A stretch of DNA of 64,000 nucleotides from Domibacillus sp. DTU_2020_1001157_1_SI_ALB_TIR_016 (GTDB taxonomy: Bacteria > Bacillota > Bacilli > Bacillales > Domibacillaceae), in assembly GCF_032341995.1 (NCBI RefSeq), contig NZ_CP135439.1, forward strand, positions 2,811,501 through 2,875,500, read 5' to 3'. Both the position numbers and the translations under genes were made by a program. Positions 1 to 64,000 of this stretch are shown piece after piece. How positions within the stretch are numbered: the stretch's first letter is position 1; every line of letters starts with the position of its first letter. The notes beneath the pieces are model-generated. The model saw only the letters and a list, made by a program, of their open reading frames with translations. It was not told the origin of the DNA and did no database searches.

Positions 1-485
1 TTGATAAAGACGGCCGCCTCATTCATGAATACAGCAAGCTGCACTTGTTCCGGCTTATGCATGAGGAAAAATATTTAATTGACGGCGAGGAAGATGGTTT
101 GTTTGAGTTGGCCGGTGAAAAGATGGCTGGATTTATCTGCTATGACATTCGCTTTCCGGAATGGTTCCGTAAACAAGTTGTAAACGGCGCCCGTGTTTTA
201 TTCGTTCCTGCCGAATGGCCGCTCGCCCGTGTAGACCACTGGCGCACACTGCTCACGGCGCGCGCGATTGAAAATCAGGCTTATGTGATTGCCTGTAATC
301 GGTCTGGTTCCGACCCTGACAATCAGTTTGCCGGGCATTCTATGATTATCGGCCCGTGGGGTGAAGTGATTGCTGAAGCAGGCGAAGCGGAGGAAATGCT
401 TATCGGTGAAATAGATTTTGGTGCGATTGATGAAATCCGCAGCCGCATTCCTGTTTTCGAAGACAGAAGAACATCGTTTTATTAA
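1..485 (+). CDS. mtnU: Carbon-nitrogen hydrolase, MtnU/omega-amidase type (5' end outside window)
   Basis: C-terminal part of a nitrilase-superfamily amidase. The reading frame is open from base 3, so the gene enters from the left edge; the first in-frame ATG at 45 is internal. Two of the three catalytic residues are visible: the Lys in SKLHLF just before base 45 and the nucleophilic Cys in GFICYDIRFPEW. The catalytic Glu lies outside the window. The pattern (CYDIRFPEW, then the RAIENQAYVIACNR block) fits the branch that includes B. subtilis MtnU (YkrU), which hydrolyses the omega-amide of alpha-ketoglutaramate-type compounds in methionine salvage. The assignment within the branch is an inference. 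The gene ends in a strong hairpin and converges on metA, another methionine gene. Confidence 0.82.
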   Translation, partial: DKDGRLIHEYSKLHLFRLMHEEKYLIDGEEDGLFELAGEKMAGFICYDIRFPEWFRKQVVNGARVLFVPAEWPLARVDHWRTLLTARAIENQAYVIACNRSGSDPDNQFAGHSMIIGPWGEVIAEAGEAEEMLIGEIDFGAIDEIRSRIPVFEDRRTSFY

Positions 486-490
486 GCAAA

Positions 491-525
491 AAGCGCCGCC
501 GGCACATGCCGGCAGCGCTTTTTTT
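491..525 (+). terminator. Rho-independent terminator after the mtnU-like gene
   Basis: A 13-bp stem (491-503 with 508-520, one mismatch, ACAT loop) is followed by a T run, 6 bases after the stop codon. Confidence 0.9.
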
Positions 526-542
526 ATGGAGCCAGGGGCAAG

Positions 543-571
543 CAAAAACCCGCCCATTATGCGTGGACGGT
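543..571 (-). terminator. Terminator of metA
   Basis: On the minus strand, CCGTCCA and TGGGCGG form a 7-bp stem (one G-U pair) followed by GTTTTT, just past the metA stop at 581. Confidence 0.75.
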
Positions 572-580
572 CTTGCTCTT

Positions 581-1489
581 TCATTTCCATTCGTACGGTG
601 TTTCCTGGTAGACGTAATAGTTAAGCCAGTTTGAATAAAGCAAATGAGCGTGAGAGCGCCATTTATTTGGCGGACGACTAGCAGGGTTGTTGCCTGGAAA
701 GTAGTTTTCCGGCATGTCTATCTCAAGGCCTTTCGCACAGTCACGCTCGTATTCTTCCGCTAGCGTAGTTGCATCGTATTCAAGATGTCCGGTAATCATA
801 ATATTCCGCGCATCTTTTGACATGATGAGCAGCGGGCCTGCTTCTGGTGAAGAAGCGAGCAAAATCAGTTCATCATTCGCCTCAATCGCTTCCTGGCTGA
901 CATCTGTGTGGCGGGAAACCGGTGCCGAAAATACATCGTCAAACCCGCGCAGTAGTTTTACAGTCGGATCGGTGATTGCATGTTCGTATACACCAGAGCA
1001 TTTTTTAGGCAGTTCAAACTTGCCGATGCCGTAATGGTGATACAGCGCTGCTTGTGCTCCCCAGCAAATGTGCAAAGTAGACGTTACATTTGTTTTTGCC
1101 CAGTTCATAACTTCCTGCAGCTCCGCCCAGTAGCTGACCGCTTCAAACTCCATCAGCTCAATCGGCGCTCCAGTAATAATCAAGCCGTCATAACGGCGGC
1201 TTTTCGCTTCTTCAAGCGTAATATAAAATTGCTCGAGGTGGGATTTACTTACGTTTTTAGATTCATATGTGGCCGTATATAAGAACGAGACATTCACTTG
1301 AAGCGGCGTATTACCAAGAAGACGCAAAAGATGAGCTTCTGTTTTTTCTTTTTCCGGCATCAAGTTCAGAATTAAAATATTAAGCGGGCGAATATCCTGC
1401 GTTCTGGCACGATCCGCGTCCATGACGAATATATTTTCTCTTTCCAGCACTTCGCGTGCCGGCAGCTGATGCGGTATATTAATCGGCAT
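581..1489 (-). CDS. metA: Homoserine O-acetyltransferase MetA
   Basis: 302 aa, the usual full length of the MetA (HTS-type) family. It acylates homoserine as the first committed step of methionine synthesis in the cytoplasm. The class I glutamine-amidotransferase-like fold shows Cys142 in HICWGAQ, Lys163, His235 and Glu237 in GHLEYD, all at the family positions. Residue 111 is Glu (GAPIE). In Bacillus MetA enzymes Glu here selects acetyl-CoA, whereas Gly selects succinyl-CoA, so this should be an acetyltransferase despite the common succinyltransferase label. ATG start with GGGAGG about 6 bases upstream. No S-box/SAM riboswitch was recognised in the roughly 100 bases upstream, so regulation is not apparent. 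It is followed by its own terminator. Confidence 0.95.
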
Positions 1490-1594
1490 AATGTTCCTCC
1501 CTACAAGTCATAATGAATAAACAAACGATACAAACAGTAGCCAAATAGATATCCCCTGCTCTTGTTTCTGAAATCATTATAGACACCTTTTTCA

Positions 1595-1650
1595 GAAAAA
1601 AACAACCGTTCCAAATTATTATTCTAAAATAATAATTTGGAACGGTTGTT
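1595..1650 (-). terminator. Long perfect-stem terminator of the native topB
   Basis: Arms 1601-1623 and 1628-1650 are perfect inverted repeats of 23 bp with a 4-base loop. A run of A at 1595-1602 gives a U tract on the minus strand. It overlaps the last codons of the topB remnant and would end native topB transcription. Confidence 0.85.
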
Positions 1651-1934
1651 CGAATATAGTTTTAAGTTTTTCAGTGCATCTGCCAGCGCCGTATTCACCG
1701 GTTCATCCTGGTTTTGTTTTTTCAGGTACTGATTCACATCACGCTTCGTTGCCGCACCCTTGCCACTTTTTTGCTTTCTTTTTTCAAATGCAGACAGCTT
1801 CTCCCGATGGCCGCATTTGCATACAAACAAGCGGCCTTCTCCTTCGCCCCGCATTTCCATTTTCTTGTGGCAGTTCGGGCAGCGGGCGTTTGTTACACGG
1901 GCAACCTGCTTGCGGTAGCCGCATTCCCGGTATG
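1624..1934 (-). pseudogene. topB: 3' remnant of native topB (topoisomerase III C-terminus)
   Basis: Read on the minus strand from about 1932, the frame gives RECGYRKQVARVTNAR, then a zinc-ribbon Cys pair (CPNC ... CKCG) and a charged C-terminal tail ending at 1624. It matches the last ~100 residues of TopB and aligns with the C-terminus of the intact topB at 3055-5244 from that protein's RECGHR motif onward. Similarity stops abruptly at about 1932, where the tnpA start codon on the other strand begins. The matching 5' part of the same gene is at 5537-5851, so the two are halves of one disrupted gene. The codons are GC-richer than those of the inserted topB. Not functional alone: it has no TOPRIM domain and no catalytic Tyr. 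Confidence 0.9.
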
Positions 1935-2333
1935 AGCGAATATAACAGGAACAGACACGCCCGATACAAACTAACTTATCATTTAGTTGTTGTCACAAAA
2001 TATCGAAAAAAATGTATTTCACAAAACATGATGAAACGACTGAAAGAGATCACAGACAGCCTCTTCGAAAAATGGAACTGCCAGGTAATTGAAATGAATG
2101 GCGAAGAGGATCATATACATATTTTGTTTGATGCCCCTCCTCAGATTAACTTAGTGAATACCATTAACAGCTATAAAACCGTTACATCGCGGTATATAAG
2201 AAAAGAATTCTCTCAGGAACTCTCTCGATTTTATTGGAAGCCTTATTTTTAGGGCCGAAGCTACATGATTTTAACGACAGGCAGAGCAACAATCGACGTG
2301 ATAAAAAAATATATAGAGGAACAGGGAGAATAA
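1932..2333 (+). pseudogene. tnpA: IS200/IS605-family Y1 transposase TnpA with an in-frame stop
   Basis: The ATG at 1932 opens a typical small HUH single-strand transposase: N-terminal RYKLTYHLVVVTKYR, then the metal-binding HxH motif in DHIHILF. A TAG at 2250-2252 replaces what should be Trp (WKPYF-stop-GRSYMILTTG) at codon 107. The same frame then continues to a natural TAA at 2331-2333 (132 sense codons plus the TAG). The downstream part contains IKKYIEEQ, whose Tyr is codon 127, the catalytic nucleophile position in this family. The stop therefore removes the active site. The upstream IS end is missing because the native topB remnant begins right at the start codon. No tnpB is present. Confidence 0.85.
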
Positions 2334-2338
2334 AAACC

Positions 2339-2392
2339 TTAGCGCCTAACCCCCACTAAATCGGAGATCTTGAAGGGGGATGCGGCGCTAAT
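2339..2392 (+). repeat. IS200/IS605-type end hairpin, may also act as terminator
   Basis: TTAGCGCC and GGCGCTAA flank an inner CCCCC/GGGGG pairing, followed by a T run. It lies 6 bases after the tnpA frame ends, where these elements carry a subterminal structured end. Confidence 0.6.
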
Positions 2393-2516
2393 TTTTTGTT
2401 CATCTATTATGAAATAAACTGCTCTTAAGCTAAACCCAAAAAACTATATTAAAAAAATAGTTGTTTCATTCTGAGAGAAAATACAAATTTTTTTATCAAA
2501 CATACACAAGAACTAA

Positions 2517-2737
2517 AGGTATTTCTCTCATTGGTATGGGCGTTCTGAGAAGTTAAAACAAGCCAATGTGAGGGCAGAAATTATTCCTTTACCAAGTCAA
2601 CTTTCAAAAGTTTTAGAATTGGATAAACCTAATAAGATTTTTCAAAATGAATTAGTAGCTTCAAGTACTGTTGATTCAGATAATCACAACATAAAAAAGT
2701 TTAACGAGCTATTTAAGTTAGACTTTGAAGATAGTAA
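2517..2737 (+). pseudogene. Unrecognised AT-rich coding fragment
   Basis: An open frame begins after a TAA at 2514 and reads YFSHWYGRSEKLKQANVR, then a lysine-rich stretch. It runs into the transposase orfA remnant at about 2735, where its frame continues only by chance to 2807. A GTG at 2568 could serve as start, but no Shine-Dalgarno site is obvious. The composition matches the rest of the inserted block. I do not recognise the family. It looks like the internal or C-terminal piece of a protein carried by an earlier mobile element. Confidence 0.35.
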
Positions 2738-2980
2738 AGATATGACGAACAGTTTAAAAAACAAGTTGTTAAATTACACATTGAGGGCCGGTCTGTTTCA
2801 GACTTAGCAACAGAATATAGGGTGTCCCCTACTTCTATTTACAAATGGATTAAACTTCATTCAAGCATAGAAACAACAATCACTCCTAGAAAATTAAATG
2901 AAATCCGTAAAGAAAATAGACGTTTAAAACAAGAGATCGAAATTCTTAAGCAAGCGATGTTTATTATCACTGCTAAATAG
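2738..2980 (+). pseudogene. IS3-family OrfA remnant (helix-turn-helix plus leucine zipper)
   Basis: The frame reads RYDEQFKKQVVKLHIEGRSV, then a helix-turn-helix (VSDLATEYRVSPTSIYKWIK), then a coiled segment ending in KENRRLKQEIEILKQA. This is the standard layout of the IS3 OrfA DNA-binding subunit (about 80 codons here). There is no usable start: an in-frame TAA at 2735-2737 precedes it, and the bases there look like a start (ATGAGTAAAAGATAT-like) that has lost a nucleotide. The orfB catalytic partner with its DDE domain is absent; topB begins 75 bases later. It is therefore an inactive remnant. Confidence 0.8.
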
Positions 2981-3014
2981 AAGCATCTAAACATTTTCCT
3001 CCTTAAAACTATGG

Positions 3015-3045
3015 TATATTAGACGGTACATAGTCAGTAAAGGAG
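3015..3045 (+). promoter_or_regulatory. Probable promoter -10 and ribosome site of the inserted topB
   Basis: TATATT at 3015-3020 and AAAGGAG at 3039-3045, 9 bases before the ATG. The -35 is weak (ATTTTC near 2993). Confidence 0.45.
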
Positions 3046-3054
3046 TTCAAAGAA

Positions 3055-5244
3055 ATGGCAAAAAGTGTAGTAATCGCCGAGAAGCCCTCTGTTGCACGCG
3101 ATATTGCAAATGTATTGAAGTGTACGAAAAAAGGAAATGGATTTTTAGAAGGTGATAAATATATCGTTACGTGGGCATTAGGACATTTGGTTACGCTGGC
3201 AGATCCAGAGGCTTACGATAATAAATATAAAACATGGAATTTAGAGGATCTTCCAATGCTTCCAGAACGCATGAAATTAGTTGTAATGAAGCAAACTGGA
3301 AAACAGTTTAATTCTGTTAAGAGTCAGCTCGTTAGAAATGATGTTAACGAAATAATTGTGGCTACTGATGCAGGGAGAGAGGGAGAATTAGTCGCACGCT
3401 GGATTATTGAAAAAGCAAAAGTAAATAAACCGATTAAGCGTTTATGGATTTCATCTGTAACGGATAAAGCAATAAAAGACGGCTTCGCAAACCTTAAACC
3501 TGGAAAAGCCTACGACAATTTATATTCATCGGCCGTGGCACGATCTGAAGCCGACTGGTATATCGGATTAAACGCAACACGTGCTCTAACAACGCGTTTT
3601 AACGCACAGTTAAATTGTGGACGTGTCCAAACACCAACAGTTGCGATTATTGCCCAACGTGAAGAAGAAATTAAGCATTTCAAAGCACAGACTTATTATG
3701 GCATTGAAGCACAGACATCAGAGAATTTAAAGCTGACATGGCAAGACGCAAAAGGTAACAGCCGTAGTTTCGAAAAAGAAAAAATCGATACCATTGTTAA
3801 AAAGCTTGGAAGCCTTGATGCAGTAGTTACAGAAATTGATAAAAAGAAGAAAAAATCATTTGCACCTGGCCTTTATGATTTAACAGAGCTACAACGTGAC
3901 GCGAATAAGATTTTTGGCTACTCAGCAAAAGAAACGCTAAATATTATGCAAAAACTGTATGAGCAACACAAGGTATTGACATACCCTCGTACAGATTCAC
4001 GCTATATCTCTTCAGACATCGTAGGAACACTTTCAGAGCGTCTTAAAGCTTGCGGGGTTGGAGAATATCGTTCTTTAACAAACAAGATCTTAAGCAAGCC
4101 TATAAAAGCTTCGAAATCATTTGTCGATGATAGTAAAGTTTCAGATCACCACGCTATTATCCCAACAGAAGATTATGTAAATTTTTCGGCTTTTACAGAT
4201 AAAGAGCGTAAAATTTATGACTTAGTGGTTAAACGGTTTTTAGCTGTGTTACTCCCAGCGTTTGAATATGAACAATTAACACTTCGTGCGAAAATCGGTA
4301 ATGAAAACTTTGTTGCTAGAGGGAAAACCATTTTATCAAATGGTTGGAAAGAAGCATACGAAAATCGATTTGAGGATGACGACGCAGAAAATGATTTGAA
4401 AGAACAAATTTTACCTAGCATCGAACAAGGCGATAAATTAGATGTAAAATTAATTGTGCAAACCTCAGGTCAAACAAAACCTCCTGCACGCTTTAATGAG
4501 GCGACATTACTTTCAGCCATGGAAAACCCTACAAAGTACATGGACACACAGAACAAACAGCTTGCAGCAACTTTAAAATCAACTGGTGGCTTGGGAACTG
4601 TAGCAACGCGAGCTGACATTATTGACAAGTTATTCAACTCATTCTTAATTGAAAAACGTGGTAAAGACATTCATATTACGTCAAAAGGGCGCCAGTTGCT
4701 TGATCTAGTACCAGAAGAATTAAAATCCCCTACATTAACAGCTGAATGGGAGCAAAAGCTTGAAGCAATTGCAAATGGCAAACTGAAAAAAGAAGTATTT
4801 ATTTCCGAAATGAAAAATTACACTAAAAAAATCGTTGCTGAAATTAAGGCAAGCGATAAAAAATACAAGCATGACAATATCTCAACGAAATCTTGTCCAG
4901 ACTGCGGGAAACCAATGCTTGAAGTAAACGGAAAAAAAGGAAAAATGCTTGTCTGCCAAGATCGTGAATGTGGTCACCGTAAAAATGTTGCACGTGTTAC
5001 GAATGCTCGCTGCCCTCAATGTAAAAAGAAAATGGAACTTCGCGGTGAAGGTGCAGGTCAAATTTTCACATGTAAATGTGGATATCGCGAGAAATTGTCT
5101 GCCTTTGAAGCAAGACGCAAGAAAGAATCTGGTGGAAAAGTAGATAAACGAAGTGTGCAAAAATATTTAAAACAGCAAGAAAAAGATGTCGAACCAATAA
5201 ATAATGCATTTGCAGATGCATTAAAAGGAATAAAATTTGATTAA
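3055..5244 (+). CDS. topB: DNA topoisomerase III TopB (complete, horizontally acquired)
   Basis: 729 aa, full length for Bacillus TopB. A type IA topoisomerase that decatenates and relaxes negatively supercoiled DNA by single-strand passage. TOPRIM domain at the N-terminus (AEKPSVARDI at ~9-18, acidic motif TDAGREGE at ~104-111). The catalytic Tyr is at about 310 in VLTYPRTDSRY. The C-terminus has two zinc ribbons (CPDCGKPM ... CQDREC and CPQCKKKM ... CKCGYREKL) and a basic tail. From memory the sequence is closest to Bacillus cereus-group TopB. It is AT-rich in third positions, unlike the flanking genes, and lies opposite to the native topB it interrupts. It has its own promoter and terminators and is the only intact topB in the window. 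Confidence 0.95.
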   Translation: MAKSVVIAEKPSVARDIANVLKCTKKGNGFLEGDKYIVTWALGHLVTLADPEAYDNKYKTWNLEDLPMLPERMKLVVMKQTGKQFNSVKSQLVRNDVNEIIVATDAGREGELVARWIIEKAKVNKPIKRLWISSVTDKAIKDGFANLKPGKAYDNLYSSAVARSEADWYIGLNATRALTTRFNAQLNCGRVQTPTVAIIAQREEEIKHFKAQTYYGIEAQTSENLKLTWQDAKGNSRSFEKEKIDTIVKKLGSLDAVVTEIDKKKKKSFAPGLYDLTELQRDANKIFGYSAKETLNIMQKLYEQHKVLTYPRTDSRYISSDIVGTLSERLKACGVGEYRSLTNKILSKPIKASKSFVDDSKVSDHHAIIPTEDYVNFSAFTDKERKIYDLVVKRFLAVLLPAFEYEQLTLRAKIGNENFVARGKTILSNGWKEAYENRFEDDDAENDLKEQILPSIEQGDKLDVKLIVQTSGQTKPPARFNEATLLSAMENPTKYMDTQNKQLAATLKSTGGLGTVATRADIIDKLFNSFLIEKRGKDIHITSKGRQLLDLVPEELKSPTLTAEWEQKLEAIANGKLKKEVFISEMKNYTKKIVAEIKASDKKYKHDNISTKSCPDCGKPMLEVNGKKGKMLVCQDRECGHRKNVARVTNARCPQCKKKMELRGEGAGQIFTCKCGYREKLSAFEARRKKESGGKVDKRSVQKYLKQQEKDVEPINNAFADALKGIKFD

Positions 5245-5248
5245 ATTA

Positions 5249-5299
5249 TAAAAGCAGAGGTATCTATCTACAAGTTTGGATAGGTGCTTCTGTTTTATT
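5249..5299 (+). terminator. Imperfect hairpin after the inserted topB
   Basis: AAGCAGAGGTATCTATC pairs imperfectly with GATAGGTGCTTCTGTTT, followed by a T-rich stretch, 6 bases after the topB stop. Confidence 0.5.
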
Positions 5300-5392
5300 A
5301 TTGAAGAGATAACATCCAAATAATATAGGGACTTATTTTCTTCTATTATTTTTGCGTGCCTTTTTTGTTAATCTTAATTAAAATTCTTCAGA

Positions 5393-5438
5393 AAAAACTG
5401 CACATAATTCATCAAAAAATGAATTATGTGCAGTTTTT
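5393..5438. terminator. Perfect 20-bp inverted repeat, bidirectional terminator
   Basis: Arms 5393-5412 and 5419-5438 are perfectly complementary with a 6-base loop, A-rich on the left and T-rich on the right, so it can act both ways. It separates the inserted topB from the native topB fragment. The rest of 5245-5536 is AT-rich with no gene recognised. Confidence 0.75.
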
Positions 5439-5536
5439 ATTAATGAGTAAAAAAAGCATTTAGATATTCTTAATTTATCAAGGCATAAAGAGCTTTTAGG
5501 AATTATGTACATCGCATTTTATAGATATAAATCAAT

Positions 5537-5851
5537 ATCGGTCGCAATGACGATGGTCGAGACATCTTTTCGCAGAAGCTGTGCTTTTACCGCATGAAAC
5601 TGCTTGCTCGTCTGGCGGATCACCACGGTTTTCAACGTATTTGGCATAAGCGGCAGATCCACTATGTTCCACGTGTTATATTGATCGCCGTAGCCCTCCG
5701 GATCTGCGTGTGTCACAAGGTGGCCAAGCGCCCATGTGACAATATATTGATTTCCTTCTAAAAATGCGTTCCCTTTTTTGCTGCATCCTAGAACGCGGGC
5801 AATATCACGGGCAACGGATGGTTTTTCTGCAAGTACAACGGTTTTGCTCAT
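5537..5851 (-). pseudogene. topB: 5' remnant of native topB (TOPRIM N-terminus)
   Basis: ATG at 5849-5851. The first 105 codons encode TopB residues from MSKTVVLAEKPSVARD through VIATD, then five foreign codons and a stop at 5519. The break falls exactly at the Asp of the TOPRIM motif: the intact paralog continues TDAGREGE, this copy does not. It is colinear with the C-terminal remnant at 1624-1934, so about 540 native codons have been lost. It keeps a start and N-terminus, so a ~110-aa peptide may still be made, but it cannot be a topoisomerase. Confidence 0.92.
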
Positions 5852-5989
5852 ATAACCATCCTTCCTATTGGTGCACTGTTTCTATATATATCACACACCC
5901 AAAAATTATTCTGAAATATCAACCAGAAAAAGGACAAGGGTTAGCGCATATAAGTAAAAGGGAAAAGAACGAAAAAAGGAGGCGATTTT

Positions 5990-6694
5990 GTGCGAATTTT
6001 TTGGCTTAATTTAATTGGCTTTCTTGTCGTTGTGGCCGTAAACAGCCTGGCAAACGCTGTCCCCCTTAATGGACAGACGACCGGCGAGATTTCCGACAAA
6101 ATAAACGTTCTTTTCACACCGGCCGGCTATGTATTTTCGATTTGGGGATTCATTTATTTTCTGCTGCTTATTTGGCTGCTTCGGGGCTTCAAACCATCTC
6201 ATATTGATCGGAAGGTTCATGTACCCTTTTTATTCAGCTGTGCCTTTAATGCAACATGGATTTTTCTTTGGCACTATGAGTTTTTGGTACTTAGCACGCT
6301 GGTGATCATCGCACTGCTCGTTTCACTTATCATCATTTATTCACGCATCGAAAGGGAACACTTTTCTTTTTGGGACCGGTTTCCATTTTCAGTTTATCTC
6401 GGCTGGGTCAGCGTGGCTGTAATGGCTAATATAAGCTATACCTTAACGTACTATAAATGGAACGGCTTTGGCCTTTCGGCTGCCATCTGGACGATTCTTC
6501 TGATTGTTTTAGCTTCTGTACTGGCTGTGACGTTTCGCTTTGCACACCGGGACCCCGTGTATCCGCTTGTGTTTGTTTGGGCCTTCTTTGGCATCGCAGC
6601 CCGAAACTGGACAGATGAGCCTTTTATCGCCTTTACAGCCGTCGGAGCCGCTTTAATTGTTTTTCTCTCTTCTCTCTTCTCCCGCAAAAAATAG
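5990..6694 (+). CDS. Tryptophan-rich sensory (TspO/MBR-related) membrane protein
   Basis: 234 aa, highly hydrophobic with about seven predicted membrane helices and many Trp residues (FSIWGFIYF, WIFLWHYEF, ARNWTDEPF). It resembles the longer bacterial relatives of TspO, membrane proteins that bind porphyrin-like or hydrophobic ligands; the physiological ligand of this branch is unknown. GTG start at 5990 with AAAGGAGG 8 bases upstream. The next gene starts 33 bases later with its own strong ribosome site and no terminator between, so the two probably form an operon. Confidence 0.75.
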   Translation: MRIFWLNLIGFLVVVAVNSLANAVPLNGQTTGEISDKINVLFTPAGYVFSIWGFIYFLLLIWLLRGFKPSHIDRKVHVPFLFSCAFNATWIFLWHYEFLVLSTLVIIALLVSLIIIYSRIEREHFSFWDRFPFSVYLGWVSVAVMANISYTLTYYKWNGFGLSAAIWTILLIVLASVLAVTFRFAHRDPVYPLVFVWAFFGIAARNWTDEPFIAFTAVGAALIVFLSSLFSRKK

Positions 6695-6727
6695 TATACT
6701 GAAAGAAAAAGAAGAGGAGGAATACCT

Positions 6728-8905
6728 ATGTTTGCGCAAAAAAAAGGCGACATTCCTTATTTACTTGGCCTCATTTTTTTCTTTGCTGCCATTATTTATT
6801 TTTTCGCCGCCAACTGGCCCGGGCTTGACCGTCCGGTGAAAATCGGTTTAAGCATATCGGTTTTGCTCCTTTGTGCCATACTGGCTTTTTTATACCGCAG
6901 AAGCCGCACATTTGCGTATCTCGGCAACTGGTGGCTGCTGCTGTCGGTTGTTGCGTTTGCGGTGGCCGCCGCGCTCATTGGCCAGATGTATAACTCACAT
7001 GCGGATTCATACGTGCTATTTTTCGTTACACTGATCCCTGCCGTTCTCCTGGCCGCCTTTACCCGTTATCGGCCGCTGTACTGGCTCGCATTTTTACTGT
7101 TTGAGCTCACTTTCTGGCTGAAGCTGTACCCAACCGGTGCCTTTATTACCTACACGAATGGCGAGCAGCTGCTCATTTATTTAGGGGCCATTCTTTTGCA
7201 CGGAGCGATTTATGTTTTCTGGCGCAAACTCCAGGAAGAAAAGCTTTCGTTTATATCTCTGGTTATCATGCAGGGGTGCGCGGTTTATTTGCTCGATACG
7301 CATATGCTTTATGATACGCTTGCCGGCAACATGGATTACCGTGCCGTTTTTCTGCTGCTTCATGCTGCGTATATTGTATTTATCGTTTTGTTTTGGAGAG
7401 CGTTTATCGGTTCACAAAAAAGCCATCCATTTGAATTAGGCGTTCATCTTTTGTTTTTCGGGTTGTACGTGGTTCCGAACGTGTTTTACATGACCTACCA
7501 GCTGCTTGGAGAATTTATTTTTTACACAGGTTTTCCGATGCTGCTTTTACTTTTTGCTTTTAGTATTATCGGCCTTCGAAAAATTGCCTCTTCCGGCAGC
7601 ATGCGTGATCATAAATGGAGACGGTACACGATTACTTTTTTCACAGGAGCCCTGGCATTCATCGGCACACTGATTGCCGTGTTTTCTCTGAGCTCGTTTG
7701 TCGGCATGCTTTTTGGGTTCAGCGGAAACTTTTCGCTCAGCTTTCTCGTTCTCGCCCTTCTTTGCACGGCTGCAGGCCTGGCTGTAAAAAAAGAATCGTG
7801 GCTGGTGGTCCGTCTTACACTTCAAATTACCGGACTTATCTTTTTGTTCTCTTATCTCGTGTCCGAATGGGATCGTACCTGGACGGCTTTTCTCCTTGCG
7901 GTTCCGCTCGTGCTGTTGACTGTACTGCTTTTTAAACGAAATGAATCCATTCTTTATTATATATCAGCGAACGCTGTGCTTCTGTATGGCATTTTACGCC
8001 TGCTGACAGAAAATGATGTATCGCTTTCTGTTAGCACGTGGGTGTTATTCTCGGCTGCTGTAGGAAATGCGGTCGTGTTTCTTTCTTTCAAAGAGCAGCC
8101 TGTCGGCATGGCTGGTTTTTGGCTGTCTCTTCTCTTTATGCTTTACTCGCTGACTGAAAAAGGCTGGGATTCTCTTTTTCTTCATGCCGTGTTTCTTTTA
8201 TATATTTTCTGGCACCTTTTTAAGCCTGCCTCGGAAAGAAGGCTGTACCGCTGGCCGGTCTGGGCAGCTTTTATCGGCTTTTTTATCTGGAAATACTATG
8301 AATACGCCTGGCTGCTTTTGCATAAGTCGCTTTCTTTTTTACTGATCAGCCTGCTGTTTTTCATCCTTTGGTTCATCTGGGGAAGAAAACACACCGTCCC
8401 GGTTCCCGTCAAAAAATGGAGCGCCGGCCTGTTTGCAGTGGTGCTTGTGCTGCAAGCTGCCTTTTTAATCACGACTGCCTGGCAGAAAGAACAGCTTCTT
8501 CAAGAAGGAGAAGTGGCTGCGCTGGAGCTTGCTCCTGTGGATCCGCGCTCCCTTATTCAAGGAGACTATGTTCAGCTTGGCTACACCATCGGTACAGTGT
8601 ACAGCGATCAATTTTATAACAGCTCTACAGCTCCTCCGGAAGGCAAAATCAATGTGTCCTTAAAGCCTACTTCAAAGTTTATATCCTATAACGGAAAACA
8701 GATTCCAGTCTATCAAGCAGAAACGTTTACGCACCAGCAGCCAGACGGCCTGTTTATAAAAGGTTCCGGGCGATATGGCACATTAACCCTCGGTATTGAG
8801 CATTTCTTTATTCCTGAAAATACAGGAACAAAGTGGGAGCAAAAAACACATGCAATTATCCGCATCGCTGAAAATGGAGATGCCCTTTTAGAAACCATTC
8901 GCTAA
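6728..8905 (+). CDS. DUF2157/DUF4401 membrane protein with C-terminal GDYXXLXY domain
   Basis: 725 aa. The N-terminus carries a DUF2157-like segment (YLLGLIFFFAAIIYFFAANW), followed by about 15-18 hydrophobic helices (DUF4401-like), and ends in a soluble domain of ~150 residues with the signature GDYVQLGY. In many bacteria these parts are separate proteins encoded together; here they are fused. The biochemical role is not known. AGAGGAGGA lies 8 bases before the ATG. It follows the TspO-like gene in a likely two-gene membrane operon and is closed by a hairpin terminator. Confidence 0.8.
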   Translation: MFAQKKGDIPYLLGLIFFFAAIIYFFAANWPGLDRPVKIGLSISVLLLCAILAFLYRRSRTFAYLGNWWLLLSVVAFAVAAALIGQMYNSHADSYVLFFVTLIPAVLLAAFTRYRPLYWLAFLLFELTFWLKLYPTGAFITYTNGEQLLIYLGAILLHGAIYVFWRKLQEEKLSFISLVIMQGCAVYLLDTHMLYDTLAGNMDYRAVFLLLHAAYIVFIVLFWRAFIGSQKSHPFELGVHLLFFGLYVVPNVFYMTYQLLGEFIFYTGFPMLLLLFAFSIIGLRKIASSGSMRDHKWRRYTITFFTGALAFIGTLIAVFSLSSFVGMLFGFSGNFSLSFLVLALLCTAAGLAVKKESWLVVRLTLQITGLIFLFSYLVSEWDRTWTAFLLAVPLVLLTVLLFKRNESILYYISANAVLLYGILRLLTENDVSLSVSTWVLFSAAVGNAVVFLSFKEQPVGMAGFWLSLLFMLYSLTEKGWDSLFLHAVFLLYIFWHLFKPASERRLYRWPVWAAFIGFFIWKYYEYAWLLLHKSLSFLLISLLFFILWFIWGRKHTVPVPVKKWSAGLFAVVLVLQAAFLITTAWQKEQLLQEGEVAALELAPVDPRSLIQGDYVQLGYTIGTVYSDQFYNSSTAPPEGKINVSLKPTSKFISYNGKQIPVYQAETFTHQQPDGLFIKGSGRYGTLTLGIEHFFIPENTGTKWEQKTHAIIRIAENGDALLETIR

Positions 8906-8939
8906 AAAAACGGCCCGATTTCTTTCGGGCTGTTTTTTT
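8904..8939 (+). terminator. Terminator of the TspO/GDYXXLXY operon
   Basis: ACGGCCCGA pairs with TCGGGCTGT around TTTCT, followed by T7, directly after the stop. Its right half (TTTCTTTCGGGCTGTTTTT) recurs at about 9460-9478 beyond the GC-rich repeats. Confidence 0.9.
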
Positions 8940-9000
8940 CGAAAGCTTTTACTACCGAAAGTGAGCAGGAGACTTTTCTGGAAATATCATTTCTCAAAAA

Positions 9001-9140
9001 GAGCCGATAGGGGAAGCCGGCCGGACTTCGCGCCCCTTAGGGCAGTGCGGGAGCCTCCTCGGCGGACGCGTCTGCGGGGTCTCCCGACTCACTGTGCATC
9101 CCGCAGGAGTCTTCGTCCGGCCAGCTTCCCCATTTGTTTC
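9001..9140 (+). repeat. GC-rich dispersed hairpin element, family A copy 1
   Basis: The core is bounded by near-perfect inverted arms at 9010-9026 (GGGGAAGCCGGCCGGAC) and 9115-9131 (GTCCGGCCAGCTTCCCC). A second copy, inverted and roughly 90% identical by eye, lies at about 56650-56776. No convincing coding capacity. It resembles the GC-rich intergenic repeats found across many Bacillus genomes. Confidence 0.8.
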
Positions 9141-9238
9141 GAAAAATCAGCAAAGAAGGCATGTCAATCTCCGCTTTTACCGCTTTAGTGATGGGGGCAA
9201 GTAGATCTGTCAGGCTATAAAATTCTGTTCAACCACAC

Positions 9239-9365
9239 AGGCGGCGGGTGTGCGGCGAAGACTCCTATGGGACAAGCGGGTCGGCTGAGACCGGCTGGGC
9301 AGCTGTGCTGCAAAGACGGGCTCAGCGCCTGCCCCATGGAAAGCGAAGCCGCGCGCCCGCCGCCT
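9239..9365. repeat. GC-rich hairpin element, family B
   Basis: The ends AGGCGGCGGGTGTGCGGC (9239-9256) and GCCGCGCGCCCGCCGCCT (9348-9365) are inverted repeats with two mismatches. The inside has further internal pairing (GGCTGAGACCGGC, GGGCTCAGCGCC). It would fold into one long stem. The sequence between families A and B, and from B to 9600, holds no gene I can support. Confidence 0.65.
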
Positions 9366-9600
9366 TATCGACTCCCGTCCAAACACCCCACATCCTTACG
9401 CTTTAAAAACGAAAGAATGTCCCGGAAAACGATTTTATTATCTAGATTCTAAAAGCTCAGTTTCTTTCGGGCTGTTTTTGTCATGAAATTGTAATATGAA
9501 ATACATAAATCTGTAACTCAATACCCGAAATTTTCTGATATATTTACATCAACTTACAATGTAACCGTTTAGCAGCGGCCATCAGACCGGAGGGACTAGC

Positions 9601-10050
9601 GTGAAAAAAGGATTATGGATCTTCCTTAGCATTTGTTTCATCATGTTCGGCGGCCTTTTGCCCGCTCAGCAAACGAATGCAGCTTACAACGCCAAGGCGG
9701 CAATCGCTGAAGCAAAGGAGCATATTGGCACACCTTATCAATTTGGCGGTACAACACCGGCAGGCTTTGACTGCTCGGGATTTATCCAATACGTACATAA
9801 ACAAACTGGCTATTCACTGCCGCGTACAGCAGCCGACATGTACAAAAAAGGACAGGCTGTTTCTAAAGCCAACATGGAGCCCGGCGACCTTATGTTTTTT
9901 ACAACGTACAAAAAAGGCGCTTCCCACGTAGGCATTTACCTTGGCAATAATCAATTTATTCATGCTTCTTCCTCAAAAGGGGTTACGATTGATCAAACGT
10001 CTAACTCTTATTGGAGCAAGCGGTATATCGGTTCTAAAACACTAGATTAA
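9601..10050 (+). CDS. Secreted NlpC/P60 cell-wall endopeptidase (single domain)
   Basis: 149 aa. An N-terminal signal peptide (basic start, hydrophobic core, cleavage near QTNAAY) is followed directly by a C40 peptidase domain. The catalytic Cys is in GFDCSGFIQY, the His in ASHVGIYLG, and the third polar residue in the FIHASS region. The family cleaves D-gamma-glutamyl-meso-diaminopimelate or related stem-peptide bonds in peptidoglycan. No LysM or SH3 wall-binding module is present, so it is a minimal enzyme. GTG start with CGGAGGGA upstream. It stands alone between a repeat region and its own terminator. Confidence 0.9.
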   Translation: MKKGLWIFLSICFIMFGGLLPAQQTNAAYNAKAAIAEAKEHIGTPYQFGGTTPAGFDCSGFIQYVHKQTGYSLPRTAADMYKKGQAVSKANMEPGDLMFFTTYKKGASHVGIYLGNNQFIHASSSKGVTIDQTSNSYWSKRYIGSKTLD

Positions 10051-10057
10051 TAACTCA

Positions 10058-10096
10058 AACGCCCGTCGTTGATCCTATCAGCGGCGGGCGTTTTTT
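10058..10096 (+). terminator. Terminator of the NlpC/P60 gene
   Basis: AACGCCCGTCG and CGGCGGGCGTT (10059-10069, 10082-10092) flank a 12-base loop and precede T6. Confidence 0.88.
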
Positions 10097-10187
10097 CGTA
10101 ATGAAAATGTCACAAAAACACAGACTTTTTTCATGATACTTATGGTATAAATAAGAAAACAGTTATGCCATCAGGAGGCTCACGGTT

Positions 10188-11876
10188 ATGAAAAGAACGA
10201 TTACATGGCAGCTTGGCGTTATCATTATCGGCATTATTATCGCAATGCTCATTATCACTTCTGTTGCTACTTATAAAACCGCTTACGACAAATTATATGA
10301 AGCTGCCGGAATTGAAGCATATGGCTGTGCCAATATTACAACCGGCTTGATTACAGAAGACACCATGCGTGCCGTCCTAAAAGGAGACGAGGCAGCAGCT
10401 CAAGCTCTCAGCACTCAGTTAAACTGGACGACTGGCCATAAAGCTATCTTTGAAACACAATATATTATTGATCAAACCGGAACCATTTTGGCGCTGGACG
10501 ATCATTTAAAGGACAAAGGCTTTAGCGTTGGAGACTCTTTTTATATTGATGAGGAAGCGATATCCACACTGACCCAAACAGGCCACCCTACCTACTCTAA
10601 AGTGTATGAGTATGGAGGCATGAGCCGCTTGTCAGGCTATGCACCTATTTATGTGGATGGGGAAATTGCGGCTGTCAGCGTCATCGATTTTAACGGAAAC
10701 ATTGTATCCGAGCGGACGTGGGATGTTGTGAAAAACGGTATTTTAATCAGCTTGATTCCGATGGCTCTCGCTTCTATTGTTACCGTATGGTTAATCCGCC
10801 GCAAAACAAAACCAATCTCCGCTTTGATTGACCAGGCAAAAGAAATAGCTGATGGCAACCTTTCTGTTGTAAACAAGTATGATAAGACGCAGGATGAAAT
10901 TGGTGATTTAGCCCGTACGCTAAATGGAATGGCCGCCAATTTCAGAAATGTTATGGGGACGTTAAAAGAAACAGCCGAGCAGTTAGCGCAAAATTCAACT
11001 CATACAGCCGAGTCTTTAACAGAAATGAAAACATCTGTGCAGCAAGTGTCTGCCAGCATGGGAGAGGTTGCTTCTTCCGTGTCAGACGGCACTGTCAGCG
11101 CTGAACAATCGAATGATCTTTTGCAGGAATTAGCTTCCCTCATTCAAACAGGAAAACAAAAAGCAGATGTTAGTGTTCATCATTCTGAGAAAACGATGGA
11201 AACAGCCGAGGAAGGCCGTGCCAGAGTGGAGGATATCAGCCGCGATATGGAAAAAATTCAACGCGCTTCTTCCGATACAAGCAGAACCATTCAACAGTTA
11301 AGTGAATCTACAGCAAAAATCAACCAAATCGCCGGGACCATTGCCAGTATTGCAGCTCAAACCAACCTGCTCGCCTTGAATGCTTCCATTGAAGCGGCAC
11401 GCGCCGGAGAACATGGAAAAGGATTTGCTGTTGTCGCCGAAGAAGTCCGTAAGCTGGCCGAGCAATCAAATGACGAAGTGCTCCAGGTTGAAAAACTGGT
11501 CCGTGATATTATCGGCCATACCGAGCATGTCGTTCAAGCGATGAATGAAAATACGAGCTTAGTTGAAGCCGGAAATAAAACCGTTCAATTTACTGCCCAG
11601 GCACTAACCGACATACACGAGGCAGTTTCACAAACCATGCATGAAATCGACGGAGTATCCCGGCTGACTCATGAAGAAGCAGTCAATTCTGCACGGGTTG
11701 TCGAACTAATCAGCCAGCTGGCCGCTGCCATCCGCGAGATTGAAGATCGGACAGTAGATATATCAGCCGCCGCACAGCAAACCTCCTCTGCTATTGAATC
11801 CGTGGCGGACCGGTCTGTTCAAACAAGCTTAGTGGCTGGAAAATTAAAGGGCATTGTCGCTCAATTCCGCCTTTAA
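10188..11876 (+). CDS. Methyl-accepting chemotaxis protein
   Basis: 562 aa transmembrane chemoreceptor. TM1 is at about residues 8-28, a ~150-residue extracellular sensor (Cache-like: [35 protein letters not shown]) follows, then TM2 at about 185-203, a HAMP linker, and the MA signalling domain. The hairpin tip [20 protein letters not shown] is near perfect. It would bind ligand outside and control CheA via CheW. The ligand cannot be read from sequence. AGGAGG precedes the ATG. Single gene, closed by a shared bidirectional terminator. A second receptor of the same type is at 48780. Confidence 0.93.
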
Positions 11877-11912
11877 AAAAAGAGTCTGCGAAAATTTCGC
11901 AGACTCTTTTTA
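11874..11912. terminator. Bidirectional terminator
   Basis: Perfect 13-bp arms 11881-11893 and 11895-11907 with A and T runs on either side, between the convergent chemoreceptor and CNNM/CBS genes. Confidence 0.92.
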
Positions 11913-13247
11913 TTCAGCTGATGCTGATTCGGCTTCTATCGGCCTGGACTTTTTCACTTCAATCGCATGAATATGGTGGCCTTCCGCATCGCGGATAATG
12001 AATTCATAGCCATCCTGCTCAATCGAATCACCAAGCTTAACATCGATATTTTCAGTGAGCGCCCAGCCGCCGAGCGTATCTACTTCCTCATCAGAAAGCT
12101 CTGTGCCTAACAGGTCATTTACTTCTGAAATCAGCAGGCGCGCATTTAATAAATAATGCTTTTCACCAAGCTTTTGCACGTCCGGTTTTTCATCGGTATC
12201 AAATTCATCCCGGATTTCTCCAACGATTTCTTCCAAAATGTCTTCAACTGTTACAAGCCCTGATGTACCGCCATATTCATCCATAAGCACAGCCATATGA
12301 ATACGCTCTTTTTGCATTTTTAAAAGCAGGTCATGAATCGGAATGGTCTCAATCACACGAATGACCGGCTTCACGAATTCTTCGAGCGGCCGGCTCCGAT
12401 CGCTGTTCCGGTTTAAATAATACGAAAGCAGCTCCTTCATATTTACCATGCCGAGAATATTATCTTTATCACCATCATCCACCGGATACCTCGTATACTT
12501 TTCCAGCTCAATGATGGAGGTAATTTCATCCCACTTTAAATCCTTCGACAGTGTAACCATATCGGTGCGCGGCACCATAATTTCTTTTGCGACACGCTCG
12601 TCAAACTCAAAAATACGGTCCACATACTTGTACTCTGATTGATTAATCTCTCCGCTTTTAAAGCTTTCTGATAAAATGATCCGCAGCTCTTCTTCTGAAT
12701 GGGCCATTTCATGCTCGGACGCAGGCTTTAGTCCGAAAATACCGACAAGTCCGCGCGCAGAACCATTCAATGCTTTAATAAACGGATACATGATTTTATC
12801 GAAAATAATAATGAGCGGTGAAAACTTTAATGTTACCCATTCCGCTTTTTGAATCGCAACGGTCTTTGGCGCAAGCTCTCCGACAACAACGTGCAGAAAT
12901 GTAACCACCGCAAACGCAATAATAAAAGACAAGATGCTTGCAGCGGATGGAGCAACCTCGAAATGTTCAAATACCGGATGTAATATAGCTTCTACCGTTG
13001 GTTCACCAAGCCACCCAAGTCCAAGAGCAGTAATGGTGATGCCAAGCTGGCAGGCGGATAAATATTCATCGAGGTTTGACGTTACTTTTTTCGCTGCCAT
13101 CGCCCGCTTGTTTCCTTCTTCAACAAGCTGATTGATGCGTGACTGGCGCACACGGATAATAGCAAATTCAGTTGCTACAAAAAATCCGGTTAATACAATA
13201 AGTAACGCAAATGATACCAATTTAACAGCAATACCTATATCTATCAA
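11910..13247 (-). CDS. CNNM/DUF21-CBS-CorC_HlyC membrane protein (YhdP/MpfA-like)
   Basis: 445 aa. An N-terminal DUF21 transmembrane domain (first helix in the opening ~30 residues, [16 protein letters not shown]) is followed by a CBS pair ([10 protein letters not shown] ... [26 protein letters not shown]) and a C-terminal transporter-associated domain. B. subtilis YhdP (MpfA) of this family protects against Mg2+ toxicity and is thought to export Mg2+; this protein has the same length and domain order. The start is a TTG at 13247 because no ATG, GTG or TTG occurs in frame upstream. The ribosome site lies unusually far upstream, with a perfect hairpin between it and the TTG. Confidence 0.88.
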
Positions 13248-13253
13248 TACTCG

Positions 13254-13290
13254 GAAAAAGCAGTCTGACTGCTTTTTCCTCTCACCTCCT
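13254..13290 (-). promoter_or_regulatory. Hairpin between ribosome-binding site and TTG start
   Basis: On the minus strand AGGAGGTGAGA is followed by a 13-bp perfect stem with a one-base centre (13254-13280), then GAGTA and the TTG start. With the stem folded, the spacing from SD to start becomes about 10 bases; unfolded it is over 30. Confidence 0.6.
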
Positions 13291-13356
13291 GGGGTAAAAA
13301 AGTAAGTTTTTCTGTACCCATGTTTTCTCCTATCATACCAAATGGCAAAGGATTTC

Positions 13357-14391
13357 TTATAATGATTCGTCTTCTTTTTTCACAATTTGCATGCCTTCCA
13401 GCGCAATCGCATAATGAATCGCATGTTTTAGCGTAGCAAAGCACTTTAAATCGTTCAAATAAATGCCTTTTGAAGTCATCTCCATCCCCAGTTCCGGTGA
13501 AATGCCGGCGACAATCGGCACTGCGCCGATCAACTGAACGGATTGTGTCACTTTTTCAAGTGTGCTTAAAATCAAATTGTTCATTGCTTTAATGCCGGTA
13601 ACGTCCAGAATCAGCATATTCGCTTTGTGCTCCACGATGGCCTGAAGCGCTTTTTCCGTAAAATCATCTGACCGCTCTTGATCAAACCGCCCCATCACCG
13701 GCGTAACCAAAATGCCGTCAAGAACCGGAATAATTGGCGATGACAGCTCACGGATCAGCTTGCGCAGCTCAATCGTCCGGTTTTCAACCATCGCTTCAAG
13801 CTGGGTGATTGTCTCCTGCTCCCGTGTTTGAATATGCTCGCGCACGTTTTCCGACGATGTTTTTGAAGATGGAAACAATTCAATTTCTTTATATGACTTT
13901 TCCTCGTCCGCCTCATACTCCGTTACTTTGTACCAAATTGTTTCCCCGATCAATCCGCTCAGTACGCCAGCCCAATGTCCTCCAAGAAATGTGCCCGCAC
14001 CTTCTTTCCCCTGCGCCTGCACGACCTTGCTTTCCCAGTCATTGCGAATAGACAAAACCGCTCGGCGCTCTGCTAAGCACAGCCGCTTGAATTCTGTCGC
14101 TCCCCAGCCGGCCGATGCGTACATATTGGGCAGGAGCTCCAGCGTTTTTTCCACGCTCCATTTTTCTTTATAAAAACGGCTGACGATTTTTCCTGTCCGG
14201 TATCCTGCGGTTTCCATCACAACCCGGGCGGATTCTGCACCTGTTACTTCCTCAATCGTATCAATGAACGTTTTCAGCGCTGTTTTTGTCCAAAAAAGGA
14301 CTACATCCGCTCCTTCAAACTGAAACAGCCCTTCTGCTCGGTCCCATTGAAGGCTCGTTCCATTGATTTCGAATTGCTGCTTTTCCTGCAT
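13357..14391 (-). CDS. V4R-STAS protein (RsbR-like, stressosome-type), copy 1
   Basis: 344 aa. The N-terminal ~190 residues carry a V4R-like small-molecule-binding domain ([30 protein letters not shown]). A coiled linker ([20 protein letters not shown]) leads to a C-terminal STAS domain ([42 protein letters not shown]). The architecture parallels RsbR proteins, whose N-terminal sensors load into the stressosome controlling sigma-B. The STAS positions normally holding phosphorylatable Thr are Gln (FDQERS) and Asn (KAMNN), so it should not be a kinase substrate there. ATG start with GGGAGG upstream. It is monocistronic and has a close relative at 45552. Confidence 0.85.
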
Positions 14392-14480
14392 CCATGATCC
14401 CTCCCGTGGTTTCTCATACAGTCATTTTACAATGAGTACCCGCCGTTTAACAGTTTTCTCCCGTTTTTTTCGGAAAATGA

Positions 14481-14486
14481 TATAAT
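14481..14486 (+). promoter_or_regulatory. -10 element for yfmM
   Basis: TATAAT at 14481-14486 with AAGGAG 9 bases before the ATG at 14516. Confidence 0.5.
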
Positions 14487-14515
14487 GTTCAAAAAAGAAC
14501 AAGGAGTTTATATAG

Positions 14516-16072
14516 ATGAGTATTTTATCAGTCAGCCGCTTAAGCCATGGCTTCGGCGACCGTGCTATTTTTAATGATGTGTCATTTCGTCTCCTAAAGG
14601 GCGAGCATATTGGTCTTGTTGGGGCAAACGGCGAAGGAAAATCGACTTTTATGAATATTATTACTGGAACGCTGCAGCCGGATGAAGGAAAAGTAGAATG
14701 GTCTAAAAATGTCCGTGTCGGCTATCTTGACCAGCACGCGGTATTAAAGCAGGGCATGACCATTCGCGATGTACTCCGTACAGCGTTTCAATATTTATTT
14801 GATATTGAAACAAAAATGAACGAATTGTTTGGGCAAATGGCAGATGTTACGCCGGAAGAGCTGGAGAAGCTTCTTGAAGAAACAGGTACGATGCAGGACT
14901 TGCTGACGAACAATGACTTTTACGTGATTGATGCCAAAATTGAAGAAACAGCACGCGGGCTCGGACTTGATGATATCGGCCTTGATCGTGATGTACATGA
15001 CTTGAGCGGCGGACAGCGGACAAAAGTATTGCTGGCCAAATTACTGCTTGAAAAGCCAGAAATTTTGCTGCTGGATGAGCCGACCAACTACCTGGATGAA
15101 CAGCATATTGAATGGCTGAAGCGTTACCTGCAGGAATATGAAAATGCGTTTGTCCTTATTTCACATGATATTCCATTTTTAAACAGTGTGGTCAACTTGA
15201 TTTACCATATGGAAAACCAAGAGCTAAACCGCTACGCCGGCACATACGAAGACTTTATAAAAGTGTATGAAATGAAAAAACAGCAGCTTGAAGCGGCTTA
15301 TAAAAAGCAGCAGCAGGAAATTTCCGATTTGAAAGACTTTGTAGCCCGTAATAAAGCGCGCGTTTCCACACGGAACATGGCGATGTCACGCCAGAAAAAG
15401 CTTGATAAAATGGATGTCATTGAGCTTGCCGCAGAGCGTCCAAAGCCGGAGTTCCGCTTTAAAGAAGGCCGGACACCGAGCAAGCTGATTTTTGAAGCGC
15501 GCGACCTGGTGATTGGATACGGTGAGCCTCTTTCGCGCCCGCTGAATCTGCGCATGGAACGCGGACAAAAAATCGCCCTGACCGGTGCGAACGGTATCGG
15601 TAAAACCACTCTGTTAAAAAGCCTGCTTGGTGAAATCAAGCCGGTTTCGGGCAAGGTTGAACGCGGTGAAAATCTGCTGATTGGCTACTTCCAGCAGGAA
15701 ATGAAAACTGATAAGGGTAATACGTGTATTGAAGAGCTTTGGACGGAATTCCCTTCATTTACCCAGTACGAAATTCGGGCGGCACTGGCCAAATGCGGTT
15801 TAACAACCAAGCATATTGAAAGCAAAGTGTCCGTTTTGAGTGGTGGGGAGAAAGCAAAAGTCCGCCTGTGCAAGCTAATTAACCAGGAATCGAATATTTT
15901 GGTGCTGGATGAGCCAACCAACCATTTGGATGTAGATGCAAAAGATGAATTAAAACGGGCTTTAAAAGACTATAAAGGCAGCGTTCTGCTTATTTCCCAC
16001 GAACCTGAGTTTTATCAGGATGTTGTCACTGATATTTGGAACGGTGAATCCTGGACGACAAAGGTGTTTTAA
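14516..16072 (+). CDS. yfmM: ABC-F ATPase, YfmM-type
   Basis: 518 aa, two ABC domains and no membrane segments, so an ABC-F ribosome-associated ATPase. NBD1: Walker A GANGEGKST, signature LSGGQRTK, Walker B LLLDEPTNYLDE. The linker (~245-325) is rich in Lys/Gln with the P-site signature region ARVSTRNMAMSRQKKLDKM. NBD2: GANGIGKTT, LSGGEKAK, LVLDEPTNHLD. Length and sequence recall B. subtilis YfmM, and the neighbour yfmL is also conserved there. ABC-F factors bind the ribosomal E site and relieve stalling or antibiotic binding; the exact role of this subgroup is unsettled. Its stop overlaps the next start (TAATG). Confidence 0.88.
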   Translation: MSILSVSRLSHGFGDRAIFNDVSFRLLKGEHIGLVGANGEGKSTFMNIITGTLQPDEGKVEWSKNVRVGYLDQHAVLKQGMTIRDVLRTAFQYLFDIETKMNELFGQMADVTPEELEKLLEETGTMQDLLTNNDFYVIDAKIEETARGLGLDDIGLDRDVHDLSGGQRTKVLLAKLLLEKPEILLLDEPTNYLDEQHIEWLKRYLQEYENAFVLISHDIPFLNSVVNLIYHMENQELNRYAGTYEDFIKVYEMKKQQLEAAYKKQQQEISDLKDFVARNKARVSTRNMAMSRQKKLDKMDVIELAAERPKPEFRFKEGRTPSKLIFEARDLVIGYGEPLSRPLNLRMERGQKIALTGANGIGKTTLLKSLLGEIKPVSGKVERGENLLIGYFQQEMKTDKGNTCIEELWTEFPSFTQYEIRAALAKCGLTTKHIESKVSVLSGGEKAKVRLCKLINQESNILVLDEPTNHLDVDAKDELKRALKDYKGSVLLISHEPEFYQDVVTDIWNGESWTTKVF

Positions 16073-16737
16073 TGGGAATGCCAAAGCGAATTGCCCTGTC
16101 GTGGAGCGGCGGCAAAGACTGCATGATGGTTTTTCATATATTGAAAAAACAGCCAGTCGATATTGCCTGCCTCATCACTACAGCGCCGATTGAAACGGGA
16201 CGCACATTCGGGCACGATGAGAAAATGGAACTGATTGAAGCGCAGAGCAAAGCGCTTGGCGTTCCGGTTCACTTTATTCGATGCCGCTATGACCACTACA
16301 CGGAGGACTTTATCCGTGACCTGCACGAGCTGAAAGAGTCGTTTCAGCTGGATGGGGTTGCATACGGGGACATTTATACAGATGCTCACTTTGAATGGGG
16401 AGAAAATACAGCGGCCGCTGCAGGGCTTTCCGCTCTTTTCCCTCTTCGTGCCGAGCCGGATCAAGCTTCCCGCATGCTAGAAGAATTTATTGATACACAA
16501 TATAAAGCATTCATTATTCGTACTCGTAAAGGCGTGATCAGCCCGAAATTTCTCGGCCGGACACTCGATGCCTCTTTTACGGCGGATATCGCGCAGACGG
16601 ACTGCTGCCCGATGGGTGAAAAAGGTGAATTCCATACGTTTGTTTACGATGGACCGCTCTTTCAACATCCTATTTCGTTCCGCACTGGAGACGTTTTGGA
16701 GTCAGATGCTTCATTCCGCCTGGAGCTATTTTTATAA
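16072..16737 (+). CDS. Dph6-like ATP-pyrophosphatase (diphthine-ammonia ligase family)
   Basis: 221 aa. The N-terminal PP-loop SWSGGKDCM marks an adenine-nucleotide alpha-hydrolase-type domain that adenylates a carboxyl or amide substrate. The second conserved block (GVAYGDIYTDAHFEWGE) and the C-terminal DCCPMGEKGEFHTFVYDGPLF match the ATP_bind_4/Dph6 family. Eukaryotic Dph6 amidates diphthine on elongation factor 2; bacteria lack diphthamide, so the bacterial substrate is unknown. Start and stop overlap with yfmM by one base implies translational coupling to an ABC-F translation factor, which hints at a translation-related job (inference). Confidence 0.8.
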   Translation: MGMPKRIALSWSGGKDCMMVFHILKKQPVDIACLITTAPIETGRTFGHDEKMELIEAQSKALGVPVHFIRCRYDHYTEDFIRDLHELKESFQLDGVAYGDIYTDAHFEWGENTAAAAGLSALFPLRAEPDQASRMLEEFIDTQYKAFIIRTRKGVISPKFLGRTLDASFTADIAQTDCCPMGEKGEFHTFVYDGPLFQHPISFRTGDVLESDASFRLELFL

Positions 16738-16770
16738 AAAAGGAGACAGCCGCAGCTGTCTCCTTTTTCT
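16734..16770. terminator. Bidirectional terminator
   Basis: AAAGGAGACAGC and GCTGTCTCCTTT with a CGCA loop, A run before and T run after. Confidence 0.9.
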
Positions 16771-16807
16771 TTTCCGTACTTTATCCGGATTTGTTTCCCG
16801 GCTTCAA

Positions 16808-17977
16808 TTATTTTTTTTCGCTCCGGACCGGCTTGCTTTTTACCGGTAATGCTTTCCCTTTGAAAAATTCATATTTTTCGAGCTCTACGCCCATTTGACG
16901 CGCCATTTTTTTCAGCTCTTTTTCTTGAAATTCACTTGTAATCAACGTGATGACTGTACCGTCTTCACCAGCACGTCCTGTACGGCCTGAACGGTGTGTG
17001 TACTCACGCACATTGTGGGGTGCCTCAAAGTGCAGCACATGGGTCAGCCCTTTCACATCGAGTCCGCGTGCGGCTACATCTGTTGCAAACAGAAGCGGTG
17101 CTTTGCCGTTTCGGAAATCCCGAATGGCTTTTACCCGCTCTTCTTTGCGAAGCTCACTATGCAGCACCGCATTTTTAAGTCCTTTGTACGCCAGCTTCTC
17201 TGACATCACATTTACATCCGTAATGTCTTTGATGAAAGCGAGCATCCGCTCGGGCTCGAATACACGCATGACCTTTTCGATCATTTGCTGCTTTTCTTTC
17301 CACGCGCAGGTAAAATAAAGGTGGCGCACTGTTCCTTCCTCAGGCAGGCTTCCTTTTTTGATGTGGACAGTTTCCGGATCCTTCATCAGCTCTTTTGCTT
17401 TCTCTTCAGCTGCAGCGGGCATCGTAGCCGAAAACAAAGCAAGCTGGCGGTCCTTTTGTGTAGCTTTGATAATCGCTTGAACCGGCTCAAAAAGGGCAGT
17501 TGTAAATAGCTCATCCCCTTCATCCAGCACGATAAATTTCACTTCATGCATTTTTAATTTTTTCATTTCAATGAGTTCTAAAAGCCGTCCAGGTGTTCCG
17601 CAGACGATATGAGGCGGTTTTTTCAGCCGGTCCGTCTGCCGTTTAATGTTTGCGCCGCCAATCATGCCGGCAGATGTAATCACACCGCCGCCGAATGTGC
17701 GGATTTCTTCTTGTATTTGCATAATCAGCTCACGCGATGACGCCATGACGATCGCTTGAACTTGATTGCGCTTCGGGTCGATTTTCTCCAGCATCGGTAA
17801 AACGTAAGCCAGCGTTTTTCCCGTTCCGGTCGGTGATTCAGCAATCACATCACGGCCATCCAATAAAAGTGGAATGGCTTCTTCCTGAACGGGCATAGCC
17901 TGCTTAAAACCGGCCTTCTCCCATGATTCTTGTAAAAATGGCTGCAGTGATGATAAAAAATCGGGTTGTGTTGACAT
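16808..17977 (-). CDS. yfmL: DEAD-box-family RNA helicase, YfmL-like (DEGD variant)
   Basis: 389 aa, the short minimal-core helicase type. Q motif region (MPVQEEAIPLLL), motif I SPTGTGKT, Ib GTPGR, motif II VLDEGDEL (DEGD rather than DEAD), motif III SAT, IV/V ATDVAARGLDV and VI HRSGRTGRAG. The C-terminal tail is short and basic. B. subtilis YfmL has this size and is linked to ribosome assembly and cold growth. There it neighbours yfmM, as here (convergent, one gene apart). The ATG has GGAGC upstream. Confidence 0.88.
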   Translation of the reverse strand: MSTQPDFLSSLQPFLQESWEKAGFKQAMPVQEEAIPLLLDGRDVIAESPTGTGKTLAYVLPMLEKIDPKRNQVQAIVMASSRELIMQIQEEIRTFGGGVITSAGMIGGANIKRQTDRLKKPPHIVCGTPGRLLELIEMKKLKMHEVKFIVLDEGDELFTTALFEPVQAIIKATQKDRQLALFSATMPAAAEEKAKELMKDPETVHIKKGSLPEEGTVRHLYFTCAWKEKQQMIEKVMRVFEPERMLAFIKDITDVNVMSEKLAYKGLKNAVLHSELRKEERVKAIRDFRNGKAPLLFATDVAARGLDVKGLTHVLHFEAPHNVREYTHRSGRTGRAGEDGTVITLITSEFQEKELKKMARQMGVELEKYEFFKGKALPVKSKPVRSEKK

Positions 17978-18083
17978 AAAAGCTCCTTCATTGTTTTTTG
18001 TTTATTATCCATTTTTTTCTCATGTTTAACAATGACAAAATAAGGTTACAGTACAGAAAACGATTTCTTAGGAGATGAATCGA

Positions 18084-18284
18084 ATGAATAAAAAGCTTGA
18101 TCAAGGCAAAATGGACAACCCAGAGCAAATCGACACCGAAAACGAAAGCCTGTATGATAAATTTGAAGAAGAACAAAACGTAGATGCGATTCCACTTGAA
18201 GATTTGAAAATGGAACAGCGGGAAGAAAAGGACAAGCATAAAACAAAAAACTCTTCCTCAAGCGAAGAAAAATATCCGGATTAA
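18084..18284 (+). CDS. Small acidic hydrophilic protein, unknown
   Basis: 66 aa, almost entirely charged or polar (many Glu, Lys, Asp), with no hydrophobic core, and a tail of serines (KTKNSSSSEEKYPD). AGGAG lies 9 bases before the ATG at 18084, which favours that start over the ATG nine bases upstream that overlaps the ribosome site. A bidirectional terminator begins at its stop codon. It is probably intrinsically disordered. I do not recognise a family. The good ribosome site and dedicated terminator argue that it is real. Confidence 0.65.
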   Translation: MNKKLDQGKMDNPEQIDTENESLYDKFEEEQNVDAIPLEDLKMEQREEKDKHKTKNSSSSEEKYPD

Positions 18285-18313
18285 AAGCAGCGGCCGTCTC
18301 GCCGCTGCTTTTT
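18283..18313. terminator. Bidirectional terminator
   Basis: AAAAGCAGCGGC and GCCGCTGCTTTT with a CGTCTC loop between two convergent genes. Confidence 0.92.
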
Positions 18314-18938
18314 ATCTGGAAACGTACGGATTGCCTTCCACCCAAAAGCGCCATGGATAATCCTTTGCTTCTCCGCTGTTTGGAATGCCGATTCTGGGGC
18401 CGACGGCGATTTTTTCCGGTGTGAAGCCGTGGGCAATAAACAGGGGCGGCTCATCAAACCGACGTCCATAATCGATCATATGAATGCCAAGTGCTTTTGT
18501 CAGCTTGCCGGGACCGCTCGTTAAATTTTTCATCGGCATTTCTCCCCGCCGTTCCATCATTAAATCGATCCCATCGTACGGTTCCACTGCCCGGATCAAT
18601 ACAGCTTCCGGCAGTCCTTCTTCCCCGCTCACCACATTCACGAGACAGTGTGTGTGCATCAAATAGGTATACACGCGCCCAGGCTCCGCGAACATCACTT
18701 CTGTACGCTTTGTTCTTCTATTATTATAGCTGTGCGCTGCACGGTCTAATGGGCCCCGGTATGCCTCTGTTTCCACAATAAATCCTGAAGCTATGCCTTC
18801 TTCTGTTTCCTTCACAAGAAGGCAGCCGAGTAAATTGCGGGCCAGAGACAGCGTCGGTCCATGAAAAAACGCGTCACTAACCGGCTTATAGCTATAGCTG
18901 TTTGAAGCGCTCTGTAATGTTTTGCCGGTCTGCTTCAT
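18312..18938 (-). CDS. DNA-3-methyladenine glycosylase (AAG/MPG family)
   Basis: 208 aa, full length for bacterial AAG-type glycosylases, which excise 3-methyladenine, 7-methylguanine and hypoxanthine in base-excision repair. Visible motifs: FIVETEAYRGPLDRAAHS with the catalytic Glu, YTYLMHTHCLVNVV, EAVLIRAVEP, LTSGPGKLTKALGI, and GPRIGI near the end. The ATG at 18938 has GAGGAGG at good distance and lies 47 bases inside the end of the upstream DUF2254 gene, so the two are probably co-transcribed. Confidence 0.93.
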   Translation of the reverse strand: MKQTGKTLQSASNSYSYKPVSDAFFHGPTLSLARNLLGCLLVKETEEGIASGFIVETEAYRGPLDRAAHSYNNRRTKRTEVMFAEPGRVYTYLMHTHCLVNVVSGEEGLPEAVLIRAVEPYDGIDLMMERRGEMPMKNLTSGPGKLTKALGIHMIDYGRRFDEPPLFIAHGFTPEKIAVGPRIGIPNSGEAKDYPWRFWVEGNPYVSR

Positions 18939-20130
18939 TTAAAATATCCTCCTCTACTTTTGACCAGACATAGCTGCCGAAATCGCGCACCTTTTTTTGA
19001 ATGGCCGGGGTATTGTTATCCGAAATCATGTCTAATGCATCAAATACAGCCAAAAGGACAGACACGCGATCCCGCCCCGAATAACAAATTTCATAAAACG
19101 TTTCATATAAAATCTTTTCAAACGGACGTCGAGGGATGATTACTCTGTCTTCAAAAACAGTGTATTTTCCATCAAGGCGGCTTGCTTCATCAAGTGCCAT
19201 CCCAATATGGCGGATTCCGTCAATTGCTGTATTCGGATCGTTCGCTCCCGGAGCCAGGGCCCGCAGCGTAATTTCAGCGAGCTTTTGAACGGCAAACTCC
19301 ACATCCTGTACCGGCGTCCGTTCCTCACCGACTTTTACGTAATCGCGCACATCCCGATGAAACGAACGAGAGCGGTACATCTTAACGAGAGGCGTTTTTT
19401 TTGTTACAAAAGTCCCGATTGGTTCCAGCAATTCGATTACACAATCGTGTTTTTTCGCCGTCTCTAAAAGCTTTTCCCATTCATATAATTGAATGTAGCC
19501 TTTTTTACCGGAGATCAGCATTTCCGGTTCTCCTTCTGGCACAGGCGGATGCTCATCCACCCGGCTGCCTGCAGCCTCCACTTTTTCAATGGTTTCCACT
19601 GCATCATCTGCCAGCCGGTCAATTAATTTGGTTACTTGAATAGAATCGGCCACATGCTGCAAGAAATGAGCAAAAAAACCGAGACAGATAAGCGCAATGC
19701 ATACTCCCACTGCAGCAGAAATAACCGGGTCATCTGCATTTACTTCGCGGATAAACAGCAGGGAAAACATGGAGTAAACAAACCCGCCCATAAATACACC
19801 GAGAACCCGAAGCGTGACTTTATCATGAATAAAGTTTTGTAAAATACGCGGTGAAAATTGTCCTGAATAAGTGGTTAATACAACCATTAGTGTAGAAAAA
19901 GTAATCGAGGTCATCGTTAAAAGAGAGCCTGCAATAGAGCCGAGAATGGTCTCAGACAAAGAAGTGCTGGTTAAAAGCCGGTCCGGCACCCACCTTTTGA
20001 GCTCTGCGTAATGCGAAATATCCATCCAAACTACTAAACTTGCCAAAAGGAGAGCGCCGATGCTGTAAATTCCCGGTACAATCCAAATATGGCGTGATAA
20101 ATTTAATCTCGTCCGTTCCTTTATCATCAA
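18892..20130 (-). CDS. DUF2254 membrane protein
   Basis: 412 aa. About four membrane helices fill the first ~165 residues (IWIVPGIYSIGALLLASLVVW, SLLTMTSITFSTLMVVLTTY, then two more). A ~230-residue cytosolic region follows with the conserved LRALAPGANDPNTAIDGI block. This matches DUF2254, a family of unknown function. AGAGAGGTGG precedes the start. Its 3' end overlaps the glycosylase gene. The probable sigma-B gene at 20245 is divergent from it. Confidence 0.85.
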   Translation of the reverse strand: MMIKERTRLNLSRHIWIVPGIYSIGALLLASLVVWMDISHYAELKRWVPDRLLTSTSLSETILGSIAGSLLTMTSITFSTLMVVLTTYSGQFSPRILQNFIHDKVTLRVLGVFMGGFVYSMFSLLFIREVNADDPVISAAVGVCIALICLGFFAHFLQHVADSIQVTKLIDRLADDAVETIEKVEAAGSRVDEHPPVPEGEPEMLISGKKGYIQLYEWEKLLETAKKHDCVIELLEPIGTFVTKKTPLVKMYRSRSFHRDVRDYVKVGEERTPVQDVEFAVQKLAEITLRALAPGANDPNTAIDGIRHIGMALDEASRLDGKYTVFEDRVIIPRRPFEKILYETFYEICYSGRDRVSVLLAVFDALDMISDNNTPAIQKKVRDFGSYVWSKVEEDILNEADRQNITERFKQL

Positions 20131-20181
20131 ACCACCTCTCTCTTCTTTTTTCCGTTTTGACTGTTTTCCAAAACATTTTCT

Positions 20182-20207
20182 GTTACTTTTCTGTTCGTTC
20201 CGGGTAC
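20182..20207 (+). promoter_or_regulatory. Candidate sigma-B promoter
   Basis: GTTACT (20182-20187), a 14-base spacer, and GGGTAC (20202-20207) resemble the GTTT / GGGTAT general-stress consensus, 37 bases before the ATG at 20245. Confidence 0.55.
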
Positions 20208-20244
20208 AGTAAAGATAAGCATTGAATTTCAGGAGGTTATGTTT

Positions 20245-20574
20245 ATGGAATGGATTGGCTGGATTAGTCTCGCTATTTTTGTGGCCGCGCTTATTTATTT
20301 TGCGGTTTCAGCGGTTAAAGCATTTAAATCGATCAAACCAAAAGTTGATCATTTAAAAGCAGCACAGCAGCGTATTCAAACAGAAACGGATAAAATTAAA
20401 GGCGAAACAGATGAACTAAAAGTTCATCAAGAACACATTATGGCGGATGTTGATCATGCAAAACAAGCGGTTACATTAACCGTAAATGAAGCAAAACAAA
20501 TTCCACAAAACGCCAAATTTTTTGCCAAAACAGCGGCCGACCCAATAAAAAATAAAAAAACTGCTAAGGCTTAA
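20245..20574 (+). CDS. DUF948-like membrane-anchored coiled-coil protein
   Basis: 109 aa. One N-terminal membrane helix (WIGWISLAIFVAALIYFAV) is followed by a long polar helical region with repeated TDKIKGETDEL-type pattern, probably coiled coil, and a Lys-rich end. It resembles the DUF948 proteins induced by general stress in Bacillus (YtxG type). AGGAGG at 20231-20236 supports the ATG at 20245 rather than the one at 20239, which abuts the ribosome site. The sigma-B-like promoter upstream is consistent with a stress role. Confidence 0.65.
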   Translation: MEWIGWISLAIFVAALIYFAVSAVKAFKSIKPKVDHLKAAQQRIQTETDKIKGETDELKVHQEHIMADVDHAKQAVTLTVNEAKQIPQNAKFFAKTAADPIKNKKTAKA

Positions 20575-20586
20575 TGTGATAGGAAT

Positions 20587-20628
20587 GAGAGGCTTTTCGG
20601 ACAAGTGCCGAAGAGCCTCTTTTTTTTT
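20587..20628 (+). terminator. Terminator of the DUF948-like gene
   Basis: GAGAGGCTTTTCGG pairs with CCGAAGAGCCTC around a short loop, followed by T9. Confidence 0.9.
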
Positions 20629-20653
20629 ACATTTTCATTTAGTTCGTTATAAT
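20626..20653 (+). promoter_or_regulatory. Sigma-A promoter of putP
   Basis: TTTACA (20626-20631), 16-base spacer, TATAAT (20648-20653). Confidence 0.6.
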
Positions 20654-20690
20654 GGTTACCGTTACGCAAAAAACAAGAAAGGATGTTTGA

Positions 20691-22157
20691 ATGAGTTTTT
20701 GGCTGTTGTTTTCAATTGGTATTTACATGGCCGGCATGTTGCTGATCGGGTGGTTAGCATATCGAAAAACGTCTAACTTAACCGACTACATGCTTGGAGG
20801 CCGTGGATTAGGTCCTGCTGTTACGGCACTTTCTGCCGGTGCATCAGACATGAGCAGCTGGCTCCTGATGGGACTGCCGGGTGCAATTTATGTATCAGGT
20901 GTTAGTTCAGCATGGATTGTATTTGGATTAACTTTTGGAGCTTGGGCAAACTGGCTTTATGTAGCACCTCGGCTTCGCGTTTACACGGAAGTAGCAAATG
21001 ACTCCATCACCATACCCGGTTATCTGGAAAACCGCTTTGATGACCGTAAAAAAGTGCTGCGTCTCGTATCGGGCATTGTCATCTTAGTTTTCTTTACGTT
21101 TTACGTCTCCTCTGGTATGGTATCCGGCGGCGTATTGTTTAATACAACGTTTGGACTTGATTATCATGCAGGACTTCTGCTTGTGACAGGAATTGTTGTG
21201 GCTTACACATTGTTCGGCGGCTTTCTTGCAGTGAGCTGGACTGATTTTGTACAGGGAATTATTATGGTTTTGGCACTTGTTCTTGTACCGATTGTGACGC
21301 TTATCGAAATTGGCGGACTTGGTACAGCTGTATCAGAAGTACGATCCATTGATCCGAAAATGCTGGATATTTTCCAGGGACAAAGTGTATTGGGCATTGT
21401 TTCATTGATTGCATGGGGACTAGGCTACTTCGGGCAGCCGCACATCATCGTCCGTTTCATGGCGATCACGTCCAGAAAAGATGTGAAAACAGCGCGCCGG
21501 ATCGGCATGAGCTGGATGATTTTCTCTATCGTTGGAGCAATGTTTACCGGTTTCCTTGGCATCGCGTATTACTCGATGAACGGTCTTGCGATCGGTGATC
21601 CGGAAACGATTTTCATTAAACTGGGTGAAATTTTATTCCACCCCTTTATTACTGGCTTCGTCCTATCCGCTATTTTAGCGGCCGTTATGAGTACGATTTC
21701 TTCGCAGCTTCTTGTCACATCGAGTTCGCTCGTGGAAGATCTGTACAAAACGTTTTTACGCCGTGATGCGTCTGATAAAGAGCTGGTATTTCTTGGACGT
21801 GCCGCTGTACTGATCGTTTCTGTTATCGCGCTTGCGCTTGGCTGGGAGAAAAATGATACGATCTTAGGGCTTGTCAGCTATGCATGGGCCGGGTTCGGTG
21901 CTGCGTTTGGGCCGGCGATTCTGCTCAGTCTGTACTGGAAGCGAATGACGAAATGGGGCGCACTCGCCGGAATGCTCGTTGGAGCCGTAACCGTCATCCT
22001 CTGGGCGGAAGTCCCTGCACTGGCAGACTTCCTTTACGAATTAATTCCAGGATTCGTTCTTTCTCTTTTAGCGATTATCCTCGTTAGTCTGCTGACAAAA
22101 ACAGAGGGTAAAACGGAAGAACGATTCAACGAATTTACCGCGAAAATGAAAGAATAA
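20691..22157 (+). CDS. putP: Sodium/proline symporter PutP/OpuE
   Basis: 488 aa, SSS-family transporter with about 13 membrane helices. Motifs: GGRGLGPAVTALSAGASDMSS in helix 1-2 (Na+ and substrate region), GYFGQPHIIVRFMA and the STISSQLLVTSSSLVEDLY block. Imports proline with Na+ for nutrition or as osmoprotectant. The sequence cannot separate the PutP catabolic from the OpuE osmoprotective role. No putB/putC catabolic genes are adjacent, which favours general or osmotic uptake (inference). AAGAAAGGATG precedes the ATG. No clear terminator lies between it and glnS. Confidence 0.9.
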   Translation: MSFWLLFSIGIYMAGMLLIGWLAYRKTSNLTDYMLGGRGLGPAVTALSAGASDMSSWLLMGLPGAIYVSGVSSAWIVFGLTFGAWANWLYVAPRLRVYTEVANDSITIPGYLENRFDDRKKVLRLVSGIVILVFFTFYVSSGMVSGGVLFNTTFGLDYHAGLLLVTGIVVAYTLFGGFLAVSWTDFVQGIIMVLALVLVPIVTLIEIGGLGTAVSEVRSIDPKMLDIFQGQSVLGIVSLIAWGLGYFGQPHIIVRFMAITSRKDVKTARRIGMSWMIFSIVGAMFTGFLGIAYYSMNGLAIGDPETIFIKLGEILFHPFITGFVLSAILAAVMSTISSQLLVTSSSLVEDLYKTFLRRDASDKELVFLGRAAVLIVSVIALALGWEKNDTILGLVSYAWAGFGAAFGPAILLSLYWKRMTKWGALAGMLVGAVTVILWAEVPALADFLYELIPGFVLSLLAIILVSLLTKTEGKTEERFNEFTAKMKE

Positions 22158-22159
22158 GG

Positions 22160-22229
22160 TCCAGCCCTTTCTTTCGTGCGGTCAGTGAAATATAATAGGC
22201 ATACATGACCTTAACAGAGAAAGGCTGGA
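22160..22229 (+). promoter_or_regulatory. glnS promoter region with inverted repeat over the ribosome site
   Basis: TATAAT at 22191-22196 would start transcription near 22203. TCCAGCCCTTTCT (22160-22172) is complementary, with one bulge, to AGAAAGGCTGGA (22218-22229), which contains the glnS ribosome site. The pairing can only form in transcripts entering from putP. Confidence 0.4.
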
Positions 22230-22234
22230 TTCAC

Positions 22235-23887
22235 TTGGAACAATCATCTAACTTTATTCGCACGATCATCAAACAGGATCTGGAATCAGGCAAACGGGAT
22301 CATGTTATCACCCGTTTCCCGCCTGAGCCGAACGGCTACCTGCATATTGGCCACGCGAAATCAATCGTCATTAACTTCGGGCTTGCTGACGATTTTGGCG
22401 GCAAAACGAATTTGCGTTTTGACGATACAAACCCATTAAAAGAAGATCAGGAATACGTGGATTCGATCAAGGAAGACGTTGCCTGGCTTGGCTATGAGTG
22501 GGATGAACTTCGCTACGCATCCGATTACTTTGGTGAAATGTACGCACGCGCTGTACGACTAATTAAAAAAGAGCTCGCTTACGTGGACGACCTGTCTGCT
22601 GACGAAATCCGTGAATACCGCGGTACGCTTACAGAGCCAGGGAAAGAAAGCCCGTACCGCGCTCGGACTGTAGAAGAAAACCTTGATTTATTCGAGCGGA
22701 TGAAAAACGGCGAATTTGCAGATGGAACAAAAGTGCTTCGGGCAAAAATCGATATGGCTTCCCCTAATTTAAATTTGCGTGATCCGGTTTTATACCGTGT
22801 TTCTCATGCGTCTCATCACAATACAGGCGATAAATGGTGCATTTATCCGATGTATGATTTTGCGCATCCGCTTGAAGATGCGATTGAAGGCGTGACGCAC
22901 TCTCTTTGTACAACAGAATTTGAAGACCACCGTCCTCTTTATGAGTGGGTAGTCCGTGAATGCGAAATGGATATGCAGCCGCAGCAAATCGAATTTGGCC
23001 GTCTAGGCCTTACCAATACGGTGATGAGTAAGCGGAAATTAAAACAGCTTGTAGACGAAAAGCATGTAGACGGCTGGGATGACCCGCGCCTTCCGACCAT
23101 TTCCGGCATGCGCCGCCGTGGTTTTACAGCAGAAGCAATTCGCGAATTTGTGAAAGAAACAGGCGTATCGAAAAACTCTGGTGTGGTGGATTCAGCTATG
23201 CTTGACCACTTTGTCCGTGAAGACCTGAAGCTGAAAGCACCTCGGACAATGGGTGTACTCCGTCCATTAAAACTTGTCATTACCAATTATCCTGAAGGCC
23301 AGGTTGAATGGCTGGATGCGGAAATCAATCCGGAAAATCCAGAAATGGGTATGCGGAAAATTCCGTTTTCACGTGAGATTTATATCGAGCAGGAAGACTT
23401 TATGGAAGAACCGCCGAAAAAATATTTCCGCCTTTTCCCAGGCAATGAAGTTCGCTTGAAACACGCTTATTTTGTTAAATGCGAAGACTTCATTAAAGAT
23501 GAGAACGGCAATGTAGTTGAGATTCACTGCACGTACGATCCACGCACAAAGAGCGGTTCTGACTTTAATGAACGGAAAGTAAAAGGAACGATTCACTGGG
23601 TAGATGCAACACACGCAGTACCTGCTGAGTTCCGCTTGTATGAGCCGCTCATTATGGACAGCGAAGAAGGCGAGGACACAGAAGGCAAAACGTTCCTCGA
23701 TTATGTAAATAAAAATTCGCTTGAAACATTAAACGGATTTATTGAGCCAAACTTGAAGGAGATAGACGCACAGGAAAAACTGCAATTTTTCCGCCACGGT
23801 TACTTTAATGTAGATCCGAAGCACTCTGAGCCTGGCAAGCCAGTCTTTAACCGGATTGTCTCTTTGAAAAGCTCATTTAGATTGTAA
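22235..23887 (+). CDS. glnS: Glutaminyl-tRNA synthetase GlnS
   Basis: 550 aa from the TTG at 22235. Class I synthetase: HIGH-type motif [23 protein letters not shown], the tRNA-binding block, KMSKS-type VMSKRKL, then two anticodon-binding beta-barrels. It charges tRNA-Gln directly. Many Bacilli lack GlnRS and instead amidate Glu-tRNA-Gln with GatCAB, so this gene is noteworthy. No C-terminal YqeY extension is present. The TTG start is preferred over the ATG at 22205 because E. coli GlnS begins at the equivalent of SNFIR, AAAGG is 10 bases upstream, and the -10 at 22191 would make the ATG leaderless. No T-box leader was found. Confidence 0.95.
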
Positions 23888-23891
23888 TGGT

Positions 23892-23926
23892 AAAAAACCC
23901 GCCGTCATTCAAGACGGCGGGTTTTC
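23892..23926. terminator. Bidirectional terminator
   Basis: AAAACCCGCCGTC and GACGGCGGGTTTT around ATTCAA, between convergent glnS and amylase genes. Confidence 0.92.
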
Positions 23927-23928
23927 CT

Positions 23929-25683
23929 TTATTTTTTTCTCTTTTTCTTTGGTGTTTTTTTACTTTCTTTGCCTGGTTGTTCTGTTTTCGCTGTCCCTTC
24001 GTTCCATGGCTTTTCCCGTGCCAGCTCTTCTTTGATTTCCTTTTTAGCTTCTTCTATCGCTTCTTCTTCAATTTCAGCTTTTACTTCCTGCTTAATTTCC
24101 TGTTCGACTTCTTCTTTTAATTCCTGTTTGATTTCCTGCTTGATTTCTTGTTTTACTTCCTCCATGAAGTCCTGTAACAGTTCGTTTTTTCGGTTCTCTT
24201 TATGATCCGGCTCTTCTACATCTGTTTCCGGAAGCGCCCAAACGGCAACAGAACCCGGATTGACCAGGAATGTGGCACATCCGTCTTTACCTATTTCGAT
24301 AATCTCATTACGGGAATTCAGCATGTCTACCCACTTTTCGCCGGCTCTTTCTTCTCCGACAAACATATGCTTTTCTCCACCTTCTTCGCTGTTATTAATG
24401 ACAACCGCACAGCCGGAGCGCTCAATTTCTTTTACGCCGCGCCGAACCCAGCCGATTGTATTCGGGTGGTCGAAGTAATCTTTCTGATCGCCGTATGCTT
24501 TATGTAGGCGGCAGTATAAAAGCGGGTCAATTGCTTCTTTTTTCCCTTCTATTGGATGTTCGCCACTAATTCCATAATAATCACCATAAAAAACGCACGG
24601 ATAACCATCATGCCGAAGCAGTGTCAGCGCATACGCACTTTGCTTGAACCAGTCTGCCAGAAAGGACTCCAGCGATTCTCCCGGCTGCGTATCGTGATTA
24701 TCAACGAACGTTACGGCGTTTTGCGGATAATTTTGTACAACCGTGCCATCGAAAATTTTCGATAAATCATATTTCGCCCCTTCCTGGGAGGCCGTAAACA
24801 AATTGTATTTTAAGGGCACATCAAACAAATGAATCCGGCCGCCTGTTGCTTCAATCATATGAGCGCATGATTCGAGGTCAGGCACCCAGAATTCACCGAC
24901 AAAAAAGAAATCCCCATCATGCTCCTCTTCTACTTCTTTTGTAAATTGATCAATAAACTTGTAATCAATATGCTTGATCGCGTCAAGCCGGTATCCGTCA
25001 CAATTTAATTCTTCCGCCAGCCATTTTCCCCACTTAATCATTTCTTCGCGCACAGCTGGATGTCGGTAGTCAATGTTGGCGAACATTAAATAATCATAAT
25101 TGCCGAATTCGTCATCTACATTTTCATTCCACTTTTTATATTCACCTTCAATTCGGAAAATACCCGTCCGGCCCTCTTTGGCATCATAATCAGTGCCATT
25201 AAAATGATCAAATGTCCAAATAAAATCAGAGTATTTTCCTTTTCGTCCAGGGAATGTAAATTTGGTCCATCCTTCAATATCAAACGGCGCTTTTGAAATT
25301 ACTTTTTTGCGATCAAGCTCGTCCACTTCCACAACTGCAAACGTTTCGGTTTCATCCGCTCCCGCCTTGTGGTTCATCACCACATCAACGTAAACATGAA
25401 TACCGGCTTCATGGCATGCTTTAATCGCTTGCTGTAATTCCTCTTTTGTGCCGTACTTTGTTGGAATGGTTCCTTTTTGATCAAACTCGCCAAGATCAAA
25501 TAAATCGTACACGCCGTATCCCTGGTCCTCGGCCGACTGTCCTTTCGTAACCGGCGGAACCCATACGGCACCGATGCCTGCTTCCTTTAATTCTTTTGCC
25601 CGCTCGGCAAGCCTCTTCCAATGCTTTTGGTCGGCCGGCAAATGCCACTCAAAAAACTGCATCATTGTACGATTTCGCTCCAT
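23929..25683 (-). CDS. Cytoplasmic GH13 alpha-amylase with charged helical tail
   Basis: About 584 aa. Residues ~1-490 are a liquefying-type (GH13_5) alpha-amylase. In the 586-aa reading the catalytic residues are Asp236 (YRLDAIKH), Glu266 (FFVGEFWV) and Asp333 (FVDNHDT), with the VDVVMNHKAG block near 101-110. It hydrolyses internal alpha-1,4 glucan bonds. No signal peptide, so it acts on intracellular maltodextrin or glycogen. The last ~83 residues are unusual: KQEI/KEEV-type repeats spaced every four residues, then a Pro/Gly segment and a Lys-rich end (KKTPKKKRKK). GGAG lies 8 bases before the ATG at 25683; another ATG at 25689 is too close to it. Confidence 0.9.
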   Translation of the reverse strand: MERNRTMMQFFEWHLPADQKHWKRLAERAKELKEAGIGAVWVPPVTKGQSAEDQGYGVYDLFDLGEFDQKGTIPTKYGTKEELQQAIKACHEAGIHVYVDVVMNHKAGADETETFAVVEVDELDRKKVISKAPFDIEGWTKFTFPGRKGKYSDFIWTFDHFNGTDYDAKEGRTGIFRIEGEYKKWNENVDDEFGNYDYLMFANIDYRHPAVREEMIKWGKWLAEELNCDGYRLDAIKHIDYKFIDQFTKEVEEEHDGDFFFVGEFWVPDLESCAHMIEATGGRIHLFDVPLKYNLFTASQEGAKYDLSKIFDGTVVQNYPQNAVTFVDNHDTQPGESLESFLADWFKQSAYALTLLRHDGYPCVFYGDYYGISGEHPIEGKKEAIDPLLYCRLHKAYGDQKDYFDHPNTIGWVRRGVKEIERSGCAVVINNSEEGGEKHMFVGEERAGEKWVDMLNSRNEIIEIGKDGCATFLVNPGSVAVWALPETDVEEPDHKENRKNELLQDFMEEVKQEIKQEIKQELKEEVEQEIKQEVKAEIEEEAIEEAKKEIKEELAREKPWNEGTAKTEQPGKESKKTPKKKRKK

Positions 25684-25762
25684 CTTCATCTCTCCTGTCT
25701 TCCTCTTGTTGAAAAACTGTATAAACTCTTTATACCCAATTTGCAGAGAAAATGATCAGATT

Positions 25763-25802
25763 GACAAAAATAAATCGGCTGCCTTATACAAGGCAGCCGA
25801 TG
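25763..25802 (-). terminator. Terminator of the GNAT gene
   Basis: ATCGGCTGCCTT and AAGGCAGCCGAT (25774-25801), followed on the minus strand by a T-rich tract. Confidence 0.85.
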
Positions 25803-25806
25803 GTCG

Positions 25807-26265
25807 TTAAGCTGTTTGAATTGCCATCGCAATTTCATCGCAGCTCGGAAATTTCGGGCAGTGCACACAATCCGTCCAGACTTTCTGCGGCATCTCTGTT
25901 TTTGAAATAATTTCAAATCCGCATTTTTCAAAAAAAGCGACTTGATACGTTAAGGAAATCAACTTTGGAATTCCAATTAATTCAGTTTCTTCTACAATGC
26001 GCTGGACGAGCATCTTTCCAATGCCCCGCCCTTTTGCGCTGTCTTTCACCGCAAGCGAACGAACCTCAGCGAGATCGTGACCAAGTATCGCAAGGCTCGC
26101 AAGGCCAAGAATCTCTCCCTCTTCTTCCGCAACAGAAATCGATTGCAAATTCAGAATGAGCGAGTCTTTTGTTCGTGGCAGCATCAGCCCTTCTTTTGCA
26201 TAATGATTCACAAGTTCAAATATTTGCTCCACGTCACCCAGCACGGCTTTGCGCACTTTAATCAC
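25807..26265 (-). CDS. GNAT acetyltransferase, probable short ArgA (N-acetylglutamate synthase)
   Basis: 152 aa. GNAT fold with the acetyl-CoA loop at VKDSAKGRGIGKMLV, an ISLTYQVAFFEKCGF block and a Cys-rich C-terminus (KVWTDCVHCPKFPSCDE). Short GNAT proteins with this ending and the HDLAEVRSLAV core resemble single-domain N-acetylglutamate synthases that lack the kinase-like domain of classical ArgA. It is divergent from argJ across a perfect ARG box, which supports an arginine-pathway role: ArgJ recycles acetyl groups and a separate NAGS primes the cycle. The enzyme assignment is an inference; other GNAT substrates are possible. Confidence 0.7.
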   Translation of the reverse strand: MIKVRKAVLGDVEQIFELVNHYAKEGLMLPRTKDSLILNLQSISVAEEEGEILGLASLAILGHDLAEVRSLAVKDSAKGRGIGKMLVQRIVEETELIGIPKLISLTYQVAFFEKCGFEIISKTEMPQKVWTDCVHCPKFPSCDEIAMAIQTA

Positions 26266-26346
26266 GTTTTCTCACCCTTTCCGCTTCTCTTTTATCCTTT
26301 TATCTTACTTGATTCCGCAAAGATGTCAATACTATATATTCATTTA

Positions 26347-26366
26347 ATTTGAATAATTATTCAAAT
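26347..26366. promoter_or_regulatory. ARG box (ArgR/AhrC operator)
   Basis: A 20-base perfect palindrome, ATTTGAATAATTATTCAAAT, fits the consensus WNTGAATWWWWATTCANW at every position. It lies between the divergent GNAT and argJ genes, upstream of the argJ -10 (TATAAT 26395-26400). Confidence 0.8.
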
Positions 26367-26435
26367 ACTCTTCGCGTTCCCCCTTGTTTCCGTGTATAAT
26401 AAAAGCATCGACATAAACGTATAGGGGGATTTTCT

Positions 26436-27584
26436 TTGACTCATTTTCCAAAAGGCTTTTCATCCTGCTCACTCAATGCAGGGATAAAAGACGACACACT
26501 TGATTTCACCATTATTTACTCAGATACACGGGCAGCGGCAGCGGCGATGTTTACGAAAAACCAATTTTGCGGTGCACCGATTGTGATTGGCAAAGAGCAT
26601 GTGAAAGACGGTTACCTGCAGGCGATTGCCGTTAACAGCAAAAATGCCAACGTGGCGACCGGCGAAAAAGGACTTCAGGATGCCCGGACGATGACGGAAG
26701 CGGTTGCGGCCGAGCTTGGAATTGACCCTTCTGATGTGCTTCCTTCTTCTACCGGTGTAATTGGCGTACCGCTGCCAATTGAAAAAATTGTGTCGGCTGT
26801 GCCTGGCTTAAAAGCCGAGCTTCGCCCAGACGGCCTTGAGCAATCTGCGAAAGCAATCATGACAACTGATACGTATCCGAAATTTCGGACCCGCAAAATT
26901 GGGGAGGTTACGCTTGCTGCAATGGCCAAAGGATCTGGCATGATTGAGCCGAATATGGCGACAATGCTTAGTTATATTTTAACGGATGCAAAAATAGAAG
27001 CAGACGATTTAAAAGCGATGCTTCAGCGAGCAGTAAATGTATCGTTCAACAGCGTGTCAGTAGATGGCGATACAAGCACAAGCGATACAGTCGCGATCAT
27101 GGCAAACGGACTGGCAGGCGAAGTGAATCTGGCCGAGTTTGAAGCAGTACTGACGGATCTCTGCATTGAACTGGCGAAAGAAATCGCCCGGGATGGAGAA
27201 GGAGCGACGAAACTTGTGGAAGTGCAGGTTACAGGAGCTGACAGCGATACCGTGGCGAAGAAAATCGGTAAATCCATTATTAACTCGCCGCTTGTAAAAA
27301 CCGCTCTCTTCGGCGAAGACCCGAACTGGGGCCGGATTATGTCCACGATTGGCAACTCAAATGATGCCGTTGACACTTCTTCTGTTTCCGTTTCTTTTGC
27401 CGACGTATATGTGTTCCAAGACGGTGCACCGACAGAAGACAAACGCGCCGAGCTGGAGGAATATTTAAAAACAGATGAAGTACTCATTAAAATATCACTT
27501 GGAACTGGAACGGGCACTGCTACCGTATGGGGCTGTGACCTTTCCTATGATTATGTGAAAATTAATGGTGAATACACGACATGA
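26436..27584 (+). CDS. argJ: Bifunctional ornithine acetyltransferase / N-acetylglutamate synthase ArgJ
   Basis: 382 aa from a TTG start with AGGGGGA upstream. ArgJ transfers the acetyl group from N-acetylornithine to glutamate and in some species also uses acetyl-CoA. The self-cleavage site is visible: GMIEPNMATMLSYI, where the Thr becomes the N-terminal nucleophile of the beta chain. Other family blocks are present (AVNSKNANVATG, SSTGVIGVPLP, SVDGDTSTSD, ARDGEGATKLVEV, SPLVKTALFGEDPNWGRI). Unusually argJ is alone here, without argC, argB and argD. The neighbour is a divergent GNAT, and a perfect ARG box lies upstream. Confidence 0.95.
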   Translation: MTHFPKGFSSCSLNAGIKDDTLDFTIIYSDTRAAAAAMFTKNQFCGAPIVIGKEHVKDGYLQAIAVNSKNANVATGEKGLQDARTMTEAVAAELGIDPSDVLPSSTGVIGVPLPIEKIVSAVPGLKAELRPDGLEQSAKAIMTTDTYPKFRTRKIGEVTLAAMAKGSGMIEPNMATMLSYILTDAKIEADDLKAMLQRAVNVSFNSVSVDGDTSTSDTVAIMANGLAGEVNLAEFEAVLTDLCIELAKEIARDGEGATKLVEVQVTGADSDTVAKKIGKSIINSPLVKTALFGEDPNWGRIMSTIGNSNDAVDTSSVSVSFADVYVFQDGAPTEDKRAELEEYLKTDEVLIKISLGTGTGTATVWGCDLSYDYVKINGEYTT

Positions 27585-27585
27585 A

Positions 27586-27618
27586 GCTCTGCCCGCCCCT
27601 CTCGGGCGGGCTTTTTGC
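27586..27618 (+). terminator. Terminator of argJ
   Basis: GCCCGCCC and GGGCGGGC around a short loop, followed by T5, just after the stop. Confidence 0.88.
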
Positions 27619-27647
27619 TTTTTTCATCAACCTATGTTACTCTTTGA

Positions 27648-27661
27648 CTAACGACCGTTAG
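27648..27661. promoter_or_regulatory. Candidate TetR-type operator
   Basis: CTAACG-AC-CGTTAG, a perfect inverted repeat, 13 bases before the TetR start codon; likely autoregulation of the TetR-SMR operon. Confidence 0.6.
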
Positions 27662-27674
27662 GAAGGAAGCTATC

Positions 27675-28211
27675 ATGAAAGAAACTATTAAAAAAGCGGC
27701 TGCGGCTCTTTTTGCCGAGTATGGGTATGCCGGAACATCACTGGCACAGATCAGTGAAAAAGTCGGTATTAAAAAGCCTTCTCTTTACGCTCATTTTAAA
27801 AGCAAGGATCACTTGTTTGAATGTATTATGGAAGATGCCTTTGATGCGGAAACAAAACGGGTTGAAGAAGCAGGTGATTTACACAAGCTCCTTCAGTCTT
27901 ACCTTTTTCTTTATGAGAAAGATGCGCTATTTCGATTTTTGCTGACAAGCTCTTTTTTTCCGCCTGATTTTTTAAAGAAGCGCATTTTAGAAAAGTATGA
28001 TGAATATCTTCACGCGCTTGAAGAAAAAGTAAAAACGGTGCTGCCGTCTGATTCTGTTCATGCAGAAGACGCAGCCGTCATGTATACGATTATTTTAGAC
28101 AGCTTATTTGTTGAGCTGTGCTATGGAACGCGGGAACGCTCGCAAAAGCGGCTCGATACAGCTTGGCGTGTGTATGAACAAGCTTTTATGAAAGGACAGA
28201 AAAAAAGATGA
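27675..28211 (+). CDS. TetR-family repressor of the SMR pair
   Basis: 178 aa. The N-terminal helix-turn-helix is typical (AALFAEYGYAGTSLAQISEKVGI then KKPSLYAHFKSKD), and the C-terminal ~120 residues form a helical ligand-binding domain of unknown specificity. Its stop overlaps the next start (ATGA), so it is translationally coupled to two small multidrug-resistance genes. The arrangement resembles B. subtilis yvdT-yvdS-yvdR. The palindrome at 27648-27661 is the likely operator. Confidence 0.88.
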   Translation: MKETIKKAAAALFAEYGYAGTSLAQISEKVGIKKPSLYAHFKSKDHLFECIMEDAFDAETKRVEEAGDLHKLLQSYLFLYEKDALFRFLLTSSFFPPDFLKKRILEKYDEYLHALEEKVKTVLPSDSVHAEDAAVMYTIILDSLFVELCYGTRERSQKRLDTAWRVYEQAFMKGQKKR

Positions 28212-28543
28212 ATGTAAAATGGTTTCTCGTTCTCGTAGCGGGATTTTTTGAAGTTGGATGGGCAGCAGGATTAAAGCATGCCAATTCGCTGTTTGAATGG
28301 ATGCTGACCGCAGCAGCGATTGTGATCAGTTTCCTTCTTTTGCTGTATTGCTCAACTCAGCTGCCGGCCACGACGGTTTACGCCGCTTTTGTCGGGCTTG
28401 GTTCTGCCGGTACCGTTCTGCTTGAGATGACACTTTTTAATGAGCCCTTCAGCTGGATTAAAATTGGCCTGATTGCCGTGCTCCTCATTGGGATAATTGG
28501 ATTAAAAACCGTTACGGTTGAAAGAGATGTGACTGCTTCATGA
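28208..28543 (+). CDS. SMR-family transporter subunit 1
   Basis: 111 aa with four membrane helices. The active-site Glu is in helix 1 (GFFEVGWAAGLKHA). The EVxWAxGLK pattern resembles the Gdx/SugE side of the family, which exports guanidinium or quaternary ammonium ions with protons. It overlaps the genes on both sides by 4 bases. Together with the next protein it probably forms an obligate heterodimer, as in paired SMR systems. No guanidine riboswitch was seen upstream. Confidence 0.88.
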   Translation: MNVKWFLVLVAGFFEVGWAAGLKHANSLFEWMLTAAAIVISFLLLLYCSTQLPATTVYAAFVGLGSAGTVLLEMTLFNEPFSWIKIGLIAVLLIGIIGLKTVTVERDVTAS

Positions 28544-28854
28544 GCTGGGTATTATTAATTTCAGCCGGTTTGTTGGAGGTAGTCGGTGTTGCCGGAATGA
28601 CGATGGTCAGCGAGCGAAAAACAGTCCGTTCTTTTCTCGTTATGTTCGGCGGCTTTGGCTTAAGCTTTCTTCTTCTTACCATTGCGATGAGCTCTCTTCC
28701 AATGGGAACGGCATACAGCGTCTGGACAGGCATTGGAACTGTCGGCAGCGCGCTGGTCGGCATGATTGTTTATAAAGAGCCCCGGGATTCTCGACGGATT
28801 CTTTTTATTGCCATGATTATTAGTTCAGTCATTGGCTTAAAGCTCGTTTCATAA
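28540..28854 (+). CDS. SMR-family transporter subunit 2
   Basis: 104 aa, four membrane helices, helix-1 Glu in SAGLLEVVGVAGM and a conserved GTAYSVWTGIGTVGSALVGM block in helix 3. It partners the preceding protein; paired SMR subunits insert with opposite topology to make one drug/proton antiporter. The start overlaps the upstream stop (ATGA), and a terminator follows at once. Confidence 0.88.
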   Translation: MSWVLLISAGLLEVVGVAGMTMVSERKTVRSFLVMFGGFGLSFLLLTIAMSSLPMGTAYSVWTGIGTVGSALVGMIVYKEPRDSRRILFIAMIISSVIGLKLVS

Positions 28855-28882
28855 AAAAAACTGCCCTCGGGCAGTTTTTTAT
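28852..28882. terminator. Bidirectional terminator
   Basis: AAAACTGCCC-TCG-GGCAGTTTT between convergent SMR and DUF2252 genes. Confidence 0.9.
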
Positions 28883-28884
28883 TT

Positions 28885-30216
28885 TTAGATAAACTTCGTA
28901 TTGAGCCAGCCGCAAAACAGGACATAATCGCTTTTTACACGCTCTTTGTATGCCATAGACATAAAAATAAGCTGTGTTTCAAATGCGTCATATTCCTCCC
29001 CAATGGCTTTTAAAATTTCTTCCTCACTATGGTAGTCAAGCAATGAATGTTCGATGTCACGGTCTGCACGGGCATGAATTTTTGCCGCGATGCCGCCGAA
29101 TACTTCAAGTACTTTATCAAATTCCTGGTTGTTCTCAATATCTTCCGGCTTGATTCGTTTTTTGTATGGCGAGCGCTCCCGCACATAAAAGTGGCGGTTA
29201 TCAATCGTGACAAAACCTAGAAACGGATCGTCATGGTGATGCATCGCTTTTTGGGTCGTCACCACCCGTTCACCTTGATGGCCATATCTCAGCCAAAATT
29301 CTTCATCGTACGGCATAAAGTAAGCAGGAACCGGTGCGCGAACTTCCTTCATTTCTAAAATAATATCATCAAGCTCTTGTTCGCATTCTTCTTTTCCTTC
29401 TATTAAAATGTAAAAGCGGTCGAGACCGATCGAAGCTGTTCCGGACCCGCTTTTACGAACAATATGCTTGATTTCATAAAATTCGCTTTTCTTTCTGTCT
29501 TCTTCATCAAGGCTTTCTACATACTGGCACCAGGCGGCCTCGATTTTTTGCTGTTCTTTCTGTGTAACAGGCTGGAGTTCTTCAGAAAGTGCAAACATCC
29601 GCCTGCCCGCTTCTTTAACGGTCCAGCGGTCAAGCAGTCTGGCAAGGTCACGCTTTTCAAGCTTTTTGAGTACTTTCCGGATCGGTCCTTTCGTGTTTTC
29701 CTCTGTGAAAAACAGTGTCACCGGACTCTCTTTGCCTTTTACAAACTTTTTCAACTGTTTGTAATAAGCTTGAAGAAACGTACGCATTCTTTCTTCAGAA
29801 TCAGTAAATCCATATTGTTCACAATAAAGTGCAATGCTGACCGTCATGCGGAGCAAATCATACACATAGGAACCCATATAACCTTCATCAAAATCATTCA
29901 CGTCATAAACAAGGTCCCCTTCACTGTTTTGAAATGCCCCAAAATTCTCCAGATGCATATCACCTTGAATCCACGTCGGCTTATCTTCCGGTGTATGGAA
30001 AGAAAATGGAATTTTCGTTACGTCATAGTAAAATAAATACGCATTGCCCCGGAAAAAACGAAACGGATTTTCCGCCATTTGCCGGTATTTCTGTTTTCGT
30101 TTATCATGACTCAGGCCGGTGATCCGTGAGTCAAATTCATTCAGCACCGTTTCCAGCATATTGCAACGAAGTGTCCGGCGCGTTTTTTGCACTTCGGCCA
30201 TCCAATTTTCAATCAT
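28885..30216 (-). CDS. DUF2252 protein (kinase-like fold)
   Basis: 443 aa, cytosolic, full length for DUF2252. Conserved blocks: NPFRFFRGNAYLFYYD, IQGDMHLENFGAF and YDVNDFDEG, which look like the HxD/DFD catalytic and metal motifs of aminoglycoside-phosphotransferase-like enzymes. A C-terminal block reads FGGIAAKIHARADRD. The substrate is unknown. ATG start with GGGAGGGG upstream. Single gene, no obvious partner. Confidence 0.85.
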   Translation of the reverse strand: MIENWMAEVQKTRRTLRCNMLETVLNEFDSRITGLSHDKRKQKYRQMAENPFRFFRGNAYLFYYDVTKIPFSFHTPEDKPTWIQGDMHLENFGAFQNSEGDLVYDVNDFDEGYMGSYVYDLLRMTVSIALYCEQYGFTDSEERMRTFLQAYYKQLKKFVKGKESPVTLFFTEENTKGPIRKVLKKLEKRDLARLLDRWTVKEAGRRMFALSEELQPVTQKEQQKIEAAWCQYVESLDEEDRKKSEFYEIKHIVRKSGSGTASIGLDRFYILIEGKEECEQELDDIILEMKEVRAPVPAYFMPYDEEFWLRYGHQGERVVTTQKAMHHHDDPFLGFVTIDNRHFYVRERSPYKKRIKPEDIENNQEFDKVLEVFGGIAAKIHARADRDIEHSLLDYHSEEEILKAIGEEYDAFETQLIFMSMAYKERVKSDYVLFCGWLNTKFI

Positions 30217-30284
30217 CCCTACCCCTCCCTCGTCTTTTTTATTTTACCACAACAAAAAAGAGCGCGGTTTGAAAAAAACAGCGC

Positions 30285-31214
30285 TTACGCAGGGAACCAT
30301 ATTTTGGCCAAATAAATGACAACAGCGACCGTAACGCTGCTCAGTATCGTCGTAACGATCACCGCTTGAGAAGCAAATTCAGGATAATTATCGTACTCAA
30401 GTGCCAAAAGCGCACTATTCCGCGAAGTCGGAAACGAGCTGGCAATAAACATAGCCTGTCCCAGCGTGCCATGCACATTCAAGATTGTAATCACGAGCAG
30501 CCCGATTGCGGGAGACAGAAAAAGCCGGGTAAACACAGCCAGCACAAGCGGCTTTGAAAGAGAAGTAATTTTCATATACGCACACTGGGCGCCTAATGTA
30601 AGAAGAGCCACTGCCAAAAATGCGTTAGAGGCGTTCTGAATGGGCGACCATAAAAAAGAAGGGACGGTCACACCGGCCGCCTTCAAGATAACCGCTGCCA
30701 CAAGAGCATGAAGCACTGGCAGCTTCAACACTTTTTTTAATACTTTCTCACCTTGGGCAGAAGCAGAAACGGAATTGTAAAACCCCCACGTGTAGGTGAG
30801 CAGGTTTTGAAAAATCGAGATAATAATCTGAACCGACAAACCGAGCGGGTTCGCCGCGAAGACAAGACCGCTTACCGGCAGCCCATAATTGCCGGAATTG
30901 CTTAACACTCCGCTGTTTTGATAGCTTGAGGACAGCTTCCGGTCAAAACCGGCCAGCTTGGAAATAAGGAGCGCTGCCATAATTAAAAGTCCATTGAACA
31001 ACAGCAAATAGGCAAAAACAATCCCAGCTGTTTTGCCCGATAATTCCGTTTCATATATATTGACGAAGCAAACCATCGGCAGAAAAAAGTTAATCGTAAG
31101 CTTTGATAAAGTAGGCATATGCAGCGTGTACTTCCGGTGCAGAACAGCTCCCGCAGCGATGAGTAAAAACATCGGTAAAATAATTTGAAGGAACACACTA
31201 GCGAAAACCAACAT
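30285..31214 (-). CDS. AEC-family (auxin efflux carrier-like) transporter
   Basis: 309 aa with about ten membrane helices and the central unwound-helix signature SGVLSNSGNYGLPVS of the Mem_trans/AEC family. Bacterial members move organic acids such as malate or malonate; the substrate here is unknown. The start follows the terminator of the upstream hydrolase gene. A weak hairpin (30252-30285) may end it. Confidence 0.85.
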   Translation of the reverse strand: MLVFASVFLQIILPMFLLIAAGAVLHRKYTLHMPTLSKLTINFFLPMVCFVNIYETELSGKTAGIVFAYLLLFNGLLIMAALLISKLAGFDRKLSSSYQNSGVLSNSGNYGLPVSGLVFAANPLGLSVQIIISIFQNLLTYTWGFYNSVSASAQGEKVLKKVLKLPVLHALVAAVILKAAGVTVPSFLWSPIQNASNAFLAVALLTLGAQCAYMKITSLSKPLVLAVFTRLFLSPAIGLLVITILNVHGTLGQAMFIASSFPTSRNSALLALEYDNYPEFASQAVIVTTILSSVTVAVVIYLAKIWFPA

Positions 31215-31237
31215 GTTGAAAACGCCTCCATCTTGTC

Positions 31238-31270
31238 AAAAAAGAAAACGGAGCGCGGCGCTCCGTTTTC
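31238..31270 (-). terminator. Terminator of the alpha/beta hydrolase gene
   Basis: Perfect 13-bp arms 31244-31256 and 31258-31270; the A run at 31238-31243 gives U's on the minus strand. Confidence 0.88.
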
Positions 31271-31378
31271 CCTGGGGATGTGATCCACTTCTGTTCACAT
31301 CAGGGGATAAAACAAGAGTAACATAGTACATTATGAAGGAACAGGTTATTGCTATTTTATTCTTTTTGTTCATATTGT

Positions 31379-32260
31379 TTATGATCCGGATGCTTCTTCT
31401 TTTAAAAACCGGCTGATCCATGCACTTACAATTTCAGGATATTCATGATGAAGCCAATGAGTTGCCTCATCTATTAACACAAGCTGCCCGTTCCCACATT
31501 GCTCGACACTTTTCTTGGCCAGTATAAGAGACAACGTCGCGTCTTTTCGGCCCCATAGCATCCGTACAGGCACAGCCGGTCCGGGAGCTGAAATATCGAA
31601 AAAATCTTGATGCCGCATCGCTCTATACCAATTAAGCATCGCTGTAACGGACCCTTTTTCCGCCCATGCTTCTTTGTACACCCGCATATCCTTCTCATCA
31701 AAGGTTCCTGGATGGGCGGTTGCTTTCATCAGCTTTTCGAGCAGGCTGTACTCATTTCGCTTGAGCAGCCATTCCGGCAGAAACGGAAGCTGAAAAAAGA
31801 AAATATAAGCGCTTTTGAGCCATTGAAGGGGATAAAATGGAGCGGTTTTGACAAAAACAGCTGGATGCGGCACATTCAAAATGACCAGCTTTTGTACAAA
31901 ATCGGGATAAACAGAAGCTAAAAACCAGCCGACAATGCCTCCCCAGTCATGACCCACCACAAGAGCTTTTTCACAGCCGAAAAATTGAATAAGGTTTATT
32001 ATGTCTTTCGCAATCACATCGAGTGTATACGCATCGATCGGCTCAGGCTTGCTGCTTTTTGAGTAGCCCCGCATATTGGGCACGACCACCCGATAGCCTT
32101 GCTCCACCAAAGCATCAGCCTGCTTCTTCCAGCCATAGGAGCATTCCGGGAATCCGTGCAGCAATAAAACAAGCTCTCCATTCTCCGGCCCGGCCATTTC
32201 GGTGTAAAGATCGATTCCATTTACCCTAATAAGATGCTTCTTCCATCCATATGTATCCAC
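31379..32260 (-). CDS. Alpha/beta hydrolase, epoxide-hydrolase/dehalogenase-like
   Basis: 293 aa from the GTG at 32260. Oxyanion-hole motif LLLHGFPECSYGW, Asp nucleophile in VVGHDWGGIVGW (Asp rather than Ser, as in soluble epoxide hydrolases and haloalkane dehalogenases), a cap domain in the middle, and the catalytic His near EATHWLHHEYPE. The substrate is unknown. The start is chosen because AAAGGAG sits 8-9 bases upstream of this GTG, while the longer frame to 32305 has no such site and begins with a Lys-rich stretch. Confidence 0.85.
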   Translation of the reverse strand: MDTYGWKKHLIRVNGIDLYTEMAGPENGELVLLLHGFPECSYGWKKQADALVEQGYRVVVPNMRGYSKSSKPEPIDAYTLDVIAKDIINLIQFFGCEKALVVGHDWGGIVGWFLASVYPDFVQKLVILNVPHPAVFVKTAPFYPLQWLKSAYIFFFQLPFLPEWLLKRNEYSLLEKLMKATAHPGTFDEKDMRVYKEAWAEKGSVTAMLNWYRAMRHQDFFDISAPGPAVPVRMLWGRKDATLSLILAKKSVEQCGNGQLVLIDEATHWLHHEYPEIVSAWISRFLKEEASGS

Positions 32261-32338
32261 CTTCTTCACTCCTTTCCGCGAATGTTTCTTCGTCTCTTTT
32301 TTCATTCCCCTTCACTGCCTAAATATGCAAAGAGAGAA

Positions 32339-32372
32339 TAGAAAAAGCTGCCCGGTTTTCCGGACAGCTCTT
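32339..32372 (-). terminator. Terminator of the thi salvage operon
   Basis: AGCTGTCCGG and CCGGGCAGCT around AAAA on the minus strand, followed by TTTTTC, after the thiY stop. Confidence 0.85.
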
Positions 32373-32378
32373 CTTTTC

Positions 32379-33389
32379 TTATTCAGGCATGTTCACAAAC
32401 AGTTCATCGACAGCTGGTTTTCCTTTAACCAATCCTGCCTGCTCCATCCAATCGGCTGTTTTTTGCCACGTTTCTTCTTCCTGATAGCCAAAGCCCTGCT
32501 CTGATTCCATAAGCGGCAGCAAAATATCCAGGCTTTCTTTTTCCACTTTTTCTTCAAGGGGGAAGTTTTCTTTTTCCTGGTTCGCCATTAAAATATCCAA
32601 TGCGCCGTCCGGATCTTTTTTCACATCTTCAAATCCTTTTTCGGCTGCACGCCAGAATGCTTCGATCAATTCCGGATTTTCTTTCCATGTTTTATCGCTC
32701 GTCACAGCAATTAATTCATAAAAAGACGGCACACCGTAATCAGTCAAATCAAAATTAGCGGTTTTGTACCCTTCAAATTCCAACAGCGGCACTTCATGGT
32801 TAATATAAGCCCCTACCACTGCATCCGCTTTTTTGCTGATAAGAGATGCGTTTAATTCAAAGCCGACATCCACTAAGTCTACTTTCGACGGATCGCCGCC
32901 GTCTTTCTCCACCATCGTTTTCACAATCGATTCATTCAGCGGAATTCCTGTGTAGCCAACTGTTTTGCCTTCCAAGTCTTTTGGCGATTTAATATTGCTT
33001 TCTGCAAGCGACACAACCCGGTTCAACGGCTCCCGTACAATGGCGCCGACTGACTTCACACCAACATTTTGCTCAGTACGCGCTACAATTACATCCGGCT
33101 GATACGTAATGGCCATTGTTACTTGATCAGACGCGGCCATTCCAATCGGGTCTGTCGCATTTGCCGGGAATTGAATGTCCAGGTTAATGCCTTCATCTTC
33201 AAAGTAGCCCTTTTCCTTCGCTACATATAAAAAACTGTGTACGGCATTTGGATACCAGTCCAGCATAATGCTGACATCCTGCATCTCCTTTCGGCCGCCC
33301 TCTTCTGCTGTTTCTTTTGGTTTTTCTTCATTGGCTCCGCATCCTGCGAGCATAACCGCAGCAAGAGCACCCGCTATCCATTTTTTCAT
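32379..33389 (-). CDS. thiY: ThiY substrate-binding lipoprotein (pyrimidine uptake)
   Basis: 336 aa from the ATG at 33389. Lipoprotein signal peptide with lipobox LAGC at ~20. The body is an NMT1/THI5-like periplasmic-binding fold (LDWYPNAVHSFLYVAKEKGYF). It binds N-formyl-4-amino-5-aminomethyl-2-methylpyrimidine and hands it to ThiXZ. GGAGG is 9 bases upstream of this ATG, and its start overlaps the thiX stop (ATGA). Last gene of the TPP-riboswitch operon. Confidence 0.9.
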   Translation of the reverse strand: MKKWIAGALAAVMLAGCGANEEKPKETAEEGGRKEMQDVSIMLDWYPNAVHSFLYVAKEKGYFEDEGINLDIQFPANATDPIGMAASDQVTMAITYQPDVIVARTEQNVGVKSVGAIVREPLNRVVSLAESNIKSPKDLEGKTVGYTGIPLNESIVKTMVEKDGGDPSKVDLVDVGFELNASLISKKADAVVGAYINHEVPLLEFEGYKTANFDLTDYGVPSFYELIAVTSDKTWKENPELIEAFWRAAEKGFEDVKKDPDGALDILMANQEKENFPLEEKVEKESLDILLPLMESEQGFGYQEEETWQKTADWMEQAGLVKGKPAVDELFVNMPE

Positions 33390-34132
33390 TCGTTTTTCCT
33401 CCATTTCATTGACCGCTTTTCAAGCAGTTTAACTAATACAAACAACACAATGCCTACAATCGAGAGCAGCACAACAGGCGCAAAAACAGCCGCTCCATCA
33501 AACTGGGTCATCATGCGGCGGCTGAAGTAGCCAAGCCCGGCCTGTGCTCCGAGCCATTCACCAATCGCCGCACCAATCACGCTTAGTGTAACCGCAACCT
33601 TTAACCCTGAATAAAAGTGCGGCTTTGCAGAAGGCACCTGCACTTTAAAGAAAATATCCTTTTTTGTTCCACCCATGGTGAGCATCAATTCACGCAGCTC
33701 TTTACTGCTGGATTTTAAACCGTCAAATGTATTGACCGTGATCGGAAAAAAGGTAATGAGCACTGTTACCACGACCTTGCTCCAGATCCCATAGCCGAAA
33801 AACAAGATAAAAATAGGTGCCAGTGCAATGGTTGGAATCATTTGCGATGAAATCACAATCGGATAAAAAGCCCGTTCTGCCGTTTCACTTGCTGCCATCC
33901 AGACCGCCAGCGCCACGCCAAGCACAATCGAGATGGCAAGTCCGATTAAAATGATCGACAGTGTAGACGGCAGATGCTCTAGAAAAAGTGTTTCCCGAAG
34001 CTCCCAAAAACGAACCGCTACACCGGACGGAGACGGAAAAATAAACGGAAGATTCACCAGGCGTGCGGCCAGCTCCCATAAGCCGAATAAGAGAAGCACA
34101 ATCAGCAGGGCAGGTACATATTTCTTCATCAC
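33386..34132 (-). CDS. thiX: ThiX ABC permease
   Basis: 248 aa, about six membrane helices and the permease EAA-like loop (ELRELMLTMGGTKKDIFFKVQVPSA shortened in this note to GGTKKDIFFKVQVP). Membrane component of the ThiXYZ importer for thiamin-degradation pyrimidines. It overlaps thiZ and thiY by ATGA on both sides, showing tight coupling. Confidence 0.9.
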   Translation of the reverse strand: MMKKYVPALLIVLLLFGLWELAARLVNLPFIFPSPSGVAVRFWELRETLFLEHLPSTLSIILIGLAISIVLGVALAVWMAASETAERAFYPIVISSQMIPTIALAPIFILFFGYGIWSKVVVTVLITFFPITVNTFDGLKSSSKELRELMLTMGGTKKDIFFKVQVPSAKPHFYSGLKVAVTLSVIGAAIGEWLGAQAGLGYFSRRMMTQFDGAAVFAPVVLLSIVGIVLFVLVKLLEKRSMKWRKNE

Positions 34133-34893
34133 AGCTTTTTCACCCCGTTCCGCAGCTGGTCAATCAAGTCATTTTTCAGCTTTATTACAGCCGGATCATT
34201 TAAATCCCGCTGCGATCTTGGGCGGCCAAGCGGAACCGCTACTTCCTCAAGGGCACGGACCGGTGTATCCCGGAAAATAAAAATCCGGTCCGATAAAAAC
34301 AGCGCTTCATTCACGTCATGGGTAATAAAGAGGATGGTTTTCTCCCTCTGTTCCCATTGATCCAGGAGCCACTCCTGCATGGACAGGCGTGTAATGGCAT
34401 CCAATGCACTGAACGGCTCATCAAGAAGCAGAATATTGGAACCGGTCAAAACAGAGCGTAAAAAGGATACACGCTGGCGCATACCGCCGGACAGTTCAGA
34501 CGGATATTTGTCTGCTGATCCTTCAAGGCCAAACTCATCCAGCAGCGGTATAATGCGTTTGGCTGCTTCTCTTTTGGATATGCCGGCCAGCTCAAGCGGA
34601 ACCGACGCATTTTCAAGCACTGTCCGCCACGGCATTAACAAGTCCTGCTGCGGCATGTAGCCGGTACGGCCATGCCGGCTTTTGAACTGCTCTCCATTTA
34701 ACCAAACAGCACCCGTCTCCTCCTGTTCCAGCCCGGTAATAAGCCGAAACAGAGTGCTTTTGCCGGAGCCGCTCGCTCCAATAATCGTCACAAATTCACG
34801 GTCGTACACCGTCATATTCAACTGATCAAGGATTGATTTTTTGCCGCCGTACGAAAACGACACATCCTGAAACTGGAGAACCGGCTTACGCAT
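34129..34893 (-). CDS. thiZ: ThiZ ABC ATPase
   Basis: 254 aa from the ATG at 34893. Walker A GASGSGKST, Q-loop MPQQDLLMPW, signature LSGGMRQR, Walker B LLLDEPFSALD, H-loop ITHDVNEA: the nitrate/taurine-type importer ATPase. The ATG lies within the last codons of tenA (GATGCGTAA), so its translation is coupled to tenA. The longer in-frame extension to 34944 overlaps tenA without a ribosome site and is rejected. Confidence 0.9.
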   Translation of the reverse strand: MRKPVLQFQDVSFSYGGKKSILDQLNMTVYDREFVTIIGASGSGKSTLFRLITGLEQEETGAVWLNGEQFKSRHGRTGYMPQQDLLMPWRTVLENASVPLELAGISKREAAKRIIPLLDEFGLEGSADKYPSELSGGMRQRVSFLRSVLTGSNILLLDEPFSALDAITRLSMQEWLLDQWEQREKTILFITHDVNEALFLSDRIFIFRDTPVRALEEVAVPLGRPRSQRDLNDPAVIKLKNDLIDQLRNGVKKL

Positions 34894-35560
34894 CGCCAGG
34901 CCACATTTCTCCGTTGTATGCCATGTCCCAAAACATGTATTCAAACCGGGTCGTGTTTAGGAAAATGTCCTCAAGCCGTGCACGCTCCCGTTCCGACTTT
35001 CCATCCGCCTGCTCATCCATTAAATCAATGCACCACTGGGCAAGCTGGCCAAATTCTTCGGAAGCATACATCCGAATCCACTCACCGTACAGCTCATGGT
35101 CTGCAGCGCCCGGCCGTTTACTTAATTCCTTGCCAATCTCCCAGTAGCTCCAGGCACACGGAAGTACAGCCGCCATCACATCCGCCAGCGTTCCATTTTG
35201 AGCCGCGTGCAGCATGTAATGCGTATAAGCAAGTGTAACCGGCGACGGCTTTGCCGCTTCAAGCTCTTCTTCTGTAATGCCAAAACGCGCAGCATACTGC
35301 CGGTGCAGAGCCATTTCTTCATTTAACGTTCCGTCTAAAAGTGCGGCAAACCGGCCCATCGTCGCCACATCTTCCGCTTTCACTGCTCCAATCGCAAACA
35401 CTTTCGCATATTGAATTAAATACAAATAATCCTGCACCATGTAAAAACGAAACCGGTCGGGATGAAGCGTTCCATCTCCCATTCCCTGCACAAATGGATG
35501 CTGATGGTTTTGCTTCCAAATCGGCAGGCATTTTTCCCGCAAATGATCACTAAATTTCAT
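34886..35560 (-). CDS. tenA: Thiaminase II / aminopyrimidine aminohydrolase TenA
   Basis: 224 aa, all-helical TenA family. The active-site Cys is in VLPCAWSYWEIG (~135) and the C-terminal Glu in RFEYMFWDMAY, with the conserved YLYLIQYAKVFA block. It converts 4-amino-5-aminomethyl-2-methylpyrimidine to hydroxymethylpyrimidine for thiamin synthesis. It sits between ylmB (deformylase, previous pathway step) and the transporter genes. AGGAGAG precedes the ATG. Only one base separates it from ylmB. Confidence 0.95.
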   Translation of the reverse strand: MKFSDHLREKCLPIWKQNHQHPFVQGMGDGTLHPDRFRFYMVQDYLYLIQYAKVFAIGAVKAEDVATMGRFAALLDGTLNEEMALHRQYAARFGITEEELEAAKPSPVTLAYTHYMLHAAQNGTLADVMAAVLPCAWSYWEIGKELSKRPGAADHELYGEWIRMYASEEFGQLAQWCIDLMDEQADGKSERERARLEDIFLNTTRFEYMFWDMAYNGEMWPGDA

Positions 35561-35561
35561 T

Positions 35562-36845
35562 TCAGCGCTCTCCTTTCTTTTGATGTGTCCAATTGTAAAT
35601 AAACGCCGCCATCACTTTTGTGTAGCGAACGAGTTCATCAATGTCGAGCTGTTCGTTCACCGCATGCGCATGACGAAGCGCGCCGGGTCCGTAAATAGCC
35701 GTTGGAATCCCGGCATCTGCCAGCCAGCCGCCGTCCGTTACAGAAGGGGACACATCGAGTACAGGCTTTTCATGAAAAACCGTTTGATGTGCATCCATCA
35801 GTGCATGGACAGCCGCATGGTGAGGATCCACCTCAAACGAAGGGAAAATTTCGCCCCGGTCTTCAATCATAGACGTACCGCCCCACTCAAACCGCGGCGG
35901 ATTTTCCTGCATCCACAAATCGCTTTTGGCGATGTTTCCGATAAATTCTTCGACTTCCTGCGCTACACTTTCGTACGTTTCATTCGGATAAAAATGAACC
36001 GTAATCCATAGACGGCATTCGTCCGCAATAAAAGCAGCATGGCGTCCGCCTTCGATCACCGCTGGATTGATTGTCGTCGTTCCCGGCGGAAAGCCCGGAT
36101 AGCTTTTCATTACCGCCCAGTGCCGTTCAAGCTCCTGCAGGCCGTGGATGATTTTTGTCATTTTCTCAATAGCGCTCGCACCCATCAGCCGGCCGCCTGC
36201 ATGAATCATCTGCCGCCGTGTAGCATCGTGAAAGGTCTGGTCACTTTTTAGCGTAATCCAGCCGGTGATGACACCGCCCTGTCCCTGAATGTGCAGTTCA
36301 CTCGTGTCAGCTACAAGCGCAAAATCAGCATTGTAGCCGCGCCTGCAGCACTCCAGCGTTCCAGCTTCGCCGACTTCTTCGCCGATTACGGATTGAACGA
36401 TCAAGTCACCCGGAAGCTTTATGCCCGCTTCATGAAGAAGCTGGATGGCAAACAGCGCCCCGGCCAGGCCGCCTTTCATATCCGCCGCTCCGCGTCCGAT
36501 CACAGCATTTTCTTTTACGATTGGCGTAAACGGGTCTGACTCCCATTTCTCATCCGGCGTTACTTCTGCCACGTCCATATGGCCATTTATAATGAGACTT
36601 TTATAAGCTTCGCTGTTTGTTCCCTTTAACGTACCCACCACATTCGGATCCCCTGGGTATACATCCCATTTGTCAATGCCAAAGCCTTTTGTGCTCAAAA
36701 ACCGGGCAACAAACTGCTGGGCTTCTTCTGTATTGCGGGCTGGCGGTGCCGGTGTCCGAAACGAAATTAACGTTTTCAGCAGTTCAACCAGCTCTTCTTT
36801 TCGTTCATCTATTTGTTTATGTATTTCTTCGATCGTCTCTTTCAC
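35562..36845 (-). CDS. ylmB: Formylaminopyrimidine deformylase YlmB (M20 family)
   Basis: 427 aa from the GTG at 36845. M20 metallopeptidase fold: first metal motif INGHMDVAEV, second acidic motif near GRGAADMKGG, catalytic Glu pair in VIGEEVGEAG, and a final His in GALRHAHAVNE. It removes the formyl group from salvaged formylaminopyrimidine before TenA acts. The frame stays open to 36929, but that part lies upstream of the riboswitch terminator, and GGAAAGGAAG precedes the GTG, so the GTG is the start. First gene of the operon. Confidence 0.93.
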   Translation of the reverse strand: MKETIEEIHKQIDERKEELVELLKTLISFRTPAPPARNTEEAQQFVARFLSTKGFGIDKWDVYPGDPNVVGTLKGTNSEAYKSLIINGHMDVAEVTPDEKWESDPFTPIVKENAVIGRGAADMKGGLAGALFAIQLLHEAGIKLPGDLIVQSVIGEEVGEAGTLECCRRGYNADFALVADTSELHIQGQGGVITGWITLKSDQTFHDATRRQMIHAGGRLMGASAIEKMTKIIHGLQELERHWAVMKSYPGFPPGTTTINPAVIEGGRHAAFIADECRLWITVHFYPNETYESVAQEVEEFIGNIAKSDLWMQENPPRFEWGGTSMIEDRGEIFPSFEVDPHHAAVHALMDAHQTVFHEKPVLDVSPSVTDGGWLADAGIPTAIYGPGALRHAHAVNEQLDIDELVRYTKVMAAFIYNWTHQKKGER

Positions 36846-36861
36846 AGCTCTCTTCCTTTCC

Positions 36862-36902
36862 CAAACAAAAAAACCGTTTCTTCTCATGGAAGAAACGGTT
36901 GT
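36862..36902 (-). terminator. Regulated terminator of the TPP riboswitch
   Basis: On the minus strand AACCGTTTCTTC-CATGA-GAAGAAACGGTT is followed by T6, placed between the aptamer and the ylmB ribosome site. Confidence 0.88.
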
Positions 36903-36931
36903 GATGACATATCGGACATAAAGCGTCAAAA

Positions 36932-37020
36932 CACCTCTTCCTTACGCCGGTACAAACCGGATCAAGTTTTAAGGGTTAAGGCAGCTCGCCTCTCTCAGCC
37001 CGAAGGCACCCCCAGCGGTG
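36932..37020 (-). promoter_or_regulatory. TPP (thi-box) riboswitch aptamer
   Basis: The minus strand carries the conserved thi-box blocks: GGGGTGCC, CGGGCTGAGAGAGGCG, CCCTTAAAACTTGATCCGG and ACCGGCGTAAGGAAG. It binds thiamin pyrophosphate. With the terminator downstream it should switch off ylmB-tenA-thiZXY when TPP is abundant. Confidence 0.95.
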
Positions 37021-37048
37021 ATTCCTATTTAATTTGATCTTGATACTA

Positions 37049-37077
37049 GTTTTATCACACTAAAGCATCTCATTCAA
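37049..37077 (-). promoter_or_regulatory. Promoter of the thi operon
   Basis: TTGAAT, 17-base spacer, TAAAAC on the minus strand, about 30 bases before the aptamer; the -35 overlaps the stop codon of the upstream oxidoreductase gene. Confidence 0.5.
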
Positions 37078-38065
37078 TAGCAAATGCAATTTTACCAATT
37101 TGTTCGGCTCTTTCCATTCGGATGAATGCGTCTTTAAATTGGTCCAGCGTGTAGGTCCGGTCCATTACCGGACGCAGATTGTGAGTTTCAATAAACGCGA
37201 GCATTTCTCTCATTTCTTCTCCGCTCCCAAGCGTGGAGCCGTACATATTAAACTGTCCATAGAAAAATGTACGCAAATTGATCATCACTTCATCGCCGGC
37301 AGAAGCGCCAAACGTCACAATGGTGCCGCCTGCTTTTAACTGCTCAAGTGACCGGTTAAAAGTCGCGGCTCCGACAGACTCGATCACCAGATCCACTTTT
37401 TCTCCTCCGAGTGCTTCACGCCAATCAGCAGCTGAATCGATCGCCTTGTCCGCACCGAGTTTCAATGCTCTTTGGCGCTTTTCCTCTGACCGGGATGTTA
37501 CATACACTATAGCACCAGCCGCTTTGGCAAACTGCAATAGGAAAGTGGCCACTCCGCTGCCAATCCCGGGAATAAAAACGGTCATGCCCGGCTTTACTTT
37601 TCCTCTTGTAAAAAGAGCACGGTAAGCAGTCAAGGCAGCGAGCGACAGGACACCCGCTTCTTCCCACGACAAATGAGCCGGCTTCGGTACAGCATTTTCT
37701 GCCGGTACCGTAATAAACTCGGCAAATGTTCCATGAAAAGGCAGACCGACAATTTCAAAGCCTTCCGGCGGGGCGTCGCTTTTATCCGGCCATCCCAATC
37801 CCGGGTTAATAATCACTTCATCGCCAGTTTGGACTATGGTTACGCCAGCACCCACTTCATCTACAATGCCGGCACCGTCTGATCCGATTACAAGCGGCGG
37901 CTCTGTTTCTTTATGACGGTGCAGTACAAAAAGATCGCGGTGGTTTAAGCCGGCGGCTTTTAACCGTATACGTACTTCTCCCGGTCCGGGTACCGGCTTT
38001 TCAATCTGACCGGCTGAAACGCCTGACAGACCTGGTTTTCCTGCGTGCAGAATGGCTTTCATCAA
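37070..38065 (-). CDS. MDR zinc-type quinone/alcohol oxidoreductase, copy 1
   Basis: 331 aa medium-chain dehydrogenase/reductase. N-terminal GroES-like domain (GPGEVRIRLKAAGLNHRD, VIGSDGAGIVDEVGAGV) and C-terminal Rossmann domain with the NAD(P) motif PGIGSGVATFLLQFAKAAGA. The structural-zinc Cys cluster of true alcohol dehydrogenases is absent, so a quinone-oxidoreductase/YogA-like enzyme is likelier. It is a clear paralog of 38912-39913; the DUF3267 gene lies between them on the other strand. Confidence 0.85.
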   Translation of the reverse strand: MMKAILHAGKPGLSGVSAGQIEKPVPGPGEVRIRLKAAGLNHRDLFVLHRHKETEPPLVIGSDGAGIVDEVGAGVTIVQTGDEVIINPGLGWPDKSDAPPEGFEIVGLPFHGTFAEFITVPAENAVPKPAHLSWEEAGVLSLAALTAYRALFTRGKVKPGMTVFIPGIGSGVATFLLQFAKAAGAIVYVTSRSEEKRQRALKLGADKAIDSAADWREALGGEKVDLVIESVGAATFNRSLEQLKAGGTIVTFGASAGDEVMINLRTFFYGQFNMYGSTLGSGEEMREMLAFIETHNLRPVMDRTYTLDQFKDAFIRMERAEQIGKIAFAIE

Positions 38066-38251
38066 ATTCCCCCTTCATTTTATCTATATGGTATGATTTT
38101 AACATATACATAGATAGAGACTGGCTTTTTGTGTTTTGGTAATCAGGCTCGCAAAAAGAGACAACAGAATGAAAGAAATCGTAATAGATCTTTTAACTTT
38201 CGTTTTTTTTCGCAGTTACTCCCGTGTTAAACCGGTCGATGGAGGAGCTAT

Positions 38252-38314
38252 ATGAACAGACCGCTCACAAATAGCAGACGATCAAAGGAGGATAACAATG
38301 AATCTCCCGGGTAA
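38252..38314 (+). CDS. Possible 20-aa upstream ORF overlapping the DUF3267 start
   Basis: ATG at 38252 has a strong GGAGGAG 8 bases upstream and encodes a 20-residue peptide (MNRPLTNSRRSKEDNNESPG). Its TAA at 38312-38314 lies inside the following gene, whose ribosome site and start are within this ORF. It could be a leader peptide that couples or limits translation of the membrane zincin. Seen only as a reading frame with a ribosome site; expression is unproven. Confidence 0.4.
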   Translation: MNRPLTNSRRSKEDNNESPG

Positions 38315-38861
38315 ACCAGATTATGTGATTGAGCTGAATATGAAAAGGATTCACATTTGGGCACTTGTGCTGACTCTTCTGTTCGTCCTGATCGGCAGTT
38401 TTGCCGCTGTCATGCTTCACGGAGAAAGCTTTTTTTCCTTTTCCATGCTTGGTATCCTGTTATGGCTCATTCTTTACGCCATCCTTATTGTGCTTCATGA
38501 AATTTGTCATTTGATCGGGTTTAAACTTTGGGGAAAATGCAAACGTGAAGATCTTGTATACGGAGTGAACCGGGAACTTGGTGTTGCGTATGCGGGCACG
38601 AAAAAAATGCTGCCGGCACGCGCTATGAAAAAAGCGCTCCTGCTCCCGTTTTGGCTGACCGGGCTGCTTCCGTTTGTAATAGGTATTTGGCTGAACAGTG
38701 CTTCTCTTATGACCGTTTCTGCTTTTTTAATCGGGGGAGCTGCAGGTGACTTTTCTATGTACGGGCAGCTGCGCCGTGTACCTAAAAATGCGTTCGTTTT
38801 TGACCATCTTCACAAACCAATTTTGTATATTTTTAATCAAAAAATAGACAGTCCTTCTTGA
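38298..38861 (+). CDS. DUF3267 membrane zincin-like protein
   Basis: 187 aa with about four membrane helices and the metalloprotease motif HEICH (HExxH) in VLHEICHLIGFKLWG. DUF3267 proteins are putative intramembrane zinc peptidases related to site-2 proteases; substrates are unknown. AAAGGAGG precedes the ATG by 7 bases. A short upstream ORF overlaps its start. It lies between two paralogous oxidoreductase genes of opposite orientation, which suggests it was inserted between them or that the pair arose by duplication around it. Confidence 0.82.
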   Translation: MNLPGKPDYVIELNMKRIHIWALVLTLLFVLIGSFAAVMLHGESFFSFSMLGILLWLILYAILIVLHEICHLIGFKLWGKCKREDLVYGVNRELGVAYAGTKKMLPARAMKKALLLPFWLTGLLPFVIGIWLNSASLMTVSAFLIGGAAGDFSMYGQLRRVPKNAFVFDHLHKPILYIFNQKIDSPS

Positions 38862-38911
38862 GGAGCTGCCCACTTTTGCTTTCCAGCTTAATGCATTTCG
38901 ATATGCGGTCA

Positions 38912-39913
38912 TTAAATATCAAGTACGATTTTTCCGAATGAATCGCCATTTTCCATGTAGCCGAGAGCTTCCGCAGCTTTTTCAAGCGGAAAATGCTTAT
39001 CAATGACTGGATGAATTTTTTCCTGTTCAAATAATGTCAGCATATCGGCAAATTCCTGTGGACTGCCCATTGTGGTTCCACGTATATCCAGATGCTTAAA
39101 AAACGCGCGGGGCAAAACGAGCTGGGGCACTGGACCCGCTGTAGCACCAAAGCTTACAATCCGGCCTCCCGGCTTGGCAAGGTCGATTAAACGGTTAAAG
39201 GTTTCCCCGCCAACCCCATCAACGATCAAGTCGGCGCCGCCCATTTCGCTCTTTAATGCTTTGGCCCAGCCCTCACTCCGGTAGTTGATGCCGCCGGCTG
39301 CACCCATTCGTTTAGCCCGTTCGATTTTTTCATCATTACTTGACGAAACAAATACACGCGCTCCCTTTGCAACAGCAATTTGAAGAGCAAATAAAGCTAC
39401 ACCGCTGCCAATGCCGGGGACGAAGACCGTATCGCCTTTTTTCAGTTCTCCGCGCGTAATGAGTGCCCGGTAAGCCGTAAGGGCAGAAAGCGGAAGAGCC
39501 GCTGCTTCCGGCCATGTTAAGTAAGCCGGCTTTTTATACACATTCTCGCATGAGATTTTTACATATTCGGCATAGGTTCCATCTGCAGGCATGCCGAGAA
39601 CGTGAAAGTCCGGCTGATTGAATCGAATGTCATCTCCCCATTGAAGGCCTGGATTGATGACAACTTCATCCCCTGCCCGCAGACTTTCCACACCGTCTCC
39701 CACGGACTCTACGATACCTGCTCCGTCTGCTCCAAGAACAGCCGGCAGCTTCATACCCGGGTACATGCCATATGTAATGAAAACATCACGCCGGTTTAAG
39801 GAAGCATTTTTCAGCTTCACAATAATTTCCCAGCTGCCCGCAGACGGCTTTTCTACTTCCACGCACTTTAGCGCGTTCGGTCCGCCTGTTTCCTGCAGTA
39901 ACATGGCTTTCAT
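38912..39913 (-). CDS. MDR zinc-type quinone/alcohol oxidoreductase, copy 2
   Basis: 333 aa, the same family and layout as copy 1: VLGADGAGIVESVGDGV, NPGLQWGDD, ALTAYRALITRGELKKGDTVFVPGIGSGVAL shortened here to VPGIGSGVAL. NADPH-dependent reduction of a carbonyl or quinone is likely; the substrate is unknown. GGAGGAG lies before the ATG. No zinc-ligand cluster of the alcohol-dehydrogenase type is seen. Confidence 0.85.
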   Translation of the reverse strand: MKAMLLQETGGPNALKCVEVEKPSAGSWEIIVKLKNASLNRRDVFITYGMYPGMKLPAVLGADGAGIVESVGDGVESLRAGDEVVINPGLQWGDDIRFNQPDFHVLGMPADGTYAEYVKISCENVYKKPAYLTWPEAAALPLSALTAYRALITRGELKKGDTVFVPGIGSGVALFALQIAVAKGARVFVSSSNDEKIERAKRMGAAGGINYRSEGWAKALKSEMGGADLIVDGVGGETFNRLIDLAKPGGRIVSFGATAGPVPQLVLPRAFFKHLDIRGTTMGSPQEFADMLTLFEQEKIHPVIDKHFPLEKAAEALGYMENGDSFGKIVLDI

Positions 39914-40025
39914 TGCATTCTCCTCCTTTGTTCGACATTTTTCTGCGTTTACCCGTCCATTTTAACAAGAAAACATACCTCTGCATACGATATAGCACTA
40001 CGCTGCTGAAAAGGATGTGCTTGTG

Positions 40026-40406
40026 ATGCTGACCGAGAAACTCACAAAAGCGATCAATGGAGAATATACAGCCATTCACATTTATGAGAAGCTGGCAGAT
40101 ATGGCTTCAACGCCTTCTCAGAAAGAAAGAATTTTAGCCATTCGCACGGATGAAGTCCGGCATTTAGAAACATTCTCCTCCCTTTATCATGCGTTAACCG
40201 GAAACGCTCCTTCTCCTGTATGTGCCGAACCCTTTCCTAAAACATTCAAGCAAGGCATTTTGCGGGCTTTTAAGGACGAACAGGAAACGTCTGAGTTTTA
40301 TCAGGACATAGCCGATTCCACTCATCTTCCTTACGTGAAAAAAGTATTTAACCGGGCGGCGGCCGATGAACAGCGCCATGCGGTTTGGTTTCTATCTTTT
40401 TTATAA
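40026..40406 (+). CDS. Ferritin-like (rubrerythrin-type) diiron protein
   Basis: About 126 aa, a four-helix bundle with paired metal-ligand motifs: EYTAIHIYEKL and TDEVRHLETF in the first half, EQETSEFYQDIA and DEQRHAVWF in the second. The layout matches short rubrerythrin-like proteins without a rubredoxin domain. It probably binds a diiron centre and may detoxify peroxide, but no activity can be read out. AAAAGGA is 10 bases before the ATG at 40026; a GTG at 40023 is an equally possible start. It is convergent with the esterase gene. Confidence 0.78.
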   Translation: MLTEKLTKAINGEYTAIHIYEKLADMASTPSQKERILAIRTDEVRHLETFSSLYHALTGNAPSPVCAEPFPKTFKQGILRAFKDEQETSEFYQDIADSTHLPYVKKVFNRAAADEQRHAVWFLSFL

Positions 40407-40412
40407 TCTCTT

Positions 40413-41189
40413 TTAAAAACCGTGCTTGCGAAGCCAGCTTTCACATATAGACGCCCATTTAGACACTTCCTTATAATCCTCAGCAAGACCAAGTCCGTGA
40501 CGGCCGCTTTCAAAGATGTGCAAATCAAAGGGAACCGAAGCCCGGCTCAATGCAGCCGCGAATAATAAGCTGTTTTCCACGGGGACCGGCTCATCATCTG
40601 CTGTGTGCCATAAAAAGGAAGGCGGCGTTTCTTTCGTTACGTGCCGCTCATTCGATAGAAACAGCCGCTGTTCACCCGATGAACCGGGTCCAAGCAGATT
40701 TTCCATCGATCCTTCATGGCGATGCTCGCCGAATGTAATAACGGGATAACCTAAAACGAGCAAGTCCGGACGAGACGGCTGCTGTTCAACGGGATCAGCA
40801 GCATCTGCTATTCCCTGATCGTATTTAGTGGCAAGCGTTGAGGCAAGGTGGCCTCCCGCCGAAAAACCGAGCACGCCAATTCGGTTTGGATCTACATTCC
40901 ATGACACTGCATGATGCCGGACAAGACGAATGGCGCGGGAAGCATCCAAAAGCGGAACGGGATGACGGTAAGGTGCTGTTCGATAATGAACAACAAAGGC
41001 ATGAATACCAAGACCGTTCAGCCACTTTGCGACAGGTTCTCCTTCATGGTCAGCTCTTCTCGCATAGCTTCCTCCCGGAAAAATCAGCATAGCCGGCGCT
41101 GTACTATCCCCAGCTGGATAAGCCATCATAGAAGGTGTTTCCTCTCCCTCAAGCTTAAAAGGAATTTCTTCTTCCCACAGGTGAATCAT
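40413..41189 (-). CDS. Alpha/beta hydrolase (BD-FAE/acetyl-esterase-like)
   Basis: 258 aa from the ATG at 41189. Oxyanion motif IFPGGSYARR, nucleophile elbow GVLGFSAGGHLAST (Ser), acid in HTADDEPVPVENS, and the His in ESGRHGLGLA. It resembles esterases that deacetylate or de-feruloylate plant-cell-wall sugars. No secretion signal. GGGAGG is 7 bases upstream of this ATG. Only 13 bases separate it from the nuclease gene upstream, so they may be co-transcribed. Confidence 0.85.
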   Translation of the reverse strand: MIHLWEEEIPFKLEGEETPSMMAYPAGDSTAPAMLIFPGGSYARRADHEGEPVAKWLNGLGIHAFVVHYRTAPYRHPVPLLDASRAIRLVRHHAVSWNVDPNRIGVLGFSAGGHLASTLATKYDQGIADAADPVEQQPSRPDLLVLGYPVITFGEHRHEGSMENLLGPGSSGEQRLFLSNERHVTKETPPSFLWHTADDEPVPVENSLLFAAALSRASVPFDLHIFESGRHGLGLAEDYKEVSKWASICESWLRKHGF

Positions 41190-41202
41190 TCTGCTTCCTC
41201 CC

Positions 41203-41871
41203 TTATTTTGAATTGAATCCACGCTCGGTCACATAGTCATCCATAGACCAGATACCTTTTTTCTTTTTCTTGGCTATTTCTTGTTTCGCTTCAAACTCAT
41301 CCAGATAGCGTGTATTTGGCGGATATACATAAGCCACTCGCGCCAACCCCTCTTCAAGAAGCGTTTCCTGTACGCTTCTTCCATTCACATAGACATACAC
41401 TAATATTCGATTGTACTTGTCCAGACGCTGTCCAATATCAAATTCGATCGTAATATCTCCGCCTTTGAGCAATTCTGCAGTCCGCTCCTTTGCTTCCTCA
41501 CCGAGCGGCTGCCTGCCCAGCTGCGGATGACGGGTTTCTGGTGTATCAATAAGCAGAAACCGGGCACTGAATTCTTCTTCTTTCCCGTCACGGTCCGCGT
41601 CAAAAGCAAACACAGCGGTGTCACCGTCAACCGGGCGGACGAGCTTTGCCGGTATCGGCTCCATTACTCCTTTTGTTTTTAGAATGCTGCCTGCTTCATT
41701 AACCGGCTCCTCTGCCTCATCGATATTCGTTTCTGTTTGCTCATTTTCTTGTTCAATCGCTGTTAATACATCTTCTGTTACTTCAAGAACATCGTTCACA
41801 TCTTCTAAGCTGCAGGCTGACAGAACGAAAGCTGCGGCTGAACATAGAATCAGTGTCACCTTTCTTTTCAC
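41203..41871 (-). CDS. Thermonuclease (SNase) lipoprotein
   Basis: 222 aa. Lipoprotein signal with lipobox VLSAC, an acidic linker (~21-70), then a staphylococcal-nuclease domain. Catalytic residues are visible: Arg in RFLLIDTPETRH, Glu in GEEAKERTAEL and Arg in DKYNRILVYVYV. An extracellular, membrane-anchored Ca2+-dependent nuclease that degrades DNA/RNA, for nutrition or during competence. Confidence 0.92.
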   Translation of the reverse strand: MKRKVTLILCSAAAFVLSACSLEDVNDVLEVTEDVLTAIEQENEQTETNIDEAEEPVNEAGSILKTKGVMEPIPAKLVRPVDGDTAVFAFDADRDGKEEEFSARFLLIDTPETRHPQLGRQPLGEEAKERTAELLKGGDITIEFDIGQRLDKYNRILVYVYVNGRSVQETLLEEGLARVAYVYPPNTRYLDEFEAKQEIAKKKKKGIWSMDDYVTERGFNSK

Positions 41872-41907
41872 GTTTTAATCCTCTTTTCTATCTGCTTGAA
41901 CTTCTAC

Positions 41908-41934
41908 AAAAAAAACCTCTTTGAAAGAGGTTTT
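41908..41934 (-). terminator. Terminator of the 42087 gene
   Basis: AAACCTCTT-TGA-AAGAGGTTT with an A run on the left, which is a U tract on the minus strand. Confidence 0.8.
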
Positions 41935-42085
41935 AGGCTGCCCGCAAACGCCCGCTTTCGGCGTCACTTGCCGTCTGCGAATGCTCATGACCCCGAAAAG
42001 GGCACTCCGCTTCCCAGCCGGCGGCGTTCCTGGAAAGACAGGCGTTTTCAATCAGCCTGCTTTCTTAGTTTGTCTACACTCTCGC
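41935..42085. repeat. GC-rich intergenic element, family C
   Basis: A GC-rich 150-base stretch without coding sense; AAACGCCCGCTTTC near the left pairs imperfectly with GAAAGACAGGCGTTTT near the right. Its right edge (GTAGACAAACTAAGAAAGC on the minus strand) recurs with one change at 57412-57430. Confidence 0.5.
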
Positions 42086-42086
42086 A

Positions 42087-42485
42087 TTATTTTCGGGCAG
42101 CTGCTTCCTGGATATAGTCGGCAATAACCGGAACAGACAGCTCGAGGCCGCTTGTAGACAAACTATTTTGCACATATTGAAGTTTATTATCATCACTTGC
42201 ATACGACTGAATATTGAGTATGTTATTAATATATAAAATGCCTTCATTTGTAATCATCGGCTTGATTACATGCCCGTCCGTTTCATAGTAATGACGGATT
42301 TTTGCCAGGCCATTAATAAGCCCCTGGTCAAACAAGTCGTTCATGGCAATCTCATAAACCGCCGGCTTCATATTCTCACTCATCCGTTCATGCAGCTCGT
42401 ACATGACATCCGGCTTGTTCTCTAAATAATACTGTACGTAATAAGCAAGAAGCACCTGTTCTGCTACTGGTAACTGTTTTCCCAT
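42087..42485 (-). CDS. Uncharacterised winged-helix-like protein
   Basis: 132 aa, soluble, mixed helical with a segment resembling a winged helix (AMNDLFDQGLINGLAKIRHY then GHVIKPMITNEGILYINNIL), similar in layout to YjcQ-type proteins. I do not recognise it firmly. GGAGGCG is 7 bases before the ATG, and a terminator lies beyond the family C element. It could be a small DNA-binding regulator. Nothing around it gives a function. Confidence 0.6.
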   Translation of the reverse strand: MGKQLPVAEQVLLAYYVQYYLENKPDVMYELHERMSENMKPAVYEIAMNDLFDQGLINGLAKIRHYYETDGHVIKPMITNEGILYINNILNIQSYASDDNKLQYVQNSLSTSGLELSVPVIADYIQEAAARK

Positions 42486-42673
42486 ACAAACGCCTCCTTT
42501 TTAATCATCTCTATTATACATGATGCAGGCGCCTATCAGTCAATTTCCATTCAACCTCTCTGTCTGAGGTACATATACTATGAATAATCTTAAATGCTCT
42601 GACGTGGGCATATTGACACAAAAATTCTATTAACAACTCTCTTAAATCATGATATAGTCATGACAACAAATAC

Positions 42674-42679
42674 CATATA
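42674..42679 (+). promoter_or_regulatory. -10 of the YkfC-like gene
   Basis: TATAAT with GAGGAG 8 bases before the ATG at 42698; TCATGA repeated around TATAG (42647-42663) just upstream may be an operator. Confidence 0.4.
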
Positions 42680-42697
42680 ATAGAGGAGCTTTAAGAT

Positions 42698-43717
42698 ATG
42701 ACCTTCAAAAAGGTGATGATAGCGATCATGCTTTGCGTAATGGCTTTATCACTCGTATCTCCCGCTGCAAAAGCCGCTGAACCTGCCACTGCTTGTTATA
42801 CAAAAAAAGCCGCCAGCAAAACATATATTAATGTATCTGTTGCCACGCTCTGGAAAGATACGAGTGCAAAACGAAAGATAGATCAGCCGTCCCTCTCAAA
42901 TCCTGTCAACATGCGGGACTGGACAGCGAACATGTCCACTGTGAAAGACCGTCTTTGGCTTACTGGAAGGGCAGAAACACAGGCCTTGTATGGCCAGGAA
43001 GTCACTGTGCTTAAAACAAGCGGCAGCTGGGCACAAGTAGCTGTGAAAGATCAGCTCACGTCCAAAAACAGTAAAGGTTATCCAGGCTGGCTGCCTAAAT
43101 CACAACTTACCACACAGCCTGCTGCTTACGAGGGCTGCCAGACGGCATGGGTAAAATCCAAGACCGCTTTTTTGTTTCATGATAAGAAACAGTCGTTTAT
43201 GGAAATCAGCTTTAATACAGAACTGCCGATTATTAAATCAGAAACGAACTGGGTACAAGTTATGACTCCGGCAAATGGCGCCAAATGGCTTAAGAAAAGC
43301 GACATCCGGGTGCTTGATGCAGTTCCAAACATTCCGAAACCAACCGGGTCTACGCTTTTGGCAACAGGAAAACAGTTTCTCGGCCTTCCATATTTATGGT
43401 CGGGGATGTCGGCTTACGGCTTTGACTGTTCAGGATTCACTTCTTCGGTTTACCGGTATCACGGCATCAGCATTCCACGTGATGCGTCCGAACAGGCAAA
43501 AGCGGGCAAAGCAGTGGCAAAATCCGCTCTTCAGCCAGGCGACCTGCTGTTTTTTGCTTATAATAATGGCAAAGGACGTGTTCATCATGTCGCCATGTAT
43601 GCCGGCAGCGGCCAGATGATCCATGCTCCAAAAGCCGGCAAGCGGATTGAAATTATTTCCATGAATACTGCTCCATACAAACAGGAGTATGCAGGCGCAC
43701 GCCGTTACATTCAATAA
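42698..43717 (+). CDS. ykfC: Secreted NlpC/P60 endopeptidase with SH3-like domains (YkfC-like)
   Basis: 339 aa. Signal peptide (cleavage near AKAAEP), two bacterial SH3-like segments (~40-135 with YPGWLPKSQL, and ~140-210), then a C40 domain with Cys in YGFDCSGFTSSV, His in VHHVAMYAG and HAPKAG. The layout matches YkfC, the gamma-D-glutamyl-L-diamino-acid endopeptidase acting on recycled murein peptides with a free N-terminal L-Ala. Here it is secreted and not beside ykfABD. It ends in a bidirectional terminator. Confidence 0.82.
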   Translation: MTFKKVMIAIMLCVMALSLVSPAAKAAEPATACYTKKAASKTYINVSVATLWKDTSAKRKIDQPSLSNPVNMRDWTANMSTVKDRLWLTGRAETQALYGQEVTVLKTSGSWAQVAVKDQLTSKNSKGYPGWLPKSQLTTQPAAYEGCQTAWVKSKTAFLFHDKKQSFMEISFNTELPIIKSETNWVQVMTPANGAKWLKKSDIRVLDAVPNIPKPTGSTLLATGKQFLGLPYLWSGMSAYGFDCSGFTSSVYRYHGISIPRDASEQAKAGKAVAKSALQPGDLLFFAYNNGKGRVHHVAMYAGSGQMIHAPKAGKRIEIISMNTAPYKQEYAGARRYIQ

Positions 43718-43750
43718 AAACATCCCCGGTTTTCTGCCGGGGATGTTTTT
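43716..43750. terminator. Bidirectional terminator
   Basis: AACATCCCCGG and CCGGGGATGTT around TTTTCTG between convergent genes. Confidence 0.92.
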
Positions 43751-45426
43751 TACACTTCAATAATAATAGGGACAATCATCGGACGCCTTTTTGTTTGAGC
43801 GTACAAAAACTTCCCAACCGTTTCTTTTAAGTTTTGCTTCATCACTTTCCATTGGGTCACTTCAGCTTCCTGCAACCGTTGAATCGTACTTGCTGCAATC
43901 TGGTTTACTTCATTCAATAAATCCTCTGACTGGCGGGCATACACAAACCCGCGTGAAATCGTATCAGGTCCTGAGACAATTTTGTTTTCCGCTTTGCTTA
44001 AAGTAATCACAATCACAAGCATGCCGTCCTCGGAAAGCTGTTTGCGGTCGCGCAGTACAATATCGCCAACATCCCCAATCCCAAGACCATCCACAAAAAT
44101 GTTTCCAGCCGGGATTCTCCGTGTCTGACGGGCTTCAGACTGGTTGATATCTACAACATCTCCGTTGTTTACCACAAAAATATTCTCCCGCTGGACACCG
44201 ACAGACTCAGCCAGCAGCCGGTGCTGCTGCAGCATTCTGAATTCGCCATGAATCGGGATAAAGTACTTCGGCTTCATCAAAGTCAGCATAAGCTTTAGTT
44301 CTTCCTGACAGCCATGGCCGGATACGTGCATCCCTGTCGCCGCTCCTGATCCATAAATAACATGAGCGCCAAGACGGAACAAATTATCAATAATGCGTGC
44401 GACATTTCGTTCATTTCCCGGAATTGGCGATGAAGACAAGATGACTGTGTCTCCCGGGTAGATTTCCACCTGCCGGTATTTTGAATTGGACAGTCGGGAC
44501 AAAGCTGCCATCGGCTCTCCCTGGCTTCCCGTACAAAGAATTGCTACGTTTTCTGGATCCAAGTCGTGGATTTCCTCTACATCAATGAGCATATCATCCG
44601 GAATATCTAAATAGCCAAGGTCAATGGCGACCGACACGACATTCACCATACTCCGCCCTAACAGTGCAAGCTTGCGGTTTGTTTTCCTTGCTGCATCCAC
44701 TACCTGCTGCACACGATGAACATTAGAAGCAAATGTGGCAATAAACACTTTTCCCTGTGCTTTACTGAATGCTTCTTCAATATGCCGTCCAACATGCTTT
44801 TCAGACGGCGTAAACCCCGGCCGCTCTGCGTTCGTGCTCTCTGATAAAAGAGCAAGCACCCCGTTTTGGCCAAGCCCCGCCATTTTATGAATATCCGGAT
44901 ACTGATCATTGACCGGCGTCAAATCAAACTTAAAGTCCCCCGTATGTACGACCGTTCCTTCCGGCGTGTGAAACGCAGCGCCCAAGCAGTCCGGGATACT
45001 ATGGTTTGTTTTAAAAAAGGTCAGACGGATGGTTCCAAGTTCAATGGTTGAATCAGAATGAATCGGTGTCAGCTTGGTATCGCCGAGCAGCCCGTGCTCC
45101 TTCAGCTTAATTTCGATCAAGCCGATTGTCAGGCGTGTCGCATAAATGGGCACATTCAGCTGTTTCAAAAAATACGGGATGCCCCCGATATGATCTTCGT
45201 GTCCATGCGTTACCACGAGCCCTCGAATTTTCTCTTCGTTTTCGCGTAAATACGTAATATCCGGGATAATTAAATCAATGCCTAATAAACTTTCGTCCGG
45301 GAACTTCGAGCCGCAGTCAATCAAAACAATATCATCCGCATACTGAACGGCATACATGTTTTTCCCGATTTCATTTACGCCGCCCAGGGCAAAGATGGAT
45401 AGTGTATTTTCCTGTGCATTCATCAT
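43750..45426 (-). CDS. Ribonuclease J
   Basis: 558 aa, beta-CASP metallo-beta-lactamase nuclease. Motifs: LIDCGSKFPDE, HGHEDHIGG metal site, TGDFKFD, SESTNAERPG, TGSQGEPMAALSRL, SSSPIPGN, and the C-terminal domain ending KRRPMIVPIIIEV. RNase J has 5'-3' exonuclease and endonuclease activity in mRNA decay and rRNA maturation. The sequence mixes features of J1 and J2, so paralog identity is unclear; all catalytic His/Asp are present, so it should be active. Start at 45426 (or 45423) follows GGGGAGG; the upstream TTG at 45456 has no such site. Confidence 0.92.
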   Translation of the reverse strand: MMNAQENTLSIFALGGVNEIGKNMYAVQYADDIVLIDCGSKFPDESLLGIDLIIPDITYLRENEEKIRGLVVTHGHEDHIGGIPYFLKQLNVPIYATRLTIGLIEIKLKEHGLLGDTKLTPIHSDSTIELGTIRLTFFKTNHSIPDCLGAAFHTPEGTVVHTGDFKFDLTPVNDQYPDIHKMAGLGQNGVLALLSESTNAERPGFTPSEKHVGRHIEEAFSKAQGKVFIATFASNVHRVQQVVDAARKTNRKLALLGRSMVNVVSVAIDLGYLDIPDDMLIDVEEIHDLDPENVAILCTGSQGEPMAALSRLSNSKYRQVEIYPGDTVILSSSPIPGNERNVARIIDNLFRLGAHVIYGSGAATGMHVSGHGCQEELKLMLTLMKPKYFIPIHGEFRMLQQHRLLAESVGVQRENIFVVNNGDVVDINQSEARQTRRIPAGNIFVDGLGIGDVGDIVLRDRKQLSEDGMLVIVITLSKAENKIVSGPDTISRGFVYARQSEDLLNEVNQIAASTIQRLQEAEVTQWKVMKQNLKETVGKFLYAQTKRRPMIVPIIIEV

Positions 45427-45507
45427 GTCTTCCTCCCCAATGAACTCATTATCCAAATTGTGCCCCGTTCGAACGCTTTTATGCCCTTCTTTAGGAAGAG
45501 GATTTTA

Positions 45508-45550
45508 ACCAAAAAAAGCGGCGCTTCAAAAGAAGCGCCGCTTTTTTCTG
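45508..45550. terminator. Bidirectional terminator
   Basis: AAAAAGCGGCGCTTC-AAAA-GAAGCGCCGCTTTTT, a perfect stem between the V4R-STAS gene and the RNase J promoter region. Confidence 0.9.
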
Positions 45551-45551
45551 G

Positions 45552-46571
45552 TTAAACGATTTTTCGGCCATGCTGCGCCAGCGCAAAATAAATGCCGTGC
45601 TGCAGTGTTTGAAAGCAATCAAATCGAGACAAGTTGATTGTTGACTGTGAAATAACCATGCCAAGTTCCGGGGAAATACCGACAAGAATTGTCTCAGTCC
45701 CAATCAAGGAAGCGGCAGAGCCAATTTTCTCAATCAAGCTGACGGTATGGCCGCTGATGTCTTTATCGAGTCCTGTTAAATCCAGGACAAGATAGTTTGC
45801 TTTATGGGCTGGAAGGTTGTTGAGCGTTTTGACCACAAGCTCTTCTGAGCGGTCTTCATCATATTTGCCAATAAGCGGTACGACCACGATTCCTTCAAGA
45901 ACAGGAATAATCGGCGAGGACAGCTGTCTGACCAATTCTTTCAGCTCTTTTGTTTTTTCTTCGACAATAGTTTCCAGCCGAAGAATTTCCTCCGCTTCTT
46001 TTTTACGAGCCAGCTCGTGAATATTATTGGAGATGGTTACGTCCGATGGAAAATATTTAATAATGCTGTGCTCATGCCCATCCAGCTGGTCCTGCACGAC
46101 TTCATACCAGATGTTTTCTCCAAACAGCCCTGTGAAAATACCGGCATAATGAGCAGGAAGATAGTTACCGCCCTGCCTTTTTGCCTGTGCTTTGTTGATT
46201 TTGTATTCCCAGCTGTCTTTTATAAAAGCGGTCAACGTTTTCGCTTCAAAGTTCAAATCCTGGATCGTCGTTCGTCCCCAGCCCGCCGATGCGTACGTGT
46301 TGGTAATCAACTCTGCTGCCTGTGCCGCATTCACATCTTTTATTTTTTCAAAATACTGCCCTACAACCAGTCCCTGCCGAAAACCGGTTGTTTCAAACAC
46401 AAGGTTTGATGCTTCTTCACCAGAAATTTCTTCAATGGTATCAAAAAATGTTCTCATCGCGGAAGAAATCCAAAACAGGACAGCATCTTCTCTTTCAAAT
46501 ATAAACCTGCCTTTTTCCAAATCCCACTCAAATTCAAGCCCGCCAATTGTAATATGTGGATTCGCTGCCAT
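45552..46571 (-). CDS. V4R-STAS protein (RsbR-like, stressosome-type), copy 2
   Basis: 339 aa, paralog of 13357-14391 with the same order: V4R-like sensor (NTYASAGWGRTTIQDLNFE, AHYAGIFTGLFGENIWYE), helical linker, STAS domain ([43 protein letters not shown]). At the two STAS positions that are phosphorylated Thr in RsbR, this copy has Glu (KYDEDRS) and Ser (DKDISG). The Glu may mimic phosphorylation. It should join or imitate stressosomes and link a small-molecule signal to sigma-B (inference). It is divergent from a MEDS-domain gene. Confidence 0.85.
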   Translation of the reverse strand: MAANPHITIGGLEFEWDLEKGRFIFEREDAVLFWISSAMRTFFDTIEEISGEEASNLVFETTGFRQGLVVGQYFEKIKDVNAAQAAELITNTYASAGWGRTTIQDLNFEAKTLTAFIKDSWEYKINKAQAKRQGGNYLPAHYAGIFTGLFGENIWYEVVQDQLDGHEHSIIKYFPSDVTISNNIHELARKKEAEEILRLETIVEEKTKELKELVRQLSSPIIPVLEGIVVVPLIGKYDEDRSEELVVKTLNNLPAHKANYLVLDLTGLDKDISGHTVSLIEKIGSAASLIGTETILVGISPELGMVISQSTINLSRFDCFQTLQHGIYFALAQHGRKIV

Positions 46572-46771
46572 CTATGATGCCCCTTTGTAGTAAGTACGTG
46601 TTTTTTATACAGTAATCCCATTATAGTTTTTGTCTAAGAGCGTGTCCAATTTCGAATCTTTTTCTGTTACAAAAGCGTATTTAAAGTTGTTTATGTCTTT
46701 TTTCCCATGTTAAAATCTCGATATCCAAACAAAAGTAATGATTTTAATTTAAACGCAGAAGGGACAAAAAT

Positions 46772-47332
46772 ATGCTTGTTCAACCTAAAATAGAAACAAC
46801 CAGCTTGTTCGAATCTATCCCAAATGCCCATGTATTTTATCTTTTCCAGGAAATTGATGCTTATATTGACCATGCTGCAGCTTATATTTTAACGAGCATT
46901 CAGCTTGGAAAACGCACGCTTGTTATTGAGAATGACCGTTTTCGCCGGCTGATTGAAGCCCGCCTGCAGCCTCTTTTGTCCGCCAGCCAAATGAATGACA
47001 TTCTTTTTCAAAATAACTTCGAATTTTTTTCTATTATCTTCAATCCGAAAGATCCATCCCAGCATCATTTTTTTAATGAAAAGCATAAAGAACATATTTA
47101 TCATTATGCCGAGAGAATCTGGTCACATATAGAGTGGAACAAACAAACCGGCTTCTCTGCTCAGCTGGAAGAATTTGAACGTAACGCACACGCGCTTTTA
47201 AAAGAAACGGGCATCTCATGCGTATGTGCCTATGACCAGGAAAGCTTGACAGACCTTCAAAAGCAGGCACTTCTTCTCTTTCACGATTTTAAGCTGACAG
47301 ACCAAGGCGAACTGCTTCGTTTGCCTGCTTAA
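46772..47332 (+). CDS. MEDS-domain sensory protein
   Basis: 186 aa, soluble. A single MEDS (DcmR-type sensory) domain with a RecA/KaiC-like core: AHVFYLFQEIDAYIDHAAAYI at the start, LGKRTLVIENDRF, EHIYHYAERIWSHIEW, GISCVCAYDQESL. MEDS domains are thought to sense small organic molecules and often sit in anti-anti-sigma or histidine-kinase systems. Divergent from the second V4R-STAS gene with about 200 bases between, which suggests a shared pathway (inference). AAGGGA before the ATG. Confidence 0.8.
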   Translation: MLVQPKIETTSLFESIPNAHVFYLFQEIDAYIDHAAAYILTSIQLGKRTLVIENDRFRRLIEARLQPLLSASQMNDILFQNNFEFFSIIFNPKDPSQHHFFNEKHKEHIYHYAERIWSHIEWNKQTGFSAQLEEFERNAHALLKETGISCVCAYDQESLTDLQKQALLLFHDFKLTDQGELLRLPA

Positions 47333-47492
47333 AAAGAAGCCTTAAATACAGGTGTGTTCCTTCTTTGTTATTTATGCTTTCGTTGCTATGAGTACATATC
47401 TCCGGGATCGAGAAAATTGAACGATCATCCCTTTATTTCTCACCTTTTACATAAAATATCTAAACCATTTTCCTGAATTTTCCCTGGTCAAG

Positions 47493-47530
47493 AAAGAACT
47501 GAAAATCAACAATCTGATTTTCAGTTCTTT
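47493..47530. terminator. Bidirectional terminator
   Basis: Perfect 16-bp arms (47493-47508, 47515-47530) between convergent genes. The rest of 47333-47597 shows no gene. Confidence 0.82.
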
Positions 47531-47597
47531 CGTTCTTTTTGATTAGCCGTGCTGCGGAAAAATGAATGTGGTTTCAAAACTGCCGAAGGATTTCATA

Positions 47598-48659
47598 TTA
47601 CCGTTGTTTATCCATCTTCACAGACTTCAAGGAAAGTAGGGCACCGCTCGCATGTGCAAGATAACAACAGTATGCTAAAGAATTTTTTACCACGTCTAAT
47701 TCAAGATAAAAAGCAGGAGGAGCCCCCGGGTGCCAGTTTATCTCATACAGCCAAACCTTGCCGCTGCTGTCAATTCCTATATCAATACCAAGCTCATCAA
47801 ATGAACGTCTATAAAGTTTATCCATTTCCTTGGAGATCGATATGGCAAAAACCTCTAAATACCGCTGCATATTAAAGTAATCTTCGCCAAACTCCTGCTT
47901 TAAAAAAGGCGTAATATACAAGGCAGCGCCCCCGCTGCTAATATTAGCTTTCACACTATTGGGAGGCGCAATACGAGGATAAATCGAGCAAACTGTCCAC
48001 CTGCCGGTTCCATCTTTTTGCACATGCAGTCTTAAATCATACACGAGGCCTGCCTGGTTTCTGCATTGAATGAACGTTTGAATAATGTACTTTTCCGGGA
48101 TTTTGTCCGTTAATAAGGAAGACAGCATACGTCTCGACATCCGTTGCTGTTCGTTGTCCCCCCTGACCTCATATTCGTCTTCCATCCGCCTTACATAGAT
48201 AATACCCTTTCCTTTTCGCCCATTTCGCGGCTTTAAGATTACCTGCTCTTTTTTATGAATAAAATCAATTGCTGCTTCCACTTCCTTCACTTCCATCGTA
48301 TCTGGAAGATAGCGAGAGAATAAAGCCGACTTGCTTAATTTATTAAAAACTTTCATTTTATTTCCAACAGACCAGCTTGTAAATGGAATAAGCGCTTTTA
48401 ACGCTTCAATGATCAATTGTTCTTCTTCCGATTTCACATGGCCGTTTGCATTATAAACCACATCCGGAAAAGTCGTTTGCTTTTCAATCCATTGTCCATC
48501 TTCATAAAACTTACCCCGTATCGTCTTCGTTTCTAAGTCTACATCCTGGGGCTGAAAATAAAAAAAGCCAATCCCCTCCGCTTTTGCTACCGCAGCAAAA
48601 GGATAAGCTTTCAAATGCTTTTCAGGCCCTGCCAAATCCAGCATGCCGACCATCACCAT
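47598..48659 (-). CDS. YheC/YheD-family ATP-grasp protein (spore coat-associated)
   Basis: 353 aa from the ATG at 48659. ATP-grasp fold: VILKPRNGRKGKGI (ATP lysine region), YIIQTFIQC, DLRLHVQKDGTGRW, and the Mg-binding GIDIGIDSSGKVWLYEINWHPGAPP. The family is found in spore-formers and is annotated endospore coat-associated; the ligase reaction is not defined. GGAGGTG is 7 bases before this ATG; the frame extends upstream to 48728 without a ribosome site. It lies directly downstream of the ATP-grasp/MCP operon but after a terminator. Confidence 0.83.
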   Translation of the reverse strand: MVMVGMLDLAGPEKHLKAYPFAAVAKAEGIGFFYFQPQDVDLETKTIRGKFYEDGQWIEKQTTFPDVVYNANGHVKSEEEQLIIEALKALIPFTSWSVGNKMKVFNKLSKSALFSRYLPDTMEVKEVEAAIDFIHKKEQVILKPRNGRKGKGIIYVRRMEDEYEVRGDNEQQRMSRRMLSSLLTDKIPEKYIIQTFIQCRNQAGLVYDLRLHVQKDGTGRWTVCSIYPRIAPPNSVKANISSGGAALYITPFLKQEFGEDYFNMQRYLEVFAISISKEMDKLYRRSFDELGIDIGIDSSGKVWLYEINWHPGAPPAFYLELDVVKNSLAYCCYLAHASGALLSLKSVKMDKQR

Positions 48660-48736
48660 CCATTTCACCTCCACTTGTATTTTATTAACGAAGGCTTGTT
48701 TTGCGTGGGCAGACTTTTTCCTCATCATTACATAAA

Positions 48737-48772
48737 AAGAACCGAAAATCGCTGGATGGATTTTCGGTTCTT
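48737..48772 (-). terminator. Terminator of the ATP-grasp/MCP operon
   Basis: AAGAACCGAAAATC and GATTTTCGGTTCTT around an 8-base loop; U-rich on the minus strand. Confidence 0.88.
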
Positions 48773-48779
48773 GATCTCT

Positions 48780-50528
48780 TTATTGCTTTACACCAGTGCG
48801 GGTCGGCCGCTCTGAATCGGTTTCCTGCAAGGTTTCAAATCGACTGACCATTTCCTGTAAAATATAGGCGACTTCTCTCAGCTTGCCGCTTTGCTGCTGG
48901 GCCGTTTCAACAACCTGGTTTTGCTGCTGAGCCGATGCAGCAATTTCCTGCGTAATCGCTGTTCCCTGCTCTGAAATTGCACTGATTTCCTGGATGGCCG
49001 TTAATGCTTCCTCTGATGCGTTAGAAACAAGGCGGGAATTTGTAAAAATTCGTTCTGATCTTGTTTCCAGCTCTTCAACCGCTTGGAAGATCTTTGAAAA
49101 CAGCTTGCCGCTGTCTTCAATCATGTCGACGCCTTTCATCATATCTTCTACATTCGTTTCATTCAGCGTTAATACTTTATTAGTTTGTTTATTAATTTCC
49201 TCTACTGTTGCCGTAATGTCCTGCGCTGAAGCAGCCGTTTGCTGAGCCAGCTTTTGAATCTCCTGGGCAACAACAGCGAATCCTTTTCCTGCTTCGCCTG
49301 CGCGGGCAGCTTCAATCGCTGCATTCAGTGACAGCAAATTAGTTTGAGCGGAGACGTTACGTATTAATTCGACAATTTCGCTGATACGGGTCAGCTTGCT
49401 GTTTAAATCAGACAAGTTCTCCTGCGAGACCAGTCCATTCTGTTTGATCGACTGAATCTGGCTCGAAATCGTTTCTACCTGCTGCGAACCACTTTGAGAC
49501 AAATGACTCGTTTCTGTTGCCATCTCTTTAATTTGGCCTGTTTCCTTATTCATCTGCTCGACTGCTTCAGTCATATCCAGCATGAGGTTAGAAAGAGATT
49601 CCAAATGGCGGGAACGGTCTTCCGCTCCCATTGCTTCTGTCTGGGTGCTGCTGGCAATCTGATCCGATGCTTCTGTTAATTCCTGAAACGACGCAAACAG
49701 TGTATTCCCTGACTGGCTCAAATCTTCGGCTTTTTCATGCACATTTTGAATAACTGCATTTAACTGGCGGCGCATGCTCTCAAAGCTGCCGGCAAGCATG
49801 CCAATTTCGTCTTCCCGGTCGAGGCGGATCGGATTACGCAAATTCCCGTCTGCAATTTCTTGGGTGAAACCAGCCAGCCGTTTGATGGGAGACGAAATCC
49901 GACTGCCCAGCCAAATAGCAGAGCCGGTTCCAAGTAATACGGATAAAACTAAAAACAGCAGCGGGTAGAAAAGAGCTTTCTGTTCTAACGAATGGATAAA
50001 CGATGCATCCATGTCAACGCCGACAATGGTGTCCGTTCCTTCTATCGGTATAAAAAAGGATTTATGAACGCCCCATTGATCCGTGTAAATCGAACTTACT
50101 ACGGCGTGTTCTTCTGTGAAAGCTTTCTCCTGTTCAGGCGTAAACGGCGATTCTTTCATATATTCATCACTGCCGTTGAGGGCCACAATATAATCCTTGT
50201 TATCCTGGCTTGTTAATACATATACATATTCAATGCCTTCACGCTCTTTTATAAAATCATCTAAAGCGGATTTTAATAGCGAGCCGCTTTTTTCTGGACG
50301 TTGTATGGCGTCCTCTATCTCCTGTGAAGAAAGTGTCCGGGCCAAAGCCGTTCCGTTTTCTTCAAGACGATGATTAAATTGGGAGAGCACATGATCATCT
50401 AGAATCGTATTTAATAAGTTAATAAAAAATAAGCAAATCACTAATGAAAAAGCTACAAACGGTACCAAAAAACCAAGTGTTAATTGAGATTTAAGAGACT
50501 TTTTAGGACGTATGATTGATAATTTCAC
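48780..50528 (-). CDS. Methyl-accepting chemotaxis protein under c-di-GMP riboswitch
   Basis: 582 aa. TM1 at about 18-42, extracellular Cache-like sensor (~45-180, [40 protein letters not shown]), TM2 near 185-210, HAMP, then an MA signalling domain with tip [20 protein letters not shown]. Its ATG overlaps the stop of the ATP-grasp gene (ATGA), so both proteins are made together. Expression should follow the c-di-GMP-I riboswitch upstream of the ATP-grasp gene, tying chemoreceptor level to the motile/sessile switch (inference). The ligand is unknown. Confidence 0.93.
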
Positions 50529-51679
50529 AATACTTGCTCCATTTCGCGGTTTTTAAGTTCTTGCATGTCAATAAAAGGTTCCAAGTCCAGTTGAAGGATA
50601 TAATGATTTTCGTCTAAGTTATCGCTTTTGAAAAACACAATGGCAAATGTCCGATCGTGAGCAGCCTGAATCGGACGGTATTCTAAAATATGCTCAAATT
50701 CCTTTTGAAACGCTTCATGATCAACAGCTTTTACTAATCCCCGTGACAAGGCGAGCGGAATTTCCGCACAGCAAAAGCTGTAAATAGAATCATCCATATC
50801 CTCGATAATCTGCTTCCAATCCGGTTTTTGCTGCGTGAAATACTGCTCATAGATATTATGTCCGTAAGCATAGTAACCGAGGTCTGTCGTACCTGCTCCT
50901 GCAAACCGGAGTGGATTAATCTCAATAGGAATAACGATTTCTCCCTGCTTTCTAATTTCAAAATGGATCGGGTAGTTTTGTAATGGGACCAGCTTTTGCA
51001 GCTCAGCCATAAAAGAATAAGCCTGCTCATAAATTTCTTGAATCACTTGTTTAGATGTATAGTAAATGCGGTCCGATGTATCGTATTCATCTTTGAAAAG
51101 CCGCTTAAAGACGCTTAAAACGACTGGATTTCCCTGCTCATCATAGTATCCGTCAACTGCGTATTCTTCTCCCTGAATCCACTTTTCAATAAGAAGCGTT
51201 TTTTGATTAACAACCGACGGGTCGTATATTTCTTCCGAAAGCAATACGTCCGCTTCAAACTGATGGATCGCTTTTTCCCACTCTTCTTTCCGCTTTACTT
51301 TATAAACCCCTACGCTCGAGTAGCCAAAGGTAGGCTTCAGCACGACAGGAAACGGAATTTTCTCGACCGGCAGGCTGAGCAGGTTATCAGCCGTTACCAC
51401 TTGATAAAAATAGTCAGGGTACATTTGAGACAAAAGAGCGCGCAGCTGTCCTTTGTTTTTAAACAGCTTTGACCACTGATTCTCATTACTGTCCGGACAA
51501 TAAGTATCTAGAAGAGACAGCCCGCTTTCTGAGTTGGTCAGCAGCCGCTGTTCTTTCGTCAGCGAATCGAAAAACGCCATGCAGTTCACAGGGTCCGCCT
51601 CCTTTAAAACCGGAATCTGTAAATGTTCCAGTGTTTGTTTCAGTAAAGGAGACAGAATTTGTTCGTTTAAAATCATCAT
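50525..51679 (-). CDS. ATP-grasp ligase co-transcribed with a chemoreceptor
   Basis: 384 aa, cytosolic ATP-grasp enzyme: [21 protein letters not shown] (ATP-binding lysine and glycine-rich loop), [16 protein letters not shown], and the metal/catalytic block [25 protein letters not shown]. It would form an amide, peptide or thioester bond via an acyl phosphate; similar enzymes are dipeptide ligases or carboxylate-amine ligases. The substrate is unknown. AAAGG lies 10 bases before the ATG. First gene of a two-gene operon with the MCP; a c-di-GMP riboswitch and two terminator hairpins lie in its leader. Confidence 0.8.
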
Positions 51680-51749
51680 AATGTATGTAATCCTTTCTAG
51701 TTAAAATGTATGTGGGTACGATTACCTCCAATAACGCACGTAAAGAAAA

Positions 51750-51775
51750 AGTCCACCTTAAAAAAGGTGGATTAT
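51750..51775 (-). terminator. Second leader terminator of the ATP-grasp/MCP operon
   Basis: Minus strand TCCACCTT-TTTT-AAGGTGGA followed by CTTTTT, about 70 bases before the start codon. Confidence 0.8.
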
Positions 51776-51788
51776 CCTTACATACATG

Positions 51789-51818
51789 CTAAAAAAAGCA
51801 TCTTGTTTAAAGATGCGT
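51789..51818 (-). terminator. Expression-platform terminator of the c-di-GMP riboswitch
   Basis: Minus strand GCATCTT-TAAAC-AAGATGC followed by T7, immediately after the aptamer. Confidence 0.85.
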
Positions 51819-51821
51819 CCA

Positions 51822-51908
51822 TCTTCTTCGGCAGCCTGGCTGCCTTAACACTTGGTTTTAGGTCTGTGGCTTTGCGTCCTTATTTTTCAATAAGTTTGCT
51901 ATTATCGG
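51822..51908 (-). promoter_or_regulatory. Cyclic-di-GMP-I (GEMM-I) riboswitch aptamer
   Basis: Read on the minus strand it has the full GEMM-I layout. AGCAAAC opens a stem closed by a GAAA tetraloop (TTATTGAAAAATAA), then the hallmark GGACGCAAAGCCACAG, ACCTAAAACC and the tetraloop-receptor stem GGCAGCCAGGCTGCCGAAG. Two terminator hairpins follow before the ATP-grasp gene, so c-di-GMP probably controls transcript elongation. Whether binding turns it on or off cannot be decided by eye. Confidence 0.9.
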
Positions 51909-51909
51909 A

Positions 51910-52262
51910 GGATATGAAAATTGTAATAAACATCCAGATGCTCATGCGTCCAAACGACTGCTACAGGTAAAAAGATTTAACGCAGACCATTTAATTCCTA
52001 AGAACCCAACAATTAGTTCTTTTTATCTATTTTTCAGTATAATAAATGAAGCAAAATTCGTAAATAGTTTTACAAAAAAATGTATACTTTAATAAAATGA
52101 AATGAATACTTTAATGCTTGTAAATATTGATTTTCGAAAATTTTATTAATGAACAACGATCGTACCTTTTGTTTTTTTAACATAATTTAACATATAGTTT
52201 CAGACTTAAAATGGTATCTTTTGACCTAGAAATAATACGCATCTTATATGGCATGACAAAAT
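51910..52262. other. AT-rich gap without recognised genes
   Basis: About 350 bases of very AT-rich sequence between the riboswitch and the rlmCD terminator. It must hold the riboswitch promoter, but no convincing -35/-10 pair stands out. AAGAAC and GTTCTT near 51995-52021 form a weak hairpin. No ORF with a ribosome site was seen. Confidence 0.5.
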
Positions 52263-52263
52263 C

Positions 52264-52308
52264 AAAAAAGCAGGGAATACGGCCAATTGACCTCTTCCCT
52301 GCTTTTTA
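52264..52308 (-). terminator. Terminator of rlmCD
   Basis: AAAAAGCAGGGAA and TTCCCTGCTTTTT flank an 18-base loop region; U run on the minus strand. Confidence 0.82.
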
Positions 52309-52315
52309 TGTTTTG

Positions 52316-53692
52316 TTATCTTAATTCTAATACTGCTACGGCCTCGACATGGACCGTCTGCGGGAACATATCCACTGGCTGCACTTCACGTGTTTGAAAG
52401 CCGCCGTCTTCAAGTACACGAAGATCCCGTGCGAGTGTACCCGGGTTACAAGACACGTACACAACCCGTTTCGGCTTCATTTTTAAAATCGTGTCAAGCA
52501 GTGCCTCGTCGCAGCCTTTACGAGGCGGGTCTACAACGATTACATCCGGCTTGATGCCCTGCTTATACCAGGCCGGGATCACTTCCTCTGCTTTTCCCGC
52601 TTCAAAATGAGCGTTTGTAATGCCGTTGAGCTCTGCATTTTGCTCGGCGTCTTCAATGGCCTGCGGTACAATTTCAACCCCGTACACCTGCTTTGCTTTT
52701 TGCGCAAGAAACAGGGAGATCGTGCCGATACCGCAATAAGCGTCGATCACGGTTTCCTCACCAGTCAATCCGGCATACTCAAGTGCTTTATTGTAAAGCA
52801 CTTCTGTTTGAACCGGATTTACTTGATAAAACGACCGGGCGGAAATGGCAAATCGGATGCCGCCGATCGTATCATAAATCACATCTTCTCCAAAGAGCGT
52901 CCGCGTTGTGGAACCGAAAATAACGTTTGTTTTATCCGGATTTACATTTTGTACAATCGACGTAATATCTGGAACAGCCTGGCGAATCCCCTCTATAATG
53001 GCCTCCTGGTTCGGCAGCTCATTGGTGCGTGTGATCAGCACAGCCATTTTTTCGCCGGTTTGATAGCCGATTCGCGCCATTACGTGACGGAGCACACCTT
53101 TATGGCGGCCTTCATCATAAGGCATAACGCCGTTCGCCGCACAAACATCTTTTACTTTTTGAATGATTGCGTCACTTTCTGTATGCTGGATCAAGCATTC
53201 TGTCATATCAATAATGTCATGCGAACGCTTTTTATAGAAACCAGCGACAATCTGCCCCTCAGGCGACAGACCGACCGGCACCTGCGCTTTATTCCGGTAG
53301 CGCCACGGATCCTCCAAGCCGAGCACCGGATGTACCGGCACGTCCGGAAGCTTGGCGATCCGGTCAATCACATTGCGTACCTGGTTGTATTTCATATCCA
53401 GCTGCCCTGCATAGGATAAGTGCTGCATCTGGCAGCCGCCACACTCATCATAGACCGGACAAGGCGGCTCCACCCGCTCTTTTGATGCTTGATCGAGCCG
53501 GACCAGCTTGGCAAACCCGTACCCCTTGTTTAATTTAGTTACTTGAATTTCTCCTGTTTCTCCCGGCAGAACACCTTCTATAAATAATGGATAGCCGTCA
53601 ATTTTGGCTACTCCTTTTCCTTCATGCGTCAAATCAGCCACCGTTACATGAACGATATCGCCTTTTTGAACCGGAGCTTGAATCTTTGCCAC
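52316..53692 (-). CDS. rlmCD: 23S rRNA (uracil-C5)-methyltransferase RlmCD
   Basis: 458 aa, TrmA/RumA family. N-terminal TRAM RNA-binding domain (~8-65), the iron-sulfur cysteine cluster [17 protein letters not shown]-binding middle part, then the SAM domain: [23 protein letters not shown] and the catalytic Cys in [13 protein letters not shown]. In Bacillus the YefA enzyme methylates both U747 and U1939 of 23S rRNA; a single such gene is seen here. AGGAGAG before the ATG. It follows the TrmB gene by 16 bases, likely in one transcript. Confidence 0.93.
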
Positions 53693-53708
53693 AATTACTC
53701 TCCTCTTT

Positions 53709-54482
53709 CTATTTGAAAAACGATTCCCGCTCAGCTGAAATCCATTTTTCCATTTCTTTTTCCCTTACAAGACGATTCACTAAAATATCGTGCCAGACGT
53801 AGTTTTCCAGTAAGTAAATATGAACCGGATCATCCGTGTAAAACGCGGTATCCCGCTGCTCAACAGACGGTCCATACAGCATTTCCCTGCCATCAATTGA
53901 TAGAATAAACCATTTATTCTGCCCGATTTCTTCAACAAAGCTTGTCTTGCGGTGCACATCGAGTCCACTGATTGGCTGCTCTACTTGAAAAACGATACCT
54001 TTCATCTTACAACGATGTGCCGCTTTCTTCAAGAGCGGTTCAAGCATTTCATACATTCCGCTCCACATGGAAAGAATCACTTTCCGCTCCGCTTTTTGTA
54101 GCATGGTTTCACAAAACGCCAGAATTGGCTCGCTCCCCTGAATGGAAGCAACCCGGTTATCCGGATTTGGCTGCACGATCTCGAGCGCTTTTAATGATTC
54201 ACCGACTGATGAAAACGTCGCTTCCCACTTTGATTGAATGGATGCTAAAAAGACGTCTACCGGGAGCGGTGAATAAAGCGTGCTCTTGCCGCTCTTCTCC
54301 TGAATCACAACTCCTTGCACAGCTAAGCTTTTTAATACGTCGTATACCCGCGCCCGCGGAATACCGGATTCTTTACTCACTTGATATGCTGTTGAAGTAC
54401 CGCATTTAACAAGCGTCACATACGCCTGGGATTCATACTGGTTAAAGCCTATCTCCTGCATTTTCTCGATAATTCCGTTCAT
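53709..54482 (-). CDS. TrmB-family transcriptional regulator
   Basis: 257 aa from the ATG at 54482 (or 261 aa from 54494). N-terminal winged helix of the TrmB type ([19 protein letters not shown], then [19 protein letters not shown]), a coiled linker, and a C-terminal effector domain. TrmB regulators commonly sense sugars. GGAGG is 5 bases before the second ATG. It is divergent from a TSUP transporter gene with a palindrome between them, so it probably controls that gene and itself. Confidence 0.85.
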
Positions 54483-54541
54483 GTTCTCCTCCATGGCTGC
54501 TTGTTGAGTCCATCATACCATGTTTACAATCGAAAAAATAT

Positions 54542-54565
54542 TAGTTACTATTACAGTAGTAACTA
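54542..54565. promoter_or_regulatory. Candidate TrmB operator
   Basis: TAGTTACTA-TTACAG-TAGTAACTA, perfect 9-bp inverted arms in the divergent trmB/TSUP promoter region. Confidence 0.65.
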
Positions 54566-54585
54566 TATAACAGGAGATGAGATCA

Positions 54586-55353
54586 TTGAATGAGTCGGTT
54601 ATTATCATGCTTTTCTTTTTCGGCTTTTTAGCCGCCTTTATTGATGCAGTTGTAGGAGGCGGCGGCTTGATTTCAATTCCAGTATTGCTTGCAGCAGGGC
54701 TTCCGCCAGCCACAGCGGTCGCTACGAATAAACTAGCCAGCACAATGGGGGCGCTCACAAGTACAATTGCGTTCGTACGGGCGGGAAAAGTGGATTTCCG
54801 CCTGGCGGGCCGGCTGTTTCCCCTTGCGTTTATCGGCTCTATTCTCGGTGCGCTTACCGTTCAGCATGTTTCGCCTGATTTGTTAAAGCCGCTTATCCTT
54901 ATTCTGCTGACTGCGGTAGCGGTTTATACAGTTTTTAAAAAGGACTGGGGCAGCGTCTCCACCTATCAAAAAGGCAGCGGAAAAAGAGCGGTTCTGTTTG
55001 CGTCGGCTATTTTGGTGATCGGTTTTTATGATGGCTTTCTTGGCGCCGGTACCGGTTCGTTTATGCTGTTTGCTTTTTTACTGCTTGGTTTTGACTTTAT
55101 ACAGTCTGCCGGCAACGCGAAGCTTTTGAACTTTGGCAGCAACATTGCGGCTCTGCTGCTTTTCCTGCTGACTGATATGGTGTATGTTACGTACGGCCTT
55201 GTAATGGGCGGCGGCATGATCCTCGGCGCATTGGTCGGATCAAAATTTGCGATTCAAAAAGGCACCTCGTATGTAAGGCTTTTGTTTATTATCGTGACAG
55301 TCTCCTTGATCGGTAAAAACGTTTATGACTTTTTATCCTCTCACTTTCTATAA
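54586..55353 (+). CDS. TSUP (TauE/SafE) membrane transporter
   Basis: 255 aa from the TTG at 54586, about eight membrane helices. Family signatures: FIDAVVGGGGLISIPVLL and ATNKLASTMGALTS in the first half, IGFYDGFLGAGTGSFMLFAF and GNAKLLNFGSNIAAL in the second. The family moves sulfur- or carbon-containing organic anions; the substrate is unknown. AGGAG sits 9 bases before the TTG, while the ATG at 54577 abuts it, so the TTG is favoured. Divergent TrmB and the palindrome suggest specific induction. Confidence 0.85.
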   Translation: MNESVIIMLFFFGFLAAFIDAVVGGGGLISIPVLLAAGLPPATAVATNKLASTMGALTSTIAFVRAGKVDFRLAGRLFPLAFIGSILGALTVQHVSPDLLKPLILILLTAVAVYTVFKKDWGSVSTYQKGSGKRAVLFASAILVIGFYDGFLGAGTGSFMLFAFLLLGFDFIQSAGNAKLLNFGSNIAALLLFLLTDMVYVTYGLVMGGGMILGALVGSKFAIQKGTSYVRLLFIIVTVSLIGKNVYDFLSSHFL

Positions 55354-55431
55354 TCTGCTCGTATTCGTCACTCCTTCTGGAAAATGATAGAATAATAGTG
55401 CAAGCAAATACTTTATCAGGAGGTTTTACGT

Positions 55432-56490
55432 ATGAAAGCTTTACGTTGGTATGAGGCAAAAGATATCCGTGTTGAAACTATTGATGAACCGGTAACAGCG
55501 CCTGGAAAAGTAAAGATTCAAGTAGAATGGACAGGTATTTGTGGCAGTGATTTGCATGAATACGCTGCAGGGCCTATTTTTGTACCGGTGAATGAGCCGC
55601 ATTACGTCAGCCAGGATAAAGCACCGATTGTAATGGGACATGAGTTTTCCGGCAGGGTTATCGAGGTAGGTGCAGGCGTCACACGTATTCAGCCGGGCGA
55701 TCCGGTTGTGGTGGAGCCTATTCTTTCCTGCGGTGAATGTGCAGCGTGTAAAAAAGGAAAATACAACTTGTGTAAACACCTCGGCTTTCATGGATTGTCT
55801 GGAGGAGGCGGCGGGTTTGCTGAATATACAGTGGTAGATGAACATATGGTACATAAAATGCCGGACGGCCTTTCTTTCGAGCAGGGCGCACTCGTTGAAC
55901 CGGCGGCGGTCGCTCTTCACGCAGTCCGCCTGAGCAAATTAAAAGCGGGTGATAAAGCGGCGGTTTTCGGCGCGGGTCCTATTGGCCTGCTTGTGATCGA
56001 AGCGCTCCGGGCAGCAGGTGCATCCGAAATTTATGCCGTTGAGCTTTCTCCTGAACGGGCAGCAAAAGCAAGAGAGCTGGGAGCACGCGATGTGATTAAT
56101 CCGAAAGAGGAAAATGTCGTAGAGCGTCTTCAGGAGCTGACAGACGGCGGCGTAGATGTGGCATTTGAAGTTACCGGTGTGCCGGTTGTTCTCCAGCAGG
56201 CGATTGACGCTACAACATTTGAAGGAGAAACCGTCATTGTTTCTATTTGGGAATCCGAGGCGTCTGTGCAGCCAAATAATGTTGTACTGCAGGAACGGAC
56301 TGTAAAAGGCATTATCGCCTATCGTGATATTTTCCCGGCCGTTATGGAGCTTATGCAGCAAGGCTATTTTCAGGCGGAAAAGCTGGTAACAAAACGCATA
56401 TCGCTTGACGATGTGGTAACAGAAGGGTTTGAAGCACTGGTGAAGGAAAAAAATCATATAAAGATTTTAGTTAAATCCCAGCCTGAGTGA
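55432..56490 (+). CDS. bdhA: (R,R)-butanediol dehydrogenase
   Basis: 352 aa zinc alcohol dehydrogenase. Catalytic zinc ligands: Cys in GICGSDLHEY, the His/Glu of VMGHEFSG and a Glu; structural zinc cysteines in CGECAACKKGKYNLC. NAD-binding Rossmann GAGPIGLLVIEALRAAG. It matches B. subtilis BdhA (YdjL), which interconverts acetoin and 2,3-butanediol. AGGAGG is about 8 bases before the ATG. Single gene with a terminator after it. Confidence 0.92.
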   Translation: MKALRWYEAKDIRVETIDEPVTAPGKVKIQVEWTGICGSDLHEYAAGPIFVPVNEPHYVSQDKAPIVMGHEFSGRVIEVGAGVTRIQPGDPVVVEPILSCGECAACKKGKYNLCKHLGFHGLSGGGGGFAEYTVVDEHMVHKMPDGLSFEQGALVEPAAVALHAVRLSKLKAGDKAAVFGAGPIGLLVIEALRAAGASEIYAVELSPERAAKARELGARDVINPKEENVVERLQELTDGGVDVAFEVTGVPVVLQQAIDATTFEGETVIVSIWESEASVQPNNVVLQERTVKGIIAYRDIFPAVMELMQQGYFQAEKLVTKRISLDDVVTEGFEALVKEKNHIKILVKSQPE

Positions 56491-56492
56491 TT

Positions 56493-56524
56493 AAAAAAGA
56501 ACATCCTTGTTGGATGTTCTTTTA
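56493..56524 (+). terminator. Terminator of bdhA
   Basis: AAAAGAACATCC-TTGTT-GGATGTTCTTTT. A near copy (AGAAGATCC-TCCCT-GGATGTTCTTTTTTTT, 56872-56899) lies on the other side of the GC-rich repeat. Confidence 0.88.
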
Positions 56525-56649
56525 GATTGCAGGCAAATAAAATCTTTTGCCAAAGAACCTCTTTGTTTCTTCTTCATGTAAGGAGTGCGCGCGGTTGGGA
56601 TGAGAGCCGATAAGGCGGTTGTACAAAAATGAACAACCTGACAGATACA

Positions 56650-56776
56650 CTTCGGCCGGACGAAGACTCCTGCGGGATGCACAGTGAGTCAGGAGACCCC
56701 GCAGGCGCGTGCGCCGAGGAGGCTCCTGCACTGCCCTAAGGGGCGCGAAGTTCGGCCGGCTTCCCCTATCGGCTCT
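56650..56776 (-). repeat. GC-rich dispersed hairpin element, family A copy 2
   Basis: Reverse complement matches 9001-9131 at about nine positions in ten, including the CCTTAGGGCAGTGC and GACTCACTGTGCATCCCGC blocks and the flank AAAAAGAGCCGATAGGGG. No gene is supported in 56525-56937; a candidate sigma-B promoter is at its end. Confidence 0.8.
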
Positions 56777-56899
56777 TTTTAAGAAGACTGTCTCCTGAAA
56801 AGACACCTGCCCGTTTTTAGCAGTGAAAGCTTTCATAAAAAAGACTAATGACTTTATCGACAGTCTCAAAGAAGATCCTCCCTGGATGTTCTTTTTTTT

Positions 56900-56925
56900 G
56901 TTTAGAACCGGCGGAAAGTGGAATA
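56900..56925 (+). promoter_or_regulatory. Candidate sigma-B promoter of the YdaG-like gene
   Basis: GTTTAG (56900-56905), 14-base spacer, GGAATA (56920-56925); the -10 departs from GGGTAT, so support is modest. Confidence 0.35.
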
Positions 56926-56951
56926 GTAATCCATATAAGGAGTGATTGAAA

Positions 56952-57368
56952 ATGAGTTCACTAAAAGATCAAATTGCCTCAATTATCGACAACAACCTTG
57001 TGGGAACGATGGCCACTATTCATGATAACAAGCCGCGTTCACGCTATATGACTTTTTTTAATGACAATTTAACACTGTACACGGCCACAAGCAAAGACAC
57101 TCATAAAACAGAAGATATCGAGCAGAACCCATATACTCATATTCTGCTTGGCTATAACGGCGAGGGAATCGGCGATGAATATGTTGAAATCGAAGGAAAA
57201 GTGACCGAGTCTGACGATGAAAGCTTAAAGAAAAAAGTATGGAATGAACATTTAGAGTCATGGTTTGAAGGGCCGGAGGATCCGAAGTTATTGATTTTAA
57301 AGGTTATCCCTGAGCAAATCCGGCTCATGAATAAAAAAGGACAGCCGCCGCAAACGCTGGAGCTGTAA
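56952..57368 (+). CDS. ydaG: General stress protein 26-like (YdaG), FMN-binding split-barrel
   Basis: 138 aa from the ATG at 56952, 8 bases after AAGGAGTG (a TTG at 56946 lies too near). Pyridoxamine-phosphate-oxidase-like split barrel: VGTMATIHDNKPRSRYMTFF, LTLYTATSKDTHKTEDIEQN, HILLGYNGEGIGDEYVEIEG. The length and motifs match B. subtilis general stress protein 26, a flavin-binding protein of the sigma-B regulon with undefined substrate. A weak sigma-B-like promoter and a terminator bracket it. Confidence 0.88.
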   Translation: MSSLKDQIASIIDNNLVGTMATIHDNKPRSRYMTFFNDNLTLYTATSKDTHKTEDIEQNPYTHILLGYNGEGIGDEYVEIEGKVTESDDESLKKKVWNEHLESWFEGPEDPKLLILKVIPEQIRLMNKKGQPPQTLEL

Positions 57369-57376
57369 TAGAAATC

Positions 57377-57408
57377 AAAAGCACCGCCTTAAAAGGCGGT
57401 GCTTTTTG
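57377..57408 (+). terminator. Terminator of the YdaG-like gene
   Basis: AAAAGCACCGCC and GGCGGTGCTTTT around TTAAAA, then T's. Confidence 0.88.
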
Positions 57409-57462
57409 GTTGTAGACAAAGTAAGAAAGCGGGCGTTTGCCAACAGTCTGAGGGGGTGCTTT

Positions 57463-59193
57463 TTATCGGGCAGCTGCTACAACCTCTTCATATGAGCCAA
57501 TTGCTTGAATACCGCCGTTTTTCAGCCGGATCACTTGATCGGCACGGCGGATTGTATTCAGCCGGTGGGCGATGACGAAGCTGGTCCGTCCTTTCATCAA
57601 GCGGCCGAGCGCTTCCTGAATATGCAATTCAGTGATTGTATCGATGCTGCTTGTTGCTTCATCTAAAATCAACAAAACCGGATCAGCCAAAATCGCCCGG
57701 GCAATCGCCAGAAGCTGGCGCTGCCCCTGGCTGATGCCTGATCCATCCTGCTTGAGCATGGAATCGTATCCGTCCGGCATCCGTTCAATAAACGAATGGG
57801 CATTGGCCTGCTTGGCGGCTTCTATGACTTCTTCATCGGTCGCATTCAGCCGCCCATAGCGGATATTTTCCATCACTGTTCCTTCAAAAAGTACCGTATC
57901 CTGCAGCACAAATCCCATTTGGCTGCGCAGTGCTGCTCCGGAAATTTCCCGGCTGTCTATACCGTCAAACAAAATTTTGCCCCCATCCGGCTCATAAAAC
58001 CGGACAAGCAAATTCATAATTGTCGTTTTACCTGAACCAGTCGGGCCGATCAAAGCGATCATCTCTCCCGGTAAAGCGTGGAATGAAACATGAGATAATG
58101 TTTTTTTTCCTTCTTCATAAGAAAAAGAGACATCATCAAATACTATTTCCCCCGACAGAAGCGGTGTCTGTCCTTTTTTCCTGTCAACCGCTTCATCCGT
58201 ATCCATAATATCAAATACCCGTTCCGCTCCGGCGACCGCTGACAGCATTGTATTGTATTGATTGGCCAGATCATTGAGGGGGCGCGTGAACTGGCGGGCG
58301 TATTCTGTAAAGATCACAATGGTACCAACCGTTGCCTGCCCGCTCAGCGCTAGAACACCGCCGACAAAAGCAATCACAGCGAAACCAGCGTTATTCAGCA
58401 CATTCATTAATTTCGGAATAAAGCCCGAATAAGCCTGTGCCAGATAACCGGCTTCACGCAGACGCTCATTTTTTTCCATAAATTCTTCAATGATGTCTTC
58501 TTCCCGCGAAAACATTTTGACGATATGCCGGCTCGAAATCGCTTCTTCAATAAACCCGTTTAAATCGCCAAGGTGGCGCTGCTGCTCCTTAAACCTCGGG
58601 CCGGTGCGGCTTGTGATCCATTTCATTCCGCCAAACATCAGCGGGATAATGAGCAAAGTCACTGCGGTTAAAAGCGGGCTTAAATAAAGCATCACCACAA
58701 TGGAGCCGGTGAGTGTCAACAGCCCCGATGCCACTTGAATAATGGAGCTGTTCAATGTACTGCTGATATTATCGATGTCATTGGTGACACGGCTCATCAA
58801 CTCGCCATGGCGGCGCTTATCGAAAAAAGAAATCGGCAGTGTGTGAAAATGGCGGAATAAATCGTCACGAAGCTCGTAGACGGTTCGTTGGGCAATTTCC
58901 ACCATCCAATAGTTTTGCAGAAAGCTGACGGCTGAATAACTGACATATACCAGTGCCAGGCCGGCGAGCAGCAGAAGCAGTCCACGTTCATTCCCCGATG
59001 CGATATAATCATCGATCGCCTTCCCGATTAAAAAAGGGCCGGCCAGGGCTAATGCGGAGCCCAGCGCCACCATTACCATCGTCAGCATCAGTTTTCCTTT
59101 TCTTTTCAGCAAATAGCGGCCAATCCGCTTCAGCGTCTCGGACATGTTGCTGATCTGCGGCTTGGCTTCCCTGTTATTGCCCGGATGCTTCAT
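57463..59193 (-). CDS. ABC exporter half-transporter, canonical-Glu subunit (YfiC-like)
   Basis: 576 aa from the ATG at 59193. Six membrane helices (~20-300) followed by an ABC domain: Walker A IGPTGSGKTT, a signature degenerated to ISQGQRQLLAIA, Walker B LLILDEATSSID with the catalytic Glu, H-loop IAHRLNTI. Pairs with the upstream half-transporter to make a heterodimeric multidrug/lipid exporter of the YfiBC/BmrCD type. GAGGAG is 9 bases before this ATG, which lies 20 bases inside the end of the upstream gene, so they are coupled. Confidence 0.88.
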   Translation of the reverse strand: MKHPGNNREAKPQISNMSETLKRIGRYLLKRKGKLMLTMVMVALGSALALAGPFLIGKAIDDYIASGNERGLLLLLAGLALVYVSYSAVSFLQNYWMVEIAQRTVYELRDDLFRHFHTLPISFFDKRRHGELMSRVTNDIDNISSTLNSSIIQVASGLLTLTGSIVVMLYLSPLLTAVTLLIIPLMFGGMKWITSRTGPRFKEQQRHLGDLNGFIEEAISSRHIVKMFSREEDIIEEFMEKNERLREAGYLAQAYSGFIPKLMNVLNNAGFAVIAFVGGVLALSGQATVGTIVIFTEYARQFTRPLNDLANQYNTMLSAVAGAERVFDIMDTDEAVDRKKGQTPLLSGEIVFDDVSFSYEEGKKTLSHVSFHALPGEMIALIGPTGSGKTTIMNLLVRFYEPDGGKILFDGIDSREISGAALRSQMGFVLQDTVLFEGTVMENIRYGRLNATDEEVIEAAKQANAHSFIERMPDGYDSMLKQDGSGISQGQRQLLAIARAILADPVLLILDEATSSIDTITELHIQEALGRLMKGRTSFVIAHRLNTIRRADQVIRLKNGGIQAIGSYEEVVAAAR

Positions 59194-60904
59194 GAATTCC
59201 ATCTCCTCTGCCCTGCGACTCCAGCAGGCGTCTGTACAAGCCATTTGCCCGTGCCAGTTCCCTGTGTGTGCCGGAAGCGGCAATTCGACCGTCTTCCATT
59301 ATAAAAATACAATCCGCTTGTTCAGCAGTTGAAATTTTTTGCGTTACAATCACCACAGTGCATGGCTGGGCAGTGATTGCCTCAATAAGTGCGGATTCCG
59401 TTTTTACATCCAACGCGCTCGTACTGTCATCCAACAGTAAAATATCCGGCTGCCGGACGAGCGCCCTCGCGATGGACAGCCGCTGCTTCTGTCCTCCTGA
59501 GAGTGTAACGCCTTTTTGCCCGATCACCGTATGGTATCCGTCCGGTAATGAAACGATCGTTTCATGAATTTGCGCTTTTTGAGCGGCTTCCATTACTTCT
59601 TCATCAGTCGCATCTTTCTTGCCCCAGCGAATGTTATCAATAATTGATCCGGTAAACAAATGGGATTCCTGCGGAACAAAGCCAATATGGCGCCGAAGCA
59701 GGCCGACATCCATCCGGCTTATATCACGGCCGCCGATGGCGACACGCCCTTTCTCTGGCTCATACAAGCGCGGAATCAAAGAAAGCAGTGCCGACTTGCC
59801 AGAGCCGGTTTCTCCCAGAACAGCGGCCATGCTGCCGCTCTTAATATTCATGGAGAGTGAATGAAGCACGGGCGTTTTACCACTCGGGTATGTAAAGGTA
59901 ATCTCTTCTAACGAGAGATCTCCTTCTGCTGAATAAGTCTCTGTTACGGCCGGATGCTGCTCCTCTTCCATCATCAATACTTCATTGATCCGGGCAGCAG
60001 AGGCTCTGCCGCGGGCAAACGCAAGTGTAATAAACGTAAGGATTGACAGTGAAATAATAATCCGTGCCGCGTAGTTGATCACAGCCACAATTTCACCGGT
60101 GGTCGCTGTGCCGCTTTGCAGCTCGGCAAAGCCGAACCATAGGATAAATAAAAGACCGCCATTCATCACAAGCATCAAAATCGGCACAATACTTTCAAAT
60201 GTGCGGATGACGCTGATCGTATTTTCCATGAGTGCTTTGCCGGCCCGCTCAAACCGCGCTGTTTCATGTCCGTTGCGGACAAACGCCCGGATCAGCCGGA
60301 TGCCCGTCAAGTTTTCACGCATCACGCTGTTTACACGGTCGAGCTTGAGCTGCACGCGTTGGAACATCCCGGCTCCCTTTCGCATCATAAACAGCATAAA
60401 GATGGTCATGACCGGCACCGTTATAAGCAGCACCGACGCTAGCTTAAAATGAACAAACAGCGCCATCACTGTGCCAAAGAGAATCATGAGCGGTGCACGC
60501 AGCATAATCCGCAGACTCATAAAAACAGCGTTTTGCAGCTGGGTCACATCGTTTGTCATTCTTGTAATTAATGTCGACGTATCAAAGTGGCCGTACTGCC
60601 CGAACGAAAAAAACTGCACTTTCTCGATCAGTTTCTTTCGAATATCGAACCCATAGTTTTGGCCAATCCGCGCAGCAATAAATGAATTGGTAATTCCAGC
60701 AGCAAATGAAAACAGCGACAGCCCGACCATGATACTACCCCAAAATAAAATCGCGTTCATTTCTCCAGCCGCGATGCCATCATCGATCATCTTCGCCATT
60801 AAAACCGGCAGCACGAGTTCCACCGCGAGCTCAAGCAGCATCAGTCCCCAGGCAGCAGCCATCCTAAGACGGTATGGTCTTAATAAAGCCCAAACATGAT
60901 TCAT
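59174..60904 (-). CDS. ABC exporter half-transporter, degenerate-site subunit (YfiB-like)
   Basis: 576 aa from the ATG at 60904. Six membrane helices and an ABC domain with Walker A LGETGSGKSA, perfect signature LSGGQKQRLSIA, but Walker B LLLDDSTSALD (Asp in place of the catalytic Glu) and H-loop VTQKIST (Gln for His). Together with the partner, one ATP site is catalytic and one is degenerate, as in BmrCD-type exporters. AAGGAATGGGG precedes the ATG; frames to 60973 lack a ribosome site. No dedicated regulator is adjacent. Confidence 0.88.
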   Translation of the reverse strand: MNHVWALLRPYRLRMAAAWGLMLLELAVELVLPVLMAKMIDDGIAAGEMNAILFWGSIMVGLSLFSFAAGITNSFIAARIGQNYGFDIRKKLIEKVQFFSFGQYGHFDTSTLITRMTNDVTQLQNAVFMSLRIMLRAPLMILFGTVMALFVHFKLASVLLITVPVMTIFMLFMMRKGAGMFQRVQLKLDRVNSVMRENLTGIRLIRAFVRNGHETARFERAGKALMENTISVIRTFESIVPILMLVMNGGLLFILWFGFAELQSGTATTGEIVAVINYAARIIISLSILTFITLAFARGRASAARINEVLMMEEEQHPAVTETYSAEGDLSLEEITFTYPSGKTPVLHSLSMNIKSGSMAAVLGETGSGKSALLSLIPRLYEPEKGRVAIGGRDISRMDVGLLRRHIGFVPQESHLFTGSIIDNIRWGKKDATDEEVMEAAQKAQIHETIVSLPDGYHTVIGQKGVTLSGGQKQRLSIARALVRQPDILLLDDSTSALDVKTESALIEAITAQPCTVVIVTQKISTAEQADCIFIMEDGRIAASGTHRELARANGLYRRLLESQGRGDGIHEASGQ

Positions 60905-60949
60905 CCCCATTCCTTCTTCCACTTCTTTGTTATCTTTAGTGTAGCAAAC

Positions 60950-60979
60950 ATAAAAAAAAATCGCTTCTTTCAAGAAGCG
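60950..60979 (-). terminator. Terminator upstream of the ABC exporter
   Basis: Minus strand CGCTTCTT-GA-AAGAAGCG followed by A-T9; ends transcription of the CotZ-like gene. Confidence 0.85.
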
Positions 60980-61010
60980 TCCAGTATGCTTGTCCGCTCA
61001 AAGAGCAGAA

Positions 61011-61052
61011 GGCATTCTCCAGCCTGTTTTATTTACCAGCTGGAGAAGTGCC
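61011..61052. repeat. Stem-loop after the CotZ-like gene
   Basis: GGCATTCTCCAGC (61011-61023) pairs with GCTGGAGAAGTGCC (61039-61052) with one bulge. No U run, so perhaps an mRNA 3'-stabilising stem rather than a terminator. Confidence 0.55.
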
Positions 61053-61475
61053 TTACCATTTTGGTTCGATAAACGTTCTTCTCACCATCAATTCCATATC
61101 CAGGCATTGAATAGCGCTGATTCCTTCTATGCAGACGGTTACGCACACATTTGTCCGCTCTAAAAAAGAAAGCTCATGAAAGCAGACTGCTGTACCGCAG
61201 CACACATCTAACGGCTGAAGCAGTGATAGAGTCACTGTTTTTTCCTCCTCGTCGAGATGTTCGATGCGGAAGTACCTGGTTGTAAAAGGGCAATCATTTT
61301 TCGAGCCGGCCGCTTCAAAATAGTCTTCGTCCGTTTTCAGCATAATCGGAATTGTATCTGCTTCAAAAATCTTCGCCAGCAAACTGCTGCAAATATCTGT
61401 CTTCATTCCTTTTAATTGATCCTGCTGTTCTTTCAATATTTGCAAAAAAAAGCCTAGACCGCTTCTGCGGGACAT
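61053..61475 (-). CDS. CotY/CotZ-like spore coat/crust protein
   Basis: 140 aa, Cys-rich. The second half matches the CotZ family layout: PFTTRYFRIEHLD, VTLSLLQPLDVCCG, CFHELSFLERTNVCVTVCIEGISAIQCLD. CotY/CotZ self-assemble into the outer coat/crust of Bacillus spores through disulfides. Some cysteines of the typical proteins are missing and no second copy is adjacent. It supports the organism being a spore former. Spore promoters (sigma-K or sigma-E) could not be identified by eye. Confidence 0.75.
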   Translation of the reverse strand: MSRRSGLGFFLQILKEQQDQLKGMKTDICSSLLAKIFEADTIPIMLKTDEDYFEAAGSKNDCPFTTRYFRIEHLDEEEKTVTLSLLQPLDVCCGTAVCFHELSFLERTNVCVTVCIEGISAIQCLDMELMVRRTFIEPKW

Positions 61476-61601
61476 GGCGCCTCCTCCTTCAGCCGCTTTT
61501 ACTATATAGCTTATTCCGCTTCCTGAAGAGGTGAACCGCCCATCTCGGTTTCTTTCCCCAAAGACACACCAAACAACATGGCAGCAGATTGCCTGTTGCT
61601 T

Positions 61602-62822
61602 TTACCTTTCTCTTAAATAAAATTGAATTTCCCGTGCCGCATTTTTCGCCGATGCTTTTGCTTCCTGCATCGTTTCACCTACTGCCATTACGTATGCATA
61701 CCGGTGCCCCATGGACAGCGGCGGAACGAGGATGGTGCCCCGCTTCGGTTTCACATACACTTCTATAACCCCCGGGCAGCTCTCCGCCCGACGCTTCCCT
61801 GTTACCTTCTCTAATATCCCTTCCCGCCCCACAATCACATACTGAGTAAAAACAAATCGATTGGTTCTTCGTTTTAAGGAAGGAGCTCCTCCCGTCAGCA
61901 TCTTCAGTGTTTCTTCTACTAAACTGTAACCGAATGCTGCCTCAATCATTTTGTTCATCGCTCCGCCGGAAATTCTCGGATTGATCTCAACAAGCTTCCA
62001 TCCTTTAACGGTCCATCTTGCTTCAATATGAAACGCTCCATTTTGAATATCGAGGGAAGCAACGATTGATTCGATCATCACCCATACACTTTCTTCTATC
62101 TCATCTGGAATGTCAGTCATGACGCCATATCCGGTGATAATAAACCGGCGTCCTTTGGTAATTTCCTGTTCGATTACTGCCGCAATCATAATTTCACCCT
62201 TGTACACGATCACTTCAAATAAATATTGCTCTCCTTTAATGTATTCTTCCACAATCAGATCTTCACCAGGATACTTTTCCCGCAGCTTGATAATATTTCG
62301 GCGTAACATCCATTTATTTTTAGACAGGAGCACATCCTTTGATCCTGTAGACTTCGGATATTTGACCATAACAGGGTAAGTAAAGCGGACTGGAACAACC
62401 ATATCCTGGACAGGTATTCCGCTCTCTACAAGAAAAAACGCCGGGGTGTACGGCTGGTGCGCAAAATGTTTACGCGTTTCTTCTTTGTTTTCCATAATAA
62501 AGATGGCTTCTGTCGATAACACGTTGTCACAAAAGCGATCCGCTAAAAGAGATGCCGTGTGCACGCAGCGATCGACAAAACTTACGACCGCTGCAATCAC
62601 ATGTCCTTTCTCCTGCAGCGCTTCAATATGCTCTGCCAGCATATCTACATTTGTAATATCAGCAAAAATAAGCTGATGCACATCCGGGTACTTTTCCCGC
62701 TGCTGCATCTGAATTTCCCGATTCGTAAAAACAACTGTAAAATATCCCGCCTTTTCGGCTGCTTTTACAGCTTCCCTGCTGGAGCTCGATTTATTGACAC
62801 CAATAAAAACAATGGTTTTCAT
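61602..62822 (-). CDS. ATP-grasp carboxylate-amine ligase (BacD-like)
   Basis: 406 aa from the ATG at 62822, 7 bases after AGAGGTG. N-terminal preATP-grasp Rossmann part (IVFIGVNKSSSSREAV), ATP-binding YPVMVKYPKSTGSKDV, EEYIKGEQYLFEV, and metal/catalytic HIEARWTVKGWKLVEINPRIS. The LATS/BacD-type C-terminal region (VYVKPKRGTILVPPL) suggests an L-amino-acid ligase making a dipeptide or a carboxylate amide. Adjacent to the MFS transporter gene that precedes it in the same direction, separated by a terminator; export of a product is conceivable. Confidence 0.8.
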   Translation of the reverse strand: MKTIVFIGVNKSSSSREAVKAAEKAGYFTVVFTNREIQMQQREKYPDVHQLIFADITNVDMLAEHIEALQEKGHVIAAVVSFVDRCVHTASLLADRFCDNVLSTEAIFIMENKEETRKHFAHQPYTPAFFLVESGIPVQDMVVPVRFTYPVMVKYPKSTGSKDVLLSKNKWMLRRNIIKLREKYPGEDLIVEEYIKGEQYLFEVIVYKGEIMIAAVIEQEITKGRRFIITGYGVMTDIPDEIEESVWVMIESIVASLDIQNGAFHIEARWTVKGWKLVEINPRISGGAMNKMIEAAFGYSLVEETLKMLTGGAPSLKRRTNRFVFTQYVIVGREGILEKVTGKRRAESCPGVIEVYVKPKRGTILVPPLSMGHRYAYVMAVGETMQEAKASAKNAAREIQFYLRER

Positions 62823-62954
62823 CCGCTGCACCTCTCTGTTTTCCAGCATTCAAGCTTCCTTATAGCGTATGACCTATTTTCAATTTGGCATGGTCATTCG
62901 CCATGCATTGAACAAAAAGGCACGGCTTTTCATGCGGATGATCTGGAAAATTTT

Positions 62955-62995
62955 AAAAAAGCCTGCCGGCATCGAACGAAGCGATGCCGGCAGGC
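62955..62995 (-). terminator. Terminator of the MFS gene
   Basis: Perfect 14-bp arms (62961-62974, 62982-62995); the A run at 62955-62960 is a U tract on the minus strand. Confidence 0.92.
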
Positions 62996-63002
62996 GGGCA
63001 GT

Positions 63003-64000
63003 TTATAGCTGAGGAAACTGTTCTGTCTCCCTTTTGTTTTTTTGTACAAAATAATAAACAATCACACCGGCAAGCACGTATACCGCACACGCAGCATAAA
63101 GCATTTTAAACCCGAGGCCGGATGCCACAACCCCCATAACAAAGGATCCAAAGCCGATGCCAAGGTCAAAAAGAGACAAAAATGTCGCTGTCGCCAGCGC
63201 TTTTTTCTCAGGCCGCGCCTTTGATATGGCAATCGTTTGAAAGCCAGGGAATAAAGTGCCCCAGCCAAGCCCGATCACCCCTGCTGCAATCAGAAACAGA
63301 CCGGCTCCGCCAGCCTGGCTCAGCAAAAGCAGCCCCGCTGCGAATACAACAATCGACGGATAGACGATGGCATTGGCACCATAACGGTCAAACCAGCGGC
63401 CGGTAAACGGACGGGACAGTACAATAACAACCGCATACACAACAAAAAAGAAGCCCGATATGGCACCAATATGCAGCTCTTCGGCATAAACCGAAACAAA
63501 GGATAAAATAGCTGAATACACAATGGCGAAAAATGTACCGGTCAGCGCGATTGGCAGAGCAGACTTTTCAATTAAATTCCCCGGAGACAGATCAAGCTTA
63601 AACCGTGCAGCAGGCTCCCGGCTGACCGCTTTCTCATTTTTCAATGACAAACCGATCACCAGCGCAATCAAAGCTACCGCTGCACACACGATAAAGCCCG
63701 CTTGAATACTCCATTTGTTCATAATGGCAAGCCCCGCAAACGGGCCGATCGCCATAGCCAGGTTCATGGACATTACATAGTAGCCCATTCCCTCTCCCCG
63801 GCGCGAATTTGGAATAATATCTGCGACGACAGCGCCGGCTGCGGTAGTCGCCATCCCAAAGCCAATACCGTGGAAGAACCGAAGCACAAGGAGCGCTGTA
63901 AGTCCATTTGTGAACGGGTATAAAACCGAGGCTGCAAAAAAGATCACAAGTGACGCGATCAATACTTTTTTCTTGCCGAAATACTCGACCCATTGTCCAG
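63003..64000 (-). CDS. MFS transporter (5' end outside window)
   Basis: At least 332 residues in frame to the right edge; the TTG at 63962 is internal because the frame continues upstream with GQWVEYFGKKKVLIAS, a loop 2-3 motif A variant. About ten membrane helices are visible, with a second motif-A-like loop (RPFTGRWFDRYGANAIVYP). The overall look is of a 12-TM drug/sugar exporter of the YttB/YfkF kind. The substrate is unknown. It is transcribed toward the ATP-grasp gene but ends in a strong terminator. Confidence 0.88.
   Translation of the reverse strand, partial: GQWVEYFGKKKVLIASLVIFFAASVLYPFTNGLTALLVLRFFHGIGFGMATTAAGAVVADIIPNSRRGEGMGYYVMSMNLAMAIGPFAGLAIMNKWSIQAGFIVCAAVALIALVIGLSLKNEKAVSREPAARFKLDLSPGNLIEKSALPIALTGTFFAIVYSAILSFVSVYAEELHIGAISGFFFVVYAVVIVLSRPFTGRWFDRYGANAIVYPSIVVFAAGLLLLSQAGGAGLFLIAAGVIGLGWGTLFPGFQTIAISKARPEKKALATATFLSLFDLGIGFGSFVMGVVASGLGFKMLYAACAVYVLAGVIVYYFVQKNKRETEQFPQL

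Follow-up and report, generated by a model that had tools for sequence, protein, structure and literature searches.

A c-di-GMP-I-type leader upstream of a recurrent ATP-grasp and chemoreceptor operon in Domibacillus

The leader of a two-gene operon in Domibacillus sp. DTU_2020_1001157_1_SI_ALB_TIR_016 is supported, by its match to the family model, as a member of the c-di-GMP-I riboswitch family. The operon encodes an ATP-grasp enzyme and a methyl-accepting chemotaxis protein (MCP). All positions refer to the window, a stretch of 64,000 nucleotides of contig NZ_CP135439.1 (Table 1). We consider it probable, with moderate confidence, that binding of c-di-GMP stops transcription at one or both of two terminators (T1, T2) ahead of the first gene, in which case both proteins would be produced only at low c-di-GMP.

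Table 1. Features of the operon and its leader (window coordinates)
Feature	Position	Strand	Remarks
Operon-closing hairpin with T tail	48737..48772	-	AAGAACCGAAAAT..ATTTTCGGTTCTTTTT; coordinates hand-counted; between MCP and YheC/D gene
Methyl-accepting chemotaxis protein, 582 aa	48780..50528	-	HAMP PF00672, MCP signal domain PF00015
ATP-grasp enzyme, 384 aa, L-amino-acid-ligase-like	50525..51679	-	PF13535, E 5e-54
Terminator-like hairpin T2	51752..51771	-	CTTTTTC tail; -11.1 kcal/mol
Terminator-like hairpin T1	51798..51816	-	T7 tail 51797-51791; -6.4 kcal/mol
Possible P1 3' strand and antiterminator 1 5' arm, GAAGATG	51820..51826	-	Putative
c-di-GMP-I (GEMM-I) aptamer	51827..51910	-	Rfam RF01051; A at 51900 = model position 11
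Possible P1 5' strand, TATCCTC	51908..51914	-	Putative
Promoter-like hexamers TTTACG-17-TATACT	52036..52064	-	9/12 matches; weak

The covariance-model search that the earlier note had proposed gave a significant score: the Rfam model is matched over its full length with 69.1 bits (E 1.9e-11), against a curated cut-off of 35 bits. In the Rfam alignment we observed the GAAA (GNRA) loop on P2, the pairs of P3, and an A at model position 38, which corresponds to A47. The leader had been credited with every GEMM-I hallmark. The GAAA loop, GGACGCAAAGCC and the segments GGCAGCC and GGCTGCC are indeed present, but "every" goes too far, because in the alignments model position 11 (Vc2 G20) is A. Nor do the two segments form one stem with each other, as had been proposed: the family fold places both on the 3' side of P3, with partners in upstream letters, and their mutual pairing is an alternative fold that appears in the unconstrained minimum-energy structure.

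The start of the MCP gene overlaps the stop of the ATP-grasp gene. The span first assigned to the operon (50525 to 51908) is too short, as the MCP gene, which runs to 48780, belongs to it as well. A YheC/D-like ATP-grasp gene beyond the MCP gene (47598-48728) was rejected as a third member, since a hairpin with a T run intervenes and no YheC/D match follows the MCP gene in the related locus L027.

On its modelled structure (pLDDT 88.7), the ATP-grasp enzyme is likely an amino-acid ligase. The best fold matches are RizA (4wd3) and BL00235 (3vot), and the first six structural matches also include BacD/YwfE (3vmm, 3wnz), although these L-amino acid ligases share only 13-16% identity with the model, at rmsd 5.7-6.6. 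A sequence search of the PDB likewise returned 3vot (E 5.5e-08). Just behind the top matches, along with BacD 3vmm, stands the phosphoribosylglycinamide synthetase 4dim, in fourth place with a nearly equal E-value, and biotin carboxylases come next; the reaction is thus not fixed by the fold alone. No NCBIfam cut-off was reached, the best match being to a carbamoyl-phosphate-synthase-like model, and we therefore call the enzyme only ligase-like. Residues K115, E253, N255 and R258, which we take to be metal and ATP ligands, are invariant across 21 relatives. We know of no link between the ligases RizA, BL00235 or BacD and a chemoreceptor. The extracellular domain of the MCP is predicted to be Cache-like (sensor model pLDDT 92.3): its fold matches the Cache sensors of WalK/YycG, KinD, Tlp3 and McpA (best match of each, E 2.9e-05 to 1.7e-04) at 10-14% identity, and no Pfam Cache family was matched at E 0.001.

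As the earlier note had it, a T7-tailed terminator and a second terminator lie ahead of the ATP-grasp gene; scanning both strands of 51600-52320 yielded these two terminator-like sites, whereas shuffled sequence gave 0.3 on average (sd 0.5). The scan also returned 4 promoter-like sites, where shuffles give 2.8 (sd 1.5), and the promoter candidate is accordingly weak. Both terminators lie wholly outside the aptamer, and the 5' arm and loop of T2 are complementary to the 3' flank of the aptamer, GAAGAAGATGGA, with which they could form a duplex of -10.0 kcal/mol. Together, these two features predict an OFF switch. Without ligand, GAAGAAGATGGA, directly 3' of the aptamer, would engage the 5' arm of either terminator, letting polymerase through; with ligand bound, the aptamer and a short P1 would hold GAAGAAGATGGA, T1 and T2 would form, and transcription would end. 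The ligase-like enzyme and the chemoreceptor would thus be made in swimming cells, at low c-di-GMP. We infer the ligand, the OFF direction and the role of P1 alike. The candidate P1 has six standard pairs and one mismatch, its register agreeing with that of the candidate helix in a related leader (L040), and in the window an alternative partner further upstream, CAATTTTC, outranks TATCCTC as its 5' strand.

Equilibrium folding gave antiterminator 1 a probability of 0.94-0.95 before the 3' arm of T1 exists; its exclusion when P1 is forced is true by construction. In transcripts ending with T1, this hairpin reached 0.94-0.98 whether folding was unforced, the aptamer was forced, or both aptamer and P1 were forced. 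In transcripts reaching T2, T1 dropped to 0.01 (0.06-0.10 with P1 forced) and T2 stood at 0.95-0.97 in all three cases. Equilibrium folding shows no ligand control and does not settle the direction, and the sign of the switch would therefore depend on kinetics. The pairing between terminator arm and flank was also compared with controls. Among 300 control stretches, those as good numbered 6 for the window and 2, 0 and 3 for the related leaders L027, L028 and L040, and the pairing was ordinary in L064 (113 of 300) and L066 (114 of 300). Against 2000 dinucleotide shuffles, L040 alone stands out (14 as good); the counts were 335 for the T1 arm of the window, 681 for L027, 509 for L028, 648 for L066 and 111 for L064, so that in most leaders the match is not special by this measure. 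A terminator was found by script in only 6 of the 13 operon leaders, and the OFF scheme thus covers under half of them.

Two known systems resemble the leader. In the Cd1 riboswitch of Clostridioides difficile, an OFF switch with its terminator outside the aptamer, the GEMM-I aptamer can coexist with the terminator and the antiterminator takes up the 3' end of the aptamer, as in our scheme; Cd1 differs in preceding flagellar genes, and no P1 helix was seen in it in the text available (PMC9262584). Class I switches of C. difficile are mainly OFF switches (PMC6200980), and the ON switch pilM differs from the window in that its terminator does not lie wholly outside the aptamer (PMC9262584). In the Bacillus cereus group, Bc1-mcpE combines a GEMM-I aptamer with a pair of terminators, spaced 28 bp apart (26 nt between the stems in the window), and a receptor gene downstream; it has G at position 11 where the window has A, and the accessible text names mcpE and no ATP-grasp gene, which in the window comes first (PMC11218506). 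The coupling of receptor and ligase had been called unusual; this holds for the enzyme partner and not for the receptor, for which Bc1-mcpE is a precedent (PMC11218506, in part). In literature listings that covered few subscription journals, we found no description of a c-di-GMP riboswitch that controls a chemoreceptor gene together with an ATP-grasp or decarboxylase gene.

It is rather unlikely, to our judgment, that c-di-GMP instead relieves termination. Receptor and enzyme would then be made at rising c-di-GMP and might, for example, help to steer cells shortly before they settle or disperse. Bc1 turned a reporter ON in B. subtilis but stayed locked OFF in its own host; its T1 unfolded with rising c-di-GMP, and Bc2, another class I member, works as an ON switch (PMC11218506). 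Architecture alone therefore cannot give the direction, and the equilibrium folding is compatible with an ON switch as well. Against it, both terminators of the window are free of overlap with the aptamer and with the P1 strand, which leaves no evident route for the aptamer to block them, and the flank that would be retained on the aptamer side can base-pair with the terminator arms.

Judged from gene order across relatives, the coupling of enzyme and receptor is conserved. An MCP gene directly adjoins the ATP-grasp gene in 53 of the 80 fetched loci, 45 scored by script and 8 by eye (L028, L041, L048, L051, L054, L056, L059 and L073, where the overlap exceeds the script's rule and frames were taken stop to stop). 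The MCP frame of L063 is only 110 aa. The ATP-grasp gene occurs in 35 of 397 same-order genomes, in 34 of them beside this MCP. An aptamer was found at E <= 5e-15 in 12 of the 80 loci, always directly upstream of the operon and on the same strand (L030, E 0.93, was dropped as chance, and the window's own match holds by construction); the model found no match in 41 of the 53 ATP-grasp/MCP loci, nor was any other Rfam riboswitch matched up to 500 bases upstream of the ATP-grasp gene in the 13 loci selected from the 68 that lack the aptamer. Two tRNAs lie some 600 bases upstream of the ATP-grasp gene in L033 and L041. On a phylogeny of 72 rows (the window and 71 of the 80 loci; the other 9 were dropped because none has an intact frame longer than 330 aa), a minimum of six changes is required to explain the aptamer label, four of them forced by well-supported branches, which points to repeated loss or gain. 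Behind the aptamer in L064 and L066, which were left out of the MCP tree, the ATP-grasp gene is joined, in swapped order, to a different, dCache-type MCP. In 8 of the 9 fetched genomes that have the MCP and lack the ATP-grasp gene, a PLP decarboxylase-like gene fills the enzyme slot, and the same aptamer precedes this operon in 4 of the 8.

That the two genes have only a transcript in common, the enzyme acting outside chemotaxis, seems unlikely. Such an arrangement agrees with the lack of a conserved enzyme target at the C-terminus of 52 MCPs, for which reason we also do not favour the idea that the ATP-grasp enzyme covalently modifies the receptor tail. It fits poorly with the adjacency to this MCP in nearly every ATP-grasp genome, with the swapped pairing in L064 and L066, and with a second amino-acid enzyme occupying the same slot elsewhere. 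Still less probable is a locked riboswitch, with T2 terminating whatever the ligand and the operon controlled mainly by other means: Bc1 was unresponsive in vivo as its T2 stayed formed (PMC11218506, in the text available), and the window's T2 is stronger than T1 and forms in every folding case, but the pairing of T2 arm and flank is kept in L027 and L028 despite partly changed sequence, a hint that T2 is itself subject to switching.

The A at model position 11, the position equated with Vc2 G20 for Bc1 (PMC11218506, in part), could alter the choice of ligand. The other 13 of the genome's 14 aptamers have G, and among the 13 operon leaders A is found only in the window, L027 and L072. An A here is characteristic of GEMM-Ib, the 3',3'-cGAMP riboswitches, and 3',3'-cGAMP has been co-crystallised with a GEMM-I aptamer that carries G20A (PMC6274999). 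We nevertheless think it improbable that the leader is a 3',3'-cGAMP or dual-ligand riboswitch. The A20-type pattern occurs in 27 of the 397 same-order genomes (G20-type in 266), ahead of mixed, ordinary-looking genes as judged by eye and phmmer, and A is a natural variant carried by a minority of the order; we therefore keep the structural family and lower the claim on the ligand. The genome has no match to a SMODS cyclase, and in the 19 of its 23 GGDEF hits that were read, all 19 carry the canonical D and none the residue that we take to mark the Hypr type. In Cd1, a G11-to-A replacement caused no major change (PMC9262584). c-di-GMP thus looks the likeliest ligand despite the A.

As the link between enzyme and receptor, we propose only an amino-acid derivative that the enzyme would produce or remove and the receptor would sense. 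Tentatively, the operon may be a c-di-GMP-gated cassette in which an enzyme of amino-acid carboxyl chemistry generates or modifies a compound that its Cache receptor follows. The enzyme would be an ATP-grasp ligase or, as its substitute, a PLP decarboxylase, and the riboswitch would shut off enzyme and receptor on settling. Swimming cells would then move towards or away from a signal that their own chemistry sets, and different enzymes could fill the slot next to a constant receptor and RNA switch. The operon would represent a small recurrent enzyme-receptor unit in Bacillales, tied to c-di-GMP in several lineages. Since two unrelated amino-acid enzymes share one slot in front of related receptors, the question of what the receptor binds becomes open to test, with a short list of candidates: the substrates and products of both enzymes.

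A covariance-model scan of the whole window recovered a full-length c-di-GMP-I aptamer at the head of the operon, in agreement with the earlier note, which had assigned the leader to GEMM-I, and the two terminators it had placed 3′ of the aptamer were likewise recovered (2 terminator-like hairpins versus 0.3, sd 0.5, in shuffles). Its reading of GGCAGCC and GGCTGCC as a receptor stem needs correcting: the family fold has no such helix, both halves lying on the 3′ side of P3, and their pairing is an alternative fold present in the unconstrained minimum-energy structure. The sole other Rfam match above gathering score in the window is a TPP riboswitch at 36922-37023 (minus strand, 74.1 bits).

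Features of the leader and the first gene of the operon
Feature	Position	Strand	Evidence
c-di-GMP-I aptamer (RF01051)	51910-51827	minus	cmscan of whole window; full length, 69.1 bits versus curated cut-off of 35
Terminator-like hairpin T1	51816-51798	minus	terminator scan
Terminator-like hairpin T2	51771-51752	minus	terminator scan
ATP-grasp gene	51679 (start)	minus	384 aa; PF13535 at 5e-54

The start of the methyl-accepting chemotaxis protein (MCP) gene overlaps the ATP-grasp stop, and a hairpin with a T run separates MCP from the next gene; the operon therefore comprises two genes. The ATP-grasp protein reached no cut-off among NCBIfam models. Its nearest named relative is from Domibacillus iocasae (80% identical), in a genome classed in the window's own genus, and by sequence its best match of solved structure is BL00235, an L-amino acid ligase (3vot, 5.5e-08). 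When an AlphaFold2 model (21-sequence alignment, mean pLDDT 88.7) was used for a fold search, the L-amino acid ligases RizA, BL00235 and BacD/YwfE made up five of the first six matches, at 13-16% identity. Phosphoribosylglycinamide synthetase ranks fourth, with biotin carboxylases close behind, and because these match nearly as well, the fold does not fix the reaction. Pfam assigned the MCP (582 aa) a HAMP and an MCP signal domain, without any sensor domain; the N-terminal part of the protein, modelled from 37 aligned sequences (mean pLDDT 92.3), gave modest-scoring fold matches to Cache domains, namely those of WalK/YycG, KinD, Tlp3 and McpA.

The pairing of enzyme and receptor recurs. Relatives of the ATP-grasp gene were drawn from a genome-collection scan, and in the best 80 of 293 loci an MCP gene directly adjoins it in 53 (45 scored by script, 8 added by eye). 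Record titles place most of the remaining 27 outside Bacillales, and L075, L079, L082 and L106 are among those from within it. When 397 genomes drawn evenly from the window's order were searched (E ≤ 1e-60 for ATP-grasp, ≤ 1e-20 for the MCP sensor), the enzyme was found in 35, the sensor in 45 and both in 34, with adjacent coordinates in 34 of 34; this draw and the 80 loci are not independent, because they have genomes in common (four pairs checked). Two loci have the genes in swapped order, L064 from Brevibacillus fluminis and L066 with the record title Anoxybacillus sediminis; in both the MCP is of a different type, with PDC signatures above and dCache below the Pfam cut-off.

The aptamer is linked to this pair. 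With a covariance model built from the genome's own 14 c-di-GMP-I aptamers, we found 12 besides the window's (E ≤ 5e-15) in 873,134 bases (window and 80 loci), all immediately 5′ of the operon and on the same strand. A match in L030 (E 0.93) was dropped. The aptamer label is scattered on the ATP-grasp tree, requiring at least six changes. In L211 (genome G076; 2655-2741, minus strand), an aptamer lies between ATP-grasp and MCP, heading the receptor gene alone, and from this position would switch the receptor only. Behind the 14 aptamers of the one Domibacillus genome lie, among others, genes for surface proteins of SLH or fn3 type (L026, L116), for a LuxR-type regulator (L107) and for a GGDEF cyclase (L111).

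The enzyme slot can be exchanged. The MCP occurs without ATP-grasp in 11 of the 45 genomes of the 397-genome draw; nine were fetched, and in eight a gene of 549-552 aa lies directly 5′ of MCP. All four proteins scanned matched PF00282 (PLP-dependent decarboxylases), and the remaining four are 54-59% identical to that of L201. Four of the eight genes (L201-L204) follow an aptamer found with the same model (43 to 78 bits). Neither enzyme adjoins MCP in L199. On the MCP tree, made by a quick method and with long branches flagged (L205 and L072 included), decarboxylase-linked receptors occupy more than one place, both of those in L205 falling amid ATP-grasp-linked ones.

In Cd1, described as an OFF switch, the terminator lies outside the aptamer, as do T1 and T2. 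For the aptamer flank GAAGAAGATGGA and the 5′ arm plus loop of T2, the computed pairing energy is -10.0 kcal/mol (6/300 control stretches as good), and comparable pairing occurs in L027 of D. iocasae (-17.6; 2/300), L028 (-16.5; 0/300) and L040 (-11.3 kcal/mol; 3/300); it is ordinary in L064 (113/300) and L066 (114/300). A script found terminators in 9 of 26 leaders, namely 6 of the 13 operon leaders and 3 of the genome's 13 other leaders, and six of the nine score ≤ 15/300. Under a harsher control, in which short flanks were shuffled 2000 times against the bare arm, L040 was supported (14 as good) and L064 weakly (111); the window (335, T1 arm), L027 (681), L066 (648) and L028 (509) were not.

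We also folded growing transcripts, with pairings forced or not, comparing T1, T2 and antiterminator 1 (aptamer 3′ flank with T1 5′ arm). The antiterminator has a probability of 0.94-0.95 until the 3′ arm of T1 has been transcribed; at that point T1 displaces it (0.94-0.98) regardless of what is forced, and after T2 is made it is back at 0.97, except when P1, a possible short helix closing the aptamer, is forced. For T2 the probability is 0.95-0.97 whichever pairing is forced, or none. The sign of the switch is thus a kinetic prediction. The script found no terminator in 7 of the 13 operon leaders, four of which (L050, L057, L061, L069) have CCCTC at the 5′ border of the aptamer and GAGGAGGG ahead of the start codon, motifs that would allow translational control. 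In L027 (about 4865-4945), AAGGCCTGATCCCTG and CAGGGATCAGGCCTT form a perfect inverted repeat within the second-terminator loop, and the outer arms still pair. The L064 terminator (about 2643-2675) duplicates the aptamer's own 3′ sequence CGGGCTGCC, as if it were a decoy strand.

Model position 11, given as Vc2 G20 in PMC11218506, is A in the window, L027 and L072; the remaining 10 operon leaders have G, as do the 13 other aptamers found in this genome. Strict patterns, which catch 8 of this genome's 14 aptamers, place the A20 type in 27 of 397 same-order genomes versus 266 for G20; genes behind A20-type aptamers look mixed and ordinary (by eye and phmmer). One such aptamer, in the same-genus genome G002 (L157, 757-1332, minus strand), lies 5′ of GTP cyclohydrolase I (PF01227), a GTP-consuming enzyme. 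Published work reports no large effect of G11A in Cd1 (PMC9262584) and acceptance of 3′,3′-cGAMP by a G20A aptamer (PMC6274999). The genome has 23 GGDEF matches, the canonical D being kept in 19 of 19 read, and a search of it for a SMODS cyclase found none. The likeliest ligand is c-di-GMP, perhaps with relaxed choice.

We read the leader as a predicted c-di-GMP OFF switch governing an enzyme-chemoreceptor unit. From the recurrence of the pair and the exchange of its enzyme, we propose that a small amino-acid-derived compound is common to enzyme and receptor.
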